A stretch of DNA of 64,000 bases from Kineosporia babensis (lineage in GTDB: Bacteria; Actinomycetota; Actinomycetes; Actinomycetales; Kineosporiaceae), in NCBI RefSeq assembly GCF_021129305.1, contig NZ_JAJOMB010000003.1, forward strand, positions 558,001 to 622,000, read 5' to 3'. The notes under the pieces were generated by a model. The model was not told the origin of the DNA and ran no database searches. It worked only from the letters and a program-made list of their open reading frames with translations. Shown here one piece after another: positions 1 through 64,000 of this stretch. Position 1 is the first letter of the stretch. Every line of letters starts with the position of its first letter. A program made the position numbers and the translations under genes.

Positions 1-728
1 TGATGCCGCAGCAGCCGGCCACCCCGGTCGAGGGCGGCTGGGAACTCAGCGGCGCCAAGCGTTTCGTCTCCGGCTGCGAGATCGCCGACTACTTCCTGGT
101 CAACGTCCTGCTCGACGGCGTGCCGGGATTCTTCGGGATCGACAAGGACGCGTCGATCTCGTTCGTGCCGATCTGGGACACGATGGGGATGCGGGGCACC
201 CGCAGTCAGCTGGTCTCGTTCGACCGGACCTTGCTGCCCACCCGGCGGCGGTGCAGCCCGCCCGACCCCAGCGTCATCAATCCGATCGCCGTGGGTCTGC
301 CGTTCCTCTCGCTCGGGATCGCCGAGGGCGCGCTGAACGCCTTCGCGGACTACGCCCGCGGCCGGGTTCTGCCGGCCACCGGCGAACCGCTGTCCACCAT
401 GCAGTGGCTGAAGTTCGACACCGCGGCCGCCTACGTCCGGCTGCGTGGCGCCACCCTGCTCGCGAACGAGGCGATGGCCCTGGCCGATGCCGGTGACCCG
501 CGGGCGGTCAGGGTGGGGGTCGAGGCCAAGCTGGCCGCCAACGAGGTGGCCAAGGAGATGGCCGCGCTCGGGCTGAAAGCCGGTGGCGGGTCTGGGTATC
601 TGAACACTTCGCCGATCCAGCGGTACTTCCGCGACGCCCAGGCCGGGGCCCTGATGGCCTACTCGGTCGAGGTGTGCTCCGACCAGGTCGGCAACTGGGT
701 CCTCAACCCCGGTCAAGGTGAGAACTGA
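1..728 (+). CDS. Acyl-CoA dehydrogenase family protein, 3' part (cut by window edge)
   Basis: The gene begins before the window; the reading frame is open from base 3 to the TGA at 726-728. The visible 241 residues cover the middle beta domain and C-terminal helical domain of an acyl-CoA dehydrogenase-type flavoprotein. Seen: WDTMGMRGTRSQ near residue 58, which matches the family's MRGT(Q/R)S region, and GGGSGYLNTSPIQRYFRDAQAG near the C-terminus, which matches the conserved GGxGY...RDA segment next to the flavin. By family the protein would oxidise an acyl-CoA or a related substrate with FAD. The exact substrate cannot be read, and some members of this fold are flavin monooxygenases. Its last codons lie inside a large palindrome at 717-762. 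Confidence 0.8.
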   Translation, partial: MPQQPATPVEGGWELSGAKRFVSGCEIADYFLVNVLLDGVPGFFGIDKDASISFVPIWDTMGMRGTRSQLVSFDRTLLPTRRRCSPPDPSVINPIAVGLPFLSLGIAEGALNAFADYARGRVLPATGEPLSTMQWLKFDTAAAYVRLRGATLLANEAMALADAGDPRAVRVGVEAKLAANEVAKEMAALGLKAGGGSGYLNTSPIQRYFRDAQAGALMAYSVEVCSDQVGNWVLNPGQGEN

Positions 729-762
729 GGACGAGGTGCGCACCTCGTCCTCAGTTCTCACC
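717..762. terminator. 46-bp perfect palindrome, likely bidirectional terminator
   Basis: Bases 717-739 are the exact reverse complement of 740-762, with no unpaired centre. It begins inside the last codons of the acyl-CoA dehydrogenase gene and ends 8 bases before the stop of the convergent SDR gene, so either transcript can fold it. There is no U-tract on either side, which is common for high-GC actinobacterial terminators. Confidence 0.7.
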
Positions 763-770
763 AAGACCTG

Positions 771-1514
771 TCAGTGCGAGTTGAGCGCGGCCACCGCGGC
801 GTCGTAACGGCCCTCCACCTCGGCGTAACGCAGGAAGTGCACGGTCTTCACCAGGATCTCGTGGGCCTCGGGCTCGGCCTCCAGAAGGGCCATGGTCTCG
901 TCGGCGAAGTCGTCCAGCGGCATGTACTGCTCGACGTCCGAGCCGCCGGGCAGCAGTTCGGTGCGCACCGCCGGCGGGACCAGCTCGATCACCTGGACCG
1001 ACGTGCCGGCCAGCTGCAGCCGGATCGACTCGGTGAACAGGTGGACGAAGGCCTTGCTGGCGTTGTAGGTCGGGGTGACCGCCAGCGGGAGATGAGCCAG
1101 GCCGGAGGATACGGTCAGCACCGCAGCGCGCGGACGGCTGCGCAGGTGCTCGAGGAAGGCGCTGATCAGCCGGAGCGGACCGTTGACGTTGGTGGCCACG
1201 ATGCTCTCGGCCCCGGCCAGGAAGTCCGGGCCCAGGACGTTCTCCACCTTCATGATCCCGGCCATCGCGACCAGCACGTCCAGGTCGGGGTACTGCTGCA
1301 GCACCTCGTCCCGGGCCCGCAGCACCGAGGCCGGGTCGGTGGTGTCCAGCACGACGGTGCCGAAGCCGTGCCGCGCCTTGAGCTCGGCCAGCACCTCGGG
1401 GCGCCGGCCACCGATCACGACGGTGTTGCCCGCCGCCTGGAACCGCTGGGCCAGGGCCAGCCCGATGCCCTGGGTGCCGCCGGCGACGAAGATGGTGTTT
1501 CCGGAGATGTTCAT
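771..1514 (-). CDS. Short-chain dehydrogenase/reductase
   Basis: 247 residues, the usual length of a classical SDR. Seen: the N-terminal nucleotide-binding glycine motif GGTQGIG (residues 12-18), an NVNG-like segment, SS near residue 137 and the catalytic YNASK near residue 150. By family it is an NAD(P)-dependent oxidoreductase; the DltE-like arrangement with no insertions suggests a small carbonyl substrate, which is not identified. It is transcribed divergently from an XRE regulator, and this pairing suggests the neighbour controls it. There is no clear Shine-Dalgarno; CAGATT lies 6 nt before the ATG and may be the -10 of a leaderless transcript. Confidence 0.85.
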   Translation of the reverse strand: MNISGNTIFVAGGTQGIGLALAQRFQAAGNTVVIGGRRPEVLAELKARHGFGTVVLDTTDPASVLRARDEVLQQYPDLDVLVAMAGIMKVENVLGPDFLAGAESIVATNVNGPLRLISAFLEHLRSRPRAAVLTVSSGLAHLPLAVTPTYNASKAFVHLFTESIRLQLAGTSVQVIELVPPAVRTELLPGGSDVEQYMPLDDFADETMALLEAEPEAHEILVKTVHFLRYAEVEGRYDAAVAALNSH

Positions 1515-1584
1515 GGCTCGAATCTGGGCGGGATCGGGCCCGGGCGGGAGAGGACCCCTCTTCGTAGGACTCCGGGTCTCTGGT

Positions 1585-1596
1585 TCCGGATCCGGA
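1585..1596. promoter_or_regulatory. 12-bp palindrome TCCGGATCCGGA, candidate operator
   Basis: A perfect palindrome 19 bases upstream of the XRE start codon, in the 101-base gap between it and the divergent SDR gene. The flanking GGT and ACC extend the symmetry imperfectly. Its position suits autoregulation by the XRE protein; that is inference. Confidence 0.35.
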
Positions 1597-1615
1597 CCTG
1601 AGAGAAGGTGAGGCC

Positions 1616-2464
1616 ATGGATCGTCCCGCCCTGGCCACCTTCTTGCGTTCGCGCCGCGACGGCCTGAAACCAGAGGACGTCGGGCTCACCTCGGGCCCGC
1701 GGCGCCGGACCGCTGGTCTGCGTAGGGACGAAGTGGCGGCTTTGGCGGGTATGTCCACCGACTACTACGTCCGTCTGGAGCAGGGCCGCAGCCGGCAGCC
1801 GTCCGAGCATCTGCTGGCCGCGCTGGCCCGGGCGCTGCGTCTGGACAACGACGAACGGGACTACCTGTACCGGCTGTGCGGGCAGACCGCGCCCGAGCGC
1901 ACCCCGATGGACACCCATGTGGCCCCGTCCCTGATGCGAGTGCTGGATCAGCTCACCGACACCCCCGCCATGATCCTGTCCAGCCTGGGCGAGACCCTGG
2001 CGCAGAACCAGCTCTCGCTCGCCCTGCACGGAGACCACTCACGCTTCACCGGGCCGGCCCGCAGCAGCGTCTACCGCTGGTTCACCGACCCCCACGAACG
2101 GGAGGCCTACCCTCCCGCCGACCACGATCACCAGAGCCGCGTCCAGGTCGCCCACCTGCGCGCGAGCTACGGGCTGGGCGGCGAGCACTCGCGGGCCGGC
2201 GCCCTGGTCCGGGCCCTGCTGAAGGCCAGTTCCGAGTTCGCCGAGATCTGGCAGCGACAGGAGGTGGCCCGGCGCTTCGACGACCACAAGACGCTGGTGC
2301 ACCCGGAGGTCGGCGAGATCGAGGTGGACTGCCAGGCGCTGTTCACCGAGGACCAGGGCCAGACCCTGCTGGTCCTCACCGCGGCCCCACGCAGCGAGGC
2401 GGCCCAGAAACTGGCGCTGCTCGCGGTGCTGGGGCAGCAACGGTTCAGCGCCTCGCTACAGTGA
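1616..2464 (+). CDS. XRE-family regulator with MmyB-like ligand-binding domain
   Basis: 282 residues. The N-terminal third is a helix-turn-helix of the MmyB type: RRTAGLRRDEVAALAGMS followed by YYVRLEQGR and a second helix pair up to about residue 85. The rest matches the MmyB-like domain, recognisable by its length and the RAxYG..HP/L layout around residues 180-200, which binds a small or fatty ligand in known members. The start is the ATG after GAGAAGGTGAGG. It is divergent from the SDR gene, the usual genomic arrangement for this regulator family, so the SDR is the likely target. Four bases separate its stop from the next gene. Confidence 0.88.
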   Translation: MDRPALATFLRSRRDGLKPEDVGLTSGPRRRTAGLRRDEVAALAGMSTDYYVRLEQGRSRQPSEHLLAALARALRLDNDERDYLYRLCGQTAPERTPMDTHVAPSLMRVLDQLTDTPAMILSSLGETLAQNQLSLALHGDHSRFTGPARSSVYRWFTDPHEREAYPPADHDHQSRVQVAHLRASYGLGGEHSRAGALVRALLKASSEFAEIWQRQEVARRFDDHKTLVHPEVGEIEVDCQALFTEDQGQTLLVLTAAPRSEAAQKLALLAVLGQQRFSASLQ

Positions 2465-2468
2465 CCGC

Positions 2469-3497
2469 ATGACCGACCTGACCGTGTTCGTCGCCGGGCT
2501 GCCGAAGGCCGAACTGCACGTGCACCACGTCGGTTCGGCATCGCCCCGGATCGTGGCCGAGCTGGCCGCCCGCCACGAGGGCCGCTCGCCGGTGCCGGCC
2601 GACCCGGCCGCGCTGGCCGACTACTTCGCTTTCAAGGACTTCGCCCACTTCATCGAGGTCTACCTCAGCGTGGTCGACCTGATCCGCGACGAGGAGGACG
2701 TGCGCACCCTCACCTACGAGGTGGCCCGGGAACTGGCCCGCCAGCAGGTGCGTTACGCCGAGCTCACGGTCACCCCCTACGGCCATGTGATCCGCGGTAT
2801 CCCTGCGGGGGCGGTGTGCGAGGCAATTGAGGACGCTCGCGCCGCCGCTGCCCGAGACTTCGGGATCCAGCTGCAGTGGATCTTCGACATCCCGGGTGAG
2901 TCCGGTCTGCCGGCCGCCGAGGAGACGCTGCGCATCGCCCTGGATGAACGGCCCGACGGTCTGGTCGGTTTCGGCCTGGGCGGACCGGAGATCGGGGTAC
3001 CGCGGCCGCAGTTCAAGCCGTATTTCGACAAGGCCCGCGCCGCCGGTCTGCACAGCCTGCCGCACGCTGGGGAAACCACCGGACCGCAGACCATTTGGGA
3101 CGCCCTGCGCGAGCTGGGAGCCGAGCGGATCGGGCACGGGATCGCAGCTGCGCAGGACCCCGAGCTGCTGAGTTACCTGGCTGAGCACCGGATCGCCCTG
3201 GAGGTGTGCCCGACCTCCAACGTGCGCACCCGCGCGGTACCCACGATCGAGGAGCACCCGCTGGCCCAGCTGGTGGAGGCCGGGGTGCTGGTGACGATCA
3301 ACTCCGACGACCCGCCGATGTTCGGCACCACCCTGGAAGAGGAGTACGCGGTGGCCGCCCGGCTTCTCGACCTGGACCAGGCCGGCGTCGCCGGCCTCTC
3401 GAAGGCGGCCGTGTCAGCGTCCTTCCTGCCGGAGGCCGGCAAGCAGCAGTTGCTGGCCGAGATCGACAGCTACACCGCGGCCCAGAACCAGGGCTGA
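2469..3497 (+). CDS. add: Adenosine deaminase-family metal-dependent deaminase
   Basis: 342 residues, full length for the family. Seen in order: the metal-binding HVH in PKAELHVHHVGS (residues 12-23), the HAGE motif near residue 200, GHG near 224 and NSDDPPMF near 278, which together supply the metal ligands and catalytic acid/base of a TIM-barrel amidohydrolase that deaminates 6-aminopurines. The family's usual HLHLEG is replaced by HVHHVG, so adenosine may not be the best substrate; some actinobacterial members act on aminodeoxyfutalosine or substituted adenines. No menaquinone gene is nearby. It lies 4 bases after the XRE gene but also has TACAGT ending 6 nt before its ATG and no Shine-Dalgarno, so it may have its own leaderless promoter. 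Confidence 0.85.
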   Translation: MTDLTVFVAGLPKAELHVHHVGSASPRIVAELAARHEGRSPVPADPAALADYFAFKDFAHFIEVYLSVVDLIRDEEDVRTLTYEVARELARQQVRYAELTVTPYGHVIRGIPAGAVCEAIEDARAAAARDFGIQLQWIFDIPGESGLPAAEETLRIALDERPDGLVGFGLGGPEIGVPRPQFKPYFDKARAAGLHSLPHAGETTGPQTIWDALRELGAERIGHGIAAAQDPELLSYLAEHRIALEVCPTSNVRTRAVPTIEEHPLAQLVEAGVLVTINSDDPPMFGTTLEEEYAVAARLLDLDQAGVAGLSKAAVSASFLPEAGKQQLLAEIDSYTAAQNQG

Positions 3498-3536
3498 GCC
3501 GGTTCCGGCCGTGGTTGAGGTTCACGAGAACCGGCT
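3497..3536 (+). terminator. Hairpin after the deaminase gene
   Basis: A nine-base arm AGCCGGTTC pairs with GAACCGGCT at 3528-3536, and an inner CGTG/CACG stem sits in the loop. It starts at the last base of the deaminase stop codon. No U-tract follows. Confidence 0.5.
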
Positions 3537-3574
3537 GCGGCCGTGAACCGAAAATCGTCACAATACGTCACCTC

Positions 3575-3603
3575 CTGACATTTCCTGCCATTTCGGCTAC
3601 CGT
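3575..3603 (+). promoter_or_regulatory. Predicted housekeeping-type promoter for the secreted protease
   Basis: CTGACA (3575-3580) and TACCGT (3598-3603) are separated by 17 bases, the spacing of the principal sigma factor. It would start transcription near 3610, about 80 bases before the protease ATG. Confidence 0.45.
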
Positions 3604-3692
3604 CGGTCCGGCCCCGGTTACACCCGGGGGTGGCCACGAGCCGCCCCCGCCTGTGCGCTTCGAGATCCGTCATCGCACTCGAGGAGATCTGC

Positions 3693-5888
3693 ATGGCCCG
3701 GAAACGTCTGGCGATACCCGTCGCCCTCTCGCTCTTCGCCCTGGCTCTGCCGGCCACACCCGGCTGGGCCGCCCCGGCCGCCCCGGCTGCTCCGGCGCCG
3801 GCCCCGGACGGGCAGAGCGACATCACCACCGGCACCCGCACGCCGGAACTCATCGACGGCAAGGCGGTGAAGGCCCCGGACAGCTTCAAGGGCCAGGCCC
3901 AGTCCCGGACCAAGGCCGCCGCCGCGCCGACCCCCGAGGTCGGGACGGTGCGCCAGTGGGTCGCCTCGGACGACACCCAGGGCTACTACCGCAAGGACTT
4001 CACGCTGCGGGGCGTCGGCGAGCACATCGAGGTGTGGGTGGCCAACGACATCGCCTTCCCCGAGGGTGACTGCCGCAACGCCGTCGAGGGTTCCACCACC
4101 GTGACCGATGCCCAGGTGGCCGGTCTGGTCAAGGAATTCGACACCAACATGTACCCGAAGGAGACCGCGGCCTTCAGCACCCCGCCCGACCGCGACGGCT
4201 CCAACGCCCTGCTGGGCCCGGACGCCAACGGCAACGGCGGCGTCTACACCGGCGGCGGCGAGAAGACCGTCACCCTGGTGGACAACGTCCGGGACCCCAA
4301 CTACTACGACTTCCCGGCTCAGCCCACCTACACCGCCGGTTTCTTCTCCTCGTACCTGAACGAGATCCTCGACCGGAACGTGATGACGATCGACGCCTTC
4401 GACTGGGCGCATCGCACCACCGCCAACCCACCGGACGCCGCAACCGACGACCTGTGCACCAGCCGACCCGCCCGTCCCTGGTTGTACGAGGGTGTTTTCG
4501 GCCACGAGTGGCAGCACCTGCTGCAGTACTACACCGACCCGAACGAGAGCACCTGGCTCAACGAGGGCCTGTCGGACTTCGCCATCTTCCTCACCGGCTA
4601 CTCCGACACCAAGGCCACGGTGAAGCAGCCCGGCTTCGACAACCACCTGATCTCCTACCAGGGCTACAGCACCGTCCAGACGCCCTACAACCAGAACCCG
4701 CGCGACAGCGGTGGCGCCCAGAACTCGCTCAACCTCTGGGGTGAGGACACCGCCAACCCGAACGCGGTGCTGGCCGACTACGGCCACGCCTACTCGTTCG
4801 TCCTGTTCCTGTACGACCGTTACGGCCTGGACTTCATCACCGAACTGCACAACGACGGCCAGAACCAGGGCCTGAACGGGGTGAAGGCCGCCGGGGCGAA
4901 GGACGTCTACGGCATCCTGCACGACTTCCAGTCCTCCACCCTGCTCGACGCCTTCCTGGACACCTCCAAGAAGTCCACGATCAAGGGCGTGGCCAAGAAG
5001 AAGGTGACCAGCAAGAGCCTGAACTCCTCGGTCAACCTGGAGAACCCGCAGTCGTACATCACCCCGGGGGTCTCCCCCAACGGCGCGGACTACGTGCCGC
5101 TGAAGGTCAAGGGCAAGAACCTCAAGTCGCTGAAGTTCACCGGCGCCAAGACCCTGCCCGCCCTGCCGCTGGCCTGGACGGTCGTGGACGACGACCCGGA
5201 CCGGGCCGGCAACCCGGTGCTGTTCTCCGGCAACGGGAACAACACCGACGCCGCGCTGGTCACCGAGGCCGCGGTGCCGACGGCCGACCCGACGCTGAAG
5301 TTCCTGGCCAAGTACGGGGCCGAGGCCACGTACGACTACGGCTACGTCAGCGTCTCCACCGACGGCGGCAAGACGTACAGCGCGCCGATCGCCGGCGACA
5401 AGACCGTGGCCGGCCCGCTCGGGCAGGGCCTGAACGGCACCACCGAGGGCTTCGTGGCCCACGAGTTCGACCTGTCGGCCTACGCCGGTCAGGAGGTGCT
5501 GATCAGCATCCGCTACGTCAGCGACGGCGGCGTCAACGAGGGTGGGCTGCTGGTCGACGACATCACCGTCGGCGGCACGGCGATCAGCGACGGCTCCAGC
5601 CTCGAGCCGTTCGACTCCCCGACCGAGATCGTCCCGATCACGGTGCACAACTGGAACGTGCGCCTGGTCGGCCTGGACGCCAAGAAGCACAGCGCCGTCC
5701 AGGTCAGCTTCAACGGCAAGGGCAGCATAAAGCTGGACGCCAAGAGCAAGCAGCTCAAGGCGCTGAGCAAGGCCACCCAGGTGGTGGCCGTGGTGGCCTA
5801 CGACGAGCCGACCGAGCAGGTGCAGCAGTACGCGCCGTACACCCTCACGGTGAACGGCGTTCGGCAGCCTGGTGGTAGTGCGAAGTAA
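3693..5888 (+). CDS. Secreted HExxH metalloprotease (M6/M30-like)
   Basis: 731 residues. The chosen ATG has GAGGAG seven bases upstream and opens a signal peptide: basic MARKR, a hydrophobic stretch, then a GWA-AP cleavage region near residue 26, followed by an Ala/Pro-rich linker. The catalytic core shows HEWQH near residue 273 with the downstream glutamate in WLNEGLSDF, an HExxH plus glutamate zinc site as in hyicolysin-like M30 peptidases. The C-terminal part contains GYVSVSTDGGKTY and a jelly-roll-like segment as in immune inhibitor A proteins. It is followed by a strong hairpin and appears monocistronic. The substrate is unknown; an extracellular protein-degrading role is inferred. Confidence 0.75.
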   Translation: MARKRLAIPVALSLFALALPATPGWAAPAAPAAPAPAPDGQSDITTGTRTPELIDGKAVKAPDSFKGQAQSRTKAAAAPTPEVGTVRQWVASDDTQGYYRKDFTLRGVGEHIEVWVANDIAFPEGDCRNAVEGSTTVTDAQVAGLVKEFDTNMYPKETAAFSTPPDRDGSNALLGPDANGNGGVYTGGGEKTVTLVDNVRDPNYYDFPAQPTYTAGFFSSYLNEILDRNVMTIDAFDWAHRTTANPPDAATDDLCTSRPARPWLYEGVFGHEWQHLLQYYTDPNESTWLNEGLSDFAIFLTGYSDTKATVKQPGFDNHLISYQGYSTVQTPYNQNPRDSGGAQNSLNLWGEDTANPNAVLADYGHAYSFVLFLYDRYGLDFITELHNDGQNQGLNGVKAAGAKDVYGILHDFQSSTLLDAFLDTSKKSTIKGVAKKKVTSKSLNSSVNLENPQSYITPGVSPNGADYVPLKVKGKNLKSLKFTGAKTLPALPLAWTVVDDDPDRAGNPVLFSGNGNNTDAALVTEAAVPTADPTLKFLAKYGAEATYDYGYVSVSTDGGKTYSAPIAGDKTVAGPLGQGLNGTTEGFVAHEFDLSAYAGQEVLISIRYVSDGGVNEGGLLVDDITVGGTAISDGSSLEPFDSPTEIVPITVHNWNVRLVGLDAKKHSAVQVSFNGKGSIKLDAKSKQLKALSKATQVVAVVAYDEPTEQVQQYAPYTLTVNGVRQPGGSAK

Positions 5889-5897
5889 TTGCGGACG

Positions 5898-5930
5898 AGG
5901 TGCTCGCCGTCGTTGACGGCGAGCACCTTT
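5898..5930 (+). terminator. Terminator after the secreted protease
   Basis: A 14-bp perfect stem (5898-5911 with 5915-5928), loop GTT, followed by TTTCG. It lies 10 bases after the protease stop codon. Confidence 0.8.
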
Positions 5931-6009
5931 CGTCGGTGGCCGGGTCAGCCCGAAAGTGGTACATCCTGGCCCCGCCCAGTGCCCGGCGAGCGCGGTTAGC
6001 GTCGTCGGC

Positions 6010-6396
6010 ATGAGCACTTCTCTGGTGGAGCGCCTGATCCGCGCCCTGAACGAACACGATCTGAACGCCGTCTCGGCCTGCTTCGGCCCGGACTTCTCGG
6101 GGGAATGGCCGGCTCACCCCGGCCGCGACTTCACCGGCCCCGAACAGGTGCGCCGCAACTGGGAAATGATCTTCACGATGTCGCCGGAGATCACCGTCAC
6201 GATGACGAACGCGGTCGAGGTCGGCGACGAGGTGTGGGGTGAGTGGCACTACACCAAGGCGGCCGGGCAGGACCTGCGCGGCGTCATCATCATCACGGTC
6301 CGCGACGGCCTGATCCGCCGCTCCCGGTTCTACATGGAGCCGATCGACGCCGCCGACGCCCCGGTTCCCGGCGGGCCGAAGCTGGCCCGGGACTAG
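6010..6396 (+). CDS. SnoaL/NTF2-like small protein
   Basis: 128 residues. The pattern LVERLIRALNEHDLNAVSACF, then a GP..VRRNWEMIF helix, then paired beta strands ending in RDGLIRRSRFYME, is the cone-shaped alpha+beta fold of the SnoaL/NTF2-like superfamily. Such proteins are small isomerases, hydrolases or ligand-binding proteins; no function can be read here. No Shine-Dalgarno is visible; TAGCGT ends 7 nt before the ATG, so a leaderless transcript is likely. It is followed after 18 bases by a regulator on the same strand. Confidence 0.7.
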   Translation: MSTSLVERLIRALNEHDLNAVSACFGPDFSGEWPAHPGRDFTGPEQVRRNWEMIFTMSPEITVTMTNAVEVGDEVWGEWHYTKAAGQDLRGVIIITVRDGLIRRSRFYMEPIDAADAPVPGGPKLARD

Positions 6397-6414
6397 GGCT
6401 GACACAATGGGGCC

Positions 6415-7200
6415 GTGCGGCGGGATGACGACTTCGGGACTGCGCTGCGGACCCTGCGGCGCCGGCTCACCCCGGCCGAGGCCGGGGTGCCCGCCTCGTT
6501 GCCCGCCGCCCGGCGGGTCCCCGGTCTGCGCCGCGACGAACTGGCCGGGTTGGTAGGGGTCTCCGAAGAACACGTCAAACGCCTGGAGCAGGGCCGCCGC
6601 CGACCGTCCCCGGCGGTGGTCGACTCCCTCGCCCAGGCCCTGCACCTGAACACCCTGGAGCACACCCGGCTGCGCGCTCTCGCCGGCTACTCCGCCTCCC
6701 CGGAACCGGACGGCCGGGTTCCGCGGGAGGTCACCGAGCCCGCCCGCCGGATGCTGGCCCGGCTCAACGAGGTCGCGGTCTGCGTGTGCGATGCCAGCTG
6801 GACGGTGCTCGCGGCGAACGAGCTGTGGCACTCGGACGTGTGCAGCGTGCCCGAAACTCCCGGCCGCGAGCGGAACGTGGTCTGGCGGGCCTTCACCGAG
6901 GCCGGGCCTTCGCCGTTCCGGGTCCCCGATCGTCTGGACGGCTGGCGCGCCACCGTCGTGGCCGAGCTCCGTGATACCGCCCGTCGCTACCCGGCGGACG
7001 CCGAACTGGCTTCGATGATCAGCGACCTGCAGGCTGCCAGCCCGGAGTTCGTCCAGCTCTGGGACGCGCCGCCGGTCCCCGGAGGCCACGCGGACCGGCT
7101 GCGGGTGCCGAGTCCGGTCCACGGGCACCTCGACCTTGACCTCGACGTCCTCACCCTCGGCGAAGGTGACCTACGCGTGGTCTTCTACACCGCGTCTTAA
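6415..7200 (+). CDS. XRE-family regulator with MmyB-like ligand-binding domain
   Basis: 261 residues, second MmyB-type regulator of the window. The helix-turn-helix covers about residues 5-85 with RRVPGLRRDELAGLVGVS and VKRLEQGRRRPS. The ligand-binding part contains VAELRDTARRYPADAELASMI, the family's conserved R..Y..D helix. The chosen GTG has no Shine-Dalgarno but CACAAT ends 6 nt upstream. It is convergent with the D-amino-acid oxidase gene, so its target is not obvious from position; the preceding SnoaL-like gene is the closest co-directional candidate. Confidence 0.82.
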   Translation: MRRDDDFGTALRTLRRRLTPAEAGVPASLPAARRVPGLRRDELAGLVGVSEEHVKRLEQGRRRPSPAVVDSLAQALHLNTLEHTRLRALAGYSASPEPDGRVPREVTEPARRMLARLNEVAVCVCDASWTVLAANELWHSDVCSVPETPGRERNVVWRAFTEAGPSPFRVPDRLDGWRATVVAELRDTARRYPADAELASMISDLQAASPEFVQLWDAPPVPGGHADRLRVPSPVHGHLDLDLDVLTLGEGDLRVVFYTAS

Positions 7201-7234
7201 GTTTTCAGCGGTCGCTCGATCAGGTGGTCGTGAC

Positions 7235-8185
7235 TCACAGCCCCTGGATCAGGCGGGTGGTCTCGTCGGCGCACCCCCAGGCCAGGGTGACGCCCGCACC
7301 GCCATGACCGTAGTTGTGCACGACGTGAGTGCCCGGCCGCGCGCCCGGGACCACTTCCAGGCGGATCCCGCCGGCTCGGCCCGGGCGTAGTCCGACCGCC
7401 CGGCCCAGTTCCCGGGCTTCGGCCAGCTCCGGAACCAGAGCGCGGCAGCGTTCCAGGATCGCGTCGTTCACCGCCGGGTCAGGCAGCACGTCGTCCTGAC
7501 CGGGTTCGACCGTCCCGCCGAGGACGATGTCGTTGCGGCGGGGATGGACATACGTGGATCCGGCCGGGTTCTGCTCGTCACGGACCGAGGTCTCGATGCC
7601 CGGGTTCGAGACCAGCACGATCTGACCGCGGATCGGGTGGACCCCCTCGTCCTGGGCCAGGGTCCGGGCACCCAGGCCGGTGGCGTTGACCACGACCGGC
7701 GTCTCCAGGTCGCGCAGGGCCTGCACCGGGCGGCGATCCAGCTCACCGCCCGCATCCTTCACCCGCTGCACCAGCCAGCTCAGGTAAGGGCGCATCTCCA
7801 CCGTCGGCACCGTGAACTGCCACTCCTGAACCACACCGGCCTGCGTGCCGTCGTGCTCGACGATCCGGAAGTCAGGCACCGCCGGCCCCCACCACGGCGC
7901 GGGCTTGGGACCACGCAGCAACATCCGGGTGTGACGCATGATGGCGCCGGGCGCCCCTTGACCGGCGTGCTCGGCCAACTGGTCGAACCCGCCGCGCGCC
8001 CAGATCAGGCTGCGGGCATCGCCGGCCGGAAAACCGCTCGGGTACCAGACCGCGGCCGCGGTGGCCGACACCGTGTTCTCCGGCGCATCGGTGCACCGGA
8101 TGCTGACCCGGGCCCCGGCTTCCAGCAGGCGCAGCGCGCAGGACAGACCGACGATCCCCGCCCCGACGATCGTGACATCGTTCAT
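7235..8185 (-). CDS. D-amino-acid oxidase-type FAD enzyme
   Basis: 316 residues. Seen: N-terminal FAD-binding VTIVGAGIVGLSCALRL (residues 4-20), a VVVNATGLGAR segment in the middle, IRGQIVLV and the C-terminal VHNYGHGGAGVTLAWG, which is the signature of D-amino-acid oxidases. By family it oxidises D-amino acids to 2-oxo acids with release of ammonia and hydrogen peroxide. The ATG at 8185 is preceded by AGGGGGAAG; a longer in-frame extension upstream has no homology and is not used. It is divergent from a LysR regulator that probably controls it. Confidence 0.85.
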   Translation of the reverse strand: MNDVTIVGAGIVGLSCALRLLEAGARVSIRCTDAPENTVSATAAAVWYPSGFPAGDARSLIWARGGFDQLAEHAGQGAPGAIMRHTRMLLRGPKPAPWWGPAVPDFRIVEHDGTQAGVVQEWQFTVPTVEMRPYLSWLVQRVKDAGGELDRRPVQALRDLETPVVVNATGLGARTLAQDEGVHPIRGQIVLVSNPGIETSVRDEQNPAGSTYVHPRRNDIVLGGTVEPGQDDVLPDPAVNDAILERCRALVPELAEARELGRAVGLRPGRAGGIRLEVVPGARPGTHVVHNYGHGGAGVTLAWGCADETTRLIQGL

Positions 8186-8264
8186 TGCTTCCCCCTGAAA
8201 TGCGATCGGCTGACGCCACCACTTCACCCGAAGCCGCACACCAGCGTCCAATATCGATTTCAGC

Positions 8265-8278
8265 TGCCTTCATAGGCA
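8265..8278. promoter_or_regulatory. Inverted repeat TGCCT-N4-AGGCA, candidate LysR site
   Basis: It lies in the 104-base gap between the D-amino-acid oxidase and LysR genes, 12 bases before the LysR start. Its partial dyad resembles the interrupted palindromes bound by LysR-type proteins, although the classic T-N11-A spacing is one base off. Confidence 0.35.
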
Positions 8279-8289
8279 ACACTTATGGA

Positions 8290-9171
8290 ATGGCGCTGAA
8301 CCTCCGGCGGCTGGGCTACCTCGTGGTCCTGGCCGAAGAACTCAACTTCACCCGGGCCGCCGCGCGCCTGCACATCGCCCAGCCCGCGCTGAGCCAGCAG
8401 ATCCGCCAGCTGGAGAAGGAACTCGGCGCCGAACTGGTGGTGCGGCGCCGAACCGGATGTGCGCTCACCGAGATCGGCGAACTGGTCGTGGCCGAGGGGC
8501 GTGACCTCACTGCCCGGGTGGATGCCGCGACCGCCCGCATTCAGGCCGCCGTCCAAGGTCGCAGCGGCCGGATCCGGCTGGCCTACACCCGCTCCGCGCG
8601 CGGCGGCGCCGTGGATGCCCTGATCGCCCGCTACCGCGAACGGTTTCCGGACGTAGAGGTACTGGCCGAGACCGGGTGGACCGCGCTGAACGTCGCCGGC
8701 CTGCTCGCGGGCCGGCTCGATCTGGCCTTCGTCCGGCCTCCGATCGAGGAGGCGGGCATCGTGTGCTGCTCGATGGAGCCGGAAGAACTGCTCCTCGCTC
8801 TTCCCGAAGGGCATCCGCTGGCGCGACTGAAACTGGTTGCCCGGGAACGCCTGGTCGGTGAACCGGTCGTGATGTGGCCGCGCGAGAACGGTCCCGGCAT
8901 GTACGACCGGACGGTTGAACAGGTCTGGCCCAACGGCGGTTTCAATCACGCCCGCTACGAGCCGGACGATGAGCAATTACTGCGCGCGGTCGCCTCCGGT
9001 GGCGTGATCGCCGTCGTACCGGCCGGCCGGGCCCGCGCACTACCGATGCCCGGGGTCCGCCTGCGCCGCTTCCGCGGGCCGACGCCCACGGTCGGCCTGG
9101 CCCTGGCCTACCGTCCCGAGCATCTACCGGCCGCCGGGCAGGACCTGCTCGATCTCCTCTACGAAAAGTGA
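8290..9171 (+). CDS. LysR-family transcriptional regulator
   Basis: 293 residues. Residues 1-60 form the winged helix-turn-helix ([42 protein letters not shown]), followed by the periplasmic-binding-protein-like effector domain with [17 protein letters not shown] near residue 100. The ATG at 8290 is chosen because it gives the canonical N-terminus; the in-frame extension reaching back over the divergent promoter is not plausible. It probably regulates the divergent D-amino-acid oxidase in response to an amino acid. Its 3' end overlaps that of thiE by 13 bases. Confidence 0.88.
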
Positions 9172-9809
9172 TAACCGGGAAGGCGCTTGAGCAGTTCGGT
9201 GGTTGCGGCGGCCGGATCGTCCGCCTCGGTGATCGCGCGGACCACCACAATCCGGCGGGCACCGGCCGCCACAACCTGATCGACGTTGGTAAGGTCGATC
9301 CCCCCGATGGCGAACCACGGCTTTTTCTGAGCGTTTTCAGCGGCATGACGCACCAGCTCCAGACCGGTCGCGGCCCGGCCGGGCTTGGTGGGCGTGGCCC
9401 AGGTCGGGCCCACGCAGGCGTAGTCGACGTCGGGGTCGGCGATCGCGGCGTCGAACTGAGCCGGTGAATGGGTGGATCGGCCGATCAGAGAACGGTTTCC
9501 GGTCAGTCGGCGGCCCTGCCCGGGTGAGAGGTCCTGCTGGCCGAGGTGCAGGACGTCGGAACCGGCGACTGCGGCGATGTCGGCGCGGTCGTTGACTGCG
9601 AGCAGACGTCCGTGGCGACGGGTGGCAGCGGCGAACACTTCCAGCAGCTCCAGTTCTTCGGCTGCTTCAAGGTTCTTCTCACGCAGCTGCACGATGTCCA
9701 CACCGGCGGCAAGCACTGCGTCGAGGAACTGCTCCAGATCTGCCTCGCGGCGGCGGGCGCCGGTGCACAAGTAGAGGCGGGCTGAGGTCAGCGCATCCAG
9801 GTTCGGCAT
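9159..9809 (-). CDS. thiE: Thiamine-phosphate synthase
   Basis: 216 residues. Joins hydroxymethylpyrimidine diphosphate and thiazole phosphate to give thiamine phosphate. Seen: QLREKNL near residue 40, [11 protein letters not shown] near 71, [37 protein letters not shown] near 128 and [10 protein letters not shown] near 160, all signatures of this TIM barrel. The ATG giving MPNLDALTS is chosen over upstream frame extensions, which overlap the riboswitch. No Shine-Dalgarno is obvious; CAGACT lies 7 nt upstream. It is divergent from the thiO operon and is not itself downstream of the riboswitch. Confidence 0.93.
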
Positions 9810-9871
9810 TCGCGGAAGTCTGCCATGCGAAGTGGGGGACGACGGGAACGAATTCACGGGGTATGGTGGCC

Positions 9872-9960
9872 GGACCACGGGAGCCCGGAATCGCGGGCTG
9901 AGAGGGCGAGCGCACTCGTCGACCGTCGAACCTGCTCCGGATCATGCCGGCGAAGGGAGA
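9872..9960 (+). ncRNA. TPP riboswitch (THI element)
   Basis: The leader of the thiO operon contains the conserved parts of a TPP aptamer in order: CACGGGAGCCCGG, GGGCTGAGAGGG, GACCGTCGAACCTG, then CCGGATCATGCCGGCGAAGG. These match the helices P2, P3 and P4/P5 and the pyrophosphate-binding loop of known actinobacterial THI elements. The final AAGGGAGA is also the only Shine-Dalgarno for the thiO GTG at 9966, so TPP binding probably blocks translation directly; I see no terminator between aptamer and gene. Confidence 0.93.
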
Positions 9961-9965
9961 GTTGG

Positions 9966-13175
<3,210 letters not shown>

Positions 13176-15062
13176 CTGCGGGATCGGCACCGTCGGGGAG
13201 TCGGGGAGCAGGGTGGTCCGGCGGACTCGGCCGCCGCTCAGCTCGATCACCTGGTCGGCGTGCCGGGTGAGGGCCAGGTCGTGGGTGACCAGGAGCACCG
13301 TGCGGCCTTCGTCGGCCAGTTCGCGCAGGGTGCCGATCAGGTTCTGGGCGGTGCGCGGGTCGAGGCCGGTGGTGGGCTCGTCCAGCACCAGCACCGATCC
13401 CTGGCGCAGCAGGGCCCGGGTCAGGGCGACGCGCTGGCGCTGGCCACCCGACAGAGCTCGTCCGCGTTGGCCGACCTGGGTGGCCAGACCGTTCGGCAGC
13501 CGCTCAAGGAACTCGGCCGCGCCGCTGTCCTGGGCCGCCAACGTGATCGCGCCGGTGCCGGGGTCTTCCGGGGTGCCATAGGTGATGTTCTCCCGCAGGG
13601 TCTCGTCGAACATGAAGGGTTCCTGCGGCAGCCAGGTCACTTGCCGGCGCAGTTCGTGCAGTGGGTAGTCGCGCAGGTCGCGACCGGCCAGGAGTACTCT
13701 GCCGTGGTCGGGGTCGCGAAAACGCACGAGAAGCTCCATCAGGGTGGACTTTCCGGCACCGCTCGGGCCGGTCACCATGACCAAGGCGCCCGGTCGGATG
13801 CGCAGGCTCACGTTACTGAGCCGGTTCGGGCGGCCGGGTGAGCACACGGTCACGCCCTGGATGACGAGGTCGGCGCGCTGGAGGGGGTCGTACGGCCGGA
13901 GGTCGACCACCGGTGGCTCCAGGACCGCAGGGCGCAGTTCCAGCAGCTCCACCAGCCGGGCTGCGCTGGTGCCGAACTGGGAAGCGGTCAGGCCGAGCTG
14001 CCCGAGCGCCGTGATCGGTGGGTAGAGGAAGGTCAGGTAGGCGGTGAAGGCCAACAGCCCACCGACGGTCAGGTCACCGGTCGCGATGTCGACCACGCCG
14101 ATCCCGATCACGGCCAGCAGTCCGGCGGTCTCGACCAGTTCGGTCAGCGGACCTTGCACCGAGGCCAGCCGGGTCTGGCGCAGCCGGGCGGTCATCAGCC
14201 GTCCGGAGACCGTGGCCAGGCGGCGGCGCTCGGCCGGGCGGGCGTTGTAGGCCTGCACCAGAGCGGAGTTGGTCAGGCTCTGCTCCAGGGCCGAGGTCAG
14301 CTCGCCGTGAGCGACCCGGGTGCTCATCGAAAGGCGATGGGTACGACCGGTCAGCCAGCCGTTCAGCAGCCAGACCACCGGGGCCGCGGCCAGCACCACC
14401 AGGGCCAGCATCCAGCTCTGCCGCCAGGCCGCCACCCCGAAGATGACTACCGCGATCACCGAGCCGGCGGCATCGATGACCCCGGTCACGGTCAGGTGCT
14501 CCACGTCCTCCGTGTCGTCCACCACCCGGGAGAGCACATCCCCGAGAGCTCGGCGGTCCAGCTCTTCGGGGGCAAGGGTGAGGAGGTGGTCGTGGGTCTG
14601 GGCGCGCAGCCGACGGGAGAACCGCTCGGCCGCCGAGGCTGTGAGCACCGAGCCCAGGTAGGTCAGGACCGCGGCGACCAGGGTCACTCCGGCCCAGATC
14701 CCGGCCGGGCCCCAGAACTGTTCCAGATCAGCGTCTTCCACCGCGCCGTCGATCAGGTCGGCCAGGAGCTCGATCCCGATCGCGTCGGCCACCACGGCCA
14801 GGGTGAAAGCCAGCAGCGCGCCGGCCATGGCCAGGCGGCGGCCCTCGGTCAGGGGCCAGAACCGGCGAAACACCTGCGGCCAGCTGAGCCGGGGCAGTTC
14901 TTCCGGCGACTCGTCGCTCGCCAAGAGGTGTCTCCATGTCTGTCGCGAAGGTGACCGTTTCACCGTCTGCACCGAGCAGACTTCCCACCTCAGCTGGAAA
15001 GATCACGCTCGTCACCTGAGCGCGAGCTATGACGGGCAGATCACACCGCCGCCAAAATCCGG

Positions 15063-15096
15063 CGGACCGGTGCACTCTGCAGAGTGCACCGGTCCG
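15063..15096 (-). terminator. 34-bp perfect palindrome
   Basis: Bases 15063-15079 are the exact reverse complement of 15080-15096, centred on CTGCAG. It lies 30 bases downstream of the small basic-protein gene and about 90 bases upstream of the ABC exporter start, both on the minus strand. Best read as the terminator of the small gene; no U-tract follows. Confidence 0.6.
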
Positions 15097-15126
15097 GCCT
15101 GGGCAGGCAGACTGATCAGTGGCGGA

Positions 15127-15240
15127 TCAGTCGCGACCGCCCCGGGCCGGCTGCTTCGCCTCCGGCGTGTTCTTCTTCTTGGGCTGGACCTCGATCTTGC
15201 GGGCCGGACGACGGTCGCGGGCCTTCAGGATCTTCGCCAT
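15127..15240 (-). CDS. Small basic protein of 37 residues
   Basis: The reading frame opens with an ATG that has a near-perfect Shine-Dalgarno, AAGGAGA, six to seven bases upstream, the best in its neighbourhood. The product is very basic and hydrophilic: MAKILKARDRRPARKIEV, then a PKKKN stretch and a charged tail ending GGRD, with no membrane segment and no cysteine. It is bracketed by a hairpin upstream and a 34-bp palindrome downstream, so it forms its own transcription unit. I do not recognise the family. Nucleic-acid or ribosome binding would fit the composition, but that is inference. Confidence 0.65.
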   Translation of the reverse strand: MAKILKARDRRPARKIEVQPKKKNTPEAKQPARGGRD

Positions 15241-15336
15241 GGTGTGTCTCCTTCGTGTTCTCCGTAGCGGCGGTTCCGCTGTGGTGATGAGAAGAACTCT
15301 GCCCACCGTTCCTGGCAGAACAGCCTGCAGAACCTG

Positions 15337-15357
15337 AAAAACCGCTCTGACAGCGGT
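15337..15357 (-). terminator. Intrinsic terminator after the TetR gene
   Basis: On the minus strand ACCGCT-GTCAG-AGCGGT is followed directly by TTTT. It lies about 70 bases downstream of the tetR stop codon and upstream of the small basic-protein gene, separating the two units. Confidence 0.65.
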
Positions 15358-15427
15358 ACTACAGAAAGCCACAGCAGATCCGCACCGAAACACGGGTCAG
15401 CCTGCGCGCTACCGGCGGCCGTTCGTG

Positions 15428-16048
15428 CTACCTGATCACCAGCGGAACCCGCGCGGCCGGCGGCAGCTTCACCCGTGACGGATCGGCCGCGAAGGCCTGC
15501 AGAGCCAGCGCGGCGAACCTCCGGGAGGCCGCCACCGAGGCCGACGTCGACTCCGTCCGGATACCGCCGTTGGCCATGATCACTATCATCAGATCCTCCA
15601 TCACGAAGTCGCGCCGCAGACCCCCGCTGCGCTTCGCCCGCCCGACCAGTCTCGCCATCTTGGCCAGGGAATCGTCCCGGGACGCCGCGAAATTCATTGC
15701 CCTGGGGAAGGTCTTCATGAAGGCGGCGCTGAAACCCCAGTCCCGGGCGTGCAGATCGAACACCCGCTCCACCACCGAGCAGAATCCGTGCCACGGATCC
15801 GGATCGGCGAGCCCGTCGTCCACAATTCGCCCGCACGCCCGCATCTGATCGCTGAACGCCTCGGCGACCAGGGCGTCCTTGGTCGGGAATCGGCGGTAGA
15901 GCGTGGCCGGGCCGACCTGCGCCCGCCGCGCGATCTCCCGCATCGGTGCCTCCAGCCCGACCTCGGCGAAGACCTCACGCGCGGCTTCGATGATCCGGTC
16001 GCGGTTGTCACGGGCGTCCGCCCGCAGGTGAGACAGATTCTCGGCCAT
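15428..16048 (-). CDS. TetR-family repressor
   Basis: 206 residues. Residues 12-60 form the TetR helix-turn-helix: DRIIEAAREVFAEVGLEAPMREIARRAQVGPATLYRRFPTK. The remainder is an all-helical ligand domain with no clear ligand signature. It is divergent from a quinone-oxidoreductase-like gene, its likely target. TAAAGT ends 6 nt before its ATG and no Shine-Dalgarno is visible, so the transcript is probably leaderless. A 16-bp perfect dyad in the 49-base gap is a good operator candidate. Confidence 0.88.
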   Translation of the reverse strand: MAENLSHLRADARDNRDRIIEAAREVFAEVGLEAPMREIARRAQVGPATLYRRFPTKDALVAEAFSDQMRACGRIVDDGLADPDPWHGFCSVVERVFDLHARDWGFSAAFMKTFPRAMNFAASRDDSLAKMARLVGRAKRSGGLRRDFVMEDLMIVIMANGGIRTESTSASVAASRRFAALALQAFAADPSRVKLPPAARVPLVIR

Positions 16049-16061
16049 ACTCTCACTTTAC

Positions 16062-16087
16062 CTAGCTGGACGCAGGCGTCCACTTAG
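16062..16087. promoter_or_regulatory. TetR-type operator between two leaderless promoters
   Basis: The perfect dyad TGGACGC-AG-GCGTCCA (16067-16082) extends imperfectly to CTA...TAG at 16062-16087. It reaches to the tetR -10 (TAAAGT, minus strand 16060-16055) and covers the start of the oxidoreductase -10 (TAGTCT, 16085-16090), so binding would shut both genes. Confidence 0.6.
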
Positions 16088-16097
16088 TCTCGGCGGC

Positions 16098-17015
16098 ATG
16101 AGAGCACTTCAGTTCAGCGAGTACGGGTCCGCAGATGTCCTGCACGTGGCCGACGTTCCCGAGCCGCACGCCGGGCCGGGACAGATCCGGATCGCGGTCA
16201 GGGCCTCCGGCCTGACTCCGGCCGACACCTACTTCCGATCGGGCCGCTTCCGTGACTGGATGCCGCTGACCTTGCCGCACGTCCTGGGAGTGGACGCGGC
16301 CGGCGTGGTCGACGAGATCGGCGCCGGGGTTGGCGAAACCAAGGTGGGAGACGAGGTTTTCGGCCTGGTCGACGTCGCCCAGAAGGGTGGCGCGAACGCA
16401 GAGTACGCAGTACTGACCCTCTGGGGCCCCAAGCCGGCGGCGTTGTCCTGGGAGGAGGTCGGTGGGCTGGCCGGTAACGCCGAGACCTCGCAGCGGGTCC
16501 TGGACCAGCTCAAGCTCAAGGAGGGCGAAACCCTGCTGATCGAGGGGGCTGCCGGTGGGGTCGGTTCGGTGGCCACCCAGTTCGCGGTCGCTCGCGGCGC
16601 CACCGTCATCGGCACCGCCAGCCCGCACAACCACGATTTCCTGCGGGAGATCGGGGCAATTCCGGTCACCTACGGCCCCGGTCTCGCCCACCGCCTACCC
16701 CAAATGGTAGACGCTGTGCTCGACACCGCGGGCAAAGGCTCCCTTCGCGAGTTGGTCGCCTTGGCGGGCGGGCCGGAGCGCGTGGTCACCATCGCCGACA
16801 TGACCGCGCCCGAACTGGGAGTGAAGCTGTCCCGCTCGGCCGGACCGGATGCCGACCCCCAGGCGGTCGAAGGCCTTCAGGTCGCGCACGACCTGGCTCA
16901 GCAGGGCAAGCTACGACGTCTGGTGGCGGGCGTTTTCAGACTGCAGGAGGCAGCGAAGGCTCACGAGCTCAGCGAGACCGGTCACGCCCGAGGCAAGATC
17001 GTCCTGGTGCCGTAG
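16098..17015 (+). CDS. NADP-dependent zinc-free alcohol dehydrogenase/quinone oxidoreductase
   Basis: 305 residues of the medium-chain dehydrogenase superfamily. The N-terminal catalytic domain contains GLTPADTYFRSGRF and LPHVLGVDAAGVVDEIG; the Rossmann domain contains LLIEGAAGGVGSVATQFAVARGA near residue 150. The zinc-binding cysteines and the catalytic GHE motif are missing, placing it with quinone-reductase-like members that reduce quinones or enones using NADPH. Divergent from the TetR gene with a shared operator, so it may respond to a reactive or aromatic compound. TAGTCT ends 7 nt before the ATG; leaderless start likely. Confidence 0.87.
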   Translation: MRALQFSEYGSADVLHVADVPEPHAGPGQIRIAVRASGLTPADTYFRSGRFRDWMPLTLPHVLGVDAAGVVDEIGAGVGETKVGDEVFGLVDVAQKGGANAEYAVLTLWGPKPAALSWEEVGGLAGNAETSQRVLDQLKLKEGETLLIEGAAGGVGSVATQFAVARGATVIGTASPHNHDFLREIGAIPVTYGPGLAHRLPQMVDAVLDTAGKGSLRELVALAGGPERVVTIADMTAPELGVKLSRSAGPDADPQAVEGLQVAHDLAQQGKLRRLVAGVFRLQEAAKAHELSETGHARGKIVLVP

Positions 17016-17017
17016 CC

Positions 17018-19276
17018 CTATCGCCGGGCCCCGGAAGCGGTCACCTTCACTACACCGGTGACCCTTTCGCGGCCTTCGACCGACCTCAGCTTTCCGTCTG
17101 CCGAATCGCCGTCCAGGACCCACTGGTACTCGCCTCGCCGGGCGGCACGACCCGAGCCGCTGCGACCGTCCCAGCGGAAGGCAACCTCCAACCCGTCGGG
17201 CCGCTGAGCGATCGTGCGAATTGTTTTCCCACGGAACCGGATCCGCAGTCTGGCCTGACTCAGAGGTTTGGTGACGCTGCCCCGCAGCATCCAATCCGCA
17301 CCACCCGGCACGGATGGCGAAGTGGTGGTCTCAACCAGCAACGGACGATCGCGGCCGGTGTCGAACGGCAGTCGTCTCACGCTCAGATCACCGGCCGCTG
17401 TGACGCCGGCGATCAGATTCCCGTCGATCTCGTAGGGATGACCCAGTTCGCTGATCTCTGGCTCCGCCTGAGGTTCGGAAAGATTAAGCAGGTAGACCTT
17501 TTCGCCGCTACTCCAGCTCAGGGTGTCCTCGTTCAGGCGCAGATCGTGAACTTCGGTGGCGGCTGGGATCCGACGCACCCCCTGAACGAAAAGATCTGCC
17601 ACCGAGATCGTTCCGGAACGGTCCAGCCAGGCGTAACGCGAGCCCCAGATCGCCACCGGCCCCGCCGCACCCGATTCGACCAAGCGCTGAGAACCGTTCT
17701 CGCTAGAGGCATCACGGGTCATGACGGCTCCCGCGGGCGTGGCCCACACCAGCCTTGAGCCGAACAGATCGGTGTGCCGGGTCTTGGTGAAGAACAAGGG
17801 CTGTGTCGTATCCGGGGCATAGAGCCGTCCTTGGGTCAGGTTGAACGCCCCGGACGCCTTCATGCTCGTGTAGTTCGCCGAGGCCGATCCCTGAACAAAG
17901 GACTGGTACAGAGCACCGAAGGGCAAGTAGGCCCGACGATACACCGATCGGCCCTCAGAAGTACCACGCAGCAGGAAGTTCGTGCCGAAGGCGGCGACCG
18001 AATCCGGTGCGCCCGAGGCCGGGCGCGTCAGGCCGGGCGGATCGTCGAACCCCCACAATCCAGCCAGGTCGCCAGGTGTTCCGCTGCTGTCCCGCAACAC
18101 CTTTCGAGCCTTGATCAGGGTCTTCTCATCTCCGGCGACGTTCGGGTCGCGTACCGTGTAGAGCAGCAACCCGTTGCTCAGGGCCAGGTCGGTGAACGTC
18201 CCCCGCCGAGCCGGCCAGTCCGCCACCCGTTCGGCTCTTCTGCCCTCGGTCACCCGGTACACCCCGGCCCGGTCGACGAGATCGCCGCCCAGCCCGAAGT
18301 AGATGTCCTGGCCGTCCACGAACGGGCCGCTCAAGTCGCTCAGTGGGTCGTCCGTGGGCATCCTTCCGGGGAACTGCAGTCTGCCCCAGGAGCCTTGGCC
18401 CCCCACCGACACCTGGCTGACCACATAGGGCGGGCCTCCCATCCACTTGCGCAGGTAGGAGCTCACGGTCAGCATCCGGTCGTCGGTGGCCGCGCTGAGG
18501 AACCCGGACGCTTCCGGTTGCTCCTCGATCGGCAAACCCGTCCGGCGCCGAAAGACACGGTCCTTCTCGACATACCGGTTGTGGGTGCTCCAGGCGATGG
18601 AATCCGGAGTCAGCACCAGCCCTCCGAAGGCGGCCCCGACCCCGTCGGTGTCCGGCAACTCCTGGACGACCTCGGTGCCGCGATCACTCACCAGCACCAG
18701 CCGCCGTACCGCGTCCGGCTGTTTCCCCCAGGTCGCCGACACCAGAGTCCGAGGCCCATCGCTGACCGCCCGCACCAAGGCCTCGGAGTCGAACCCGCTC
18801 AGCACCACCCGGTCGTCGCCACCCGCCCGATGCTCCCGAAGCACTCCACCGTCGCGCCCCAGCCAGCCCTGCGGCGTCCAGGCCACGAACACCTCATCGC
18901 TGCTCAGTTCACCGGCTGCCCCGCTGCCGAGGTCAAAGGTGTGCAGAACACTGCGCTCGGCGCCGTTCCAACCCCGGATCTGCTCCACCCATCGCAACTG
19001 CCCGTTGCGGACATCTGTCGCGGGCACCACATCGGTGTCCAACGGCTTGGCCGGTCCGGCCTCGCGCCACGACTGCCCGGCCCCACCGACCAGCACCGTG
19101 CGCTCGTCCCGCAACACCACGAACTGCCCCTGGCTGACCCCCAGCAGTCGCGTACGGACGACTTCGGGCACCTGCGGAGCAACGTTCACATCCGCGGCGG
19201 CCGATGCCGGAACAGCCAGGGCCACAAGCAGCACAACCAGCAAAAGGCCCCGAAACCTCATGACAGCGTTCATCAA
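17018..19276 (-). CDS. Large secreted beta-propeller-like protein with FlgD-type C-terminus
   Basis: 752 residues. An N-terminal signal peptide (FRGLLLVVLLVALAVPASAAA) is followed by many short strand repeats with D/N-rich turns and aromatic residues, the texture of a beta-propeller. The last 100 residues contain VAFRWDGRSGSGRAARRGEY, the FlgD-like immunoglobulin motif that often ends extracellular proteins. No catalytic motif is visible. The exact start among MM, MNAV or MRFRG is uncertain. It ends three bases from the stop of the convergent oxidoreductase gene and lies 96 bases upstream of nothing on its own strand except its own promoter region. Function unknown; surface or secreted binding role inferred. 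Confidence 0.6.
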   Translation of the reverse strand: MMNAVMRFRGLLLVVLLVALAVPASAAADVNVAPQVPEVVRTRLLGVSQGQFVVLRDERTVLVGGAGQSWREAGPAKPLDTDVVPATDVRNGQLRWVEQIRGWNGAERSVLHTFDLGSGAAGELSSDEVFVAWTPQGWLGRDGGVLREHRAGGDDRVVLSGFDSEALVRAVSDGPRTLVSATWGKQPDAVRRLVLVSDRGTEVVQELPDTDGVGAAFGGLVLTPDSIAWSTHNRYVEKDRVFRRRTGLPIEEQPEASGFLSAATDDRMLTVSSYLRKWMGGPPYVVSQVSVGGQGSWGRLQFPGRMPTDDPLSDLSGPFVDGQDIYFGLGGDLVDRAGVYRVTEGRRAERVADWPARRGTFTDLALSNGLLLYTVRDPNVAGDEKTLIKARKVLRDSSGTPGDLAGLWGFDDPPGLTRPASGAPDSVAAFGTNFLLRGTSEGRSVYRRAYLPFGALYQSFVQGSASANYTSMKASGAFNLTQGRLYAPDTTQPLFFTKTRHTDLFGSRLVWATPAGAVMTRDASSENGSQRLVESGAAGPVAIWGSRYAWLDRSGTISVADLFVQGVRRIPAATEVHDLRLNEDTLSWSSGEKVYLLNLSEPQAEPEISELGHPYEIDGNLIAGVTAAGDLSVRRLPFDTGRDRPLLVETTTSPSVPGGADWMLRGSVTKPLSQARLRIRFRGKTIRTIAQRPDGLEVAFRWDGRSGSGRAARRGEYQWVLDGDSADGKLRSVEGRERVTGVVKVTASGARR

Positions 19277-19372
19277 TCGCCCTCAGCCCCGCGAAGTCTC
19301 CCCGTCGGATCGCCAACCTAGTGGGATTCACCCGCGCCCCACCGTCCTCCGAAGACCCGAGCGGACTGCGCC

Positions 19373-22057
19373 TCAGCTCGCCTCACCCGCTCGGAGAGCC
19401 TCCCCCAGGCGGAGCTGACGTCGGCGGGCCGACTCGACCCAGGCGGTGAGGGCGACCGTGGCCACGAGAACGAGCAGAGCGGTGAGGCCGAGCCACGGCA
19501 CGACCACCGAGGGCTCGCCGGCCTGGCCGGTGAGCAGGCGCAGGGCGAGGCCGGCGAACGAGGTCTGGGCCAGCACGATCCCGGCCGGCACCCCGCCGAG
19601 CGAGCCGAGCAGGACCGGGGGCAGGAGCTCGCCGAGGGTGATGCGGCGGGACTCGCGGCGGCGCAGGCCCAGGGTGCTGAGCCGGGAGTGGGTCTGGGCC
19701 CGGGCCGGTGCGGTGATCGCGGTGGTCAGGGCCACGCCCAGGATGCCGAGCAGGATCAGGACGAAGGCGCAGGCGTGGGCCAGGCCGAGGACACCCACGT
19801 TAAGTGGTGCCTGGCGGCGCTCCTGCAGGACCTCGGCTCGGGTGGTGACCTCGCCCCGGTCGCCGACCACGTCGGTGAGGGCCGGGCCGGCGCCCGGGCC
19901 GTTGACCCAGACGGTGTTCGGCCTGACCTCGGTGTCCTGTTCGGCCATGACGGCGGTGTAGGCGGCGAGGTCGACGATCAGGAAGCCTTCGCCGTCGGAC
20001 CCGATCGCCGGGGCGGTACCTGCATCCGTGATCGGGATCTGGATGCCGTTGGTGGCCAGAGTCAGGGGTTTGCCGCTGCGCAGGCCGGGGTCGGTGTTGG
20101 CCAGGAGCACGGGCAGCGCGCCGTCCGAAGCCTCGAGCGAGGGCAGCTCGGAGGTGCCGTGAAGCTTCTGGAAGGCAGCCGGGTCGACAGCGATCAGGTG
20201 AAGGCTGCTCCAGGTCTCGATAGTGGACACCTTCACCGAATCGACCACCAACGCGGCAACGGCAGCGGAAACTCCTTCCCGGGAGGCGATCTCCTCGGCC
20301 GGAGAGATCGCGGAGACAAGGTCGAGCCGGGCGTCGGCGCCGACCGAGCGCAGGGCCCCTTCCTCCTGCCCGGCCTGGGTGGTCGCAGCCAGGGTGAGCG
20401 AGAAGGTGAGCATGGCGCTGACCAGGACCAGGACGGTCAGCGGCAGCGGCCGGGCCGCGGTGGAGACGGCTCGAGCCGCAGCCAGCAGGAACAGGCTGCC
20501 CCGGGTTCTCGAGGCGGCCCGAAGCCCCAGGCGCAGCAGTACGGGCATGAGGTGTACCAGGATCAGCGCGGCCACAACGGCACCCAGGGCGGGGGCCATG
20601 GCGGTAAGCAGGCCGCCGCCGGTGTCCTCGGGATCCGACGCCACGAGGCCGCGCTGGCGCAGAGCGGTGAAGGCAGCGACGGCGGCCAGCACCACCGCGA
20701 CTTCGACGGCGATCCGGCGCAGCAGGGTGGTACGAGCCAGCACGGCCCGGGCGCTGCGGTTGGCCGGGCTGCGCCGGGTCGTGGTCAGGCGGGAGACCGC
20801 GCTCAGGCCAAGCAGCGGCGGGCCGGCCAGCGCCACTGCAGCCGCCGGCAGGGCCCCGGTCCAGATGTAGTCACCGACCAGCACAATGCTGGCCAGCAGC
20901 CCCAGGGCCACGCCCAGGGCCGTGACCAGAGCTGATTCGAGAATGAGCTCCGCCCCCAGCAAGGTCAGGGAGGCTCCCCGACGACGGGCGTTGGCCAGCA
21001 CCCGGCTGCGGCGGCGGGCCAGCAGCTCGCCGGTCAGAAGCAGGATCGCCGCAGCGGTGACGATCAGGCCGATCAGCAGCACCCGGGCCTGTTCGGCGGC
21101 GGCCCGGCCTTCGTGGTGGACGGTGTTCAGCACCCGGTCCAGGCCGCTCTGGAAGCCGTAGTTGGACTCCCAGCCGGTACTGATCGGGTTGAAACTGGTC
21201 TTGCGGCGGGCCACGTCGGCGGCCAGGGTGTCAAGACCGGCCCAGGTGACGTGGGCCGGGTCCAGCGGAAAGGTGATGGTGCGGCGGATGTCCTGATCGG
21301 CGAGCGCGATCCGGGCGTCGGGCAGCGACTCGGCGCTCAGCAGGCCGGTGATCTCGACCCGGTCGGCGCCGGTCACCGGTTGCAGCAGCTTCGCCCCGGC
21401 CGCCCAGGCCGGATCGCTCGGCGCCACCGGCCGGAAGATGCCGCTCACCAGAACGTTCACGGTATGAGAACTGCGATCGACGGCTGCGATGAAATCGCCT
21501 GGTGCGACCTTCAGTTCGCGGGCCGTGGCCTCCGACAGCCCGACCTCGACGGTGGCCGCCTCACCCTTGCGCAGCACGAAACCTGCGGGCTTCCAGGCTC
21601 CCGGGGCCGCTCCCTGGGTCCAGGTGACCTCTGGTTCGCCCTGCGGTGTGTCCAGGTAGCTGAAGAACAGCACCCGCCCGGGCCCGAATCCGCCGACCGA
21701 GAGCTCGCTGGTGGTGACCACCGACTGCGGCGCCCGGACGTGTGGGGAAAGGTCCTCACCCAGAACCGTTTCGGCCTTCTCCATCGACTGGTCGCCGCCC
21801 GACGCGGGGCGGATCTTCTCGCCCCCGAGGGTCGCCTCGACCGGTTCGAAGGGCGCCGTGATCACCAGGTCGGCGCGGGAACCAGCCCTTTCCAACGCGT
21901 CTCGGGCGGCGTCCGTGCCGACCCGGGGCATCAGTACCGGCACGGCCGAGGCGACCAGGGTGATCAGCGCCACGACGGCGACGATCAGCAGCAGCGGTCC
22001 GCGCTCGGCCCAGGCCCGGCCCCGGATGCTGGGAAGGTGCAGGCCCAACCGCGGCAT
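19373..22057 (-). CDS. FtsX-like ABC permease, second of a pair
   Basis: 894 residues. One N-terminal membrane segment (GPLLLIVAVVALITLVASAV near residue 20) is followed by a large extracellular domain, then groups of membrane segments around residues 320-420, 500-560 and at the C-terminus (ACAFVLILLGILGVALTTAI). This is the layout of FtsX/MacB-like permeases with duplicated FtsX domains. Such proteins act as mechanotransmitters or extrude lipoproteins, peptides or antibiotics rather than carry small solutes. Its start shares a TGATG junction with the preceding permease gene, so the four ABC genes are one operon. Transported substrate unknown. Confidence 0.78.
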   Translation of the reverse strand: MPRLGLHLPSIRGRAWAERGPLLLIVAVVALITLVASAVPVLMPRVGTDAARDALERAGSRADLVITAPFEPVEATLGGEKIRPASGGDQSMEKAETVLGEDLSPHVRAPQSVVTTSELSVGGFGPGRVLFFSYLDTPQGEPEVTWTQGAAPGAWKPAGFVLRKGEAATVEVGLSEATARELKVAPGDFIAAVDRSSHTVNVLVSGIFRPVAPSDPAWAAGAKLLQPVTGADRVEITGLLSAESLPDARIALADQDIRRTITFPLDPAHVTWAGLDTLAADVARRKTSFNPISTGWESNYGFQSGLDRVLNTVHHEGRAAAEQARVLLIGLIVTAAAILLLTGELLARRRSRVLANARRRGASLTLLGAELILESALVTALGVALGLLASIVLVGDYIWTGALPAAAVALAGPPLLGLSAVSRLTTTRRSPANRSARAVLARTTLLRRIAVEVAVVLAAVAAFTALRQRGLVASDPEDTGGGLLTAMAPALGAVVAALILVHLMPVLLRLGLRAASRTRGSLFLLAAARAVSTAARPLPLTVLVLVSAMLTFSLTLAATTQAGQEEGALRSVGADARLDLVSAISPAEEIASREGVSAAVAALVVDSVKVSTIETWSSLHLIAVDPAAFQKLHGTSELPSLEASDGALPVLLANTDPGLRSGKPLTLATNGIQIPITDAGTAPAIGSDGEGFLIVDLAAYTAVMAEQDTEVRPNTVWVNGPGAGPALTDVVGDRGEVTTRAEVLQERRQAPLNVGVLGLAHACAFVLILLGILGVALTTAITAPARAQTHSRLSTLGLRRRESRRITLGELLPPVLLGSLGGVPAGIVLAQTSFAGLALRLLTGQAGEPSVVVPWLGLTALLVLVATVALTAWVESARRRQLRLGEALRAGEAS

Positions 22058-25000
22058 CAGCGTTCCACTCCCAGTTGGGCGGCATCGACGCGCCGCAGTT
22101 CGAAAAGGACGACGGCGAAGCTGCCGATCAGGAGCAGGCCCAGCAACCCCGCCTGACTCCCCCAGGGCCAGCTGACCAGAGCCGTCGGCACCGGTCCGGT
22201 TCCGAGATCGGAACGCACGAGTGCGGGCCCCACCGCGAAAGTGGCTGCCGCCCCGACCAGAGCGCCTAGGAAGAGCACCAGGGACAGGATGGTGCCGTGC
22301 TGGGCCAGGAGTGCCCGGCGGATCTCACGCCGGGTCAGTCCCAGGCCCCGCAGTCGGCTGATCTCCACGGCCCGGGCCTGCACGTCGGCGGTGACGTGCA
22401 GCAGGGTGCCGGTCAGAGCGAGCAGCACCGCCACCGGAAGGATGACCCACAGACCGGCGGGCAGGCCGATCCGCAGGGGTCCGCTGCTGAGCTCGGCGGA
22501 CACCCCGGACCAGGTGCGCACCGTGCCCAGATTCAGGGCGGCGACGTCGTCCCGGGCCGGATCGGTCACCCACAACGAGTCCACCACCGGGTCCAGGCGA
22601 CCGTTCATCAGCAGCACCCGGGAAAGGTTGTCGGCGTCCACCAGCACTGCCGTCTGCGCGGGAGCCGAGGGAACGGCCGGGACCACCCCGGCCACCTCGA
22701 CCCAGACCGTTTCCCCGTCGACCCGGACCTCTGCCCGATCATCGACCGACATCTGCAGTTCCTCGGCCATCCGTTCCGAGATCACCGCCGGGATCGGCCA
22801 GGGCATCTCGAACGGAGTCAGCACCAGGTCCAGAGAGGTGCTCCGGTCCCAGCCGATCCGGAAGTCCAGCGCCGACTCCACCTGCAGCCCTTCCGGGGTG
22901 ACCTTCACCTGGTTGCCGAAGAACCCGGTCTCCTCCCCCTGCGTCGTCAGCGTCCACTTCTGGTCCAGGACCGGCAGCGACACGTCCAGCACGAACTGGG
23001 TCCGCACCCCGTCCAAGGCGCGGGGCTCGTCGGCTCCGAGCGACACGTGCACAGCCACCACGCGAGCCCCCGGAAGGCAGACCGGCCGGGTGTGCGGGCG
23101 GCCGTCGAGCGGGAAGGCATCCAGTTCACAGGTGATCCGTGGCCCGTCCTCCCCTTCCTGCATCACCAACTGCACCGCGGCATCGATGTCGTCGCTCGCC
23201 GCCACGCTGCCACGCAGAGTCACCGGTTCGTCCGTCGGCGCCGCGAGCACCGGCTCCGGTGGGTCCAGCAGGGCGCCTACGTCGTCCCAGGTCTGCCCGG
23301 GCGGCGCCCGGCCGGTCAGGAGCGCGCCGGCTTGATCGGCGTCCAGCGCCACCAGGCGCGGAAAGGTGTTCTCTCCCGAGCCGGTCCAGGTTCCCAGAGC
23401 AACCTCCCGGTCTGTCACCCCGGTCACGCTGCCGCCGGTCGCCTCGGCCAGCATCTGAGCCTGCCCGGGTTGCAGCCGGCTGACCAGATCCACCCGGAGA
23501 TCGGCGCCCACCTTCATCGCCGCCTGGTCGACCTGCGAGCGCTCCCAGGTAGAGCCGAAGCCGAGCGCGAACGTGCCCCCGGCACAGGCCAGGCTCACCA
23601 GCAGTACCGCGGCCACGGCGCGCGGCCGGCGGGATGCCTCGAACACCGCCAACGGCCAGACCAGGCCCGTAGAGCCGGCGGCCCGGCGTTCGGCCAACCG
23701 CAGGGGCAGCCGGATCAGACGGGTGACCCCGGCTGCTCCGGCCACCAGGAACAGCACCGGAGCCAGCACCCGTACGGCGTCGACCCCGCCCGAGCCTGGC
23801 GGGGTGTCGGGCTGGCTGCTCAACTGCCACCACCCGGCTCCGGCCAGCACGAGGAGGATCAGGTCGGCGCCGGTGCGGGTCAGCAGGTCCGGTCGCCACG
23901 GTCGCAGACTCGGCGCGATCAGGACGCCCGCCAGCAGCAGAGCACCGGCCAGCACACTGCTCACCTGCGTTGCGGTCATCGCCCAGGGCCCGGCCATCCC
24001 GGCTTCGGACATGCGCGGCACCCGGGTGAGACCGTAGTGGGCCAGGCTGGACAACGGCACCGCCAGGCCACCGGCCACGCCGGCCAGCAGCAGGGCCTCG
24101 ATCGAGGCGTGCCCGAGAAGCTGCCTCCGGCCGGCCCCCAGTTTCTCCAGCAGCACCCGCTCCGACTGCCGCAGCGACAGCATCAGCTGCGCGGCCAGTC
24201 CGAGCGCGGCCGCGCTCAGGGCCACCCCGAGCACCACCACGACCAGCACGGTGGAACGAGTGGCGGTCTGCTGCACCTGCGCCCTCGTGACGGTGTCCGG
24301 CAGCCCGGAGACCACCCGCTGATGGGCGGCCTGCCCATCCAGCGCGGTCTCGAGCCGGGTCTCCGCCTCGACCAGCGATGTCTGCGCGTCGAAGAGCGAG
24401 GAGATCTGGAAGTCGCTCAGATCCGGGGTGACCGTTACCGCCAGCCGATCGATCCCCGCACCGCTGGACAACAGCTGAGCCGGGTCAAGCAGAAACGGAC
24501 CGTAGACCGAAACCGGACGGTGGTACTGCCGACTGGTGAACCCTGGCTCAAATCCTGCCCCCTGCAGCGGATCCTGTTCCCAGCCGGATCCGGCCACCGG
24601 CTGCGCCACCCCGACAACATCCACCGTCAGAGCCGGGCCCGGATCTTCCAGCAAGTTCTCCTTGCCCAGCTGGACCTGGTCCCCCACCATCACGCCGAGC
24701 CGCTGCGCCGTCGACTCCAGCAGAACCGTTTCCAAACCAGAGCCGGCAGCAGGCCAGCGTCCCTGCACCAACCGCGCCTGCGAAGCCAGATCGTCCACGC
24801 CCGCCAGATAGGCGACCTGCGGCCCGTCACCCGAAACATCAGGCAGAGGACGCATCACCGATGCCGCTCGCGTACGGATCTGGGAGACCGGCAGCGGGGC
24901 CAGCGCCGCCGTCATCGCATCCTGGGTCGCCCGAGTCACCGACTCCGCCTGCCCGCCGGTGAAATCGGTGACGTAGGCGGTGGCGCTGATCTCCTGCGGC

Positions 25001-25158
25001 AGGGCCCGGGGCAGCCCCTGGGTCAGGGCCCGGGTCTGCGAAACGGTCAGCAGCAACGCGCACGTGCCCAGCAGCGTGGCTCCGATCGTCACCACCACCA
25101 GCACCGCGCTCAGCAACGGAACCTGCTCGGCCGCGCGCAGTCTCAGCAGACGCAGCAT
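22057..25158 (-). CDS. FtsX-like ABC permease, first of a pair
   Basis: 1033 residues. An N-terminal membrane anchor (PLLSAVLVVVTIGATLLGTCALLLTV) is followed by an extracellular domain, membrane clusters near residues 300-480, a second long extracellular domain and a C-terminal cluster with ISRLRGLGLTRREIRRALL, the cytoplasmic loop typical of FtsX domains that contacts the ATPase. It joins the ATPase gene upstream and the second permease downstream by TGATG overlaps. Two different large permeases with two ATPases suggest a heteromeric complex or two related transporters made together. Confidence 0.8.
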   Translation of the reverse strand: MLRLLRLRAAEQVPLLSAVLVVVTIGATLLGTCALLLTVSQTRALTQGLPRALPQEISATAYVTDFTGGQAESVTRATQDAMTAALAPLPVSQIRTRAASVMRPLPDVSGDGPQVAYLAGVDDLASQARLVQGRWPAAGSGLETVLLESTAQRLGVMVGDQVQLGKENLLEDPGPALTVDVVGVAQPVAGSGWEQDPLQGAGFEPGFTSRQYHRPVSVYGPFLLDPAQLLSSGAGIDRLAVTVTPDLSDFQISSLFDAQTSLVEAETRLETALDGQAAHQRVVSGLPDTVTRAQVQQTATRSTVLVVVVLGVALSAAALGLAAQLMLSLRQSERVLLEKLGAGRRQLLGHASIEALLLAGVAGGLAVPLSSLAHYGLTRVPRMSEAGMAGPWAMTATQVSSVLAGALLLAGVLIAPSLRPWRPDLLTRTGADLILLVLAGAGWWQLSSQPDTPPGSGGVDAVRVLAPVLFLVAGAAGVTRLIRLPLRLAERRAAGSTGLVWPLAVFEASRRPRAVAAVLLVSLACAGGTFALGFGSTWERSQVDQAAMKVGADLRVDLVSRLQPGQAQMLAEATGGSVTGVTDREVALGTWTGSGENTFPRLVALDADQAGALLTGRAPPGQTWDDVGALLDPPEPVLAAPTDEPVTLRGSVAASDDIDAAVQLVMQEGEDGPRITCELDAFPLDGRPHTRPVCLPGARVVAVHVSLGADEPRALDGVRTQFVLDVSLPVLDQKWTLTTQGEETGFFGNQVKVTPEGLQVESALDFRIGWDRSTSLDLVLTPFEMPWPIPAVISERMAEELQMSVDDRAEVRVDGETVWVEVAGVVPAVPSAPAQTAVLVDADNLSRVLLMNGRLDPVVDSLWVTDPARDDVAALNLGTVRTWSGVSAELSSGPLRIGLPAGLWVILPVAVLLALTGTLLHVTADVQARAVEISRLRGLGLTRREIRRALLAQHGTILSLVLFLGALVGAAATFAVGPALVRSDLGTGPVPTALVSWPWGSQAGLLGLLLIGSFAVVLFELRRVDAAQLGVER

Positions 25159-25823
25159 CAGGACGTGACCTGCCCGTCCGAGATCTGCAGCACCCGGTCG
25201 GCCAGCGCCATCATCACCGGGTCGTGGGTGGAGACCAGCACGGTCACGCCCTCCGACTCGACCACCCCGCGCAGCAGCGCCATCACCGCCAGCCCGGTGT
25301 CGGCGTCCAGTTGCCCGGTCGGCTCGTCGGCGATCAGCAGCCGCGGCTTCCCGGCCAGTGCCCGCGCGATCGCCACCCGTTGCTGCTGCCCGCCGGAAAG
25401 CTCGTCCGGCCGCTGCTGCGCGTGATCGCCCAGGCCCACCAGCTCGAGCAGCAACTGCACCCGGCGTTCCCGCTCGGCCACCGGGGCGCGGTTCATCCGC
25501 ATCGGCACCCCGACGTTCTCGGCCGCCGAGAGCACCGGGATCAGCCCGAAACTCTGGAAGATGTACGAGATGCTCTCCCGGCGCAGCCGGCTCAGCCCGT
25601 CCTCGCTCAGGCCGGTGACCTCGGTCCCGTCCACGACCACGCTGCCGCGGTCAGGCCGGTCGAGCCCGCCGATCACGTTCAGCAGACTGGTCTTCCCGGA
25701 ACCCGAGCGCCCGACGAGAGCGACCATCGTCCCCGGTTCGATCTCGAAGGAAACATCGCGCAAAGCATGGACGGCGTGCTCACCGGCGCCGAAAGTGCGG
25801 CTTACGTCGTGGACCCGCAACAT
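25158..25823 (-). CDS. MacB/LolD-type ABC ATPase
   Basis: 221 residues, a single nucleotide-binding domain. Seen: Walker A GRSGSGKTS near residue 38, Q-loop YIFQSFGL, signature LSGGQQQRVAIARAL, Walker B LLIADEPTGQLD and H-loop STHD. The ADEPTGxLD form is typical of the MacB/LolD/FtsE branch that energises FtsX-like permeases. It is joined to the second ATPase gene upstream and the permease downstream by single-base TGATG overlaps. Confidence 0.9.
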   Translation of the reverse strand: MLRVHDVSRTFGAGEHAVHALRDVSFEIEPGTMVALVGRSGSGKTSLLNVIGGLDRPDRGSVVVDGTEVTGLSEDGLSRLRRESISYIFQSFGLIPVLSAAENVGVPMRMNRAPVAERERRVQLLLELVGLGDHAQQRPDELSGGQQQRVAIARALAGKPRLLIADEPTGQLDADTGLAVMALLRGVVESEGVTVLVSTHDPVMMALADRVLQISDGQVTS

Positions 25824-26743
25824 CAGGACTCCTGCGTGGTGTCGCGCTGGACCGCGACGTGGTCGGTCTCCAGGGCCAGGCGCACCCGGCGGGTCAGATC
25901 CAGGGCCAGCCGGTAGTCCTTCGGGATCTGGATCCGCCCGGCCCGGTCCATCACCGCGAACTCCTCGGCGACCAGCTCGCTGTCGCCGTTGGCCCGGCGC
26001 AGCACCTCGCTGCTGGTGCGCCCGTCCCGGATCGCCACCGTCCGGGCCACCTGCCCACTGACGTCCGGGTCGTGGGTGACGATCACCACGGTGACCCCCA
26101 GATCCTGGTTCACCGTGCGTAAGGTGGCGAAAACCTCGGCCGAGGTGGCGGTGTCGAGCGAACCGGTGGGCTCGTCGGCCAGCAGCACCTTGGGCCGGTT
26201 GGCCAGCGCCGCGCAGATCCCCACCCGGGCCTGCTCGCCGCCGGACATCTGGGCCGGCCGGCGATCGGCGCAGTGCATCACGCCCAGCCGGGTCAGCAGT
26301 TCCTCCACCCGCTCGGCGCGCTCCCGGCGCGGCACCCGGGCCAGGGTCATCGGCAGGTCGACCATCTGCCGGGCGTTCAGGTAGGGGATCAGGTTGTGGC
26401 CGGCCTGCTGGCCGACGAAACCGACCGTGTGCCTTCGGTAACGCACCCGCTGCGCCCGGGACAGCGTCATCAGGTCCCAGCCGGCCACCTTGGCCTTGCC
26501 CGCGGTCGGGGCGTCGATCCCGGCCAGCAGCGACAGCAACGTGGACTTGCCCGACCCCGAGGCCCCCACCACGGCCACCATCTCGCCCGCCTCGACCAGC
26601 AGGTCCAGGCCCTGCAGGGCCTGGACCTCGATCGATCCGGTCTGGTAGATGCGCACCAGGTTGTCGCAGACGATCAGTGCGGTGCTGCCGAACTCGGGAG
26701 CCCGTTGCGGGGCATCGGGCAGCGAAAGACCCGTGACGGACAC
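25823..26743 (-). CDS. MacB/LolD-type ABC ATPase with C-terminal extension
   Basis: 306 residues from a GTG start with AAAGGGA upstream. Core: Walker A GASGSGKST near residue 66, signature MSGGEQARVGICAAL, Walker B VLLADEPTGSLD and VTHD. About 60 extra residues after the ATPase (GRIQIPKDYRLALDLTRRVRLAL) resemble an AbrB-like or dimerisation tail not found in its partner, and a 25-residue N-terminal extension precedes the domain. First gene of the four-gene ABC operon and divergent from the two-component system at 26888. Confidence 0.86.
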   Translation of the reverse strand: MSVTGLSLPDAPQRAPEFGSTALIVCDNLVRIYQTGSIEVQALQGLDLLVEAGEMVAVVGASGSGKSTLLSLLAGIDAPTAGKAKVAGWDLMTLSRAQRVRYRRHTVGFVGQQAGHNLIPYLNARQMVDLPMTLARVPRRERAERVEELLTRLGVMHCADRRPAQMSGGEQARVGICAALANRPKVLLADEPTGSLDTATSAEVFATLRTVNQDLGVTVVIVTHDPDVSGQVARTVAIRDGRTSSEVLRRANGDSELVAEEFAVMDRAGRIQIPKDYRLALDLTRRVRLALETDHVAVQRDTTQES

Positions 26744-26820
26744 CTGCGTCCCTTTCTGCTGTGAAGGCCGGACCGGGCTGATGTGATTGCCGGACCGGGC
26801 GTCACAGTGCTGGGCAGATG

Positions 26821-26842
26821 TGAGCAAGTTGTGAGGAAGTTG
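26821..26842 (+). repeat. Tandem 11-bp direct repeat, candidate response-regulator site
   Basis: TGAGCAAGTTG and TGAGGAAGTTG follow each other with no gap; they differ at one base. OmpR-family regulators bind head-to-tail repeats at this 11-bp period. It lies 46-67 bases before the GTG of the response regulator and upstream of the divergent ABC operon, so it may control both. Confidence 0.5.
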
Positions 26843-26887
26843 TCAGCGGGTGATGAAGGTGAGCCGGCGTCTCGTATCGTCGGCGCC

Positions 26888-27580
26888 GTGAGTGCCCGGA
26901 TCGTGATCTGCGAGGACGACGACAAGTTCGCCGAGTTGGTGCGCCGCTACCTGGAACGGGAGGGGCACACCACGCTGGTCGTCGGCGACGGCCGGGACGC
27001 GGTCGCCGAGGTCCGCCGGCACCCGCCCGACCTGCTGATCCTCGACGTGATGATGCCCGGTATCGACGGCCTGGACGTGTGCCGGATCCTGCGGGCCGAG
27101 TACGACCTGCCGATCCTGATGGTGACCGCCCGTTCCACCGAGTCCGACCTGGTGCTGGGCCTGGACCTGGGCGCCGACGACTACCTGACCAAACCGTGCA
27201 GCCCACGCGAGCTCACCGCCCGGGTCCGGGCCCTGCTGCGCCGTTCCCAGCGGGCGGTGGTGGCCGACGAGAGCCTGCGGGTGGACGATCTGCTGATCGA
27301 CCCGGTCCGGCACCGGGTCTCGGTGGGCGGGGTCCGGATCGACTGCACGGCCGGTGAGTTCGCGCTGCTGGAGGTGCTGGCCGCCGAGCCGGAACGGGTG
27401 TTCACCCGCAAGCAGCTGCTGCAGATGACCCGCGGCCAGGACCGGTACATCACCGAACGGACGATCGACGTCCAGGTCTCGGCCCTGCGGCGGAAACTGC
27501 AGACCGACCCGCAGCGCCGCCCGCTGATCGTCACCGTGTTCGGGGTCGGTTACAAGCTGGCCGGCGGCCGTGAGGCATAA
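26888..27580 (+). CDS. OmpR-family response regulator
   Basis: 230 residues. The receiver domain carries the acidic pair in ICEDDDK (residues 6-12), phosphoacceptor Asp in LLILDVMMPG near residue 52 and the conserved Lys in DDYLTKPCSP near 103. The C-terminal winged helix contains EFALLEVLAAEPERVFTRKQLL and RTIDVQVSALRRKL. The GTG at 26888 gives a standard N-terminus; TATCGT ends 7 nt upstream and there is no Shine-Dalgarno, so the transcript is probably leaderless. It overlaps the sensor kinase gene by 11 bases and faces the ABC operon, the usual setting for a regulator of an export system. Confidence 0.92.
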   Translation: MSARIVICEDDDKFAELVRRYLEREGHTTLVVGDGRDAVAEVRRHPPDLLILDVMMPGIDGLDVCRILRAEYDLPILMVTARSTESDLVLGLDLGADDYLTKPCSPRELTARVRALLRRSQRAVVADESLRVDDLLIDPVRHRVSVGGVRIDCTAGEFALLEVLAAEPERVFTRKQLLQMTRGQDRYITERTIDVQVSALRRKLQTDPQRRPLIVTVFGVGYKLAGGREA

Positions 27581-29348
27581 CGTCCCGCTGCGCCACAGCC
27601 TGCTGATCCGGTTGCTGATCACCTCGTTGCTGGTGGCGCTGACCTCGATCGCCGCCAGCGCCTGGCTGGCCTCGCAGACCGTCACCCGGGCGATCGCTCA
27701 GGAGGAGGTACGGGCGCAGGCCCAGGATGTCCAGATCTACGAAAAGCTGACCGATTACGCGATCACGAACACCGACTGGGACGGGGTGCGTTCCACGGTC
27801 GTCAAACTGGCCGAGGAGACCGGGCGGCGGATCGTCCTCAGCACCCCGCGGGGTGAAGTGATCGTCGATTCGTCCGGCCCCACCCGGCAGCAGCCCCTCG
27901 CCGCCCCCTACGGCACCAGCGCGTACACGTCTCTCATCGACCCACTTCACCTGCCCCGCACCGATTCCCTGGCCTCCGGGATCGACCGGCGGGTGCTGGG
28001 CCCGTACGAACTGCAGCGCCATGAGCAACTGATCTTCCGCCAGACGGTAGACGCTGCGGTCCGGTGCATGGGCGGGCCCGAGTTCGCGCTTCCGGTCACC
28101 TATCTGGCCAACGGACGCCCGACCGTCAACCTGCATCCGTTCGTCGGGCCCGGCATCGAATCGGCCCGCTCCGAGCAGGTTCTGCGCTGTTACCGGGACC
28201 TCGGGCCGACCGAGCGCGAGAGGCTCGCCCTGAAGGAACTGAACCGTCTGATGACCGGATGCCTGGCCGAGCAGAACATCACGGCCCGGGAGATCGGGGA
28301 CGATTTCCGGCTGGTGCGCTCGACCCTGCTCACCCCGATGGTCCAGAACTGCCTCGACTCCAGCCGCGCCGAGCAACTGGCGGGCTACGTCGCCCCCGCC
28401 GCCCTGCTGCTCACCAAAGACCCTGACCTGCCCGACGTCCCGTCCACCGCCGGCTTCGACCTGTCCCGCGACAACACCGTGCGGATCGCCTGGGTCACCG
28501 GCCTGGTCCTGCTCCTGACCGTGCTGATCACCGTGGCCGTCGGAATCCGCCTGGTCCGCCCGCTGCGTACCCTGGCCGCCGAGGTCCGCTCCCCCGGCGA
28601 ACCGCTGTCCCCGATCACCCGCAACGACGAGATCGGCCACCTGACCAACGTCTTCCGTGATCTTTCGCAGCGCCGCCACGAGGCCGAGACCCAGCGCAAG
28701 GCCATGGTCAGCGACATCGCCCACGAACTGCGCACCCCGCTGAACAACATCCGCGGCTGGCTGGAGGCGGCCGAGGACGGGGTGGCCGACCTGGACCGGG
28801 CCCTGGTCTCCTCGCTGCTGGAGGAAGCGCTGTTGCTGCAGCGCGTCGTCGCCGATCTGCAGGACCTGGCCGAGGCCGACGCCGGGCAGCTGCGGCTGAA
28901 CCGGCAGACCGTCTCGGTCGCCGCTCTGCTGGAACAGGTTGCGGCCATGCAGCACAGCGACACCGTCCGGCTGCAGACCGAGGTGGACGAGCGCCTGCAG
29001 GCCTGGCTCGACCCCGTGCGGATGCGCCAGGCCATCGGCAATCTGGTGTCCAACGCGATCCGGCACAGCCCGCCCGGATCCACCGTGACCCTACGGGCCC
29101 GGAGCACCGCCGAGGGTCTGCTGATCGAGGTCGTCGACCACGGCACCGGCATCGCCGCCCAGGACCTGCCGCACGTGTTCGAGCGGTTCTGGCGCGCCGA
29201 GAAGTCCCGCAACCGGCAGAGCGGAGGCAGTGGCCTGGGCCTGGCCATCGTGCGACAGCTGGTGCAGGCTCACGGCGGGAACGTGTCGGTGACCAGCACC
29301 CCCGGCCGGCAGACCGTGTTCCGCGTCGAGCTCACCCGGGTGGCCTAG
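27570..29348 (+). CDS. Sensor histidine kinase with cysteine-bearing extracellular domain
   Basis: 592 residues. First membrane segment at about 10-32, extracellular region to about 300, second segment AWVTGLVLLLTVLITVAVGI near 305-325, HAMP-like linker, H-box SDIAHELRTPLNN with His near 385, N-box GNLVSNAIRHS and G-boxes VVDHGTGI and SGLGLAIV. The extracellular region is unusually long and has four cysteines near residues 166, 207, 231 and 261, which could form two disulfides; I do not recognise the sensor fold. GTG start inside the end of the response-regulator gene. Confidence 0.9.
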   Translation: MRHNVPLRHSLLIRLLITSLLVALTSIAASAWLASQTVTRAIAQEEVRAQAQDVQIYEKLTDYAITNTDWDGVRSTVVKLAEETGRRIVLSTPRGEVIVDSSGPTRQQPLAAPYGTSAYTSLIDPLHLPRTDSLASGIDRRVLGPYELQRHEQLIFRQTVDAAVRCMGGPEFALPVTYLANGRPTVNLHPFVGPGIESARSEQVLRCYRDLGPTERERLALKELNRLMTGCLAEQNITAREIGDDFRLVRSTLLTPMVQNCLDSSRAEQLAGYVAPAALLLTKDPDLPDVPSTAGFDLSRDNTVRIAWVTGLVLLLTVLITVAVGIRLVRPLRTLAAEVRSPGEPLSPITRNDEIGHLTNVFRDLSQRRHEAETQRKAMVSDIAHELRTPLNNIRGWLEAAEDGVADLDRALVSSLLEEALLLQRVVADLQDLAEADAGQLRLNRQTVSVAALLEQVAAMQHSDTVRLQTEVDERLQAWLDPVRMRQAIGNLVSNAIRHSPPGSTVTLRARSTAEGLLIEVVDHGTGIAAQDLPHVFERFWRAEKSRNRQSGGSGLGLAIVRQLVQAHGGNVSVTSTPGRQTVFRVELTRVA

Positions 29349-29362
29349 CCCGGCTGCCCGAA

Positions 29363-30058
29363 TCAGCCGACAACCTCGGGAGCCCGGCCCCGCGAGCCTC
29401 GGGCTTCGTCGATCGCGGCATCTGACGGGCGCAGCGCGGCCGCCGCGGCCACCACGATCAGCCCGCCCAGCAGCCACCCGGCCACGACCTCACTGAGCCA
29501 GTGGTAACCCAGCACCAGGTTGCACAGTCCTACCACCACCGCGCCGCCGATCGCCGACACCAGCACCAGGCGCCGCCACCGGGTACTCGCCAGCAGCACG
29601 GCCAGCAGGGTCAGGCACATCGTGGCGTTGGCGGTGTGCCCCGACGGGTAGGACGTACCCCCGGCCAGCACCTCGTTCAGTCCGCTGTTCGGCGACGTCC
29701 GCCCCACCAGCTGCTTCCCGGCGATGATCAGCACGTCGAGCACGCCGACCGCCAGCACGCTCACCCAGAACGGCCGCCAGGAGCGCAGCCTGCGGGCCTG
29801 CCACGCGGCGGCCACCAGCACAAGCGTGCCCACGAGCCAGAACTGGCCGCCCATGACCAGGGTGCGCCAGGTCACGTGCACCGCGCCCGGTATGTCAAGA
29901 ACCGTGAACCAGCCCAGCGTGGCCTTGTCCACAGCCTGCGTCGTGCCGGTCAGGGTGAGCACGGTCACCGCGAGCAGGGCCACCAGCCCGGCCAACCAGA
30001 CCAGTCGTACGTTCCTCGTCACAGATCCTCGTTCTCCGCCGGGCACCAGCCCGTCCAT
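29363..30058 (-). CDS. PAP2-family membrane phosphatase-like protein
   Basis: 231 residues with about six membrane segments. PAP2 motifs: KQLVGRTSP (KxxxxxxRP-type first motif) near residue 108, YPSGHT near 129, and a third motif GLCNLVLGYHWLSEV near 175. The third motif keeps the nucleophilic His but has Asn where the family has Arg (SRxxxxxHxxxD) and Glu for the final Asp. By family it would remove phosphate from undecaprenyl or other lipid phosphates; the changed third motif makes activity uncertain. A GTG at 30022 with GAGG just upstream is an alternative start. Starts 12 bases after the thrS stop, so probably co-transcribed with it. Confidence 0.75.
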   Translation of the reverse strand: MDGLVPGGERGSVTRNVRLVWLAGLVALLAVTVLTLTGTTQAVDKATLGWFTVLDIPGAVHVTWRTLVMGGQFWLVGTLVLVAAAWQARRLRSWRPFWVSVLAVGVLDVLIIAGKQLVGRTSPNSGLNEVLAGGTSYPSGHTANATMCLTLLAVLLASTRWRRLVLVSAIGGAVVVGLCNLVLGYHWLSEVVAGWLLGGLIVVAAAAALRPSDAAIDEARGSRGRAPEVVG

Positions 30059-30070
30059 TATCGCTGGGGA

Positions 30071-31300
30071 TCACGACCAGAGGACGTCGGCCCGCAGGTC
30101 CGCTCGCCGGGGGTCGGTGAGTCGGTGGATGCGGTCAAGCACTTCGTGGGCCGGTTGCGGGTCGAGCCGGCGACCGTCCCGCAGACGTAACGCCACCCGT
30201 CCCTGCGCAGCCTCTCTCGCCCCGATCACCACTTGGTAGGGAACCAGCCGGGCCTCGCGGATCCGGGCGCCCAGGGTGCCCTGATCCGGACCCGCCACCG
30301 CCGCTCGCAGGCCGAGATCGGCGCAGCGCTGGGCGAAGCCCGAAGCAGTGGGCATCTCGGCGTCGGAAATCGGCAGGACGATCAGCTGGGTGGGAGCGAG
30401 CCAGGCCGGGAAGGCACCGCCGTGCTGCTCGATCAGCTGGGCGACGGCCCGTTCCACACTGCCGATGATGCTGCGATGCACCATGACCGGTCGATGCCTG
30501 GCCCCGTCCGCTCCGATGTAGTGCAGGTCGAACTGCTCGGGCTGGTGAAAATCGACCTGAACGGTGGACAGGGTGAATTCTCGCCCGGCGTGATCCGGCA
30601 CCTGCACGTCGATCTTGGGCCCGTAGAAGGCCGCCTCACCCTCCACCGCCTCATAGGGCAGACCACAACCGTCGAGCACCGCTTTGAGCAGATCGGTCGA
30701 GCGCTGCCATTTGTCCGGTGCAGCAACGTATTTACCGCCTGATCCGGCCAGCGAGAGCCGGTAGCGGGCCGGAACGATGCCCAGCGCCTGGTACGCGCGG
30801 CGGATCATCTCCAGAGCGGAACGGGCTTCGTCGGCAACCTGCTCCAGGGTGCAGAAAATGTGCGCATCGTTGAGCTGGATCGCCCGTACCCGGCCCAGCC
30901 CACCGAGCGCGCCGGACAGTTCCGCCCGGTACATCCCGCCCAGTTCGGCCAGCCGCAGCGGTAGTTCGCGGTAGCTGCGCAGGCGCGAACGATAGATCAC
31001 GGCGTGGTGCGGGCACAGACTCGGCCGCAGAAGCACCTGCTCGCCACCCAGATCCATCGGCGGGAACATGTCGTCGCGGTAATGCGACCAGTGCCCGGAG
31101 ATCTCGAACAGCTCGCGCTTGCCGAGCACGGGCGAGTACACGTGCTGGTAGCCGGCCCGGCGCTCGGTTGCGCGAATGTACTCCTCGAGGACGTGCCGGA
31201 CGGTTGCCCCGTCCGGCAGCCAGTACGGCAGGCCCGCCCCGATCAGCGGGTCGGTGTCGAAGAGGCCCAGTTCCCGGCCGAGTTTGCGATGGTCGTGCAT
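30071..31300 (-). CDS. thrS: Threonyl-tRNA synthetase, short form without editing domain
   Basis: 409 residues. It begins directly with HRKLGRELGLF, the entry to the class II catalytic core; the TGS and tRNA-editing domains (roughly 240 residues) that precede it in standard ThrRS are absent. The zinc ligands are kept: Cys in RPSLCPHH, His in LNDAHIFC and His in VMVHRSIIGS. Motif 2 (YRAELSGALGGLGRVR) and the C-terminal anticodon-binding domain are present. The ATG has AAAGGA seven bases upstream. It should charge tRNA-Thr but could not clear mischarged serine in cis. A leader peptide and attenuator precede it. A standard full-length thrS probably exists elsewhere in the genome; in antibiotic producers such second copies can confer resistance. 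Confidence 0.85.
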   Translation of the reverse strand: MHDHRKLGRELGLFDTDPLIGAGLPYWLPDGATVRHVLEEYIRATERRAGYQHVYSPVLGKRELFEISGHWSHYRDDMFPPMDLGGEQVLLRPSLCPHHAVIYRSRLRSYRELPLRLAELGGMYRAELSGALGGLGRVRAIQLNDAHIFCTLEQVADEARSALEMIRRAYQALGIVPARYRLSLAGSGGKYVAAPDKWQRSTDLLKAVLDGCGLPYEAVEGEAAFYGPKIDVQVPDHAGREFTLSTVQVDFHQPEQFDLHYIGADGARHRPVMVHRSIIGSVERAVAQLIEQHGGAFPAWLAPTQLIVLPISDAEMPTASGFAQRCADLGLRAAVAGPDQGTLGARIREARLVPYQVVIGAREAAQGRVALRLRDGRRLDPQPAHEVLDRIHRLTDPRRADLRADVLWS

Positions 31301-31336
31301 GGTGAGTCCTTTGCCGTCAGGGGGCAGGCGACCGGC

Positions 31337-31369
31337 AAAGAAAAAAGTCCGGGGCACCTGCCCCGGACT
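31337..31369 (-). terminator. Attenuator terminator in the thrS leader
   Basis: On the minus strand an 11-bp perfect GC-rich stem (31369-31359 with 31356-31346) with a 2-base apex is followed by six T residues, a C and three more T. It lies 12 bases after the stop of the Thr-rich leader peptide and about 37 bases before the thrS ATG, so it must be passed before thrS can be expressed. Confidence 0.85.
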
Positions 31370-31380
31370 GAAAACGTGAA

Positions 31381-31431
31381 TCAGCGCGCCGGGACGTTCT
31401 CCGGCGTCGTCGTCTCCACAGCGCGCTTCAT
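31381..31431 (-). CDS. Thr-Thr-Thr leader peptide of thrS
   Basis: A 16-codon frame, MKRAVETTTPENVPAR, stops just before the thrS attenuator hairpin. It has three consecutive ACG threonine codons at 31413-31405. A start four codons upstream (ATG at 31443) is also in frame and lies 4 bases after the selO stop, so it may be translated by coupling. The segment GTCCCGG (31395-31389), ten bases beyond the Thr codons, can pair with the 5' arm of the terminator (seven pairs, one G-U), giving an antiterminator if ribosomes stall at the Thr codons. No strong Shine-Dalgarno is visible. Confidence 0.65.
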   Translation of the reverse strand: MKRAVETTTPENVPAR

Positions 31432-31447
31432 GCCCACGACCATAGCA

Positions 31448-32902
31448 TCAGGTCCCACAGAAAGTCTGGTACGAACCGAACTCCGGCGGTGCCCCCACCG
31501 CGTACCGCTCCAGCCCGGCCCGCTCCTCGTAAGGCGAAGTCACCGCTTCAAGCAACCGCGTCAAGGGATCAAGGTCGCCGCCGGTAGCAGCCGCCAATGC
31601 CTCCTCCACCAAGTGATTGCGCGGAATGTAGGCCGGGTTCACCCCTTCCATCAGCTCGGCCCGCGGCTCCCGGGCCTTCCACCGGGCAAGCCAGTCGTCC
31701 CCGTCAACAAGCTCAGGAAACAGCCGGCGCGTAGGCTCGGCATCCCCACGGGCCGCCCCGATCAGCGACCGGAAGAAGGCCGTGTAGTCAACCTGCTTCG
31801 CGCCCAGAAGCTCCAGCAGATCCCCGCTCAGCTCCCGGACCTCCGAGCCGCCGGCCAGCCCCAGTTTGGCCTGCATCCCACTCAGCCAGGCACTTTCGTA
31901 CCGCCCGGCGAATCCGCGCAGCGTTTCCACCGCCAGCTCGACCGCCTTGTCCTGGTCATCGTCGATCAGCGGCAGGAGAGCCTCGGCCAGCCGGGCCAGG
32001 TTCCACTCGGCGATCGCCGGCTGGTTCAGGTAGGCGTAACGGCCACCGTGATCGATCGAGCTGTACACCGCGGCCGGATCGTACGCGTCCAGAAACGCGC
32101 AGGGCCCGTAGTCGATGGTCTCGCCGGAGATCGTCATGTTGTCGGTGTTCATCACCCCGTGCACGAAGCCCACCAGCATCCACCGCGCCACCAGGGCCGC
32201 CTGCGCCGCAGCCACCGCCTCGAACAGGGCCAGGTAAGGACGATCGGCCTGCTTCGCCTCGGGATGGTGACGGCTGATCGCGTGATCGGCCAGACGCCGC
32301 AGCAGCTCCACGTCCTCCGTGGCCCGCGCGTACTGGAAACTGCCCACGCGCAGGTGACTCGCGGCCACCCGGGCCAGAACGGCTCCCGGCAGAACGGTTT
32401 CGCGCTGCACCCGCCGCCCGGTGGCCACCACAGCCAGCGAGCGCGTGGTCGGGATGCCCAGCGCCTGCATGGCCTCGCTGACGATGTACTCGCGCAGCAT
32501 CGGGCCGACCACGGCCAGGCCGTCTCCGGCCCGGGCGAACGGCGTGCGCCCCGACCCCTTCAGGTGCAGATCACGGACCTTCCCCTCGGCATCGGTCAGC
32601 TCGCCGAGCAGAAGCGCCCGCCCGTCGCCCAACCGCGGCGAGTACCCACCGAACTGATGGCCGGCATACACCTGAGCCACCGGTGTAGCCCCCTCCGGAG
32701 CTTTCGTGCCGACCAGCAGCTCCAGGCCCTCGGCACTGCGCAACCACTGCGGATCCAGACCCAGCTCGGCCGCCAAGGGCTCGTTGAGCACCAGCAACCG
32801 AGGCTCGGGCGCGACCTCACCGGTCCAGGCGAGCGCCAGCTCCGGGAGCTCGCGGGCGAAACGGTTGCCCAGACGGAACGCGGGGGCCGACGTAATGCTC
32901 AT
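31448..32902 (-). CDS. selO: SelO protein adenylyltransferase (YdiU/UPF0061 family)
   Basis: 484 residues, the normal family length. A pseudokinase-fold enzyme that transfers AMP from ATP to proteins. Seen: [20 protein letters not shown] near residue 90, [17 protein letters not shown] near 125, [23 protein letters not shown] near 155, the catalytic [22 protein letters not shown] near 245, and the C-terminal FCGT whose cysteine corresponds to the redox-active Cys/Sec of SelO. The ATG giving MSITSAPAF is chosen; the frame extends much further upstream but that part encodes nothing like SelO. TAGTCT ends 7 nt before the ATG, so it is probably leaderless. Directly upstream of the thrS leader. Confidence 0.93.
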
Positions 32903-32949
32903 GCCGACGAGACTACGTCGCACCACCGACAAGAACACTCGGCGGGCTG

Positions 32950-33188
32950 ATCGGCCGGGCCGTGGTCGAACGCCTGCGGCAGCCGGCTCAGGCGTCACGG
33001 TCAACTCGGTCAGTCCCGGGCTGGTGTCGCCGACCCCAGCCACCGAGGTGCGGCCAGGGCGTCCCGGCGAATCAAGCCCGGACCAGATCGCCGACCTGAT
33101 CACCTTCCTGCTGTCGCCCCGCGCAGCCGCCGTCTCCGGCGAATCCATCGCCGTCGGCCACCGGGTCGACGGCATCACCTCGATGTGA
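32950..33188 (+). pseudogene. Remnant of a short-chain dehydrogenase (C-terminal third)
   Basis: From about 32985 the frame reads [20 protein letters not shown] and then [20 protein letters not shown] to [13 protein letters not shown] and a TGA, the typical C-terminus of a classical SDR. The nucleotide-binding and YxxxK parts are missing; upstream traces in another frame ([10 protein letters not shown]) suggest a frameshift near 32980. It starts in the promoter region of the divergent selO gene. Best read as a decayed gene. Confidence 0.6.
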
Positions 33189-33238
33189 ACCTACCTGCGA
33201 GGAACCAGGTCGCCCGCCGGACGGCTACTGTGCGAGCC

Positions 33239-33691
33239 ATGAGCGAGGATCAGAGCATCACGGACCCGACGCTGGGTGTTCTCGCCCGCGCGGTCACCGA
33301 GCTTCCCGACGGCCCGGCGCTCACGCACGACTGGTACTCAGGCCGGGTGAACGTCGACGGGGCTGACGTCGACCTCGTCATCGAGGGAGCGAGCGCCGAA
33401 GGAGTGACCGCCCTCCTGCCCTACACACGTCAGGCCCTGACGGCGCTTCCCACTCTGCGCCGGCTGGCGACGGATGCTGTGGTGACCCAGTTCAGCGCGG
33501 AAGAACCGAAACCGCAAGAACTCCAGGAAGCGCATGCCGACCTCGCCCTGGAGACCCTGCAGACCTGCGCCGACGGAACCGTTGTCCTCCACTTCACCGA
33601 TACCTGCGGTGAGCACTTCCTGGACGGGTACTGGCCCGCCGTCCGGATCGGCACCGACGGGCAGATCAGCGACGTGACGGTCGAGGCCTGA
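33239..33691 (+). CDS. Uncharacterised acidic protein, 150 residues
   Basis: Starts at an ATG with TACTGT ending 7 nt upstream and no Shine-Dalgarno. The product is acidic and soluble: an N-terminal strand-rich part (HDWYSGRVNVDGADVDLVIEG) is followed by a helix with LPYTRQALTALPTLRRLA and a second helix. The WYxGxVxxxGxxVDL pattern faintly recalls DUF2262-type proteins; that assignment is weak. No catalytic residues are apparent and the neighbours give no functional hint. Confidence 0.6.
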   Translation: MSEDQSITDPTLGVLARAVTELPDGPALTHDWYSGRVNVDGADVDLVIEGASAEGVTALLPYTRQALTALPTLRRLATDAVVTQFSAEEPKPQELQEAHADLALETLQTCADGTVVLHFTDTCGEHFLDGYWPAVRIGTDGQISDVTVEA

Positions 33692-33712
33692 GCCCCAGAC
33701 CCTTTGGCCAGC

Positions 33713-33753
33713 AGCTCAACCCGGGCGGCCCGCCCCGGAAGGCCGGTAGAGCT
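33713..33753. terminator. Hairpin between convergent genes
   Basis: AGCTC (33713-33717) pairs with GAGCT (33749-33753), enclosing an inner GC-rich stem (CCGGGCG with CGCCCCGG, one bulge). It sits between the stop of the 150-residue protein and the stop of the opposing acetyltransferase gene, so it could end both transcripts. Confidence 0.4.
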
Positions 33754-34291
33754 ACTGCGTCATCACCCAGATCGGCATCGGCGCATCGAGTTCGGCGGTG
33801 ACCTTCCAGCCCGCACGCTCGTACATCGGCACGTTTCCGGGGTTGGTCGTCTCCAGGTACGCAGGCAGACCATCGGCCGCAGCTCGTTCCAGGCCCGCGG
33901 CCATCACGGCCCGGCCGAAACCGTTGCCGAGGTGCTCCGGATGGGTTCCGAGCACGCCCAGGTACCAGTGCGGGTCGTCCGGGAGCGCCGCGTGCACGGC
34001 CTCGTCGTAAGCGCGCAACCTCGACGCGGCCGGCTCGGGCAGGTCGAGCGCCAGCCCCGGCCCGACCGAAGCCGGCGACTCCCAGATCGCCACGGAAAGC
34101 CCTCCCCCAACCGTCAGGATCGCCTTCCCCTCAACCCGCTTGTCGAACAGGTACCCGAAGAAGACCGGCGCTCCCTGCGCGTACTCGGCCGGGCCGGGAA
34201 AGACCGCTCGCAGCAAAGGGTCGGCCGCGAAAGCAGCTACCAGCGTCTGGACGATCGCGGCCCGGTCCGCCGGCATGGCTACAGAAATCAC
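33752..34291 (-). CDS. GNAT-family N-acetyltransferase
   Basis: 179 residues. The acetyl-CoA-binding region is recognisable: HWYLGVLGTHPEHLGNGFGRAVMAAGLERA near residue 105-135 contains the Q/RxxGxG-like loop, here LGNGFG, followed by the YLETTNPGNVPMYERAGWKV segment typical of the fold's last strands. By family it transfers an acetyl group to an amine; the acceptor is unknown. The GTG start gives a complete first strand. GGGAAGC lies upstream. Confidence 0.82.
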   Translation of the reverse strand: MISVAMPADRAAIVQTLVAAFAADPLLRAVFPGPAEYAQGAPVFFGYLFDKRVEGKAILTVGGGLSVAIWESPASVGPGLALDLPEPAASRLRAYDEAVHAALPDDPHWYLGVLGTHPEHLGNGFGRAVMAAGLERAAADGLPAYLETTNPGNVPMYERAGWKVTAELDAPMPIWVMTQ

Positions 34292-34429
34292 GGCTCAGCT
34301 TCCCATCCCGGCCTGCCCGGCGAAAACCTGTCGCTCCGGAACTCGTGTGATGATCGTGAACGTATGGCCGAGATCCCCCGGGCGATCCGGGCCGGGGCAA
34401 CCGTCGAACGCGTTCGGCCAAGCAGCTGA

Positions 34430-34457
34430 AAGGGCCCCGGACGACGCCGGGGCCCTT
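34430..34457 (-). terminator. Terminator after the esterase gene
   Basis: An 11-bp perfect stem AAGGGCCCCGG / CCGGGGCCCTT with loop ACGACG, 13 bases downstream of the esterase stop on the minus strand; TTT follows the stem in that direction. Confidence 0.7.
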
Positions 34458-34469
34458 CACCAGCAGGAT

Positions 34470-35738
34470 TCACCCGCGTTGCCGGGCCATCCACTCCCAG
34501 ACCGTCTGCCCCTTGATGCTGGGATCGTTACGCCCCACGTAGATCCACGACCAGTGCCCCGGGAACTTGTACCCGTCCCAGACCACCTCGTCGTACAGCG
34601 TGACCTTGGAGCGCGGGATCAGCTGGTGCGCGTGAACGGTGTTCGCCACCGGATCCACCGTGGCATCGTCCAGCGAGGTGACCAGCCAGGTCGGTGTCGA
34701 GATCCGCTGCAGATCGGCATCCGGGATCATCGGCGGACTACCCACGACCACACCGCAGATCGGGACCGACGCGGCGAACAGCGCCGGGTACGTCGTGGTC
34801 ATCTTCAGGCTCATGTAGCCGCCGTTGCTGCACCCGACCACGTAGATCCGGTCCCGGTCGATGTCGTGCCGGCCCGCCACGTCCTTGATGATCTGCCGGA
34901 TCAGCGGCGCGAACCGGTCCCCGTCCTCCAGCCAGTACGAGGTGCTCTGCGGGGCCACCACGTAGGCGCCGCCGAAGATCTTCTGCGCCTCGCGGGTCAC
35001 GAAGCCGAGCGCACCCCGGTTGGCCCGCAACTGCGTCTCGTTGTCGTAGTACCCGTCGGCCAGAACGGCCCCTTCACCACCACCGTGGAGCCAGACCACC
35101 AACGGACGTTTGCCCCGCACCTCAGGCTTGTAGAGCCGGTACTTCAGCCCGGCCTCACTGCCGTGGTGACTGAACGAGTCCACCTCGGGGCTGATCAGCT
35201 TGCCCTGCACGAAACGGTCTATGGTCAGCGGTTTTCCGCGCTTGCGGCGCAGAGGCTCGTTCTGCGTGATCGTGTACCTGAGGTTCATCCGCACGTTGCG
35301 ACCGCGGGTGAACAGGTAGCCCAGCGTCGCCGCACCGGCCTTGCCCTCACCGTGCTCGAGTTCCAGCACGATGTTGCCGTGCCGGTCCAGGTGCGCATCC
35401 GTCACCGTGCGATCGAGGTCGTACTCGCCCCCGGCCACCCCCGCGATCGGCCCGGTGGCCTGCGCATGCACGGTAAAAGTGCTGGTGGAAAGACCTCTGG
35501 CATCGATCGGCCCGTGCCGGCTCAGGTCCAATGTCACGGCCGTGACCTGTTCACCGCCGTCCAGGACCTCGGCGTTCAGCACGAACTTCACGGCCGAGCC
35601 GGCGCGATTCGTGGCCTGGGTCGAAGCGTGACTCGTGGTCTGGGTTGCAGCCTGGGCAGCGGTGGCCGGAATCAGCAATCCGGCGGCTGCCCCAGCACCG
35701 GCGGCAAGAACGCCCCGGCGGCCGACAGGCATGGTCAT
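34470..35738 (-). CDS. Tat-exported alpha/beta-hydrolase (esterase or peptidase)
   Basis: 422 residues. The N-terminus VGRRGVLAAGAGAAAGLLIPATAAQA is a twin-arginine-type signal peptide. An N-terminal beta-rich domain of about 170 residues precedes an alpha/beta-hydrolase domain with oxyanion-hole LVVWLHGGGEG near residue 215, nucleophile elbow GCSNGG near 300, Asp in TSLDDATVDP and His in GHWSWIYVG. The arrangement resembles extracellular phospholipase/carboxylesterase-like enzymes related to polyhydroxyalkanoate or feruloyl esterases. The substrate is not evident. Two ATG codons are six bases apart; the upstream one is used. Confidence 0.8.
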   Translation of the reverse strand: MTMPVGRRGVLAAGAGAAAGLLIPATAAQAATQTTSHASTQATNRAGSAVKFVLNAEVLDGGEQVTAVTLDLSRHGPIDARGLSTSTFTVHAQATGPIAGVAGGEYDLDRTVTDAHLDRHGNIVLELEHGEGKAGAATLGYLFTRGRNVRMNLRYTITQNEPLRRKRGKPLTIDRFVQGKLISPEVDSFSHHGSEAGLKYRLYKPEVRGKRPLVVWLHGGGEGAVLADGYYDNETQLRANRGALGFVTREAQKIFGGAYVVAPQSTSYWLEDGDRFAPLIRQIIKDVAGRHDIDRDRIYVVGCSNGGYMSLKMTTTYPALFAASVPICGVVVGSPPMIPDADLQRISTPTWLVTSLDDATVDPVANTVHAHQLIPRSKVTLYDEVVWDGYKFPGHWSWIYVGRNDPSIKGQTVWEWMARQRG

Positions 35739-35853
35739 ACGAACCCCTTGTCCTCGTCTTCCTTGACTGCTGGACACGGCAAAGCTCGCTGCTATAAATG
35801 CTTTTCGCCGAGGAACAATCTAACCCGGGTCAAATCAGTACGCAATGACCAAA

Positions 35854-36651
35854 TCAGGGCGTGCTCGTCGAAAACTCTTCGCTACTTCTTTCGCCGATCT
35901 GCGGGTTGAACAGCAGATGCACCTGGCCGTTGTGCTCGATGCGTTCCACCCCGATGCCGTACACCCGCTCGATCAGGTCACCGCGGATCACTTCCTCGGC
36001 CGGGCCCTGCCCGACCAGCCGGCCGTGCTCCAGCAGGACCAGGTCGTCGCAGTAGCGGGCCGCCAGGTTCAGGTCGTGCAGCACCACGACCACACTGGTC
36101 CCGAGATCCCGCACGAGCGCCAGGATCTCGTGCTGGTAGCGGATGTCCAGGTGGTTCGTGGGCTCGTCCAGCAGCAGGTGCGTGGCCTGCTGAGCCAGGG
36201 CCCGGGCGATCAGCACCCGCTGCTTCTCGCCCCCGGACAGACCGGCGAAGCTGCGCGGGGCCAGGTGCAGGGCACCGACCCGCTGCAACGAGGTCCAGGC
36301 GATCTCCTCGTCCGCGGTGCTGGTGCGGGCGAAGGTGCCCAGGTGCGGCCCCCGGCCCAGCAGCACCATCTCGGCGACGGTCATCGTGGTCTCGCCGCCG
36401 TTCTCCTGCACCACCACGGCCAGGTGCTGCGCGGTCTGGCGGGCGTTCAGCTGTTCCAGCGGGGTGCCGTCCACGCTCACCGTGCCCGAGGCCGGGCGCA
36501 GCGAGCCGTACAGCAGCCGCAGCAGCGTGGTCTTGCCACTGCCGTTGGGCCCGATCAGGCCCAGCACCCGGCCGCTGCGCGCGCTCAGGCTGACGTCGCG
36601 GACCACCTCGCTCCGGCCGTACGCGAAGCTCAGGCCGGATGCGCTGATCAC
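35854..36651 (-). CDS. FecE-type ABC ATPase for metal-chelate uptake
   Basis: 265 residues. Seen: Walker A GPNGSGKTT near residue 34, signature LSGGEKQRVLIARAL, Walker B LLLDEPTNHLD and H-loop LHDLNLAARYCD, the form used by siderophore, haem and cobalamin importers. Its ATG overlaps the TGA of the binding-protein gene by four bases. Third gene of the permease-binding protein-ATPase operon that starts at 38742 under the Nur-box-like sites. Confidence 0.9.
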   Translation of the reverse strand: MISASGLSFAYGRSEVVRDVSLSARSGRVLGLIGPNGSGKTTLLRLLYGSLRPASGTVSVDGTPLEQLNARQTAQHLAVVVQENGGETTMTVAEMVLLGRGPHLGTFARTSTADEEIAWTSLQRVGALHLAPRSFAGLSGGEKQRVLIARALAQQATHLLLDEPTNHLDIRYQHEILALVRDLGTSVVVVLHDLNLAARYCDDLVLLEHGRLVGQGPAEEVIRGDLIERVYGIGVERIEHNGQVHLLFNPQIGERSSEEFSTSTP

Positions 36652-37628
36652 CGGCCGAACCGCTCTTCGATGGCCTCCAGACCGTCGATGGCCAGCGGGC
36701 CGGGCGGCTCGGTGAAGTTGAACAGCTGCGGCATCACGTCACCGTTCTTGACCGCGGTGAGCTTCTCGGCGCCGGGCAGGTCCGCGATCGAGGCCTCCAC
36801 CGCGGCCGGGTCGCCGTCGGAGTACAGCAGGATCAGCACGTCGGGGTTCAGGCCGATCAGCTTCTCCTGAGTGATCTCGAAAACCCGCTCGTCCACGTCC
36901 CCGAATACGTTCTTGAAGCCCGCCGCCTCCAGCTGAGGCTCGGCCATGCTGCGGTTGCCGTAGGCGTAGGTCACGCCGCCGCCGACGGTCGGGTAGAGCA
37001 CCGCCGCGGTCCGGCCGTCACCCGAAGCCTTGGCCTCCACCGCCGCCAGCCGTTCCTTCAGCGAGCCGACCGCCGCATCCGCGGCCTCGGAGCGGTTGAA
37101 GACCTTGCCGTAGAACTCCATCTGCGAGAACACGTCGTCGAAGCCCGGGTCCTCCAGACCCTCGCCGCACAGGCCCGGCTCCTCTAGTTGCGGGATGCCG
37201 ACCGCCTCCAGCGAGGCCCGGTCCAGGTTGTCCACCTCGCCGAGCACCAGGTCCGGCTCCTGGCTGATCACCACTTCCTTGGAGATCTGCAGGTGCCCGC
37301 TGGTGTCCAGCTTGTCGGTGAGCAGCGGGATCTTGGCCAGGGCGGCGTTCGTCTCGTCGTCGTAGTAGGCCTCGGGGTACTGGCCGGCCCGGGCCGTGAC
37401 GTTGCCCAGCACGCCGAGCTCCGCCAGGTAGCCCACGGAGGCGCTCTTGAGCAGGATCGCCCGCTGCGGCTCGGCCGTGAAGGTCACCTCGGCCCCGCAG
37501 TTCTCGACGGTCAGCGGGTAGGCGCCGCTTGCGCCGGCGCCGGCCTCCACGTCGCTTTCGGCGGAAGAACCGCCGCAGGCAGCGAGCAGAAGCAGGGCAC
37601 CGGTGGCAACGGCAACGGGACGGATCAA
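36648..37628 (-). CDS. Metal-chelate-binding lipoprotein (FecB/BtuF-like)
   Basis: 326 residues. Lipoprotein signal with lipobox LLAACGG (Cys at residue 18). The mature part has the two-lobed class III binding-protein pattern: PQRAILLKSASVGYLAELG, the long connecting helix region around LAAVEAKASG, and VLILLYSDGDPAA near the end. Four further cysteines are seen outside the lipobox in the mature protein (NCGA, GLCGEG). The start is a TTG with TAGGAG seven bases upstream. It should capture a chelated metal for the FecCD-type permease. Operator sequences suggest nickel rather than iron regulation (see the Nur-like boxes). Confidence 0.85.
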   Translation of the reverse strand: MIRPVAVATGALLLLAACGGSSAESDVEAGAGASGAYPLTVENCGAEVTFTAEPQRAILLKSASVGYLAELGVLGNVTARAGQYPEAYYDDETNAALAKIPLLTDKLDTSGHLQISKEVVISQEPDLVLGEVDNLDRASLEAVGIPQLEEPGLCGEGLEDPGFDDVFSQMEFYGKVFNRSEAADAAVGSLKERLAAVEAKASGDGRTAAVLYPTVGGGVTYAYGNRSMAEPQLEAAGFKNVFGDVDERVFEITQEKLIGLNPDVLILLYSDGDPAAVEASIADLPGAEKLTAVKNGDVMPQLFNFTEPPGPLAIDGLEAIEERFGR

Positions 37629-37638
37629 GGTGTGGCTC

Positions 37639-38742
37639 CTAGGCGCTGGTGGCGTGCAGACGGCGGATGAGCACCAGCAGGAACGGCGCTCCGACCAGGG
37701 AGGTGATGATCCCGATCGGAAGTTCCTGCGGCTGCAGAAGGGTGCGGGAGATGGCGTCGGCCCAGATCAGGAAGATCGCACCGAGCAGGGCGGCGACCGG
37801 GACGGCGCGGGCGTGGGTGGCGCCGACCAGGCGGCGGGCGATGTGCGGGATCACCAGGCCGACGAAGCCGATGCTGCCGGAGGCCGCGACCAGCACGCCG
37901 ATGCAAAGCGAGACCAGCACCAGCAGCCGGGTCCGGAACCGGTCGGGTGAGATGCCCAAGGTGTGCGCGGTCTCGTCGCCGATCGCCAGCGCGTCCAGCC
38001 GTCGCCCCCAGATGATCAGCAGGCCCACGGTCAGCATGACCACCGTGCCGACCACGGCCAGCGACGTACCCCAGCGGGCCAGGCCCAAGGAGCCGAGCAG
38101 CCAGAACATCACCGAGCGGGCGCCCTCGGCGGAGTCCGAGGCGAAGATCAGGAAGCTGGTCAGGGCGTAGAGGGCGTAACCCACGGCCACACCGGCCAGC
38201 AGCAGCCGCACGGAAGTGACCCGGCCGGCGCTGCGGGCGATCAGGAACACCAGGAACGAGGCGGCGAGCGCACCCAGGAACGCGGTCAGCGACAGAGCGT
38301 TCTCGCCGAAGCCGGCGCCGAAGCCGAAGAGGATCGCGGCGGCCGCACCGCTCGAGGCACCGGAGTTGATGCCCAGCAGATAGGGGTCGGCCAGCATGTT
38401 GCGGACCATCGCCTGCAGAGCCATCCCGCAGACCGCCAGGCCGGCTCCGACGCAGGCGCCGAGCAGCACCCTCGGCAGGCGGACCTGCCAGACGATCGCG
38501 TCCTGCGGCAGGCTCCAGGTGATCGTTCCCGGGGCGCCGAACAGGTGGTGTCCGATGATCTGGGCAACCGCACCCGGGCTGATCGCCACCGCGCCCACGC
38601 CGACCCCGAGCACGACGCTCAGCAGCAGGAGAACGCCAAGGCCGGTCACCCAGGCCGTGGCCCGACGCCGCTGCCCGGAGAGCCCCAGGTCGGAGACCCG
38701 AGGCTGCAGGGTCCGCCCTTCATCGACGAGCCGCCCCGCCAT
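37639..38742 (-). CDS. FecCD-family permease for metal-chelate uptake
   Basis: 367 residues, about ten membrane segments. Typical FecCD features: LPRVLLGACVGAGLAVCGMALQAMVRNMLADPYLLGINSGA-type region near residue 90 (RLPR...G...Q...NPLA/LADP...G...GA), and GSIGFVGLVIPHIARRLVG near 290. The ATG is chosen because AAGGTGG lies five bases upstream; a GTG 15 bases earlier is an alternative. One permease gene only, so the membrane part is probably a homodimer. First gene of its operon, divergent from the MFS transporter. Confidence 0.88.
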   Translation of the reverse strand: MAGRLVDEGRTLQPRVSDLGLSGQRRRATAWVTGLGVLLLLSVVLGVGVGAVAISPGAVAQIIGHHLFGAPGTITWSLPQDAIVWQVRLPRVLLGACVGAGLAVCGMALQAMVRNMLADPYLLGINSGASSGAAAAILFGFGAGFGENALSLTAFLGALAASFLVFLIARSAGRVTSVRLLLAGVAVGYALYALTSFLIFASDSAEGARSVMFWLLGSLGLARWGTSLAVVGTVVMLTVGLLIIWGRRLDALAIGDETAHTLGISPDRFRTRLLVLVSLCIGVLVAASGSIGFVGLVIPHIARRLVGATHARAVPVAALLGAIFLIWADAISRTLLQPQELPIGIITSLVGAPFLLVLIRRLHATSA

Positions 38743-38791
38743 CCGATCCACCTTCACGCCAGTTCGCCGTCACCGGCCGCTGGCAGGTGTT

Positions 38792-38855
38792 GTTGCGAAG
38801 ATTATGCAATAGAAGCAACGGACGTCGGTGGCCGGGGTTGCCGATTATTTGCAAC
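38792..38855. promoter_or_regulatory. Two Nur-box-like operators in the divergent promoter
   Basis: TTGC-N9-GCAA occurs twice: 38793-38809 (TTGCGAAGATTATGCAA) and 38838-38854 (TTGCCGATTATTTGCAA), centres 45 bp apart. The spacing is exactly that of the nickel-responsive Nur box described in Streptomyces (TTGCaa-N5-ttGCAA). Each copy contains a presumed -10: CATAAT on the minus strand in the first, GATTAT on the plus strand in the second, so both divergent genes would be repressed together. Confidence 0.6.
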
Positions 38856-38865
38856 AGTACGCGTG

Positions 38866-40125
38866 ATGTGCGGTTTTATCGGCGCCTACCGCGCGCTCCC
38901 GCGGCCCAGCCGCCTGCTGATGATCAACATGTTCGGCATCAACCTGGGCTTCTACCTGGTGCTGCCGTTCCTGGCCGGGTACATGGGCGGTCTGGGCTAC
39001 GCGGCTGCCACAATCGGGCTGGTCCTGGCCCTGCGCACGCTCTCCCAGCAGGGCCTGACCCTGTTCAGCGGGGCGGCTGCGGACCGGCTGGGCTGCCGGC
39101 CGATGATCATCCTGGGCTGCGCCTTACGGGTGGTCGCGTTCGGCCTGTTCACTCTGGTCGACTCGCTACCGGGGCTGATCGCCGCGTCGGTGCTGACCGG
39201 CCTGGCCGGGGCGGTGTTCAGCCCAGCAGTGCGGGCCTACCTGATGCAGGACGCCGGTGAGCACCGGGCCGAGGCCTTCGCCGTCCTCAACACCGTCGGG
39301 CACGCCGGGGCGCTGATCGGCCCACTGCTCGGCGCCGCCCTGATCACCGTGGACTTCCGCCTGGTGGCTGCGGTCGCCTGTGTGATCTTCGCCGTACTGA
39401 CCGTCGGCCAGGTGCTGGCTCTGCCCGCCCGGCCGGTCCCCAAACTGGAGACCAGCCTGCTCGGCGGCTGGGCCGAGGTCCTCGGCAACCGCCGTTTCCT
39501 GCTGTTCGCGCTCGGCGGCTCGGTCTATTTCGCCCTGTTCGGCCAGCTGTACCTGGCGCTGCCGGTGGAGGCCCAGCGGGTCTCCGGGGTCGAGGGTGCG
39601 GTCAGTGCCGTGTTCATCGCCTCCACCCTGATCGGCATCTTCGGCTCGGTACAGCTGACCTCGTGGTTCAAGGCCCGGTACAGCGAGGGGACGTCGATGG
39701 CCGGTGGGCTGGCGATGATGGGGCTGGGTTTCGTCCCCCTGGCCGTCGGCGGGCCGTTCCTGGCCACCGCGCCGGCCGGGGAGTGGAACGTCGAGGGAGG
39801 GCTGGCGGTACTACCGATCCTGCTCGGCACGGTGGTGTTCACCGTGGGTATGGCCGTGGCGCAACCGTTCTCGATGACCCTGCTGGCCCAGGTCGGCAGC
39901 GAACGGCTGAGCGGCACCTACTACGGCGTCTTCTACCTGGCCCAGGCCCTGGCCGCCACGGTGGTCAACGTGGCCGTGGGCGAGTTGCTCGACCGGTTTC
40001 CGCACGGCGCCGGCCGAGCCCTGCCCTTCGCGTTCCTGCTTCTGGTCGGTCTGGCCGGCGGCACTCTGATCAGCTGGATGAACCGCACCGGACGGCTGAA
40101 TCAGCGCCCGTCGCTGGACCAGTGA
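38866..40125 (+). CDS. Major facilitator superfamily transporter
   Basis: 419 residues, twelve predicted membrane segments. Seen: INLGFYLVLPFLAGYMGGLGYAAATIGLVL (segments 1-2), the loop GAAADRLGCRP (family DRxGRR motif), and GHAGALIGPLLGAAL in segment 5, a pattern found in drug/proton antiporters. The start is uncertain: ATG at 38866 or GTG at 38863, neither with a Shine-Dalgarno. It shares the Nur-like operator region with the chelate importer, so it may export the metallophore or be a metal-linked exporter. Its last 25 bases overlap the 3' end of the opposing peptidase gene. Confidence 0.8.
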   Translation: MCGFIGAYRALPRPSRLLMINMFGINLGFYLVLPFLAGYMGGLGYAAATIGLVLALRTLSQQGLTLFSGAAADRLGCRPMIILGCALRVVAFGLFTLVDSLPGLIAASVLTGLAGAVFSPAVRAYLMQDAGEHRAEAFAVLNTVGHAGALIGPLLGAALITVDFRLVAAVACVIFAVLTVGQVLALPARPVPKLETSLLGGWAEVLGNRRFLLFALGGSVYFALFGQLYLALPVEAQRVSGVEGAVSAVFIASTLIGIFGSVQLTSWFKARYSEGTSMAGGLAMMGLGFVPLAVGGPFLATAPAGEWNVEGGLAVLPILLGTVVFTVGMAVAQPFSMTLLAQVGSERLSGTYYGVFYLAQALAATVVNVAVGELLDRFPHGAGRALPFAFLLLVGLAGGTLISWMNRTGRLNQRPSLDQ

Positions 40126-41189
40126 TTCCGGTCCACCGCGGCCGGCATGTAGTGGTTGACGCCGTAGCTCGCACCGACCGCCATCAGCTTGGGGTTGGTG
40201 CCGTCCTTGGGACCCGAACCGATCCGCACCAGCCGGCCCTCGGCGTTCTTGATCTTGATCGTGGGCTGGGTCCAGGAGACCGACATGTCGATCGCGTCGC
40301 CGGTGTTGTGGCGGCTGCGCAGGGCCGGCGGGGTGGCCAGGGTGGAGTCCACGCCCAGCGCGCCGAGCAGGCTCTTCGCGGCGGCGACCGAAGCCTTGGC
40401 GTCCTTCTTGCCGGTGGCGGTGCGGTGCTGCCAGCAGATCTTCGGCCCGGACTCCTTGCCCACCGGCACGTAGGCGGGCACGTCGGCGGGTGAGATCTGG
40501 CCCTTGGCGATCTTGTAGCTGAAGTGCATCAGGTACGAACGCTGGGGCGAACGCAGCGTCGAGGTCGGGCGCACGGTGATGCCGGCCTCGCTCATCGCGG
40601 TGGCGAACTGCTCCACCCGGGGGCGGAACCCGTCGTTCAGCAGCTCGAGCGCGCTCAGGCCGCCCGGGAAGCGGGTGTTCCAGCTGGTGCCGCTGAGCTG
40701 GGTGGCGGTGCAGGTGAGGACCAGGGTGGTGGCGCCCGAGGCGATACTGCAGCCGCGCTCGTCCTTGTCCCGCAGCACGGTCGCCTTGGCGGTGATCGGG
40801 TACGACTGCCGGGCGGCGACCCCACCCGGGTAGTTGTGCCGGATCGTCCACACCTTGGCGTTCTTCGATCCGCCGAGCTCGATCGTCTGGGCCGGCTTGC
40901 CGTCCCCCCAGTTCACGACCAGGCCGAAGCCGCAGCCCGAGGTGCTGGCCGAACTGGACCACGACAACGCGACCTTGGGGTCGCTGCTGACACAGGTCTC
41001 CTGGCCACTCTGGCAAGGATGCGCGGAGGTCACGGCCGCGGCCGAGGGGCCACTCGTCCCGAAAGCCACTGCTGCCTTGGCAACCTTCGGCGCGGCCGAG
41101 GCCGTTGCGGCCGAGCCCACCAGGAGACCGAGCGTCACGATCGAACTGATCAGTGCGTATCGAACCGTCGCGGTGGACATTCGCCTCAT
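40101..41189 (-). CDS. Secreted M15-type (VanY-like) peptidase
   Basis: 362 residues. Signal peptide (LISSIVTLGLLVGSAATASA). The middle part, with SGCGFGLVVNWGDGKP, resembles a PKD-like beta domain. The C-terminal part carries SRHNTGDAID, a full match to the M15 zinc motif SxHxxGxAxD, and NHW near the end, the third zinc-ligand His. M15 enzymes cut D-Ala-containing peptidoglycan peptides. It is not annotated by any neighbouring cell-wall gene. The start among three in-frame codons is uncertain; the ATG giving MRRMSTATVRY is used. Confidence 0.7.
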   Translation of the reverse strand: MRRMSTATVRYALISSIVTLGLLVGSAATASAAPKVAKAAVAFGTSGPSAAAVTSAHPCQSGQETCVSSDPKVALSWSSSASTSGCGFGLVVNWGDGKPAQTIELGGSKNAKVWTIRHNYPGGVAARQSYPITAKATVLRDKDERGCSIASGATTLVLTCTATQLSGTSWNTRFPGGLSALELLNDGFRPRVEQFATAMSEAGITVRPTSTLRSPQRSYLMHFSYKIAKGQISPADVPAYVPVGKESGPKICWQHRTATGKKDAKASVAAAKSLLGALGVDSTLATPPALRSRHNTGDAIDMSVSWTQPTIKIKNAEGRLVRIGSGPKDGTNPKLMAVGASYGVNHYMPAAVDRNHWSSDGR

Positions 41190-41339
41190 TCCGTTGAGTC
41201 GCCGACCTGCCACCGTGTCTCTCGGCAGGGCGCGTCCCCCGTTTATGCCTCAGCCGCAATCAGTTCCACGCCACTCTCCCGGGCTACCGGCGACCGCGAC
41301 CGCTGGGCGCCAACGCCCAGGTAGGGCCGCAAGAACCCG

Positions 41340-41368
41340 TTGACACTCTCCGGAAGCCTCTTTACATT
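41340..41368 (+). promoter_or_regulatory. Strong predicted promoter of the catabolic plus-strand operon
   Basis: TTGACA (41340-41345), 17 bases, TACATT (41363-41368): a near-consensus principal-sigma promoter. Transcription should begin near 41375, about 100 bases before the flavoprotein ATG. Confidence 0.7.
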
Positions 41369-41373
41369 GCTCA

Positions 41374-41383
41374 GATATATCAG
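41374..41383. promoter_or_regulatory. GATATATCAG element at the predicted transcription start
   Basis: The ten bases are identical to part of the glyA-sox operator at 59141-59154 (ACTGATATATCAGT). It overlaps the predicted start site of the 41.4-kb operon, where a bound GntR protein would block initiation. Confidence 0.55.
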
Positions 41384-41477
41384 CTCAATCCCAGATGTCA
41401 GGCCAAAGGCGGCCGCCCGGCAGGTTTCCTCGCCTGCTCCGGACCGCACCGGCCGGAGCCGGAAGAAGGGGCATCCA

Positions 41478-42866
41478 ATGAAGGACGTCGTGATCGTCGG
41501 CGGTGGTCTGGCCGGCCTGTCCGCCGGGTGGCGGCTGCGGCACTGGGACACCGTCGTCCTGGAGTCGGGCCGCCGGGTCGGCGGGCGGATCCGCTCCGAG
41601 CGCCGGGGCCAGTACTGGCTCAACTGGGGCGGGCACGTCTTCGCCGGTCATGGCACCAGCACCGACGCCCTGCTGAACGAGGTCGGGATCACCGCCGCAC
41701 AGGTTCCGGGTTCGCTGGCCGGGCTGTCGATGAACGGCAGGCTCCTGCTCAAGGGCCGGATCGAGACCTACCCGTTCCGGATCCCGATGCCGCTGCCGTC
41801 CCGGATCGCCCTGATCCGAACCGGTCTGAAGGTGGGCAGCCGGGTGCTGCAGTACGCCCAGATCGTGCGCAACCGTCCGGGCGAGGACCCGGCCGTGCGC
41901 CAGCAGCGCATCTACGGCTTCGAGAACGACCGCAGCTTCCACGATTTCGTCGGTGACCTGCCGGAGGACGCCGAGGCGCTGTTCCGCCCGACCGTCACCC
42001 GTTCGGCCGCCGATCCGCACGAGATCTCCGCCGGGGCGGGCATCGGGTACTTCAGTCTGGTCTGGAACATCGGAGCCGGCCTGAACCGCGGGATCGCGGG
42101 CGGGCCCTCCACCCTGACCCAGGGCATCGCGACCGCGCTGGGCGATCGCGTCCAGTTGGGGGCCGAGGTGACCGAGATCGTCCATCGCCCCCGCTCGGTG
42201 GTGGTGCGCTACCGCCAGAACGGAATGGATCTCGAGATCGAGGCCCGCGCCGTCGTCCTGGCCACTCCCGCCACCGTGGCTCACCGGGTCGGCGTCGACC
42301 TACCTGAAGACGTCCGCGACGCCCTGGGCCGGATCGTGTACGGCCCCTACGTCAGCGCCGCCTTCCTGACCAACGAGAACGGCCCTCGCCCGTGGGACCG
42401 CGCCTACGCGATCGCCACGCCCAAGCGCTCTTTCAACATCGTGCTCAACCAGGCCAGCCTGGTGCGCGGCGGCGAGACCCAGCGGGCCCCCGGCGGCAGC
42501 ATCATGGTCTTCTCCCCGGCTGCTCTGGCCCGCAACCTCCTGGCCAAGACCGACCAGGAGATCCGCGAGATCTACACTCACGACCTGAACCAGGTTCTTG
42601 GGCCGGACTTCTCCAGTACCATCGCCGAATCTCACATCCAGCGCTGGGAAACCGGTGCACCTTACTGCTTCCCCGGCCGCGGCAAGCTTCAGCCCACGCT
42701 GACCCGCCGCAGCAGCCGGGTGTTCCTGGCCGGCGACTACCTCGGCACCCTGTACACCGAAACCGCCATCGCCACCGGCTTCTCGGCCGCTCAGGAAGCC
42801 GCCAGCCTGCTCGCCACCGAGCGTCAGGCCGGCCTCCAGAACGACCTCCCACTCAGCGCCGCCTGA
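41478..42866 (+). CDS. FAD-dependent amine oxidase-like oxidoreductase
   Basis: 462 residues. FAD-binding VVIVGGGLAGLSAGWRL at residues 4-20 followed by VLESGRRVGGRIRS (the GG doublet of flavin amine oxidases, phytoene desaturases and protoporphyrinogen oxidases), VVLATPATVAHRVG near 280 and the C-terminal FAD segment VFLAGDYLGTLYTETAIATGFSAA. GAAGGGG lies upstream of the ATG. It heads an operon with a DapA-like enzyme and an aldehyde dehydrogenase next to a betaine importer, so an amine or imino-acid substrate is likely, but the family alone cannot fix it. Confidence 0.8.
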   Translation: MKDVVIVGGGLAGLSAGWRLRHWDTVVLESGRRVGGRIRSERRGQYWLNWGGHVFAGHGTSTDALLNEVGITAAQVPGSLAGLSMNGRLLLKGRIETYPFRIPMPLPSRIALIRTGLKVGSRVLQYAQIVRNRPGEDPAVRQQRIYGFENDRSFHDFVGDLPEDAEALFRPTVTRSAADPHEISAGAGIGYFSLVWNIGAGLNRGIAGGPSTLTQGIATALGDRVQLGAEVTEIVHRPRSVVVRYRQNGMDLEIEARAVVLATPATVAHRVGVDLPEDVRDALGRIVYGPYVSAAFLTNENGPRPWDRAYAIATPKRSFNIVLNQASLVRGGETQRAPGGSIMVFSPAALARNLLAKTDQEIREIYTHDLNQVLGPDFSSTIAESHIQRWETGAPYCFPGRGKLQPTLTRRSSRVFLAGDYLGTLYTETAIATGFSAAQEAASLLATERQAGLQNDLPLSAA

Positions 42867-42892
42867 ACCATCCAGCTCAAGGAGACTTTGCC

Positions 42893-43789
42893 ATGACCGA
42901 ACCACTACGCGGCGTTCTTTCCGCCCTGCCAACGCCTTTCGACCAGCACGGTGAGATCGACGAGAACGGCTTACGGACGCTCGTGGACCGGGCCGTCGAG
43001 GGCGGAGTTCACGGTGTGGTCGCCTGTGGTTCCACCGGTGAGTTCAGCGCGATGAGCAGCGACGAGCGGCGCCGGGTGGTGGAGATCGTGGTCGACCAGG
43101 CCGCCCGGCGGGTACCGGTGGTCGCCCAGACCGGGGCCACCACCACGGCCGAGGCGATCCGGTTGTCCCGCCACGCCGAGGCCGCGGGCGCCGACGTGCT
43201 GATGACGGTGACGCCTTACTACGAGCCGCTTTCGCTGGAGGAGACCCTGACCTACCTGCGGCAGGTTGCCGGTTCGGTGTCGGTGCCGGTGATGCTTTAC
43301 AACCTGCCGGTGGCCACCGGGGTGGACCTGAGCCCGGCCACCGTGGGCGCGCTGGCCCGCGAGGTGGAGAACATCCAGTACATCAAGAACACCACGGTCG
43401 ACATGGCCCAGTCCGCGGCGCTGATCCATCATCACGCCGACGTGATCTCGACCTTCCTGGGCTGGGACAGCCTGCTGCTGTCGGCGGTGACCGAGGGGGC
43501 GGCCGGGGTGATGGCCGGCACCGCCAACCTGGTGCCGCGCGAGCTGGTCGCCGTGTACGACGCGGTGATCGCCGGTGACCTGGCCAAGGCCCGGGAACTG
43601 TGGGCGCCGGTCTTCCCGTTGGTCAATGCCTGCCTGGACGAGCCTTTCGTCTCGGCGATCAAGGCCGTGCTCAACGCCACCGGGGTACCGGTCGGCGTGC
43701 CCCGCTCCCCCGTGGCCCCGCTCAGCTCCGAAGCGACCGCCCGCCTGGTCGCGCTCGTCCCGCAGAACCAGCCCGCTCTCGTCCTCTGA
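42893..43789 (+). CDS. DapA/NanA-superfamily lyase or deaminase
   Basis: 298 residues, class I aldolase-type TIM barrel. Seen: GSTGEFSAMSSDER near residue 46, the Tyr of PYYEPLS/LYNLP near 135 and the Schiff-base lysine in IQYIKNTT near 162. The carboxylate-binding Arg of true dihydrodipicolinate synthase (PSRTG) is absent, replaced by PVATG, so it is not a lysine-pathway enzyme. Relatives include hydroxypyrroline-carboxylate deaminase and sugar-acid aldolases. Excellent Shine-Dalgarno (AAGGAGA). Placed between the flavoprotein and aldehyde dehydrogenase genes, it could supply the aldehyde for the next enzyme. Confidence 0.8.
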   Translation: MTEPLRGVLSALPTPFDQHGEIDENGLRTLVDRAVEGGVHGVVACGSTGEFSAMSSDERRRVVEIVVDQAARRVPVVAQTGATTTAEAIRLSRHAEAAGADVLMTVTPYYEPLSLEETLTYLRQVAGSVSVPVMLYNLPVATGVDLSPATVGALAREVENIQYIKNTTVDMAQSAALIHHHADVISTFLGWDSLLLSAVTEGAAGVMAGTANLVPRELVAVYDAVIAGDLAKARELWAPVFPLVNACLDEPFVSAIKAVLNATGVPVGVPRSPVAPLSSEATARLVALVPQNQPALVL

Positions 43790-43825
43790 TCCCCTGCTAA
43801 CTCCCGGCTCGGAAGGAAACCAGAA

Positions 43826-45337
43826 GTGTCTCAGAGCGTCTCAGCACCATCCGCCACCGTGCGCCGCCGTTCCGAAGCATCCAGCCTGCTGCGGCAGACC
43901 GACCTACCGCCCGGTCTGCCGTTCATTGACGGCGCCTTCCGCCCGGGCAGTTCCAGCCAGGCGATCAACGTGATCGATCCCTGCACCGAACGCGTCATCG
44001 CCCAGATCGCCGAAGGCACCGTCGAGGACACCGACGTCGCTGTGGCGGCGGCCGTGAAAGCCGCCCCGGGCTGGGCCGCCCTGACTCCGAAGGAACGCTC
44101 GGAAACCCTGCACCGGATCGCCGACCGGGTCAGCGAGAACAGCGAACTGCTGGCCCGTCTGGAGTCCGCCAACACTGGCAAGCCCGGGATGGTGGCCGAG
44201 GACGACGTGGCCCAGACCGTAGACACGTTCCGCTTCATGGCCGGAGCCCTGCGGGCCACCACCTCAGCGGCCGCCGGCCGGTACGCCGCCGACCACCTCT
44301 CCACCATCCTGCGGGAACCGCTGGGTGTGGTCGGCGTGGTCACCCCCTGGAACTACCCGCTGCTGATGGCGGCGTGGAAGATCGCGCCGATCCTGGCCGC
44401 CGGAAACACGCTGGTGATCAAGCCTTCCGAGCAGACCCCGCTGACCACGCTGAAGTTCGCCGAGCTGGTGGCCGACCTGCTGCCGCCCGGGGTGCTCAAC
44501 GTGGTGCCTGGCTACGGCCCGACCGTCGGAACCCGCCTGGCCGAGCACCCCGACGTCGCGATGATCGCCCTGACCGGCTCGGTGCGCAGCGGCAAGGCGG
44601 TGGCGCAGGCCGCTGCGGCCACGCTCAAGCGGGTGCATCTGGAGCTCGGGGGCAAGGCGCCGGTGGTGATCTTTCCTGACGCCGACCTGGACTCTGCCGC
44701 AACTGCCCTGCGCACCGCCGGTTTCTGGAACTCCGGGCAGGAATGCGGAGCCGGCTGCCGGGTTCTGGTGCACGCCGACGTGGCCGAGCGCTTCACCGCT
44801 CTACTGGTCGAGCAAGTCTCCACACTGGTGGTCGGTGAACCGGGCACCGGTGACGACGTCGAGCTCGGCCCGCTGATCTCCAAGGCCCATTTCGACCGGG
44901 TCACCGGCTACCTGGAACGGGCTCAGGCCGCCGGAGTGCGGGCCGCGCTGGGCGGTTCGGCGCTGGCGGGCAACGGCTACTTCGTCGCCCCGACCGTGCT
45001 GGTCGATGTCCCAGAAGGCGCCGAGTGTGCCCAGGAGGAGATCTTCGGCCCGGTGATCACGGTGGAGACCTTCACCGACGAGGCCGAGGCGATCGCCCGG
45101 GCCAACGCCGTGCCGTACGGCCTGTCGGCCTCGGTCTGGACCGACGACGCCCGCCGCAGCCACGACGTGGCTGCCCGGCTGGACGCCGGCACGGTCTGGG
45201 TGAACGCCCACCTGGTGCTGGCCAACGAGGTGCCGTGGGGCGGGTTCAAGGGTTCCGGGTACGGCCGCGACCTGTCCATCTACGCCCTCGACGACTACTC
45301 GCGCACCAAGCACGTGATGCACCACGTGGGCCGGTAG
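43826..45337 (+). CDS. Aldehyde dehydrogenase (betaine-/aminobutyraldehyde-type)
   Basis: 503 residues. Oxidises an aldehyde to a carboxylate with NAD(P). Seen: TPWNYPLLMAAWKIAPILAAGNT near residue 172, LTGSVRSGKAV near 248, general-base Glu in LELGGKAPVV near 270 and the catalytic Cys in NSGQECGAG near 304, plus EEIFGPVITV near 410. Best resembles betaine-aldehyde and gamma-aminobutyraldehyde dehydrogenases; 2-oxoglutarate semialdehyde is another candidate given the DapA-like neighbour. GTG start with GGAAGGA upstream. Its stop directly abuts that of the opposing GntR gene. Confidence 0.87.
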   Translation: MSQSVSAPSATVRRRSEASSLLRQTDLPPGLPFIDGAFRPGSSSQAINVIDPCTERVIAQIAEGTVEDTDVAVAAAVKAAPGWAALTPKERSETLHRIADRVSENSELLARLESANTGKPGMVAEDDVAQTVDTFRFMAGALRATTSAAAGRYAADHLSTILREPLGVVGVVTPWNYPLLMAAWKIAPILAAGNTLVIKPSEQTPLTTLKFAELVADLLPPGVLNVVPGYGPTVGTRLAEHPDVAMIALTGSVRSGKAVAQAAAATLKRVHLELGGKAPVVIFPDADLDSAATALRTAGFWNSGQECGAGCRVLVHADVAERFTALLVEQVSTLVVGEPGTGDDVELGPLISKAHFDRVTGYLERAQAAGVRAALGGSALAGNGYFVAPTVLVDVPEGAECAQEEIFGPVITVETFTDEAEAIARANAVPYGLSASVWTDDARRSHDVAARLDAGTVWVNAHLVLANEVPWGGFKGSGYGRDLSIYALDDYSRTKHVMHHVGR

Positions 45338-46000
45338 CTAGGGACGGTCGGAGTGGATCAGCGCCCGCACTTCCTCGGCGAACTGCAGCAGGTGCCGTTC
45401 GGCGGCTGCCCGGGCAGCCGGGGCGTCGCGCCGCACGATCGCCTCGACCACGTCCCGCTGGCTGCGGATGTGCTTCTCGTCCACCTCCTGGCTGATCAGG
45501 CAGACGTTCCAGATCCGCAGGGCCAGGTTGGAGTACTGGTTGAGGGTGGCCTCCAGGAACTCGTTACCGGCCGCCGCGTAGATCGCGCGGTGCACCCGGG
45601 CATCCAGCTCGGAGTGCGTGGCCCGTTCGGCACCACCGTGTTCCAGGTCGTCGAGCAGCCGCAGCAGGGTGGCCCGCTCACCCTCCTCGGCCCGCTCGGC
45701 GGCCAGCGCGGCGACCAGGCCCTCCAGCTCCACCCGGATCTCGGTGAGCCGGGCCTCGTCGGCAATGTTGACCCGGGACACGAAGGTGCCCCGGCGGGGG
45801 TAGGCGACCGCCAGCTTCTCCAGGGTGAGCCGCTTGAGTGCGTCCCGGATCGGGGTCAGGCCGAGGCCGAGCGAGGCGCTGAGCGCCTTCTCGTCCAGCG
45901 GGCTGCCGGGGGCGAGCCGCACGGCCACGATCTCGTCCCGGATGCGCCGGTAGGCCTGATCGGTGAGCCGCTCCGGCCCGGAAGACGTCTGATGACCCAT
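45338..46000 (-). CDS. GntR-family regulator, FCD type
   Basis: 220 residues. Winged helix-turn-helix at about 15-80 (YRRIRDEIVAVRLAPGSPLDEKALSASLGLGLTPIRDALKRL), then the all-helical FCD effector domain with ELDARVHRAIYAAAGN, whose Asp/His residues usually bind a metal and a small acid. The ATG giving MGHQTSS is chosen; TAACAT ends 8 nt before it and there is no Shine-Dalgarno. It lies between the catabolic genes and the divergent proVWX operon, so betaine uptake is a likely target. A second FCD-type regulator lies at 50.1 kb. Confidence 0.87.
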   Translation of the reverse strand: MGHQTSSGPERLTDQAYRRIRDEIVAVRLAPGSPLDEKALSASLGLGLTPIRDALKRLTLEKLAVAYPRRGTFVSRVNIADEARLTEIRVELEGLVAALAAERAEEGERATLLRLLDDLEHGGAERATHSELDARVHRAIYAAAGNEFLEATLNQYSNLALRIWNVCLISQEVDEKHIRSQRDVVEAIVRRDAPAARAAAERHLLQFAEEVRALIHSDRP

Positions 46001-46065
46001 CGGCGTCGATGTTACCGCACTGAAATCTACTGACCGCCACACCCGCTCGACGAAGAGAGATGGGC

Positions 46066-47268
46066 ATGACCACACAGCAGGCGCCCCCGAGCCCGACCCC
46101 GCCGGCCGACCCCACCGCGATCCGGGTCACCGGCCTGACCAAGGTCTACGGCGGCACGCAGCGAGCCGCCGCGAACAATGTCAGTTTCGACGTCCGGCCG
46201 GGCGAGTTCTTCGTGATCATGGGCCTGTCCGGGTCCGGCAAGTCGACCGTGCTGCGGATGCTCAACCGGCTGGTCGAGCCCACCTCGGGGCAGCTGTCGG
46301 TGAACGGCCGGGACGTCGCCTCGCTGCGCGACGAGGAACTGCGCACCCTGCGCAATCGCACGGTCAACATGGTGTTCCAGCACTTCGCTCTCTTCCCGCA
46401 CCGCACCGTGCGGGAGAACGCCGGCTACGCCCTGCACGTGCGCGGCACCTCCCCCGCCGAGCAGGCCGAGCGAGTCGACTGGGCGCTGCGCACCGTGGGC
46501 CTGAGCGACTGGGACGAGGCTCTGCCCGGCGAGCTCTCCGGCGGGATGCGCCAGCGGGTGGGCCTCGCCCGGGCCCTGGCCTCGGACGCCGACATCCTGC
46601 TGATGGACGAGCCGTTCAGCGCCCTGGACCCGCTGATCCGCCGGGAGATGCAGGACCTGCTGCTGACCCTGCAGCGCGACCTGAACCGCACGGTCGTCTT
46701 CGTCACCCACGACCTGAACGAGGCGATGCGGCTGGGCGACCGGATCATGATCATGCGCGACGGCCAGGTGGTCCAGCTCGGCACCGCCCAGGAGATCCTG
46801 AGCTCCCCGGCCGACAGCTACGTCTCGGAGTTCATCGCCGACGTGGACCGCTCCCGGGTGATCACCGCCGAGACCGTGATGCGCGAGCCTCTGCTCACCG
46901 CGCGGCTCACCGACAGCCCGCAGGACGTGCTGCGGCGGGTGAGCAACGTCGAGGGCCTGGGCGTGTACGTACTCGACTCCAGGGGCCAGGTCGCCGGGGT
47001 GGCCCACGCCGAGCAGCTGGCCGCCGCGATCGGCCGGTCCCGGACCACTCTCGAGGGCTGCCTGAGCGACGAGTACCTGACCGTTGCCGCCGACGCCCCG
47101 CTCAACGACCTGTGTTCTCTGGTCGGCCACCACGTCGTCCCGCTGGGGGTGATCGACTCCGAGCAGCGCCTGATCGGGGTGGTCCCCCGCGCCACCCTGC
47201 TCGAAGCGCTCGCCGCCCCCGGGTCCCCCGAGGGAAGCGACGCCGACCGGAAGGACAGCCATGCCTGA
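46066..47268 (+). CDS. proV: Glycine betaine/proline ABC transporter ATPase
   Basis: 400 residues. Walker A GLSGSGKST near residue 59, signature LSGGMRQRVGLARALA, Walker B ILLMDEPFSALDPLIRREMQ, which is the ProV/OpuA form, and FVTHDLNEAMRLGDR. After the ATPase come two CBS-like repeats (residues 285-385) that sense ionic strength in the family. ATG at 46066 is preferred over one six bases earlier because GAAGAGAG is better spaced. Overlaps proW by eight bases. Confidence 0.9.
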   Translation: MTTQQAPPSPTPPADPTAIRVTGLTKVYGGTQRAAANNVSFDVRPGEFFVIMGLSGSGKSTVLRMLNRLVEPTSGQLSVNGRDVASLRDEELRTLRNRTVNMVFQHFALFPHRTVRENAGYALHVRGTSPAEQAERVDWALRTVGLSDWDEALPGELSGGMRQRVGLARALASDADILLMDEPFSALDPLIRREMQDLLLTLQRDLNRTVVFVTHDLNEAMRLGDRIMIMRDGQVVQLGTAQEILSSPADSYVSEFIADVDRSRVITAETVMREPLLTARLTDSPQDVLRRVSNVEGLGVYVLDSRGQVAGVAHAEQLAAAIGRSRTTLEGCLSDEYLTVAADAPLNDLCSLVGHHVVPLGVIDSEQRLIGVVPRATLLEALAAPGSPEGSDADRKDSHA

Positions 47269-48181
47269 GATCCCCACCATCGACCTCGGCGCCCCGGTCA
47301 GCGACAGCGTCGACTGGCTCACCGAGCACCTCGGCCCGCTCTTCGACGCGATCACCGACGTCATGCTGTTCCTGCTCAACACCGTGCTGGCAGTCCTCAC
47401 CGCCCCGCACGCATTCGTGGTCACCGCGGTCTTCGTGGGCCTGGCCCTGCTGGTCCGCAAGCCCGGCCTGGCACTGTTCGCACTCGCCGCCTTCATCCTG
47501 ATCCAGGCCATGGACCTGTGGATCCAGGCCATGCAGACTCTGGCCGTGGTGGTGGTCGCTGCCGGGATCGCCGTGCTCGTCGGCATCCCGCTGGGCATCT
47601 GGGCATCCCGCCGGCGCGACGTCAGCAGCGTGGTCCGGCCCCTGCTCGACCTGATGCAGACCCTGCCGGTGTTCGTCTACCTGATCCCGGCCGTGTTCTT
47701 CTTCGGCGTCGGTGTGGTCCCCGGTGTGGTCGCGACCATCGTGTTCGCCATCCCGCCGGCCGTTCGCCTGACCGAGCTCGGCATCCGCAACGTGGACGGC
47801 GAAGTGGTCGAGGCCGCGCACGCTTTCGGCGCCAGACCGGCCAAGATCCTGCGCGAGGTGCAGGTTCCGCTGGCCATGCCCTCGATCATGGCCGGGATCA
47901 ACCAGACCATCATGCTGGCCCTGTCGATGGTGGTCATCGCCGGCATGGTCGGCGCCGACGGCCTGGGCTCGGTCGTGGTCCGCGGGATCAGCACCCTCGA
48001 CGTGGGTGCCGGTTTCGAGGGCGGTCTGGCGGTGGTCCTGCTGGCCATCTACATCGACCGGCTCAGCACCGCGCTCGCCGCTCCCCGACGCCGCCGGCGT
48101 ACCACCCGGCTCAGCACGCCGGCCGCCACCAGCACGCCGGTCCTCGACGTGACCGACACGAAGAAGGAACTGGTCCGATGA
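47261..48181 (+). CDS. proW: Glycine betaine ABC transporter permease
   Basis: 306 residues with about seven membrane segments. The conserved permease loop reads TELGIRNVDGEVVEAAHAFGARPAKILREVQVPLAMPSIMAG near residue 165-205, the EAA motif that docks onto ProV. MQTLPVFVYLIPAVFFFGVG is typical of ProW. The C-terminus ends in a charged tail. ATGA overlap with proX. Confidence 0.92.
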   Translation: MPEIPTIDLGAPVSDSVDWLTEHLGPLFDAITDVMLFLLNTVLAVLTAPHAFVVTAVFVGLALLVRKPGLALFALAAFILIQAMDLWIQAMQTLAVVVVAAGIAVLVGIPLGIWASRRRDVSSVVRPLLDLMQTLPVFVYLIPAVFFFGVGVVPGVVATIVFAIPPAVRLTELGIRNVDGEVVEAAHAFGARPAKILREVQVPLAMPSIMAGINQTIMLALSMVVIAGMVGADGLGSVVVRGISTLDVGAGFEGGLAVVLLAIYIDRLSTALAAPRRRRRTTRLSTPAATSTPVLDVTDTKKELVR

Positions 48182-49107
48182 ACGCTGTCTCGCGCCGTCA
48201 GGCGCTTCTGCTCGGCCTGGCGGCCGGGGCGCTCGGCACGGTCAGCGCCTGCAGCGGCCAGACCGCCAAGTTCAGTGGCGGTTCCGGAGGCGGCGACTCC
48301 GGCGGAAGCGGGGACGACGACGGCGGCAAGTCGGTCAGCCTGGCTCTGGTGGCGGGCTGGGACGACGCGATCGCCGTGACCTACCTCTGGAAAGAGCTTC
48401 TGGAGCAACGCGGCTACTCGGTCCGGATCCAGGAGCTGGAGATCGCGGCGGTGTTCACCGGCGTGGCCAACGGCCAGATCGACATGTACCTGGACGCCTG
48501 GCTGCCCACCACTCACCAGGCCTACTGGGACCGGTTCAAGGACGATCTGGAAGTGCTGTCGGTGTGGAGCTCCGGCGTGAACGTGCTCGCCGTGCCCGAC
48601 TACGTCAGCGTCAGCTCCCTGGCCGACCTGAAGGGCAACGCCGGCGAGTTCGGCGACCGCATCGTCGGGGTCGAGGCCGGCGGTGGGCTGATGACCGCCA
48701 CCCGCGAACAGGTCATGCCGGCCTACGGTCTGGACCAGTTCACCCTGGTCGAAGGCAGCAGCCCGGCCATGCTGGCCGCGCTGGAGACCGCGATCAAGCG
48801 CAAGCAGGCGATCGCGGTGACGCTCTGGGAACCGCACTGGGCGTTCAGCCGCTACCCGATCAAGGCCTTGGAGGACCCGGACGCGGCCTTCGGCGAGCCC
48901 GACGAGCTCTCGGTCATCGCCACCAAGGGTTTCGGCGCCAACAATCCCGAACTGACCGAATGGTTCAAGGGTTTCAAGCTCACCCCGGCGCAGCTGGGCG
49001 AGATCATGGAACGCAACCAGGAGGCTGGCCAGGGCAACGAGCAGACCGCGGTCAAGGCCTGGATCACCGAGAACCAGGCCGAGGTCGACGGCTGGTTCCC
49101 GGCCTAG
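48178..49107 (+). CDS. proX: Glycine betaine-binding lipoprotein
   Basis: 309 residues. Lipoprotein signal with lipobox VSACSG (Cys near residue 24) after a basic SRRQ start, then a Gly/Ser/Asp linker. The mature part is a type II binding protein; tryptophans in VAGWDD, YLDAWLP and TLWEPHW are placed like the aromatic cage that holds the trimethylammonium group. It supplies ProVW. The last gene of the importer operon; a methyltransferase gene follows with its own likely promoter. Confidence 0.9.
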   Translation: MNAVSRRQALLLGLAAGALGTVSACSGQTAKFSGGSGGGDSGGSGDDDGGKSVSLALVAGWDDAIAVTYLWKELLEQRGYSVRIQELEIAAVFTGVANGQIDMYLDAWLPTTHQAYWDRFKDDLEVLSVWSSGVNVLAVPDYVSVSSLADLKGNAGEFGDRIVGVEAGGGLMTATREQVMPAYGLDQFTLVEGSSPAMLAALETAIKRKQAIAVTLWEPHWAFSRYPIKALEDPDAAFGEPDELSVIATKGFGANNPELTEWFKGFKLTPAQLGEIMERNQEAGQGNEQTAVKAWITENQAEVDGWFPA

Positions 49108-49160
49108 AAAAGGCCCATAATCCGTAGCAATTCACCTGTCCGGTGGGTAGGTTCACAGAC

Positions 49161-50060
49161 ATGGACGATCCGATCTTCCAACACCCCCTGGCCTATCTGC
49201 TCGGACTGGAGGGCCTGGCCCTGCTGCGGGGCTGGGCCGGTGACTACGACGAGAAGTTCACGCGCGAGCGGCTGAACGAGGTCCGGCGGTTGCTGGATGA
49301 ACCGGCTCTGGCCGGGCATCCAGGGGTTTCGGTGGCCCGGGGCAGCCTGGAGGACGGGTACCGGCAGTGGGCGCCGGTCTACGACGGCCCGAACCGGCTC
49401 TTCGAACTCGACGAACCCTTCGTCTACGGAATCGTCGACAATCTGCCTCCGGGCCCGGCCCTGGACGTGGCCTGCGGCACCGGTCGTTTCGCCGAAGGAC
49501 TGGTGCAGCGCGGCCATCAGGTCACCGGGATCGACGGCAACGAGGGCATGCTGGCGCAGGCCCGCCGCCGGGTGCCCACCGCCGAATTCGTTCTCGGTGA
49601 CCTGAGCCGGCTACCGGTACCCGCCGAAAGCGCTGATCTCGCAGTCTGCACGCTGGCCCTCTCGCACGTCCGGTCGCTCCCGGAGGTGATGGCCGAGTTC
49701 CATCGGGTGCTGCGCCCCGGGGGCCACCTGATCATCTCCGACGTGCACCATGAACAGGTGTTCCGTGGCTCGGTCATCGCTGCCCTCGGTCCGGGTGGCG
49801 AGCCCGGCCTGGTGCCCACGTACCGGCACCTGACCGGCGACTACCTGCGCGCCGCGCTGAGCCACGGACTGCAGGTGCGCGCCTGCGAAGAACCGACAGC
49901 GGTCTCAGCCCAGTCCGTGCCGTCGGCCGAACCGGACCTGAGAGAACTCGGTCTCTGGCGCGAGTGGCCGTGGTCGCTCCTGGGCCTGATACCGCAGGCG
50001 CGGGACGCGGCCTGGCACACCCCACTGGTGATCAACTGGCACTTCCAGCGCTCCGAGTAA
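49161..50060 (+). CDS. Class I SAM-dependent methyltransferase
   Basis: 299 residues. The methyltransferase core is at about 90-205: ALDVACGTGRFAEGLVQRGHQVTGID (motif I), AEFVLGDLSRLPVPAESADLAVC and LRPGGHLIISD. An N-terminal helical extension of about 85 residues has no assignment. No substrate can be named; location between a betaine importer and the sarcosine operon invites an N-methylation role, but the core does not show it. TAGGTT ends 7 nt before the ATG and no Shine-Dalgarno is visible. Confidence 0.82.
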   Translation: MDDPIFQHPLAYLLGLEGLALLRGWAGDYDEKFTRERLNEVRRLLDEPALAGHPGVSVARGSLEDGYRQWAPVYDGPNRLFELDEPFVYGIVDNLPPGPALDVACGTGRFAEGLVQRGHQVTGIDGNEGMLAQARRRVPTAEFVLGDLSRLPVPAESADLAVCTLALSHVRSLPEVMAEFHRVLRPGGHLIISDVHHEQVFRGSVIAALGPGGEPGLVPTYRHLTGDYLRAALSHGLQVRACEEPTAVSAQSVPSAEPDLRELGLWREWPWSLLGLIPQARDAAWHTPLVINWHFQRSE

Positions 50061-50081
50061 CCGAGGCAGCAACACCGCCGG

Positions 50082-50753
50082 TCAGATGACCGCCCGCACC
50101 GCCCGCTCGAAACCCAGCACGTGCTCCAGAGCCAGCCGCTCGGCCTCGTCGGCCTGGCCGGTGGCCATCGCCCGCAGCAGGGCCACGTGCTCGGCGATGG
50201 TGTGCATGTCCATCGCCGTGAGCCGGTCCAGGAACACGCAGTGGATCCGGGTGGCCAGGTTGTCGTAGCGGATCAGCACGTCTTCCAGGTGCGGGTTGAA
50301 GGTGGCCCGGTAGATCGTCCGGTGCACGTTCAGGTCCCAGCGCATCAGCTCGGTCCGGGCGGTGCCGACCATGTCCAGCTGCTGGGTGCGGTCGGCCAGC
50401 TCGGTCAGCTCGGCCCGCACCGCGGCATCGGCCCGCTCGGTGGCCCGGCGGGCGGCCAGCGGCTCCAGGTTGGCGCGGATCTCCGAGACGTGGGCCAGAT
50501 CGGCGATGTCCACGTTGGTGGCGAAGGTGCCCCGGCGGGGGTAGGAGATCACCAGCCGGTCGCCCTCCAGCCGCTTCAGGGCCTCCCGCACCGGGGTACG
50601 CCCCACCCCCAGGGTCTTGGCCACCTGCACGTCGTCGATCGGGTCACCGGGCTGGATCTGCAGCATGATCAGCTGGTCGCGCAGGGCCAGATACGCCTGG
50701 TCGGCCAGCGAGGCCGGGACTTCGTCGGTGCTCAGCAGGCGGATGGAGGTCAC
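50082..50753 (-). CDS. GntR-family regulator, FCD type
   Basis: 223 residues from a GTG start. Helix-turn-helix at about 10-75 (LADQAYLALRDQLIMLQIQPGDPIDDVQVAKTLGVGRTPVREALKRL), FCD domain with WDLNVHRTIYRATFNP. An ATG 45 bases upstream overlaps the purU stop, but TACCAT ends 7 nt before the GTG and the extra 15 residues look like promoter sequence, so the GTG is preferred. Last gene of, or just behind, the glyA-sox-sdaA-purU operon; likely regulator of it. Confidence 0.84.
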   Translation of the reverse strand: MTSIRLLSTDEVPASLADQAYLALRDQLIMLQIQPGDPIDDVQVAKTLGVGRTPVREALKRLEGDRLVISYPRRGTFATNVDIADLAHVSEIRANLEPLAARRATERADAAVRAELTELADRTQQLDMVGTARTELMRWDLNVHRTIYRATFNPHLEDVLIRYDNLATRIHCVFLDRLTAMDMHTIAEHVALLRAMATGQADEAERLALEHVLGFERAVRAVI

Positions 50754-50758
50754 GCTGT

Positions 50759-50769
50759 CAATGGTATTG
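50759..50769. promoter_or_regulatory. Inverted repeat CAAT-GGT-ATTG over the gntR -10
   Basis: The dyad overlaps the presumed -10 (TACCAT on the minus strand, 50766-50761) of the GntR gene, so it may be an autoregulatory site. It is short and not the same as the GATATATC element. Confidence 0.35.
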
Positions 50770-50797
50770 GAGGAGTCGATCAGCCGGAGCGGGAGCA

Positions 50798-51640
50798 TCA
50801 GCGGAACACGATGGTGCGGTGGCCTTCGAGCAGGATCCGGCGTTCGGCGTGCCAGCGCACCGCTCGCGACAGGGCCAGCGCCTCGGCGTCACGCCCGATG
50901 GTCTGCAGCGCCCGCGGGTCGTGGGTGTGGTCGATCCGGATCACCTCCTGCTCGATGATCGGGCCCTCGTCCAGATCGGGCGTCACGTAGTGGGCGGTGG
51001 CCCCGACGAGCTTCACCCCGCGGTCCCAGGCCTGGTGGTAGGGCTTGGCGCCCTTGAAACTGGGCAGGAACGAGTGGTGGATGTTGATCGCCCGGCCGTG
51101 CAGCACCCGGCAGGTCCGGTCGGACAGCACCTGCATGTAGCGGGCCAGCACCACCAGCTCGGCGTCGAACTCCGCTACCAGTTCCAGCAACCGGGCCTCG
51201 GCCTGCGGCTTGGTGTCGGGGGTGATCGGGACGTGGACGAACGGCAGGCCGGCCGCTTCGGCCATCGGGCGCAGGGTTTCGTGGTTGGACACCACCGCCA
51301 CGATCTCGGCGCCCAGGCTGCCCGCCCGCCAGCGGAAGATCAGGTCGTTCAGGCAGTGCCCGAGCTGGGAGACCATTACCAGGACCCGCACCGGACGGCC
51401 GGACGAGAACTCGTACGTCATACCGAACTCGGCGGCCACCGGAGCGAAACCGTCCGCCAGTTTCTCGGCCGACGTTCCGTCCGCCCCGGAGAACTGCGCC
51501 CGCAGATGCAGCCGGTCCTGCCCGGCGTCGTCGAACTGCTGGTACTCGCCGATGTCCAGGCCGTGCTCGAACAGGTAGGAACTCACGGCGCGCACGATCC
51601 CCGCCCGGTTCGGGCAGGACAGCGTCAGGGTGTAAGACAC
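50798..51640 (-). CDS. purU: Formyltetrahydrofolate deformylase
   Basis: 280 residues, same length as the enterobacterial enzyme. Hydrolyses 10-formyl-THF to formate and THF. An N-terminal ACT domain (YTLTLSCPNRAGIVRAVSSYLFEHG) precedes the formyltransferase fold with VVSNHETLRPMAE, the catalytic HHSFLPSFKGAKPYHQAWDRGVK near residue 225 and DLDEGPIIEQE. GTG start with GAGGAG upstream. In this operon it would return THF from the one-carbon units released by sarcosine oxidase. Confidence 0.93.
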   Translation of the reverse strand: MSYTLTLSCPNRAGIVRAVSSYLFEHGLDIGEYQQFDDAGQDRLHLRAQFSGADGTSAEKLADGFAPVAAEFGMTYEFSSGRPVRVLVMVSQLGHCLNDLIFRWRAGSLGAEIVAVVSNHETLRPMAEAAGLPFVHVPITPDTKPQAEARLLELVAEFDAELVVLARYMQVLSDRTCRVLHGRAINIHHSFLPSFKGAKPYHQAWDRGVKLVGATAHYVTPDLDEGPIIEQEVIRIDHTHDPRALQTIGRDAEALALSRAVRWHAERRILLEGHRTIVFR

Positions 51641-51650
51641 GAAGAACTCC

Positions 51651-53024
51651 TCAGCACTCCACGACGTTGAGAGCCAGCCCACCGCGGGCGGTCTCCTTGT
51701 ACTTGTCCTTCATGTCCGCGCCGGTCTCACGCATCGTCTTGATCGCCTTGTCCAGCGAGACGTGGTGGATCCCGTCGCCGCGCACCGCCATCCGGGCTGC
51801 GGTGATCGCCTTGACCGAGGCAACGGCATTGCGCTCGATGCACGGGATCTGGACCAGACCGCCGACCGGGTCACAGGTCAGGCCGAGGTTGTGCTCGATC
51901 CCGATCTCGGCCGCGTTCTCCACCTGTTCCGGTGTGCCCCCGAGGATCTCGGCCAGGCCGGCCGCAGCCATCGCACACGCCGATCCGACCTCGCCCTGAC
52001 AGCCCACCTCGGCCCCCGAGATCGAGGCGTTCTCCTTGAACAGCAGCCCGACCGCCGCGGCCGCCAGCAAGAACCGCACCACGGCATCGTCATCGAAGTC
52101 AGGCAGGAACCTGTCCCCGTAATGCATGACAGCGGGCACGATTCCGGCCGCACCGTTCGTCGGCGCCGTGACCACTCTTCCGCCCGCGGCGTTCTCTTCG
52201 TTGACGGCCAAGGCGTACAGCGTGACCCATTCCATCGCATGCAGCGCATCCGGCTCACTGCGGTCGGCTTCCAGACGCTGGCGCAGCCGGGCCGCCCGCC
52301 GCCGCACCTTCAGACCACCGGGCAGCACGCCGTCGGTATGCGAGCCGTTGGCCACGCATTCCCGCATCACCAGCCAGATGTGCAACAGATCAGAACGGAT
52401 CTCCTGCTCACTGCGCCAGGCGGTTTCGTTGGCCATCATGATGTCACTGATCCGCAGCCCGGTACTCGCAGCCAGCGCCAGCAACTCATCAGCCGTGCTG
52501 AACGGGTACTTCACCGGCGTACGGTCCTCGCGCAGCACCGGACGTCCGGCCTCGTCCTCGTCCAGCACGAAACCGCCACCTACGGAGTAGTACTCACGCC
52601 TCTCGAGAACCTGACCGGAATCGTCCTTGGCCTCGAAAACCATCCCGTTGGCATGAAAGTCCAGCTTCCGGCGCCGGTGCAGCACCACATCGTCAGCCAC
52701 CGAGAAAGCCACCTCGTGTTCCCCGGCCAGCCGCAGACGTCCTTCATCGACCACGGTCTGCACCATCGGATCGGCCGCCACCGGATCGACCAGATGCGGC
52801 TGCTCCCCGGCCAGCCCGAGCACGACCGCCTTGACCGAGCCATGCCCGTGACCGGTGGCGCCCAGCGATCCGAACAGCTCGCAGCGTACCGTTGCCGTGC
52901 GCTCCAGCAGACCGGCCGAATCCAGCCGGGACACGAAAAGGAAGGCCGCCCGCATCGGGCCGACGGTATGTGAACTCGACGGCCCGATGCCGACCTTGAA
53001 AAGGTCGAAGACGGAGATGGTCAC
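51651..53024 (-). CDS. sdaA: L-serine ammonia-lyase, iron-sulfur type
   Basis: 457 residues, single-chain form. Converts L-serine to pyruvate and ammonia using a [4Fe-4S] cluster. Seen: [19 protein letters not shown] at the start, [10 protein letters not shown] near 285, [16 protein letters not shown] near 340, and [19 protein letters not shown] near 380, which hold the cluster cysteines; it ends VVEC as usual. The GTG start overlaps the soxG stop (GTGA). It completes sarcosine to pyruvate conversion after SoxABDG and GlyA. Confidence 0.94.
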
Positions 53025-53584
53025 CGGTATTCGGTCGCCGCGTCTACCAGCCACTCGGCCAGGTATCCAGCAAAGGACGATCGCACGAGGATCCGGAAAT
53101 CGTCACCGTCGGCCCCCAGGGCGAGCAGGACGACACCGGTCAGGCCGAGCGTGGTCTGGGCAGACCGGCCGTTCTGGAAGACCGACGGGTGCAGGTCGAT
53201 CGAGCAACCGCCGGAGAGCAGGTCCCGAGCATGCCGGCCGCGCACCCGCAGACTGATCCGCTGGGCCGAGACATCCACCGCCGAGCCCTGGTTCGGCCGG
53301 GCCAGGTCGCGCAGATCGGCCTCGAGCTCGCCCGGGCCGCGACTGCCGCTCAGCACCAGCCACTCGTCCGGGCCGAGCCAGACGATCAACCCGTCCGCGG
53401 TCGATACCCAGCCACCCGGTTCCCGGGGCAGTGCCTTACCGAGCGGACCATCGACGTCCTCAGGCAGCCGGAGATCGGTCATCGACAGGTAAGGCTCGGC
53501 CTTGACCGAAATCCCCTCAGGCAGAGCAGCAAAGGCACTCTCGTAAGACTGCAGGGGGTGGGACCGCTGGAGTGTTCTAGCCAT
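53021..53584 (-). CDS. soxG: Sarcosine oxidase gamma subunit
   Basis: 187 residues, normal for the smallest folate-fold subunit of the heterotetramer. Seen: [13 protein letters not shown] near residue 90, [31 protein letters not shown] near 120 and the C-terminal [18 protein letters not shown]. It sits on SoxA in known structures. The ATG overlaps the soxA end by eight bases. Confidence 0.92.
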
Positions 53585-56330
53585 CACGCCGGGCTCCTTC
53601 GGGGTCGACCAGAACGGCTGAAGTGATCTGCGCGGCAACGAGTTGCTCACCGACCGGGACGTGCACCACGTCGCCGATCCGCTCGCGGCCGCCCTTCAGA
53701 AGAGCCAGAGCGAACGGACGTCCGAGCGCCGCACTGCGGTAGCTGGAGGTCACGTGGCCCAGCATGGGTACGGGTGGGGCGGGCAGCACACCGTCGGCCG
53801 CGAACTCCACGATCTGCGATCCCTCGGGAAGTTTCGTGGACTCGTCGGTGGGCAGCAGCCCTACCAGCTGCTTGCGCAGGGGGTTCTGGTTCTCGGCGCG
53901 GGCGAACGAGCGCTTGCCCACGAAGTCGGGCTTCTTCTTGGAAACTGCCCAGCCCATGCCCAGATCCTGCGGGGTGACCGTGCCGTCGGTGTCCTGACCA
54001 ATGATCGGGTAACCCTTTTCGGCCCGCAGGACGTGCATGGTCTCGGTGCCGTACGGTGTGATGTTGTGCTTCGCGCCGGCCTCCAGCAGCTTCAGCCAGA
54101 CCGCCTCGGCATACCAGGCGTTGACGTTGACCTCGTAGGCCAGCTCGCCGGAGAAGCTGATCCGGGCCAGGCGCACCGGTACTCCCCCGAGCTCGGTGTC
54201 CCGCCAGGTCATGAACCCGAATGCCTCGTTGGAGACGTCGAGGTCGCCGAACACCTCCCCGATCACCTCGCGCGAGCGCGGCCCGACCACCGGGAACACT
54301 GCCCACTGCTCGGTCACCGAAGCCAGTTTCACCTTCAGGTGCGGCCATTCGGTCTGGACCCATTCCTCCATCCAGTCCAGGATCTTGGCCGCGCCGCCGG
54401 TGGTGGTGATCACCATGTAGCGGTCCTCGGCCAGCCGGACCACCGTGCCGTCGTCGATCACCATGCCGTCCACACCGCACATCACGCCGTAGCGCACCGA
54501 GCCGACCTTGAGGCTGCTCATCATGTTCGTGTACATCAGGTCGAGCAGCGCCGGTGCGTCCGGGCCCTGCACGTCGATCTTGCCCAGGGTGGAGCCGTCC
54601 AGGATGCCCACTCCGGTTCGTACCGCAGCACACTCCCGAAGGACAGCGGCTTCCATGTCTTCGCCGGGCTTCGGGTAGTGCCGGGCGCGCTTCCACTGTC
54701 CGACGTCCTCGAACACCGCACCGGCCTTGACGTGCCACTCGTGCAGCGCGGTCTTGCGCGCCGGATCGAACAACTCGCCGCGTTCCCGTCCGGCCAGTGC
54801 CGCGAAGGCGACCGGAACGTACGGAGGGCGAAACGTGGTGGTGCCCAGCTCCTCGATCGGGCGGTTCATCAGCTCCGCGGTGATGCCGGCCGCGATCATC
54901 CCCGACGTCTTGCCCTGGTCGTGCGCGGTACCGATGGTGGTGTAACGCTTGACGTGCTCGACCGAGCGCAGGCCGGCCCCGACCGCGCGGGCAATGTCGG
55001 CGACGGTGGAATCCCGCTGCACATCGACGAACTGACGCTCCCGCGGCCCCGGAACCCGCCAGATCACCAGACCCGGCTGAATTCCTTCGCCTGCGGCAGC
55101 GCCGACGACCTCAGTACCAGGCACGCTCTGCGCCGGCTTGAACGCTCCGAGCTGAGAGTCGTAGGCCAAGGCGCCGCGCACATGACTGAACAGGTGCGCG
55201 GTCGGGTTCCAGCCGCCGCTCAGCAGCAGCGCGTCGCAGTTGACGAAGAACTCGTGGCCTTCCGCGTCGATCACCACCGCCGCGCCGATCCGGCCGTCCT
55301 GGTGTTCCTGGTCGGCCAACGTCGAGATGACCCGTGCTCCAGGAATGACTCGTGCTCCAGGAATGGCCCGAACACCCTCCAGTGCTGGGCCTTGCGGTCG
55401 AGCCTCGACCACGGTCACCGAGGCACCGGCGGCAGCCAGGTCACGAGCCGTGTCGTAAGCGCCGTCGTGCGAGGTGAACAGGACGACCTCGCGCCCGACC
55501 AGAACACCGTAGCGGTGCAGGAAGTCCCGGGCCGAGGCGGCGAGCATGATGCCAGGGCGGTCGTTGTCAGCAAAAACTATGGGACGCTCGTGGGCGCCGG
55601 TCGCGACCACCACCCGTTGCGCACGAATCCGGTGAACCCGCTGACGGGATCGGTTTCCGGCCTCGGTGGCGGGCAGGTGATCGGTACGGCGTTCCAGGGC
55701 CAGAACGAAACCGTCGTCGTAGTGCCCGAAAGCGGTGGTTCGCTGCAGGTGCAACACGTCCGGGTACTCAGCCAGATCGGCGAGCACCGATGCCACGAAA
55801 TGGCGCGACGAACGTCCGTCGATGGTTTCGGATCCGGTCAGCGAACCCCCGGCTTCCGGACGGTCGTCGATCAGTGCGACCCGTTCACCACGCCGCGCGG
55901 CCGCCAGCGCAGCTCGCAACCCGGCCGGGCCGGCTCCGACCACCAGAGTGTCCACGTGGTGATGACGCCGGTCGTAGCGCGCGGCGTCGGGCACCTCGGC
56001 CAGACGCCCCTGCCCGTTCAGGCCGCGCACCACCATGCCGTCCACCAACTCGACCGCAGAGGCCAGCAGCATCGGCTCAGGGAACGGCTCCTCGATCTGG
56101 ATCAGGCCGGTCGCGTCCTCGGTCCAGGAAGCGCTGATTCCGCGCGACCGGCCGAGTTTCACGCTGCTGCCGAGAACCACCACGCCGTTGGCCAGGAGAG
56201 CCGAGGCGATCGTGTCGCCCGGGTGCCCGGTGTACGGCTGCCCGTCGAAAGTGAAACGCAAGGTGCGCGACCGGTCGAGGCGACCGTACCCGTCTACCCG
56301 GCTGGACCCGTCCACCCGTTCTGAGCTCAC
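53577..56330 (-). CDS. soxA: Sarcosine oxidase alpha subunit
   Basis: 917 residues. An N-terminal 2Fe-2S-like domain (FTFDGQPYTGHPGDTIASALLANG) is followed by an NAD-binding flavoprotein part (TLVVGAGPAGLRAALAAARRGERVALID near residue 127) and from about 550 a folate-binding GcvT-like domain with GILDGSTLGKIDVQGPDAPALLD and YGTETMHVLRAEKGYPIIGQDTDGT. Together the enzyme demethylates sarcosine to glycine and passes the methyl group to THF as 5,10-methylene-THF. GTG start overlaps the soxD stop. A short in-frame tandem duplication lies near residue 325. Confidence 0.94.
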   Translation of the reverse strand: MSSERVDGSSRVDGYGRLDRSRTLRFTFDGQPYTGHPGDTIASALLANGVVVLGSSVKLGRSRGISASWTEDATGLIQIEEPFPEPMLLASAVELVDGMVVRGLNGQGRLAEVPDAARYDRRHHHVDTLVVGAGPAGLRAALAAARRGERVALIDDRPEAGGSLTGSETIDGRSSRHFVASVLADLAEYPDVLHLQRTTAFGHYDDGFVLALERRTDHLPATEAGNRSRQRVHRIRAQRVVVATGAHERPIVFADNDRPGIMLAASARDFLHRYGVLVGREVVLFTSHDGAYDTARDLAAAGASVTVVEARPQGPALEGVRAIPGARVIPGARVISTLADQEHQDGRIGAAVVIDAEGHEFFVNCDALLLSGGWNPTAHLFSHVRGALAYDSQLGAFKPAQSVPGTEVVGAAAGEGIQPGLVIWRVPGPRERQFVDVQRDSTVADIARAVGAGLRSVEHVKRYTTIGTAHDQGKTSGMIAAGITAELMNRPIEELGTTTFRPPYVPVAFAALAGRERGELFDPARKTALHEWHVKAGAVFEDVGQWKRARHYPKPGEDMEAAVLRECAAVRTGVGILDGSTLGKIDVQGPDAPALLDLMYTNMMSSLKVGSVRYGVMCGVDGMVIDDGTVVRLAEDRYMVITTTGGAAKILDWMEEWVQTEWPHLKVKLASVTEQWAVFPVVGPRSREVIGEVFGDLDVSNEAFGFMTWRDTELGGVPVRLARISFSGELAYEVNVNAWYAEAVWLKLLEAGAKHNITPYGTETMHVLRAEKGYPIIGQDTDGTVTPQDLGMGWAVSKKKPDFVGKRSFARAENQNPLRKQLVGLLPTDESTKLPEGSQIVEFAADGVLPAPPVPMLGHVTSSYRSAALGRPFALALLKGGRERIGDVVHVPVGEQLVAAQITSAVLVDPEGARRDG
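55330..55365 (-). repeat. 18-bp tandem duplication inside soxA
   Basis: Two adjacent 18-base units, 17 of 18 bases identical, encode IPGARV twice. It keeps the frame and adds six residues to a loop of the NAD-binding part; recent duplication by slippage is likely. Confidence 0.7.
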
Positions 56331-56596
56331 TGGGCCACCTCGCCGATCTTGTAGGTCTTCAGGAACGTGTAGGTGCGGGTGTCCCGGACCGCGTTGAACC
56401 AGCGCCGGCACCCGCTGCTGTGGCTCCAGCGCTCGGCGAACTCGCCCTTGGTGTTGTCGCGGAAGAAGACGTAGTGGGCCCAGGACTCGTCCGAAAGTGC
56501 GCTCGGATATTCGGGATAGGCGATGTGGGCCTGTCCCCCGTAGTGGAACTCAACCTCCTCGCGCGGGCCGCACCAGGGGCAGTGGATCAGCTGCAT
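56327..56596 (-). CDS. soxD: Sarcosine oxidase delta subunit
   Basis: 89 residues. Zinc-binding small subunit: CPWCGPREEVEFHYGGQAH at the N-terminus and SSGCRRWFNAVRDT near residue 60 provide the cysteine/histidine ligands. The ATG is preceded by a GAGAACGT-containing leader; GTGA overlap joins it to soxA. Confidence 0.94.
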   Translation of the reverse strand: MQLIHCPWCGPREEVEFHYGGQAHIAYPEYPSALSDESWAHYVFFRDNTKGEFAERWSHSSGCRRWFNAVRDTRTYTFLKTYKIGEVAQ

Positions 56597-56617
56597 CTCA
56601 CGTTCTCCTTAGTGCGC

Positions 56618-57850
56618 TCAGTGGGCCACGGCAGCGGCGCCGTGCTCGTCGACCAGGGCCCCGGAGACGAACCGGTCCAGGCTGAAAGGCGCGATGTAGG
56701 GGTGCGGACGATCGTTGGCCACCGTGTCGGCCAGGCACCAGCCCACGCCCGGGGTGGCCTTGAAACCGCCGGTCCCCCAACCGCAGTTGAGGTACACGTT
56801 CTCGTACGGCGTGTGCCCGACGATCGCCGAGGCATCCGGCGTGGTGTCGACGATCCCGGCCCAGGAACGCAACAGGTGCGCCCGGGCGAACACCGGGAAA
56901 AGCTCAACCGCGGCGGCCATCTGGCGCTCGATGATGTGGAACGCACCGCGCTGGCCGTAGCCGTTGTAGGAGTCCACACCCGCACCCATCACCAGCTCGC
57001 CCTTGTGCGCCTGCGAGACGTAGACGTGTACCGCGTTGGACATCACGATCGTGGGGTGCACCGGCTCCAGCAGCTCGGAGACCAGGGCCTGCAGCGGGTG
57101 CGACTGCAGCGGAGCCCGCACGCCGAGCTGGTCGAGCAGCACACTGGTGTGCCCAGCCGCGCAGAGCACCACCTTGCCGGCCGCGATGTCGCCCTTGGAA
57201 GTACGGACCTTGGTCACGCTGTCGCCGTCGGTCTCGAAACCGGTGACCTCGCAGTCCTGGATCAGGTCGATCCCGGCCTCGTCCGCCCGCCGGGCGAAGC
57301 CCCAGGCCACCCAGTCGTGCTTGGCGATGCCGGCCCGGGGCTGATAGGTCGCGCCCTGCACCGGGTAGCGGATGTCGTCCGAGATGTTGACGATCGGGCA
57401 GATCTTGGCCACCTCGTCGGGCCCCAGCCATTCGGCGTCGATCCCGTTGAGCTTGTTGGCCTCCACCCGGCGCACCGAGTCGCGCACGTCCTGCTCGGTG
57501 TGCGCCAGGTTCAGCACGCCCCGCTGGGAGAACAGGATCGGGTAGTCCAGATCCTCCTCCAAGCCCTCCCAGAGCTTGAGCGCATGCTCGTAGATCGCCG
57601 CCGACTCGTCCCACAAATAGTTCGACCGGATCAGCGTGGTGTTGCGGGCCATGTTGCCGCCGGCCAGCCAACCACGCTCCAGCACGGCGACATTCGTGAT
57701 GCCGTGGTTCTTGGCCAGATAGTGCGCGGTAGCCAGGCCGTGCCCGCCCCCACCCACGATCACCACGTCGTAGGACTTCTTCGGCTCGGGGTTGCGCCAG
57801 AGGTAGTCGGCGTGCTCGGGCAGGTGCGCACCGGGCGGTTGTTCGGTCAT
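56618..57850 (-). CDS. soxB: Sarcosine oxidase beta subunit
   Basis: 410 residues. Catalytic flavoprotein subunit: FAD-binding [23 protein letters not shown] near residue 28, covalent-FMN histidine in [16 protein letters not shown] near residue 178 and the C-terminal [18 protein letters not shown]. It oxidises sarcosine and sends electrons through FMN and FAD. It overlaps the glyA stop by four bases (ATGA). The order glyA-soxB-soxD-soxA-soxG is the common bacterial one. Confidence 0.95.
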
Positions 57851-59115
57851 GCCTGCAGCTCCGGGTAGAGAGGGTGGGCAGCGGCGAGTGCGGCGGTACG
57901 GTCGGCCAGCTTGGCCAGATCATCACCGGTGGCGTTCGGGCGCAGGGCCAGCGCGATCACGTCGGAGACCTCGGTGAAGTGCGGTTTCTGGAAGCCGCGG
58001 GCGGCCAGGGCCGGGGTTCCGATCCGGACCCCGGAACTGATCATCGGCGGGCGCGGGTCGAAGGGCACGGCGTTGCGGTTGACCGTGATGCCGACCCGGT
58101 GCAGACGGTCCTCGGCCTGCTTGCCGTCCAGCTCGCTGTCCCGCAGATCCACCAACACCAAATGGACGTCCGTCCCGCCTGAGACCACCCCGACGTTTTG
58201 TTCCTGCAGCAGTCTCTCGGCCAGGATCTGCGCACCCTCAAGCGTGCGTTCCTGCCGTTCCCGGAACTCGGGTTCGGCGGCCACCTTGAACGCCACCGCC
58301 TTGGCCGCGATCACGTGCTCCAGTGGGCCACCCTGCTGCCCGGGGAAGACGCTGGAGTTGAACTTCTTGGCCAGCTCCTGAGCGGCCAGGATCACGCCGC
58401 CGCGCGGTCCGCCCAGCGTCTTGTGCGTGGTGCTGGTGACCACGTGGGCGTGCGGCACCGGACTGGGGTGCAGCCCGGCCGCGACCAGCCCGGCGAAGTG
58501 CGCCATATCCACCATCAGATAGGCGCCCACCTCATCGGCGATCCGCCGGAAGTGCGCGAAGTCCAGCTGCCGGGGGTAGGCCGACCAGCCCGCCACGATC
58601 AGCTTCGGCCGGCGCTCACGGGCCAACTGCTCCACCTCGTCCATGTCGACCCGGTGGTCGCTCTCACGCACGTGGTAGGCCGCGACGTCGTAAAGCTTGC
58701 CCGAGAAGTTCAGCCGCATCCCGTGGGTCAGGTGCCCTCCGTGGGCCAGGTCCAGCCCGAGGATGGTGTCGCCGGGTTGCAGCAGCGCGGCCATCGCGGC
58801 GGCGTTGGCCTGGGCGCCCGAGTGCGGCTGGACGTTCGCGTACTCGGCACCGAACAGCGCCTTCAGCCGGTCGATGGCCAGCTGCTCGATCACGTCCACG
58901 TGCTCGCAGCCGCCGTAGTAGCGACGGCCCGGGTAACCCTCGGCGTACTTGTTGGTCAGCACCGAACCCTGGGCTTCCATCACGGCCAGCGGCGCGAAGT
59001 TCTCGCTGGCGATCATCTCCAGGGTCTGGCGCTGCCGCCCGACCTCGGCCTGGATCGCTGCGTGCACTTCCGGATCGGCCTCCGCCAGCGAGCGACCCAG
59101 CGTCTGAGTGGGCAT
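57847..59115 (-). CDS. glyA: Serine hydroxymethyltransferase
   Basis: 422 residues. Interconverts serine and glycine with 5,10-methylene-THF. Seen: [11 protein letters not shown] near residue 32, [20 protein letters not shown] near 54, [23 protein letters not shown] near 200 and the PLP lysine in [12 protein letters not shown] near 226. GAGAGGTGG precedes the ATG. First gene of the sarcosine operon, so here it should make serine from the glycine and one-carbon unit released by SoxBDAG; a housekeeping copy probably exists elsewhere. Confidence 0.94.
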
Positions 59116-59140
59116 CGGTGCGCCACCTCTCTGATCGACG

Positions 59141-59154
59141 ACTGATATATCAGT
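59141..59154. promoter_or_regulatory. 14-bp palindrome ACTGATATATCAGT at the glyA-sox promoter
   Basis: A perfect palindrome 26 bases before the glyA ATG, overlapping an AT-rich -10-like segment. TGATATATCA-type dyads are typical of FCD-class GntR operators. Ten of its bases recur at 41374-41383 in front of the plus-strand catabolic operon. Confidence 0.7.
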
Positions 59155-59251
59155 TGTGCGTCAGGAGGATAAGCATGCGATCGCCGGGACGACAAGAGAT
59201 CCGGATCGGCCGGTGCAACAACCGTCGCCCAACGGCCCCCGGCAAACCACA

Positions 59252-59287
59252 GCGGGCCCGGCCGCACCGAAGTGCTGCCGGACCCGC
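59252..59287 (-). terminator. Terminator of the zinc-uptake operon
   Basis: A stem of about 15 pairs with two mismatches and loop CGAA (59252-59287), 35-70 bases downstream of the aztD stop on the minus strand and upstream of glyA on the other side. Confidence 0.6.
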
Positions 59288-59321
59288 CGAGGCGTGCTGT
59301 TGGATCAGTGGGTGCCGAGCG

Positions 59322-60515
59322 TCAGTGGGCGCCGAGCGCGACCGCCATCTCGTTCGGCACCTGGTCCAGGGTCCCCGTCGCGGTGACCTCACCCGTCTTC
59401 AGGTCGACGGCGTGCACCGACTTCTTGGCCGGCTCGGTCACGTAGGCAACGTCACCGTTGACCGTGATCGCCGGGTGGGCGTCCTGCCACTCGACCGGGC
59501 CTTCCCAGGCGTCGATCACCGGGAACTCGTTGACGATCTTGCCGTCCTCCGGGTCGAGCACGTGGATCGAGCCGTCGGTGGACAGGATGTAGGCCAGATC
59601 GTCGGTCCCCCGGGCCACGTCGCGGAAGGTGTACTGCACGTTCTCCGGAAGGTCGACCACCTCGTAGGTCTTCTTCGCGGTGTCGATCAGGGTGACCGCG
59701 TTGAGCAGGTACCCCTCGGCGTCCGGGTCGTTCTTGTAGTCGCCGACCACGATCGGGCTGGTCTCGGAGACGAAGGCGTTACCCATCCGTCCGTACTTGT
59801 CGGGAGCCGTGAACTTCTCGAACTTGCCGTCCTGGAACAGCAGGGCGCCGTTCTCGCAGCCGAAGATCACGCCCTCGTCGGCCGCGGTGCCCTCACCGTG
59901 GATGCCGGGGCACTCGTCGTTGGTGGCGATCTCTTCCCACTCGGTGCCGTTCGCCTTCAGCGCCACCGCGCCGCTGCGCGAGGTCTCGTCGCCGACGGTG
60001 GTGACCAGGGTGCCGTCCTCCAGCACGATCGACACACCGTGGTGCGCGGCCGGCGAGGTGTAGCTCTGGCCTTCCTTGGTGAGGTCGGCCGTCTCCAGGA
60101 TCGTCGTCTTGCCGGTGCCGTCGTCGTAAAGCACGGTCTTACCGCCGTGACGCACCACGTGGCCGGCGGTGGTCGCCGCGAAGGTCTGGTCGGTCAGCTC
60201 GGGAGTGGCCGTGTCCAGCAGCTGGAAACCCTTGGTGGTGGTGACGAAGACGTGCTTGCCGTCGCCCGCCGCGTTCAGCCGGGTGAACTCCTCGGAGGTG
60301 AACTGGTCCACGACCTGGAGCGAGGTCGCGTCCAGCACCGCGATGCCACCCTCGTAGGAAACGGCCACCCGTCCTTCGGTGTTGGTGTTCGTGGTGGTCT
60401 CTTCCGGCGTGCTCTCGGCGGTCGTCGAGCTGCCCGAGCCACACGCAGTGGCCAGCAGCGCGACGCCGGCCAGGGCCGCCAGGCCACGCAGACGCACGTT
60501 ACGAGTGGAGGTCAT
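59322..60515 (-). CDS. aztD: Zinc metallochaperone-like propeller lipoprotein (AztD family)
   Basis: 397 residues. Lipobox LLATACGSG (Cys near residue 25), Ser/Thr-rich linker, then a beta-propeller with repeated blades such as VAVSYEGGIAVLDATSLQVVD and DGSIHVLDPEDGKIV. Histidines in PAAHHGVS and CPGIHGEG are candidate zinc ligands, as in the AztD chaperone that delivers zinc to AztC outside the membrane. It follows aztC by only a few bases. An in-frame GTG 12 bases upstream is an alternative start. Confidence 0.8.
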   Translation of the reverse strand: MTSTRNVRLRGLAALAGVALLATACGSGSSTTAESTPEETTTNTNTEGRVAVSYEGGIAVLDATSLQVVDQFTSEEFTRLNAAGDGKHVFVTTTKGFQLLDTATPELTDQTFAATTAGHVVRHGGKTVLYDDGTGKTTILETADLTKEGQSYTSPAAHHGVSIVLEDGTLVTTVGDETSRSGAVALKANGTEWEEIATNDECPGIHGEGTAADEGVIFGCENGALLFQDGKFEKFTAPDKYGRMGNAFVSETSPIVVGDYKNDPDAEGYLLNAVTLIDTAKKTYEVVDLPENVQYTFRDVARGTDDLAYILSTDGSIHVLDPEDGKIVNEFPVIDAWEGPVEWQDAHPAITVNGDVAYVTEPAKKSVHAVDLKTGEVTATGTLDQVPNEMAVALGAH

Positions 60516-60533
60516 TTCTGGTTTCACTTTCTT

Positions 60534-61466
60534 TTAGGGGGACAAGCCGTTGGCGATGCGCTCGGTATTGGCGCGCATCATGGCGAGGTAGGTGGGAGCG
60601 CCGCCGTCCTGGGCGGTCAGGGATTCGGTGAACAGCTCCACGACATCCACGTCGATGTCCGCTTCGCTCGCGAGCACCTGCACCAGCCGGTCGGGCTGGG
60701 AGGACTCAGCGAAAATCGTCGGTACTGCGGCTTCTTCGATCGCCGAGCTGAGATCACGCAGGTCCGCGGCGCTGGGCGCGGCCAGCGTGGTCCCACCGGG
60801 AATCACGGCCCCGATCACCCGGAATCCGAAACGATCAGCCAGATAACCGAAGACATGATGATTGGTGACGAGGGCGCGCCGCTCGGCGGGAATCGCCTCG
60901 AACGCTTCGGTCATCTCGGTGTCGAGCCGGCTGAGTTCTGCGCGATAGGCCTCGGCGCCCGTGGTCAGCTTCTGGGTGTCGATCCCTTCGATCTCGGCCG
61001 CGGAATCCTCCAGAGCGTCGACGAAGTCGAGCATGGTGGCCGGATCGGTCCAGAAATGCGGATCGGGATTGCCCTCGGCGTCACCGGCCGCGTACGGCAC
61101 CACGTCGATCACGTCTCCGGCGACCAGCATCGGAGCGCCGGCCTCAGCCGCGCGGTCGAGGTGCTGCTGCAGGCCCTCTTCCAGGCCCAGGCCGTTGGAG
61201 ACCACCAGATCGGCGCCGTCCATGGCCGCCGCCTGCCGGGCCGAGATCTCGAACGAGTGCGGGTCGGCGTTGGGCTGCATCAGCGTGGTCACCTCGGCCT
61301 GGTCGCCGAGGACCTGCTGCACGACGTCGCCGAGGATGTTGGTGGTGACGACCACCTGCGGGCCTTCGCTGCCATCCTTACCGCCGATCTGGGAACACCC
61401 GGTCAGGCTCAGCACCGCAGCCAGACCGAACGCGCAGATCAGGGCCGGAGCATACTTGCGCCTCAT
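60534..61466 (-). CDS. aztC: Zinc-binding ABC lipoprotein (AztC/ZnuA family)
   Basis: 310 residues. Lipobox LSLTGCSQ (Cys at residue 24). Cluster A-I binding-protein pattern: VVVTTNILGDVVQQVLGDQAEVTTLMQPNADPHSFEIS with the first zinc His, DPHFWTDP with the second, NHHVFGYLADRFG with the third and a final Asp/Glu region FAESSQPDRLV. Unlike ZnuA it has no His-rich loop, as expected for AztC, which works with AztD. Overlaps the propeller gene upstream by four bases. Confidence 0.88.
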   Translation of the reverse strand: MRRKYAPALICAFGLAAVLSLTGCSQIGGKDGSEGPQVVVTTNILGDVVQQVLGDQAEVTTLMQPNADPHSFEISARQAAAMDGADLVVSNGLGLEEGLQQHLDRAAEAGAPMLVAGDVIDVVPYAAGDAEGNPDPHFWTDPATMLDFVDALEDSAAEIEGIDTQKLTTGAEAYRAELSRLDTEMTEAFEAIPAERRALVTNHHVFGYLADRFGFRVIGAVIPGGTTLAAPSAADLRDLSSAIEEAAVPTIFAESSQPDRLVQVLASEADIDVDVVELFTESLTAQDGGAPTYLAMMRANTERIANGLSP

Positions 61467-62752
61467 CGTCCGGTCTCCGCGAGGTGCACCGGCTTGACCG
61501 GCAGTTCGAGTTCCCGGGCCACCCGGGCCTGGTCGGCGTAGTCGATCTCGTACACCCTGCCTTCGGCTGTGTTGTCTTCGGTTGCAGCGGCGTTCACGTA
61601 GGCCCGCTGCCCGTCCACGCTGATGCTCACGTTCGCTGCGCGATCCTGGTCCGCCAAGGTGGCGGCCAGCAGCGGTTCGGTGGCGGCCAGTTGCTTGCCC
61701 GACTGCGCGTCGTACACCTGCACCGTGCCGTCCTCCCCCACCGCAACCACGTGCTCGTCGGCGTCGTCCACTGCTGTTGCGGCGACCACCGGCGTCTCGG
61801 TCTCCAGCCATTCCCAGCTGCGCTCGCGGGTGTCCAGAAGCCAGATGCCCTTGCCGTCACCGATCCCGGCCACGGTCGGACGGCCCTTCCGGGCTTCGAA
61901 CCGGGTGGCCGGTGCACCACCCTCGTCGGGGTACGAAATCTTCTCCAGCACCGGCTTTTCGCCCTCGCTGGTGGCCAGCACCGCACCGTCCTGACAGCCG
62001 ATCACCAGGGCCACCCGCGTCGTGATCGTCCCGGCCGGTTCGGCGCAGTCGATGGATTCGAGCGTCTTCCCTTCGGGATCGACGGCGTTCAGCTTGGACG
62101 CCTTCTGGCTGGACTCCGGTTGGCCGGCTTCCGCCTCGCTCACGACCGCGCCCTTGCCCAGCGGCGCGATGAGACCGGCGTGAGGTGTGCCCTTCAGACG
62201 AAGCGTCTCGTTGATCTTGCCCTCGGAGAGCGACTTGTTGTCCAGTAGCACCGCCTCGCCCGATGTGGGAAAGAACAGCCCGGTAGCACCGGCGGTGGAC
62301 AGCATTCCCGTCGAGATCGTGGCCACGCCTTCGCCCGGAACCCGCTCAAGACTGCGCGCTTCGGCCCGGTAGTAGTGGAAGTGGTCGGTGTGGTCCCACG
62401 TCCATACGCCGCTGTCGATGATGTTCACGCCGGTCTCGTCGGCGGCGAACACGTAACGGCCGTCGGTGCTGACCTTCTCGGCCGGGGCAACGCTGCTCAG
62501 ACTGGTTTCCGTGCCGTTCAGCAGGTCAAGCATCGCGGCCTTGCCCTCGGCGTCGATGCCGACCAGATGCAGTTGAGGTTCGGCAACTTCGGCTGCACCC
62601 TCAATCGCGCCGTGACCGGCCCCGGAACTGCTCTCAGCCGTAGCTTCAGAGCCCGTGGCTTTGGAGTCGGTGGTGGCCGACCCGGACGAGCAGCCGGCGA
62701 GAACGACGAGAGACAGGGCCAGGAGCGAGGCCCGTGTGGTTCGGCGGTACAT
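61463..62752 (-). CDS. Second propeller lipoprotein of the zinc operon
   Basis: 429 residues. Lipobox VVLAGCSSG, Ser-rich linker containing a His, then propeller blades (GIDAEGKAAMLDLLNGTETSL, DGTVQVYDAQSGKQL). The segment WTWDHTDHFHYYRA near residue 120 has three close histidines and an Asp, a likely zinc site resembling the WDHTxHxHY motif of actinobacterial surface-anchored ABC-associated proteins. It is AztD-like in length and layout but divergent. A GTG six bases upstream overlaps the aztB stop; the ATG has GGAAAG at a good distance. Sits between aztB and aztC. Confidence 0.7.
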   Translation of the reverse strand: MYRRTTRASLLALSLVVLAGCSSGSATTDSKATGSEATAESSSGAGHGAIEGAAEVAEPQLHLVGIDAEGKAAMLDLLNGTETSLSSVAPAEKVSTDGRYVFAADETGVNIIDSGVWTWDHTDHFHYYRAEARSLERVPGEGVATISTGMLSTAGATGLFFPTSGEAVLLDNKSLSEGKINETLRLKGTPHAGLIAPLGKGAVVSEAEAGQPESSQKASKLNAVDPEGKTLESIDCAEPAGTITTRVALVIGCQDGAVLATSEGEKPVLEKISYPDEGGAPATRFEARKGRPTVAGIGDGKGIWLLDTRERSWEWLETETPVVAATAVDDADEHVVAVGEDGTVQVYDAQSGKQLAATEPLLAATLADQDRAANVSISVDGQRAYVNAAATEDNTAEGRVYEIDYADQARVARELELPVKPVHLAETGR

Positions 62753-62754
62753 GA

Positions 62755-63630
62755 TCACTTTCCAGAGACGGGTTCAACGGAGACAAGTTCCTGGGCCGGT
62801 TGCCGCGCAGTTCTCCCGCGGCGGCTCAACTGAGCCGCTGCGCCCGAGAACCCGGCCAAGGCGATCGCGGAGGCGGCGATCGAGGCACCCGCTGCCGTCT
62901 CCAGATACCAGGAGCAGAGCAGGCCGGCCACCACCGCCAGGACCCCGAAAGCGGTAGCCAGCAGCATGCGTAGCGGGATCGTCCGGGTCCACGGTCCGGC
63001 CGCCACCGCCGGCGCCAGCAGCAGACCCACCACGAGCAACGTGCCGACCGCCTGGAACGAGGAGACCACGGCCAGCGTGACCAGCCCGACCAGAGCCAGT
63101 TGCGCAAGCTGCGGCCGCAACCCCAGGGTCTGCGCGATCCGCGGATCGAAGGCAGCCGCAACGAAGTTCCGGTGAAGGCCGACGGCGACCGCGATCACCA
63201 CCACGGTCACGGCCAGCAGACCCAGCAGGTCGGCCTCGTCGATCGCCAGGATGTCACCGAACAGCATGGCCGTGGCATCGGTGGCGAAGCTGCGCGAGTG
63301 CGAGACGATGATCACCCCGAGCGAGAGCATGCCCACGAACAGCAACCCGATGCTGGTGTCGTACGACAGCCGACCGCGCCGCTGCAGCACGCCGATCAAG
63401 GCACTCATCGTGATCGCGCTGACCGCGCCGCCGAGCATCACCGGCGCACCGAGCACTGTGGCCAGCGCGACGCCGGGCAGCATGCCGTGGCCGATCGCCT
63501 CACCCAGAAAGGCCATGCCGCGGATCACCACCCAGGTGCCCACCACGCCGCAGATCACCGCGACGAGGGCACCACCCAGGAAGGCCCGCAGGACGAAGCC
63601 CACGCTGAACGGATCGGTCAACCACTGCAC
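62755..63630 (-). CDS. aztB: Zinc ABC transporter permease (AztB/ZnuB family)
   Basis: 291 residues, about eight membrane segments. Seen: FVLRAFLGGALVAVICGVVGTWVVIRGMAFLGEAIGHGMLPGVALA near residues 10-55, typical of the ABC-3 metal-permease family, and VGTLLVVGLLLAPAVAAG near 215. The GTG at 63630 is chosen because TATAGT ends 6 nt before it and the frame upstream crosses into the divergent gene. Shares the intergenic palindrome with aztA. Confidence 0.88.
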   Translation of the reverse strand: MQWLTDPFSVGFVLRAFLGGALVAVICGVVGTWVVIRGMAFLGEAIGHGMLPGVALATVLGAPVMLGGAVSAITMSALIGVLQRRGRLSYDTSIGLLFVGMLSLGVIIVSHSRSFATDATAMLFGDILAIDEADLLGLLAVTVVVIAVAVGLHRNFVAAAFDPRIAQTLGLRPQLAQLALVGLVTLAVVSSFQAVGTLLVVGLLLAPAVAAGPWTRTIPLRMLLATAFGVLAVVAGLLCSWYLETAAGASIAASAIALAGFSGAAAQLSRRGRTARQPAQELVSVEPVSGK

Positions 63631-63636
63631 AACCGC

Positions 63637-63679
63637 ACTATACACACGAACGATAATCGTTCTCACTCTCGCGTAGACT
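63637..63679. promoter_or_regulatory. Divergent aztB/aztA promoters around a 15-bp palindrome, probable Zur site
   Basis: GAACGATAATCGTTC (63648-63662) is a perfect palindrome around a central A. On each side lies a TANNNT -10: TATAGT on the minus strand (63642-63637) and TAGACT on the plus strand (63674-63679), each 6 nt from a GTG. The palindrome falls on both -35 regions. A Fur-family zinc repressor (Zur) is the expected ligand at such a locus; the sequence resembles actinobacterial Zur sites only loosely. Confidence 0.6.
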
Positions 63680-63685
63680 CCGACC

Positions 63686-64000
63686 GTGACCACCGAACCA
63701 GCCGCTGTCCAGGACTCAAGTGCCCCAGGCTCAACTGCCGCAGGCTCAGCTACCCAGGGCTCAGCTACCCATGAGCCAGCCGGCCAGGACCCTGCCGTCC
63801 GAGCCCGGGCCGTCCACTTCTCGTTCGCTGACGTTCCTGTGCTCCACGGCATCGATGTCGATCTGCCCTGGGGCAGCGTCACCGCTGTGGCCGGGCCCAA
63901 CGGCGCCGGCAAGTCCACGCTGGTCGAGATCCTCGCCGGAGTCCGAACGCCCAGCTCCGGCTCCGTCGAACGCGCCGCGGATGTGGCCTTGGTGGTCCAG
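63686..64000 (+). CDS. aztA: Zinc ABC transporter ATPase (AztA), 5' part, cut by window edge
   Basis: The frame runs from a GTG to the window end, 105 codons. After a Ser/Ala/Gly-rich N-terminal extension of about 38 residues comes ARAVHFSFADVPVLHGIDVD and the Walker A GPNGAGKST near residue 75, then ILAGVRTPSSGSV. The rest of the ATPase lies outside. No Shine-Dalgarno; TAGACT ends 6 nt before the GTG. Divergent partner of aztB, sharing one operator. The extension contains a 15-base near-repeat (CAGGCTCAGCTACC) read in frame. Confidence 0.8.
   Translation, partial: MTTEPAAVQDSSAPGSTAAGSATQGSATHEPAGQDPAVRARAVHFSFADVPVLHGIDVDLPWGSVTAVAGPNGAGKSTLVEILAGVRTPSSGSVERAADVALVVQ

Follow-up and report, generated by a model that had tools for sequence, protein, structure and literature searches.

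The 64-kb window analysed here (the whole 64,000-nucleotide stretch from the Kineosporia babensis genome) contains two divergently oriented transport loci. On the minus strand, a FecCD-type permease (37639..38742; PF01032, E = 7.6e-88), whose likely start is ATG 38742 behind AAGGTGG, is encoded together with a FecB-type lipoprotein substrate-binding protein (36648..37628; PF01497) and an importer ABC ATPase (35854..36651; PF00005). This combination of a FecCD permease, a Peripla_BP_2 lipoprotein and an ABC ATPase in one operon identifies a FecBCD-type (BtuCD-like) importer. On the plus strand, the gene for an MdtH-like MFS transporter (38866..40125; PF07690, E = 1.8e-31) begins at ATG 38866 or GTG 38863, with no clear Shine-Dalgarno sequence at its start. 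An initial annotation made from the sequence had named these flanking genes correctly and had placed two TTGC-N9-GCAA sites 45 bp apart between them. Both sites are exact and lie where it put them, with a start-to-start distance of 45 bp, and they are the sole two matches in the window. The predicted Nur box 1 (38793..38809, minus strand; TTGCGAAGATTATGCAA, in its extended form on the minus strand TATTGCATAATCTTCGCAACA) would be the operator of the fecCD-fecB-ATPase operon. The predicted Nur box 2 (38838..38854, plus strand; TTGCCGATTATTTGCAA) lies nearest the MFS start and is probably the operator of that gene.

The number of motif occurrences was rejected as evidence since it does not exceed chance: when the window was shuffled 100 times, 10 of the shuffled versions contained at least two bare TTGC-N9-GCAA matches, and the 48 genome-wide sites in 9.4 Mb were fewer than those of a reversed-pattern control (140). 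What stands above chance for the two sites is their position, extension and conservation. The inner bases of both boxes partially fit the aa/tt of tTGCaa-N5-ttGCAA. We trained a 21-bp weight matrix solely on the sodF and nikMNQO boxes of six Kineosporia genomes and used it to scan the 64-kb window and individual chosen loci. Box 1 (28.0 bits) and box 2 (21.6 bits) ranked first and second in the window, followed by a third-best score of 14.2 bits. In 200 Markov-shuffled windows the top score was 20.0 bits, and none (0/200) attained the score of box 2. The boxes had also been said to overlap likely -10 elements. By inspection only, -10-like hexamers are found in box 1 (CATAAT, 38801..38806, minus strand) and box 2 (GATTAT, 38843..38848, plus strand), so the overlap is plausible by eye, although a consensus scan of the region returned no full sigma-70 promoter.

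The same box recurs at other genes. In Streptomyces coelicolor, the published Nur box tTGCaa-N5-ttGCAA overlaps the sodF promoter (PMC3919588). In the genome that contains the window, an exact box (TATTGCTAAGTCTTCGCAATA) lies ~13 bp upstream of the start of sodF (Fe/Mn SOD), and another exact box (TATTGCAAAAGTCGTGCAACT) precedes nikM of an ECF operon NikM-PDGLE-Q-O; the scan near sodF and nik genes that had been suggested as a check thus places a box before both. Conservation among congeners was high, with the fecCD box kept as TATTGC-N9-GCAA[CT]A in 6/6 Kineosporia genomes, forming an island within otherwise diverged sequence, the nikM box present in 6/6, and the sodF box in 4/4 sodF-bearing genomes. 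The resemblance to the S. coelicolor Nur regulon (sodF, nikABCDE) comprises the box itself, a ygfZ-adjacent orthologous regulator and the target sodF. Unlike in S. coelicolor, the nickel importers here would be the ECF system NikMNQO and the FecBCD system, and no nikABCDE was noticed among the genes at exact sites of this genome. We found no report of FecBCD as a Nur target in the literature searched. No exact Nur box lies upstream of either of the two sodN (Ni-SOD) genes (L088:5088-5495 and L042). The longest antisense match between the sodF 3' end and either sodN 5' end was 8-9 nt, so the s-SodF mechanism of S. coelicolor is not evident in this genome and a corresponding sodF/sodN antisense pairing was rejected.

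A missing Nur homologue had been named as a finding that would speak against nickel control. One of the five FUR genes in the genome, at C1:31909-32358, is a Nur orthologue located directly upstream of a YgfZ-like gene (YgfZ by eye); nur adjoins ygfZ in S. coelicolor as well (PMC4531530). In the PDB it matched S. coelicolor Nur best (3EYY, E = 1.1e-42), with the next hit at 9.9e-15. In the numbering reportedly used by An et al. 2009, the Ni-site consists of His70/72/126 and the M-site of His33/86/88/90; all seven positions are His in 3EYY. The Ni-site triad H70/H72/H126 is retained in the Nur orthologue and missing from the Zur-, FurA- and CatR-like proteins of the genome. At the M-site, H33, H88 and H90 are retained and H86 is Val in all Kineosporia Nurs, leaving six of the seven positions as His, with a further His one residue before position 86. 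Nur is present in 6/6 Kineosporia genomes, the other five at 81-85% identity. No box was found near nur, and autoregulation was rejected.

The importer clade occurs in 28 of the 395 genomes sampled from the class. In family f45, all six Nur-positive genomes have a box at the orthologous operon (exact in four, a 7/8 match in two), and a seventh genome, G390, has neither Nur nor box. Over 24 genomes, the box and Nur occurred together (14/2 versus 0/8; Fisher p = 6e-5 without correction for kinship). Two f47 genomes are exceptions, having a close Nur and no box within 5.5 kb of fecCD; in a third, G124, the match is weaker (17.3 bits). In family f38, the orthologous importer is instead preceded by TGCGAC-N3-GTCGCA palindromes, apparently a second operator type. 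The strict form of this palindrome has just two genomic sites in each of G223 and G277, one before the importer and one before a CbiM/NikM gene. A Nur-like FUR gene directly adjoins the importer in G250, G286 and G295. In these three genomes and in G183 the best FUR match keeps all three Ni-site histidines, while position 70 is Gln in four other f38 genomes. G384 combines the palindrome with a triad-bearing FUR protein. The importer and a nickel-type ECF transporter thus appear to be under joint control, through one or the other of two distinct operators. A class I SAM methyltransferase gene follows the ATPase gene in most operons of f38, f45, f47, f17 and f12; none was found in Kineosporia at E 1e-15, an empty search result that is itself weak evidence.

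The FecBCD family mostly serves iron-siderophore uptake and a bare TTGC-N9-GCAA is commonplace, so the locus could be read as an iron-siderophore importer under IdeR/DmdR with Nur-like sites by chance. We regard this as extremely improbable, because no iron box occurs within 3 mismatches across the window (the intergenic best is 9/19) and chance does not account for a box kept in all six congeners. The initial annotation had preferred a Nur-type to an IdeR/DmdR box, and that choice is borne out by the absence of an iron box, the Nur orthologue, the boxes shared with sodF and nikMNQO and the conservation in 6/6 congeners. Another Fur-family protein (a Zur, FurA or CatR paralogue) is also very unlikely to be the real regulator, if slightly less so than IdeR/DmdR, given that there are five FUR genes, that the boxes of Fur proteins overlap in form and that one TTGC-N9-GCAA site lies upstream in the furA-katG region (TTGCAATGCACTTGCAA, L024:5050 (G000:C23:39049), 18.7 bits). 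That site was rejected as a conserved target, as none of its type was found near other FUR genes of congeners, whereas the fecCD box tracks Nur across genomes. The Zur-type sites of the genome are TGAGAA-N3-TTCTCA or hybrids, and a Zur-type box fits the intergenic region at just 10/15 positions. Control of the FecBCD operon by Nur is, on this comparative evidence, highly probable.

The AlphaFold model of FecB (pLDDT 85) matched 5CR9, a binding protein of Saccharomonospora viridis, best, with 58% identity in the alignment and TM scores of 0.83/0.93, although 5CR9 is annotated differently, as an Fe3+-hydroxamate transport system. The second structural match, the Jonesia binding protein 4MLZ, adds to the similarity with the putative F420-0 ABC transporter. 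The matches after 5CR9 were to siderophore, heme and B12 binding proteins, which suits a chelate better than a bare ion. Among curated models, those of the putative F420-0 ABC transporter (TIGR03868/03869/03873) came closest to the substrate-binding protein, permease and ATPase, with all three scores below cut-off (98.7/392.4, 294.1/437.35 and 269.7/372.4 bits, respectively); the best E value of the F420-0 substrate-binding model among 14 orthologues was just 1e-32. The window importer differs from that putative transporter in its nickel-type operator. A nickel cargo is indicated by regulation rather than by the sequence itself. With Nur boxes shared with sodF and nikMNQO and conserved across families, the importer falls in the nickel regulon, and it is quite probable that it carries nickel or a nickel-chelate. 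The most likely cargo is a nickel-bound small chelator, taken up by a second, high-affinity route. A precedent is NiuBDE of Helicobacter pylori, an ABC importer of the iron-complex class from a Gram-negative host and under different control. Nickel uptake has been demonstrated for NiuBDE (PMC5140060), so an importer of this kind can import nickel.

The best NCBIfam model for the MFS transporter is PRK11646 MdtH (145.8 bits, below the 469 cut-off). Among 58 genomes searched, a close orthologue was found solely in K. rhizophila, which was also the single hit when the genome collection was scanned with the MFS; the gene adjoins the importer in 2/6 Kineosporia species. Box 2 is confined to the two species that carry the MFS gene, with a 7/8 match of 18.3 bits in K. 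rhizophila, and missing from the four congeners without an adjacent one; most likely it therefore serves the MFS promoter. The importer and box 1 persist without the MFS gene in 4/6 Kineosporia genomes.

Granting Nur control, the cargo and the role of the MFS transporter allow further readings. The importer could carry cobalt, a corrinoid or an F420-0-like cofactor rather than nickel. With an F420-0 transporter as nearest curated family, though below cut-off, a non-metal substrate is conceivable; the permease scores 243 bits against BtuC and 294 bits against the putative F420-0 permease, both sub-cut-off, and for the operon methyltransferase of other families the closest counterpart, although far short of its cut-off, is a corrinoid-associated methyltransferase. 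NikM matches PF01891 CbiM, and CbiM-type proteins may carry cobalt. NiuBDE of H. pylori transports cobalt in addition to nickel (PMC5140060). We nonetheless consider such a cargo improbable, since sodF, a gene that Nur switches in response to nickel, has the same operator as the importer, and the small subunit of the ECF operon is a PDGLE protein, a presumed NikN equivalent. Nickel systems are marked by NikN-type rather than CbiN-type subunits (PMC2667541). A separate alternative, which rivals a metallophore cycle and not Nur control, holds that the MFS protein exports drugs or metabolites and came under Nur through the control region it shares with the importer, with FecBCD scavenging nickel bound to chelators that others make. 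We give this about even chances: the transporter is MdtH-like and adjacent in two of six species only, the importer and its box are retained without it in the other four, and no biosynthesis genes lie by strong boxes. Set against this are the occurrence of box 2 in exactly the two MFS-bearing species and a 42% MFS homologue directly upstream of fecCD in G124, a genome of a different family; both would fit a chelator exporter.

These observations divide the earlier proposal of a nickel-regulated metallophore system, with the MFS protein as chelator exporter. Nickel control of FecBCD is well supported; the metallophore part does not find its counterpart in biosynthesis genes, none of which was seen beside the window locus or the strong boxes, and the exporter role is favoured by box 2 and the G124 neighbourhood and weakened by adjacency in just 2/6 species. 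A self-made nickelophore exported by the MFS transporter is accordingly a doubtful prospect. The same holds for a dedicated actinobacterial nickelophore cycle in which a Nur-controlled MFS protein exports a chelator, FecBCD returns it Ni-loaded and, in the wider family, the operon methyltransferase acts on the chelator or cargo.

As a whole, the locus is best explained by a Nur switch on the importer, including a likely nickel-chelate cargo, a reading we consider probable. When nickel is plentiful, Ni-Nur would bind both boxes and cover the promoter regions of the divergent genes. Under nickel starvation, Nur would leave, and FecCD-FecB-ATPase would be made, plus the MFS transporter where present; the iron SOD and NikMNQO would be produced at the same time. 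In this scheme we infer that Nur binds the boxes and that nickel brings about repression, and likewise the substrate and whatever part the MFS transporter plays. As a matter of routine, FecBCD importers are annotated as serving iron-siderophore uptake, whereas regulation would here assign one widespread clade to nickel, through a different operator in each of two lineages. The comparison suggests that this 'siderophore-type' importer takes up nickel and has so far gone unrecognised in that role. It offers a testable substrate, would extend the Nur regulon by one member and gives a way to approach the question of whether bacteria have dedicated nickel chelators.

Several further sites were noted in the genome. 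A strong Nur-like box (G000:C8:91075-91095 (L124:3076-3096), 24.5 bits) lies ahead of an ABC pair with a heterodimeric exporter fold (627 + 584 aa), 3 kb from sodF. The pair is a candidate for a further Nur target or for a metallophore transporter; that it acts as the exporter in a variant of the nickelophore cycle is a tentative idea with a low probability. No such boxed pair near sodF was seen in G001-G003, and no metallophore synthesis cluster by the pair on C8:70000-130000, a stretch that holds a separate SBP-FecCD import cluster. A paralogous FecBCD operon (L087 (G000:C6:1-12000)), with a FecB of 36% identity to the window FecB, has a Zur-like box (TGAGAATCGTTTGCA), with a FUR gene of Zur-like type close by, and is a probable zinc or zincophore importer. 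At L028:4361 (G000:C14:51360), an ORF whose product begins MSESTAG is immediately preceded by a long near-perfect palindrome (TTACTTGCTTGCATCGGCCATGCAAGCAAGTAA), which resembles the operator of a different regulator.
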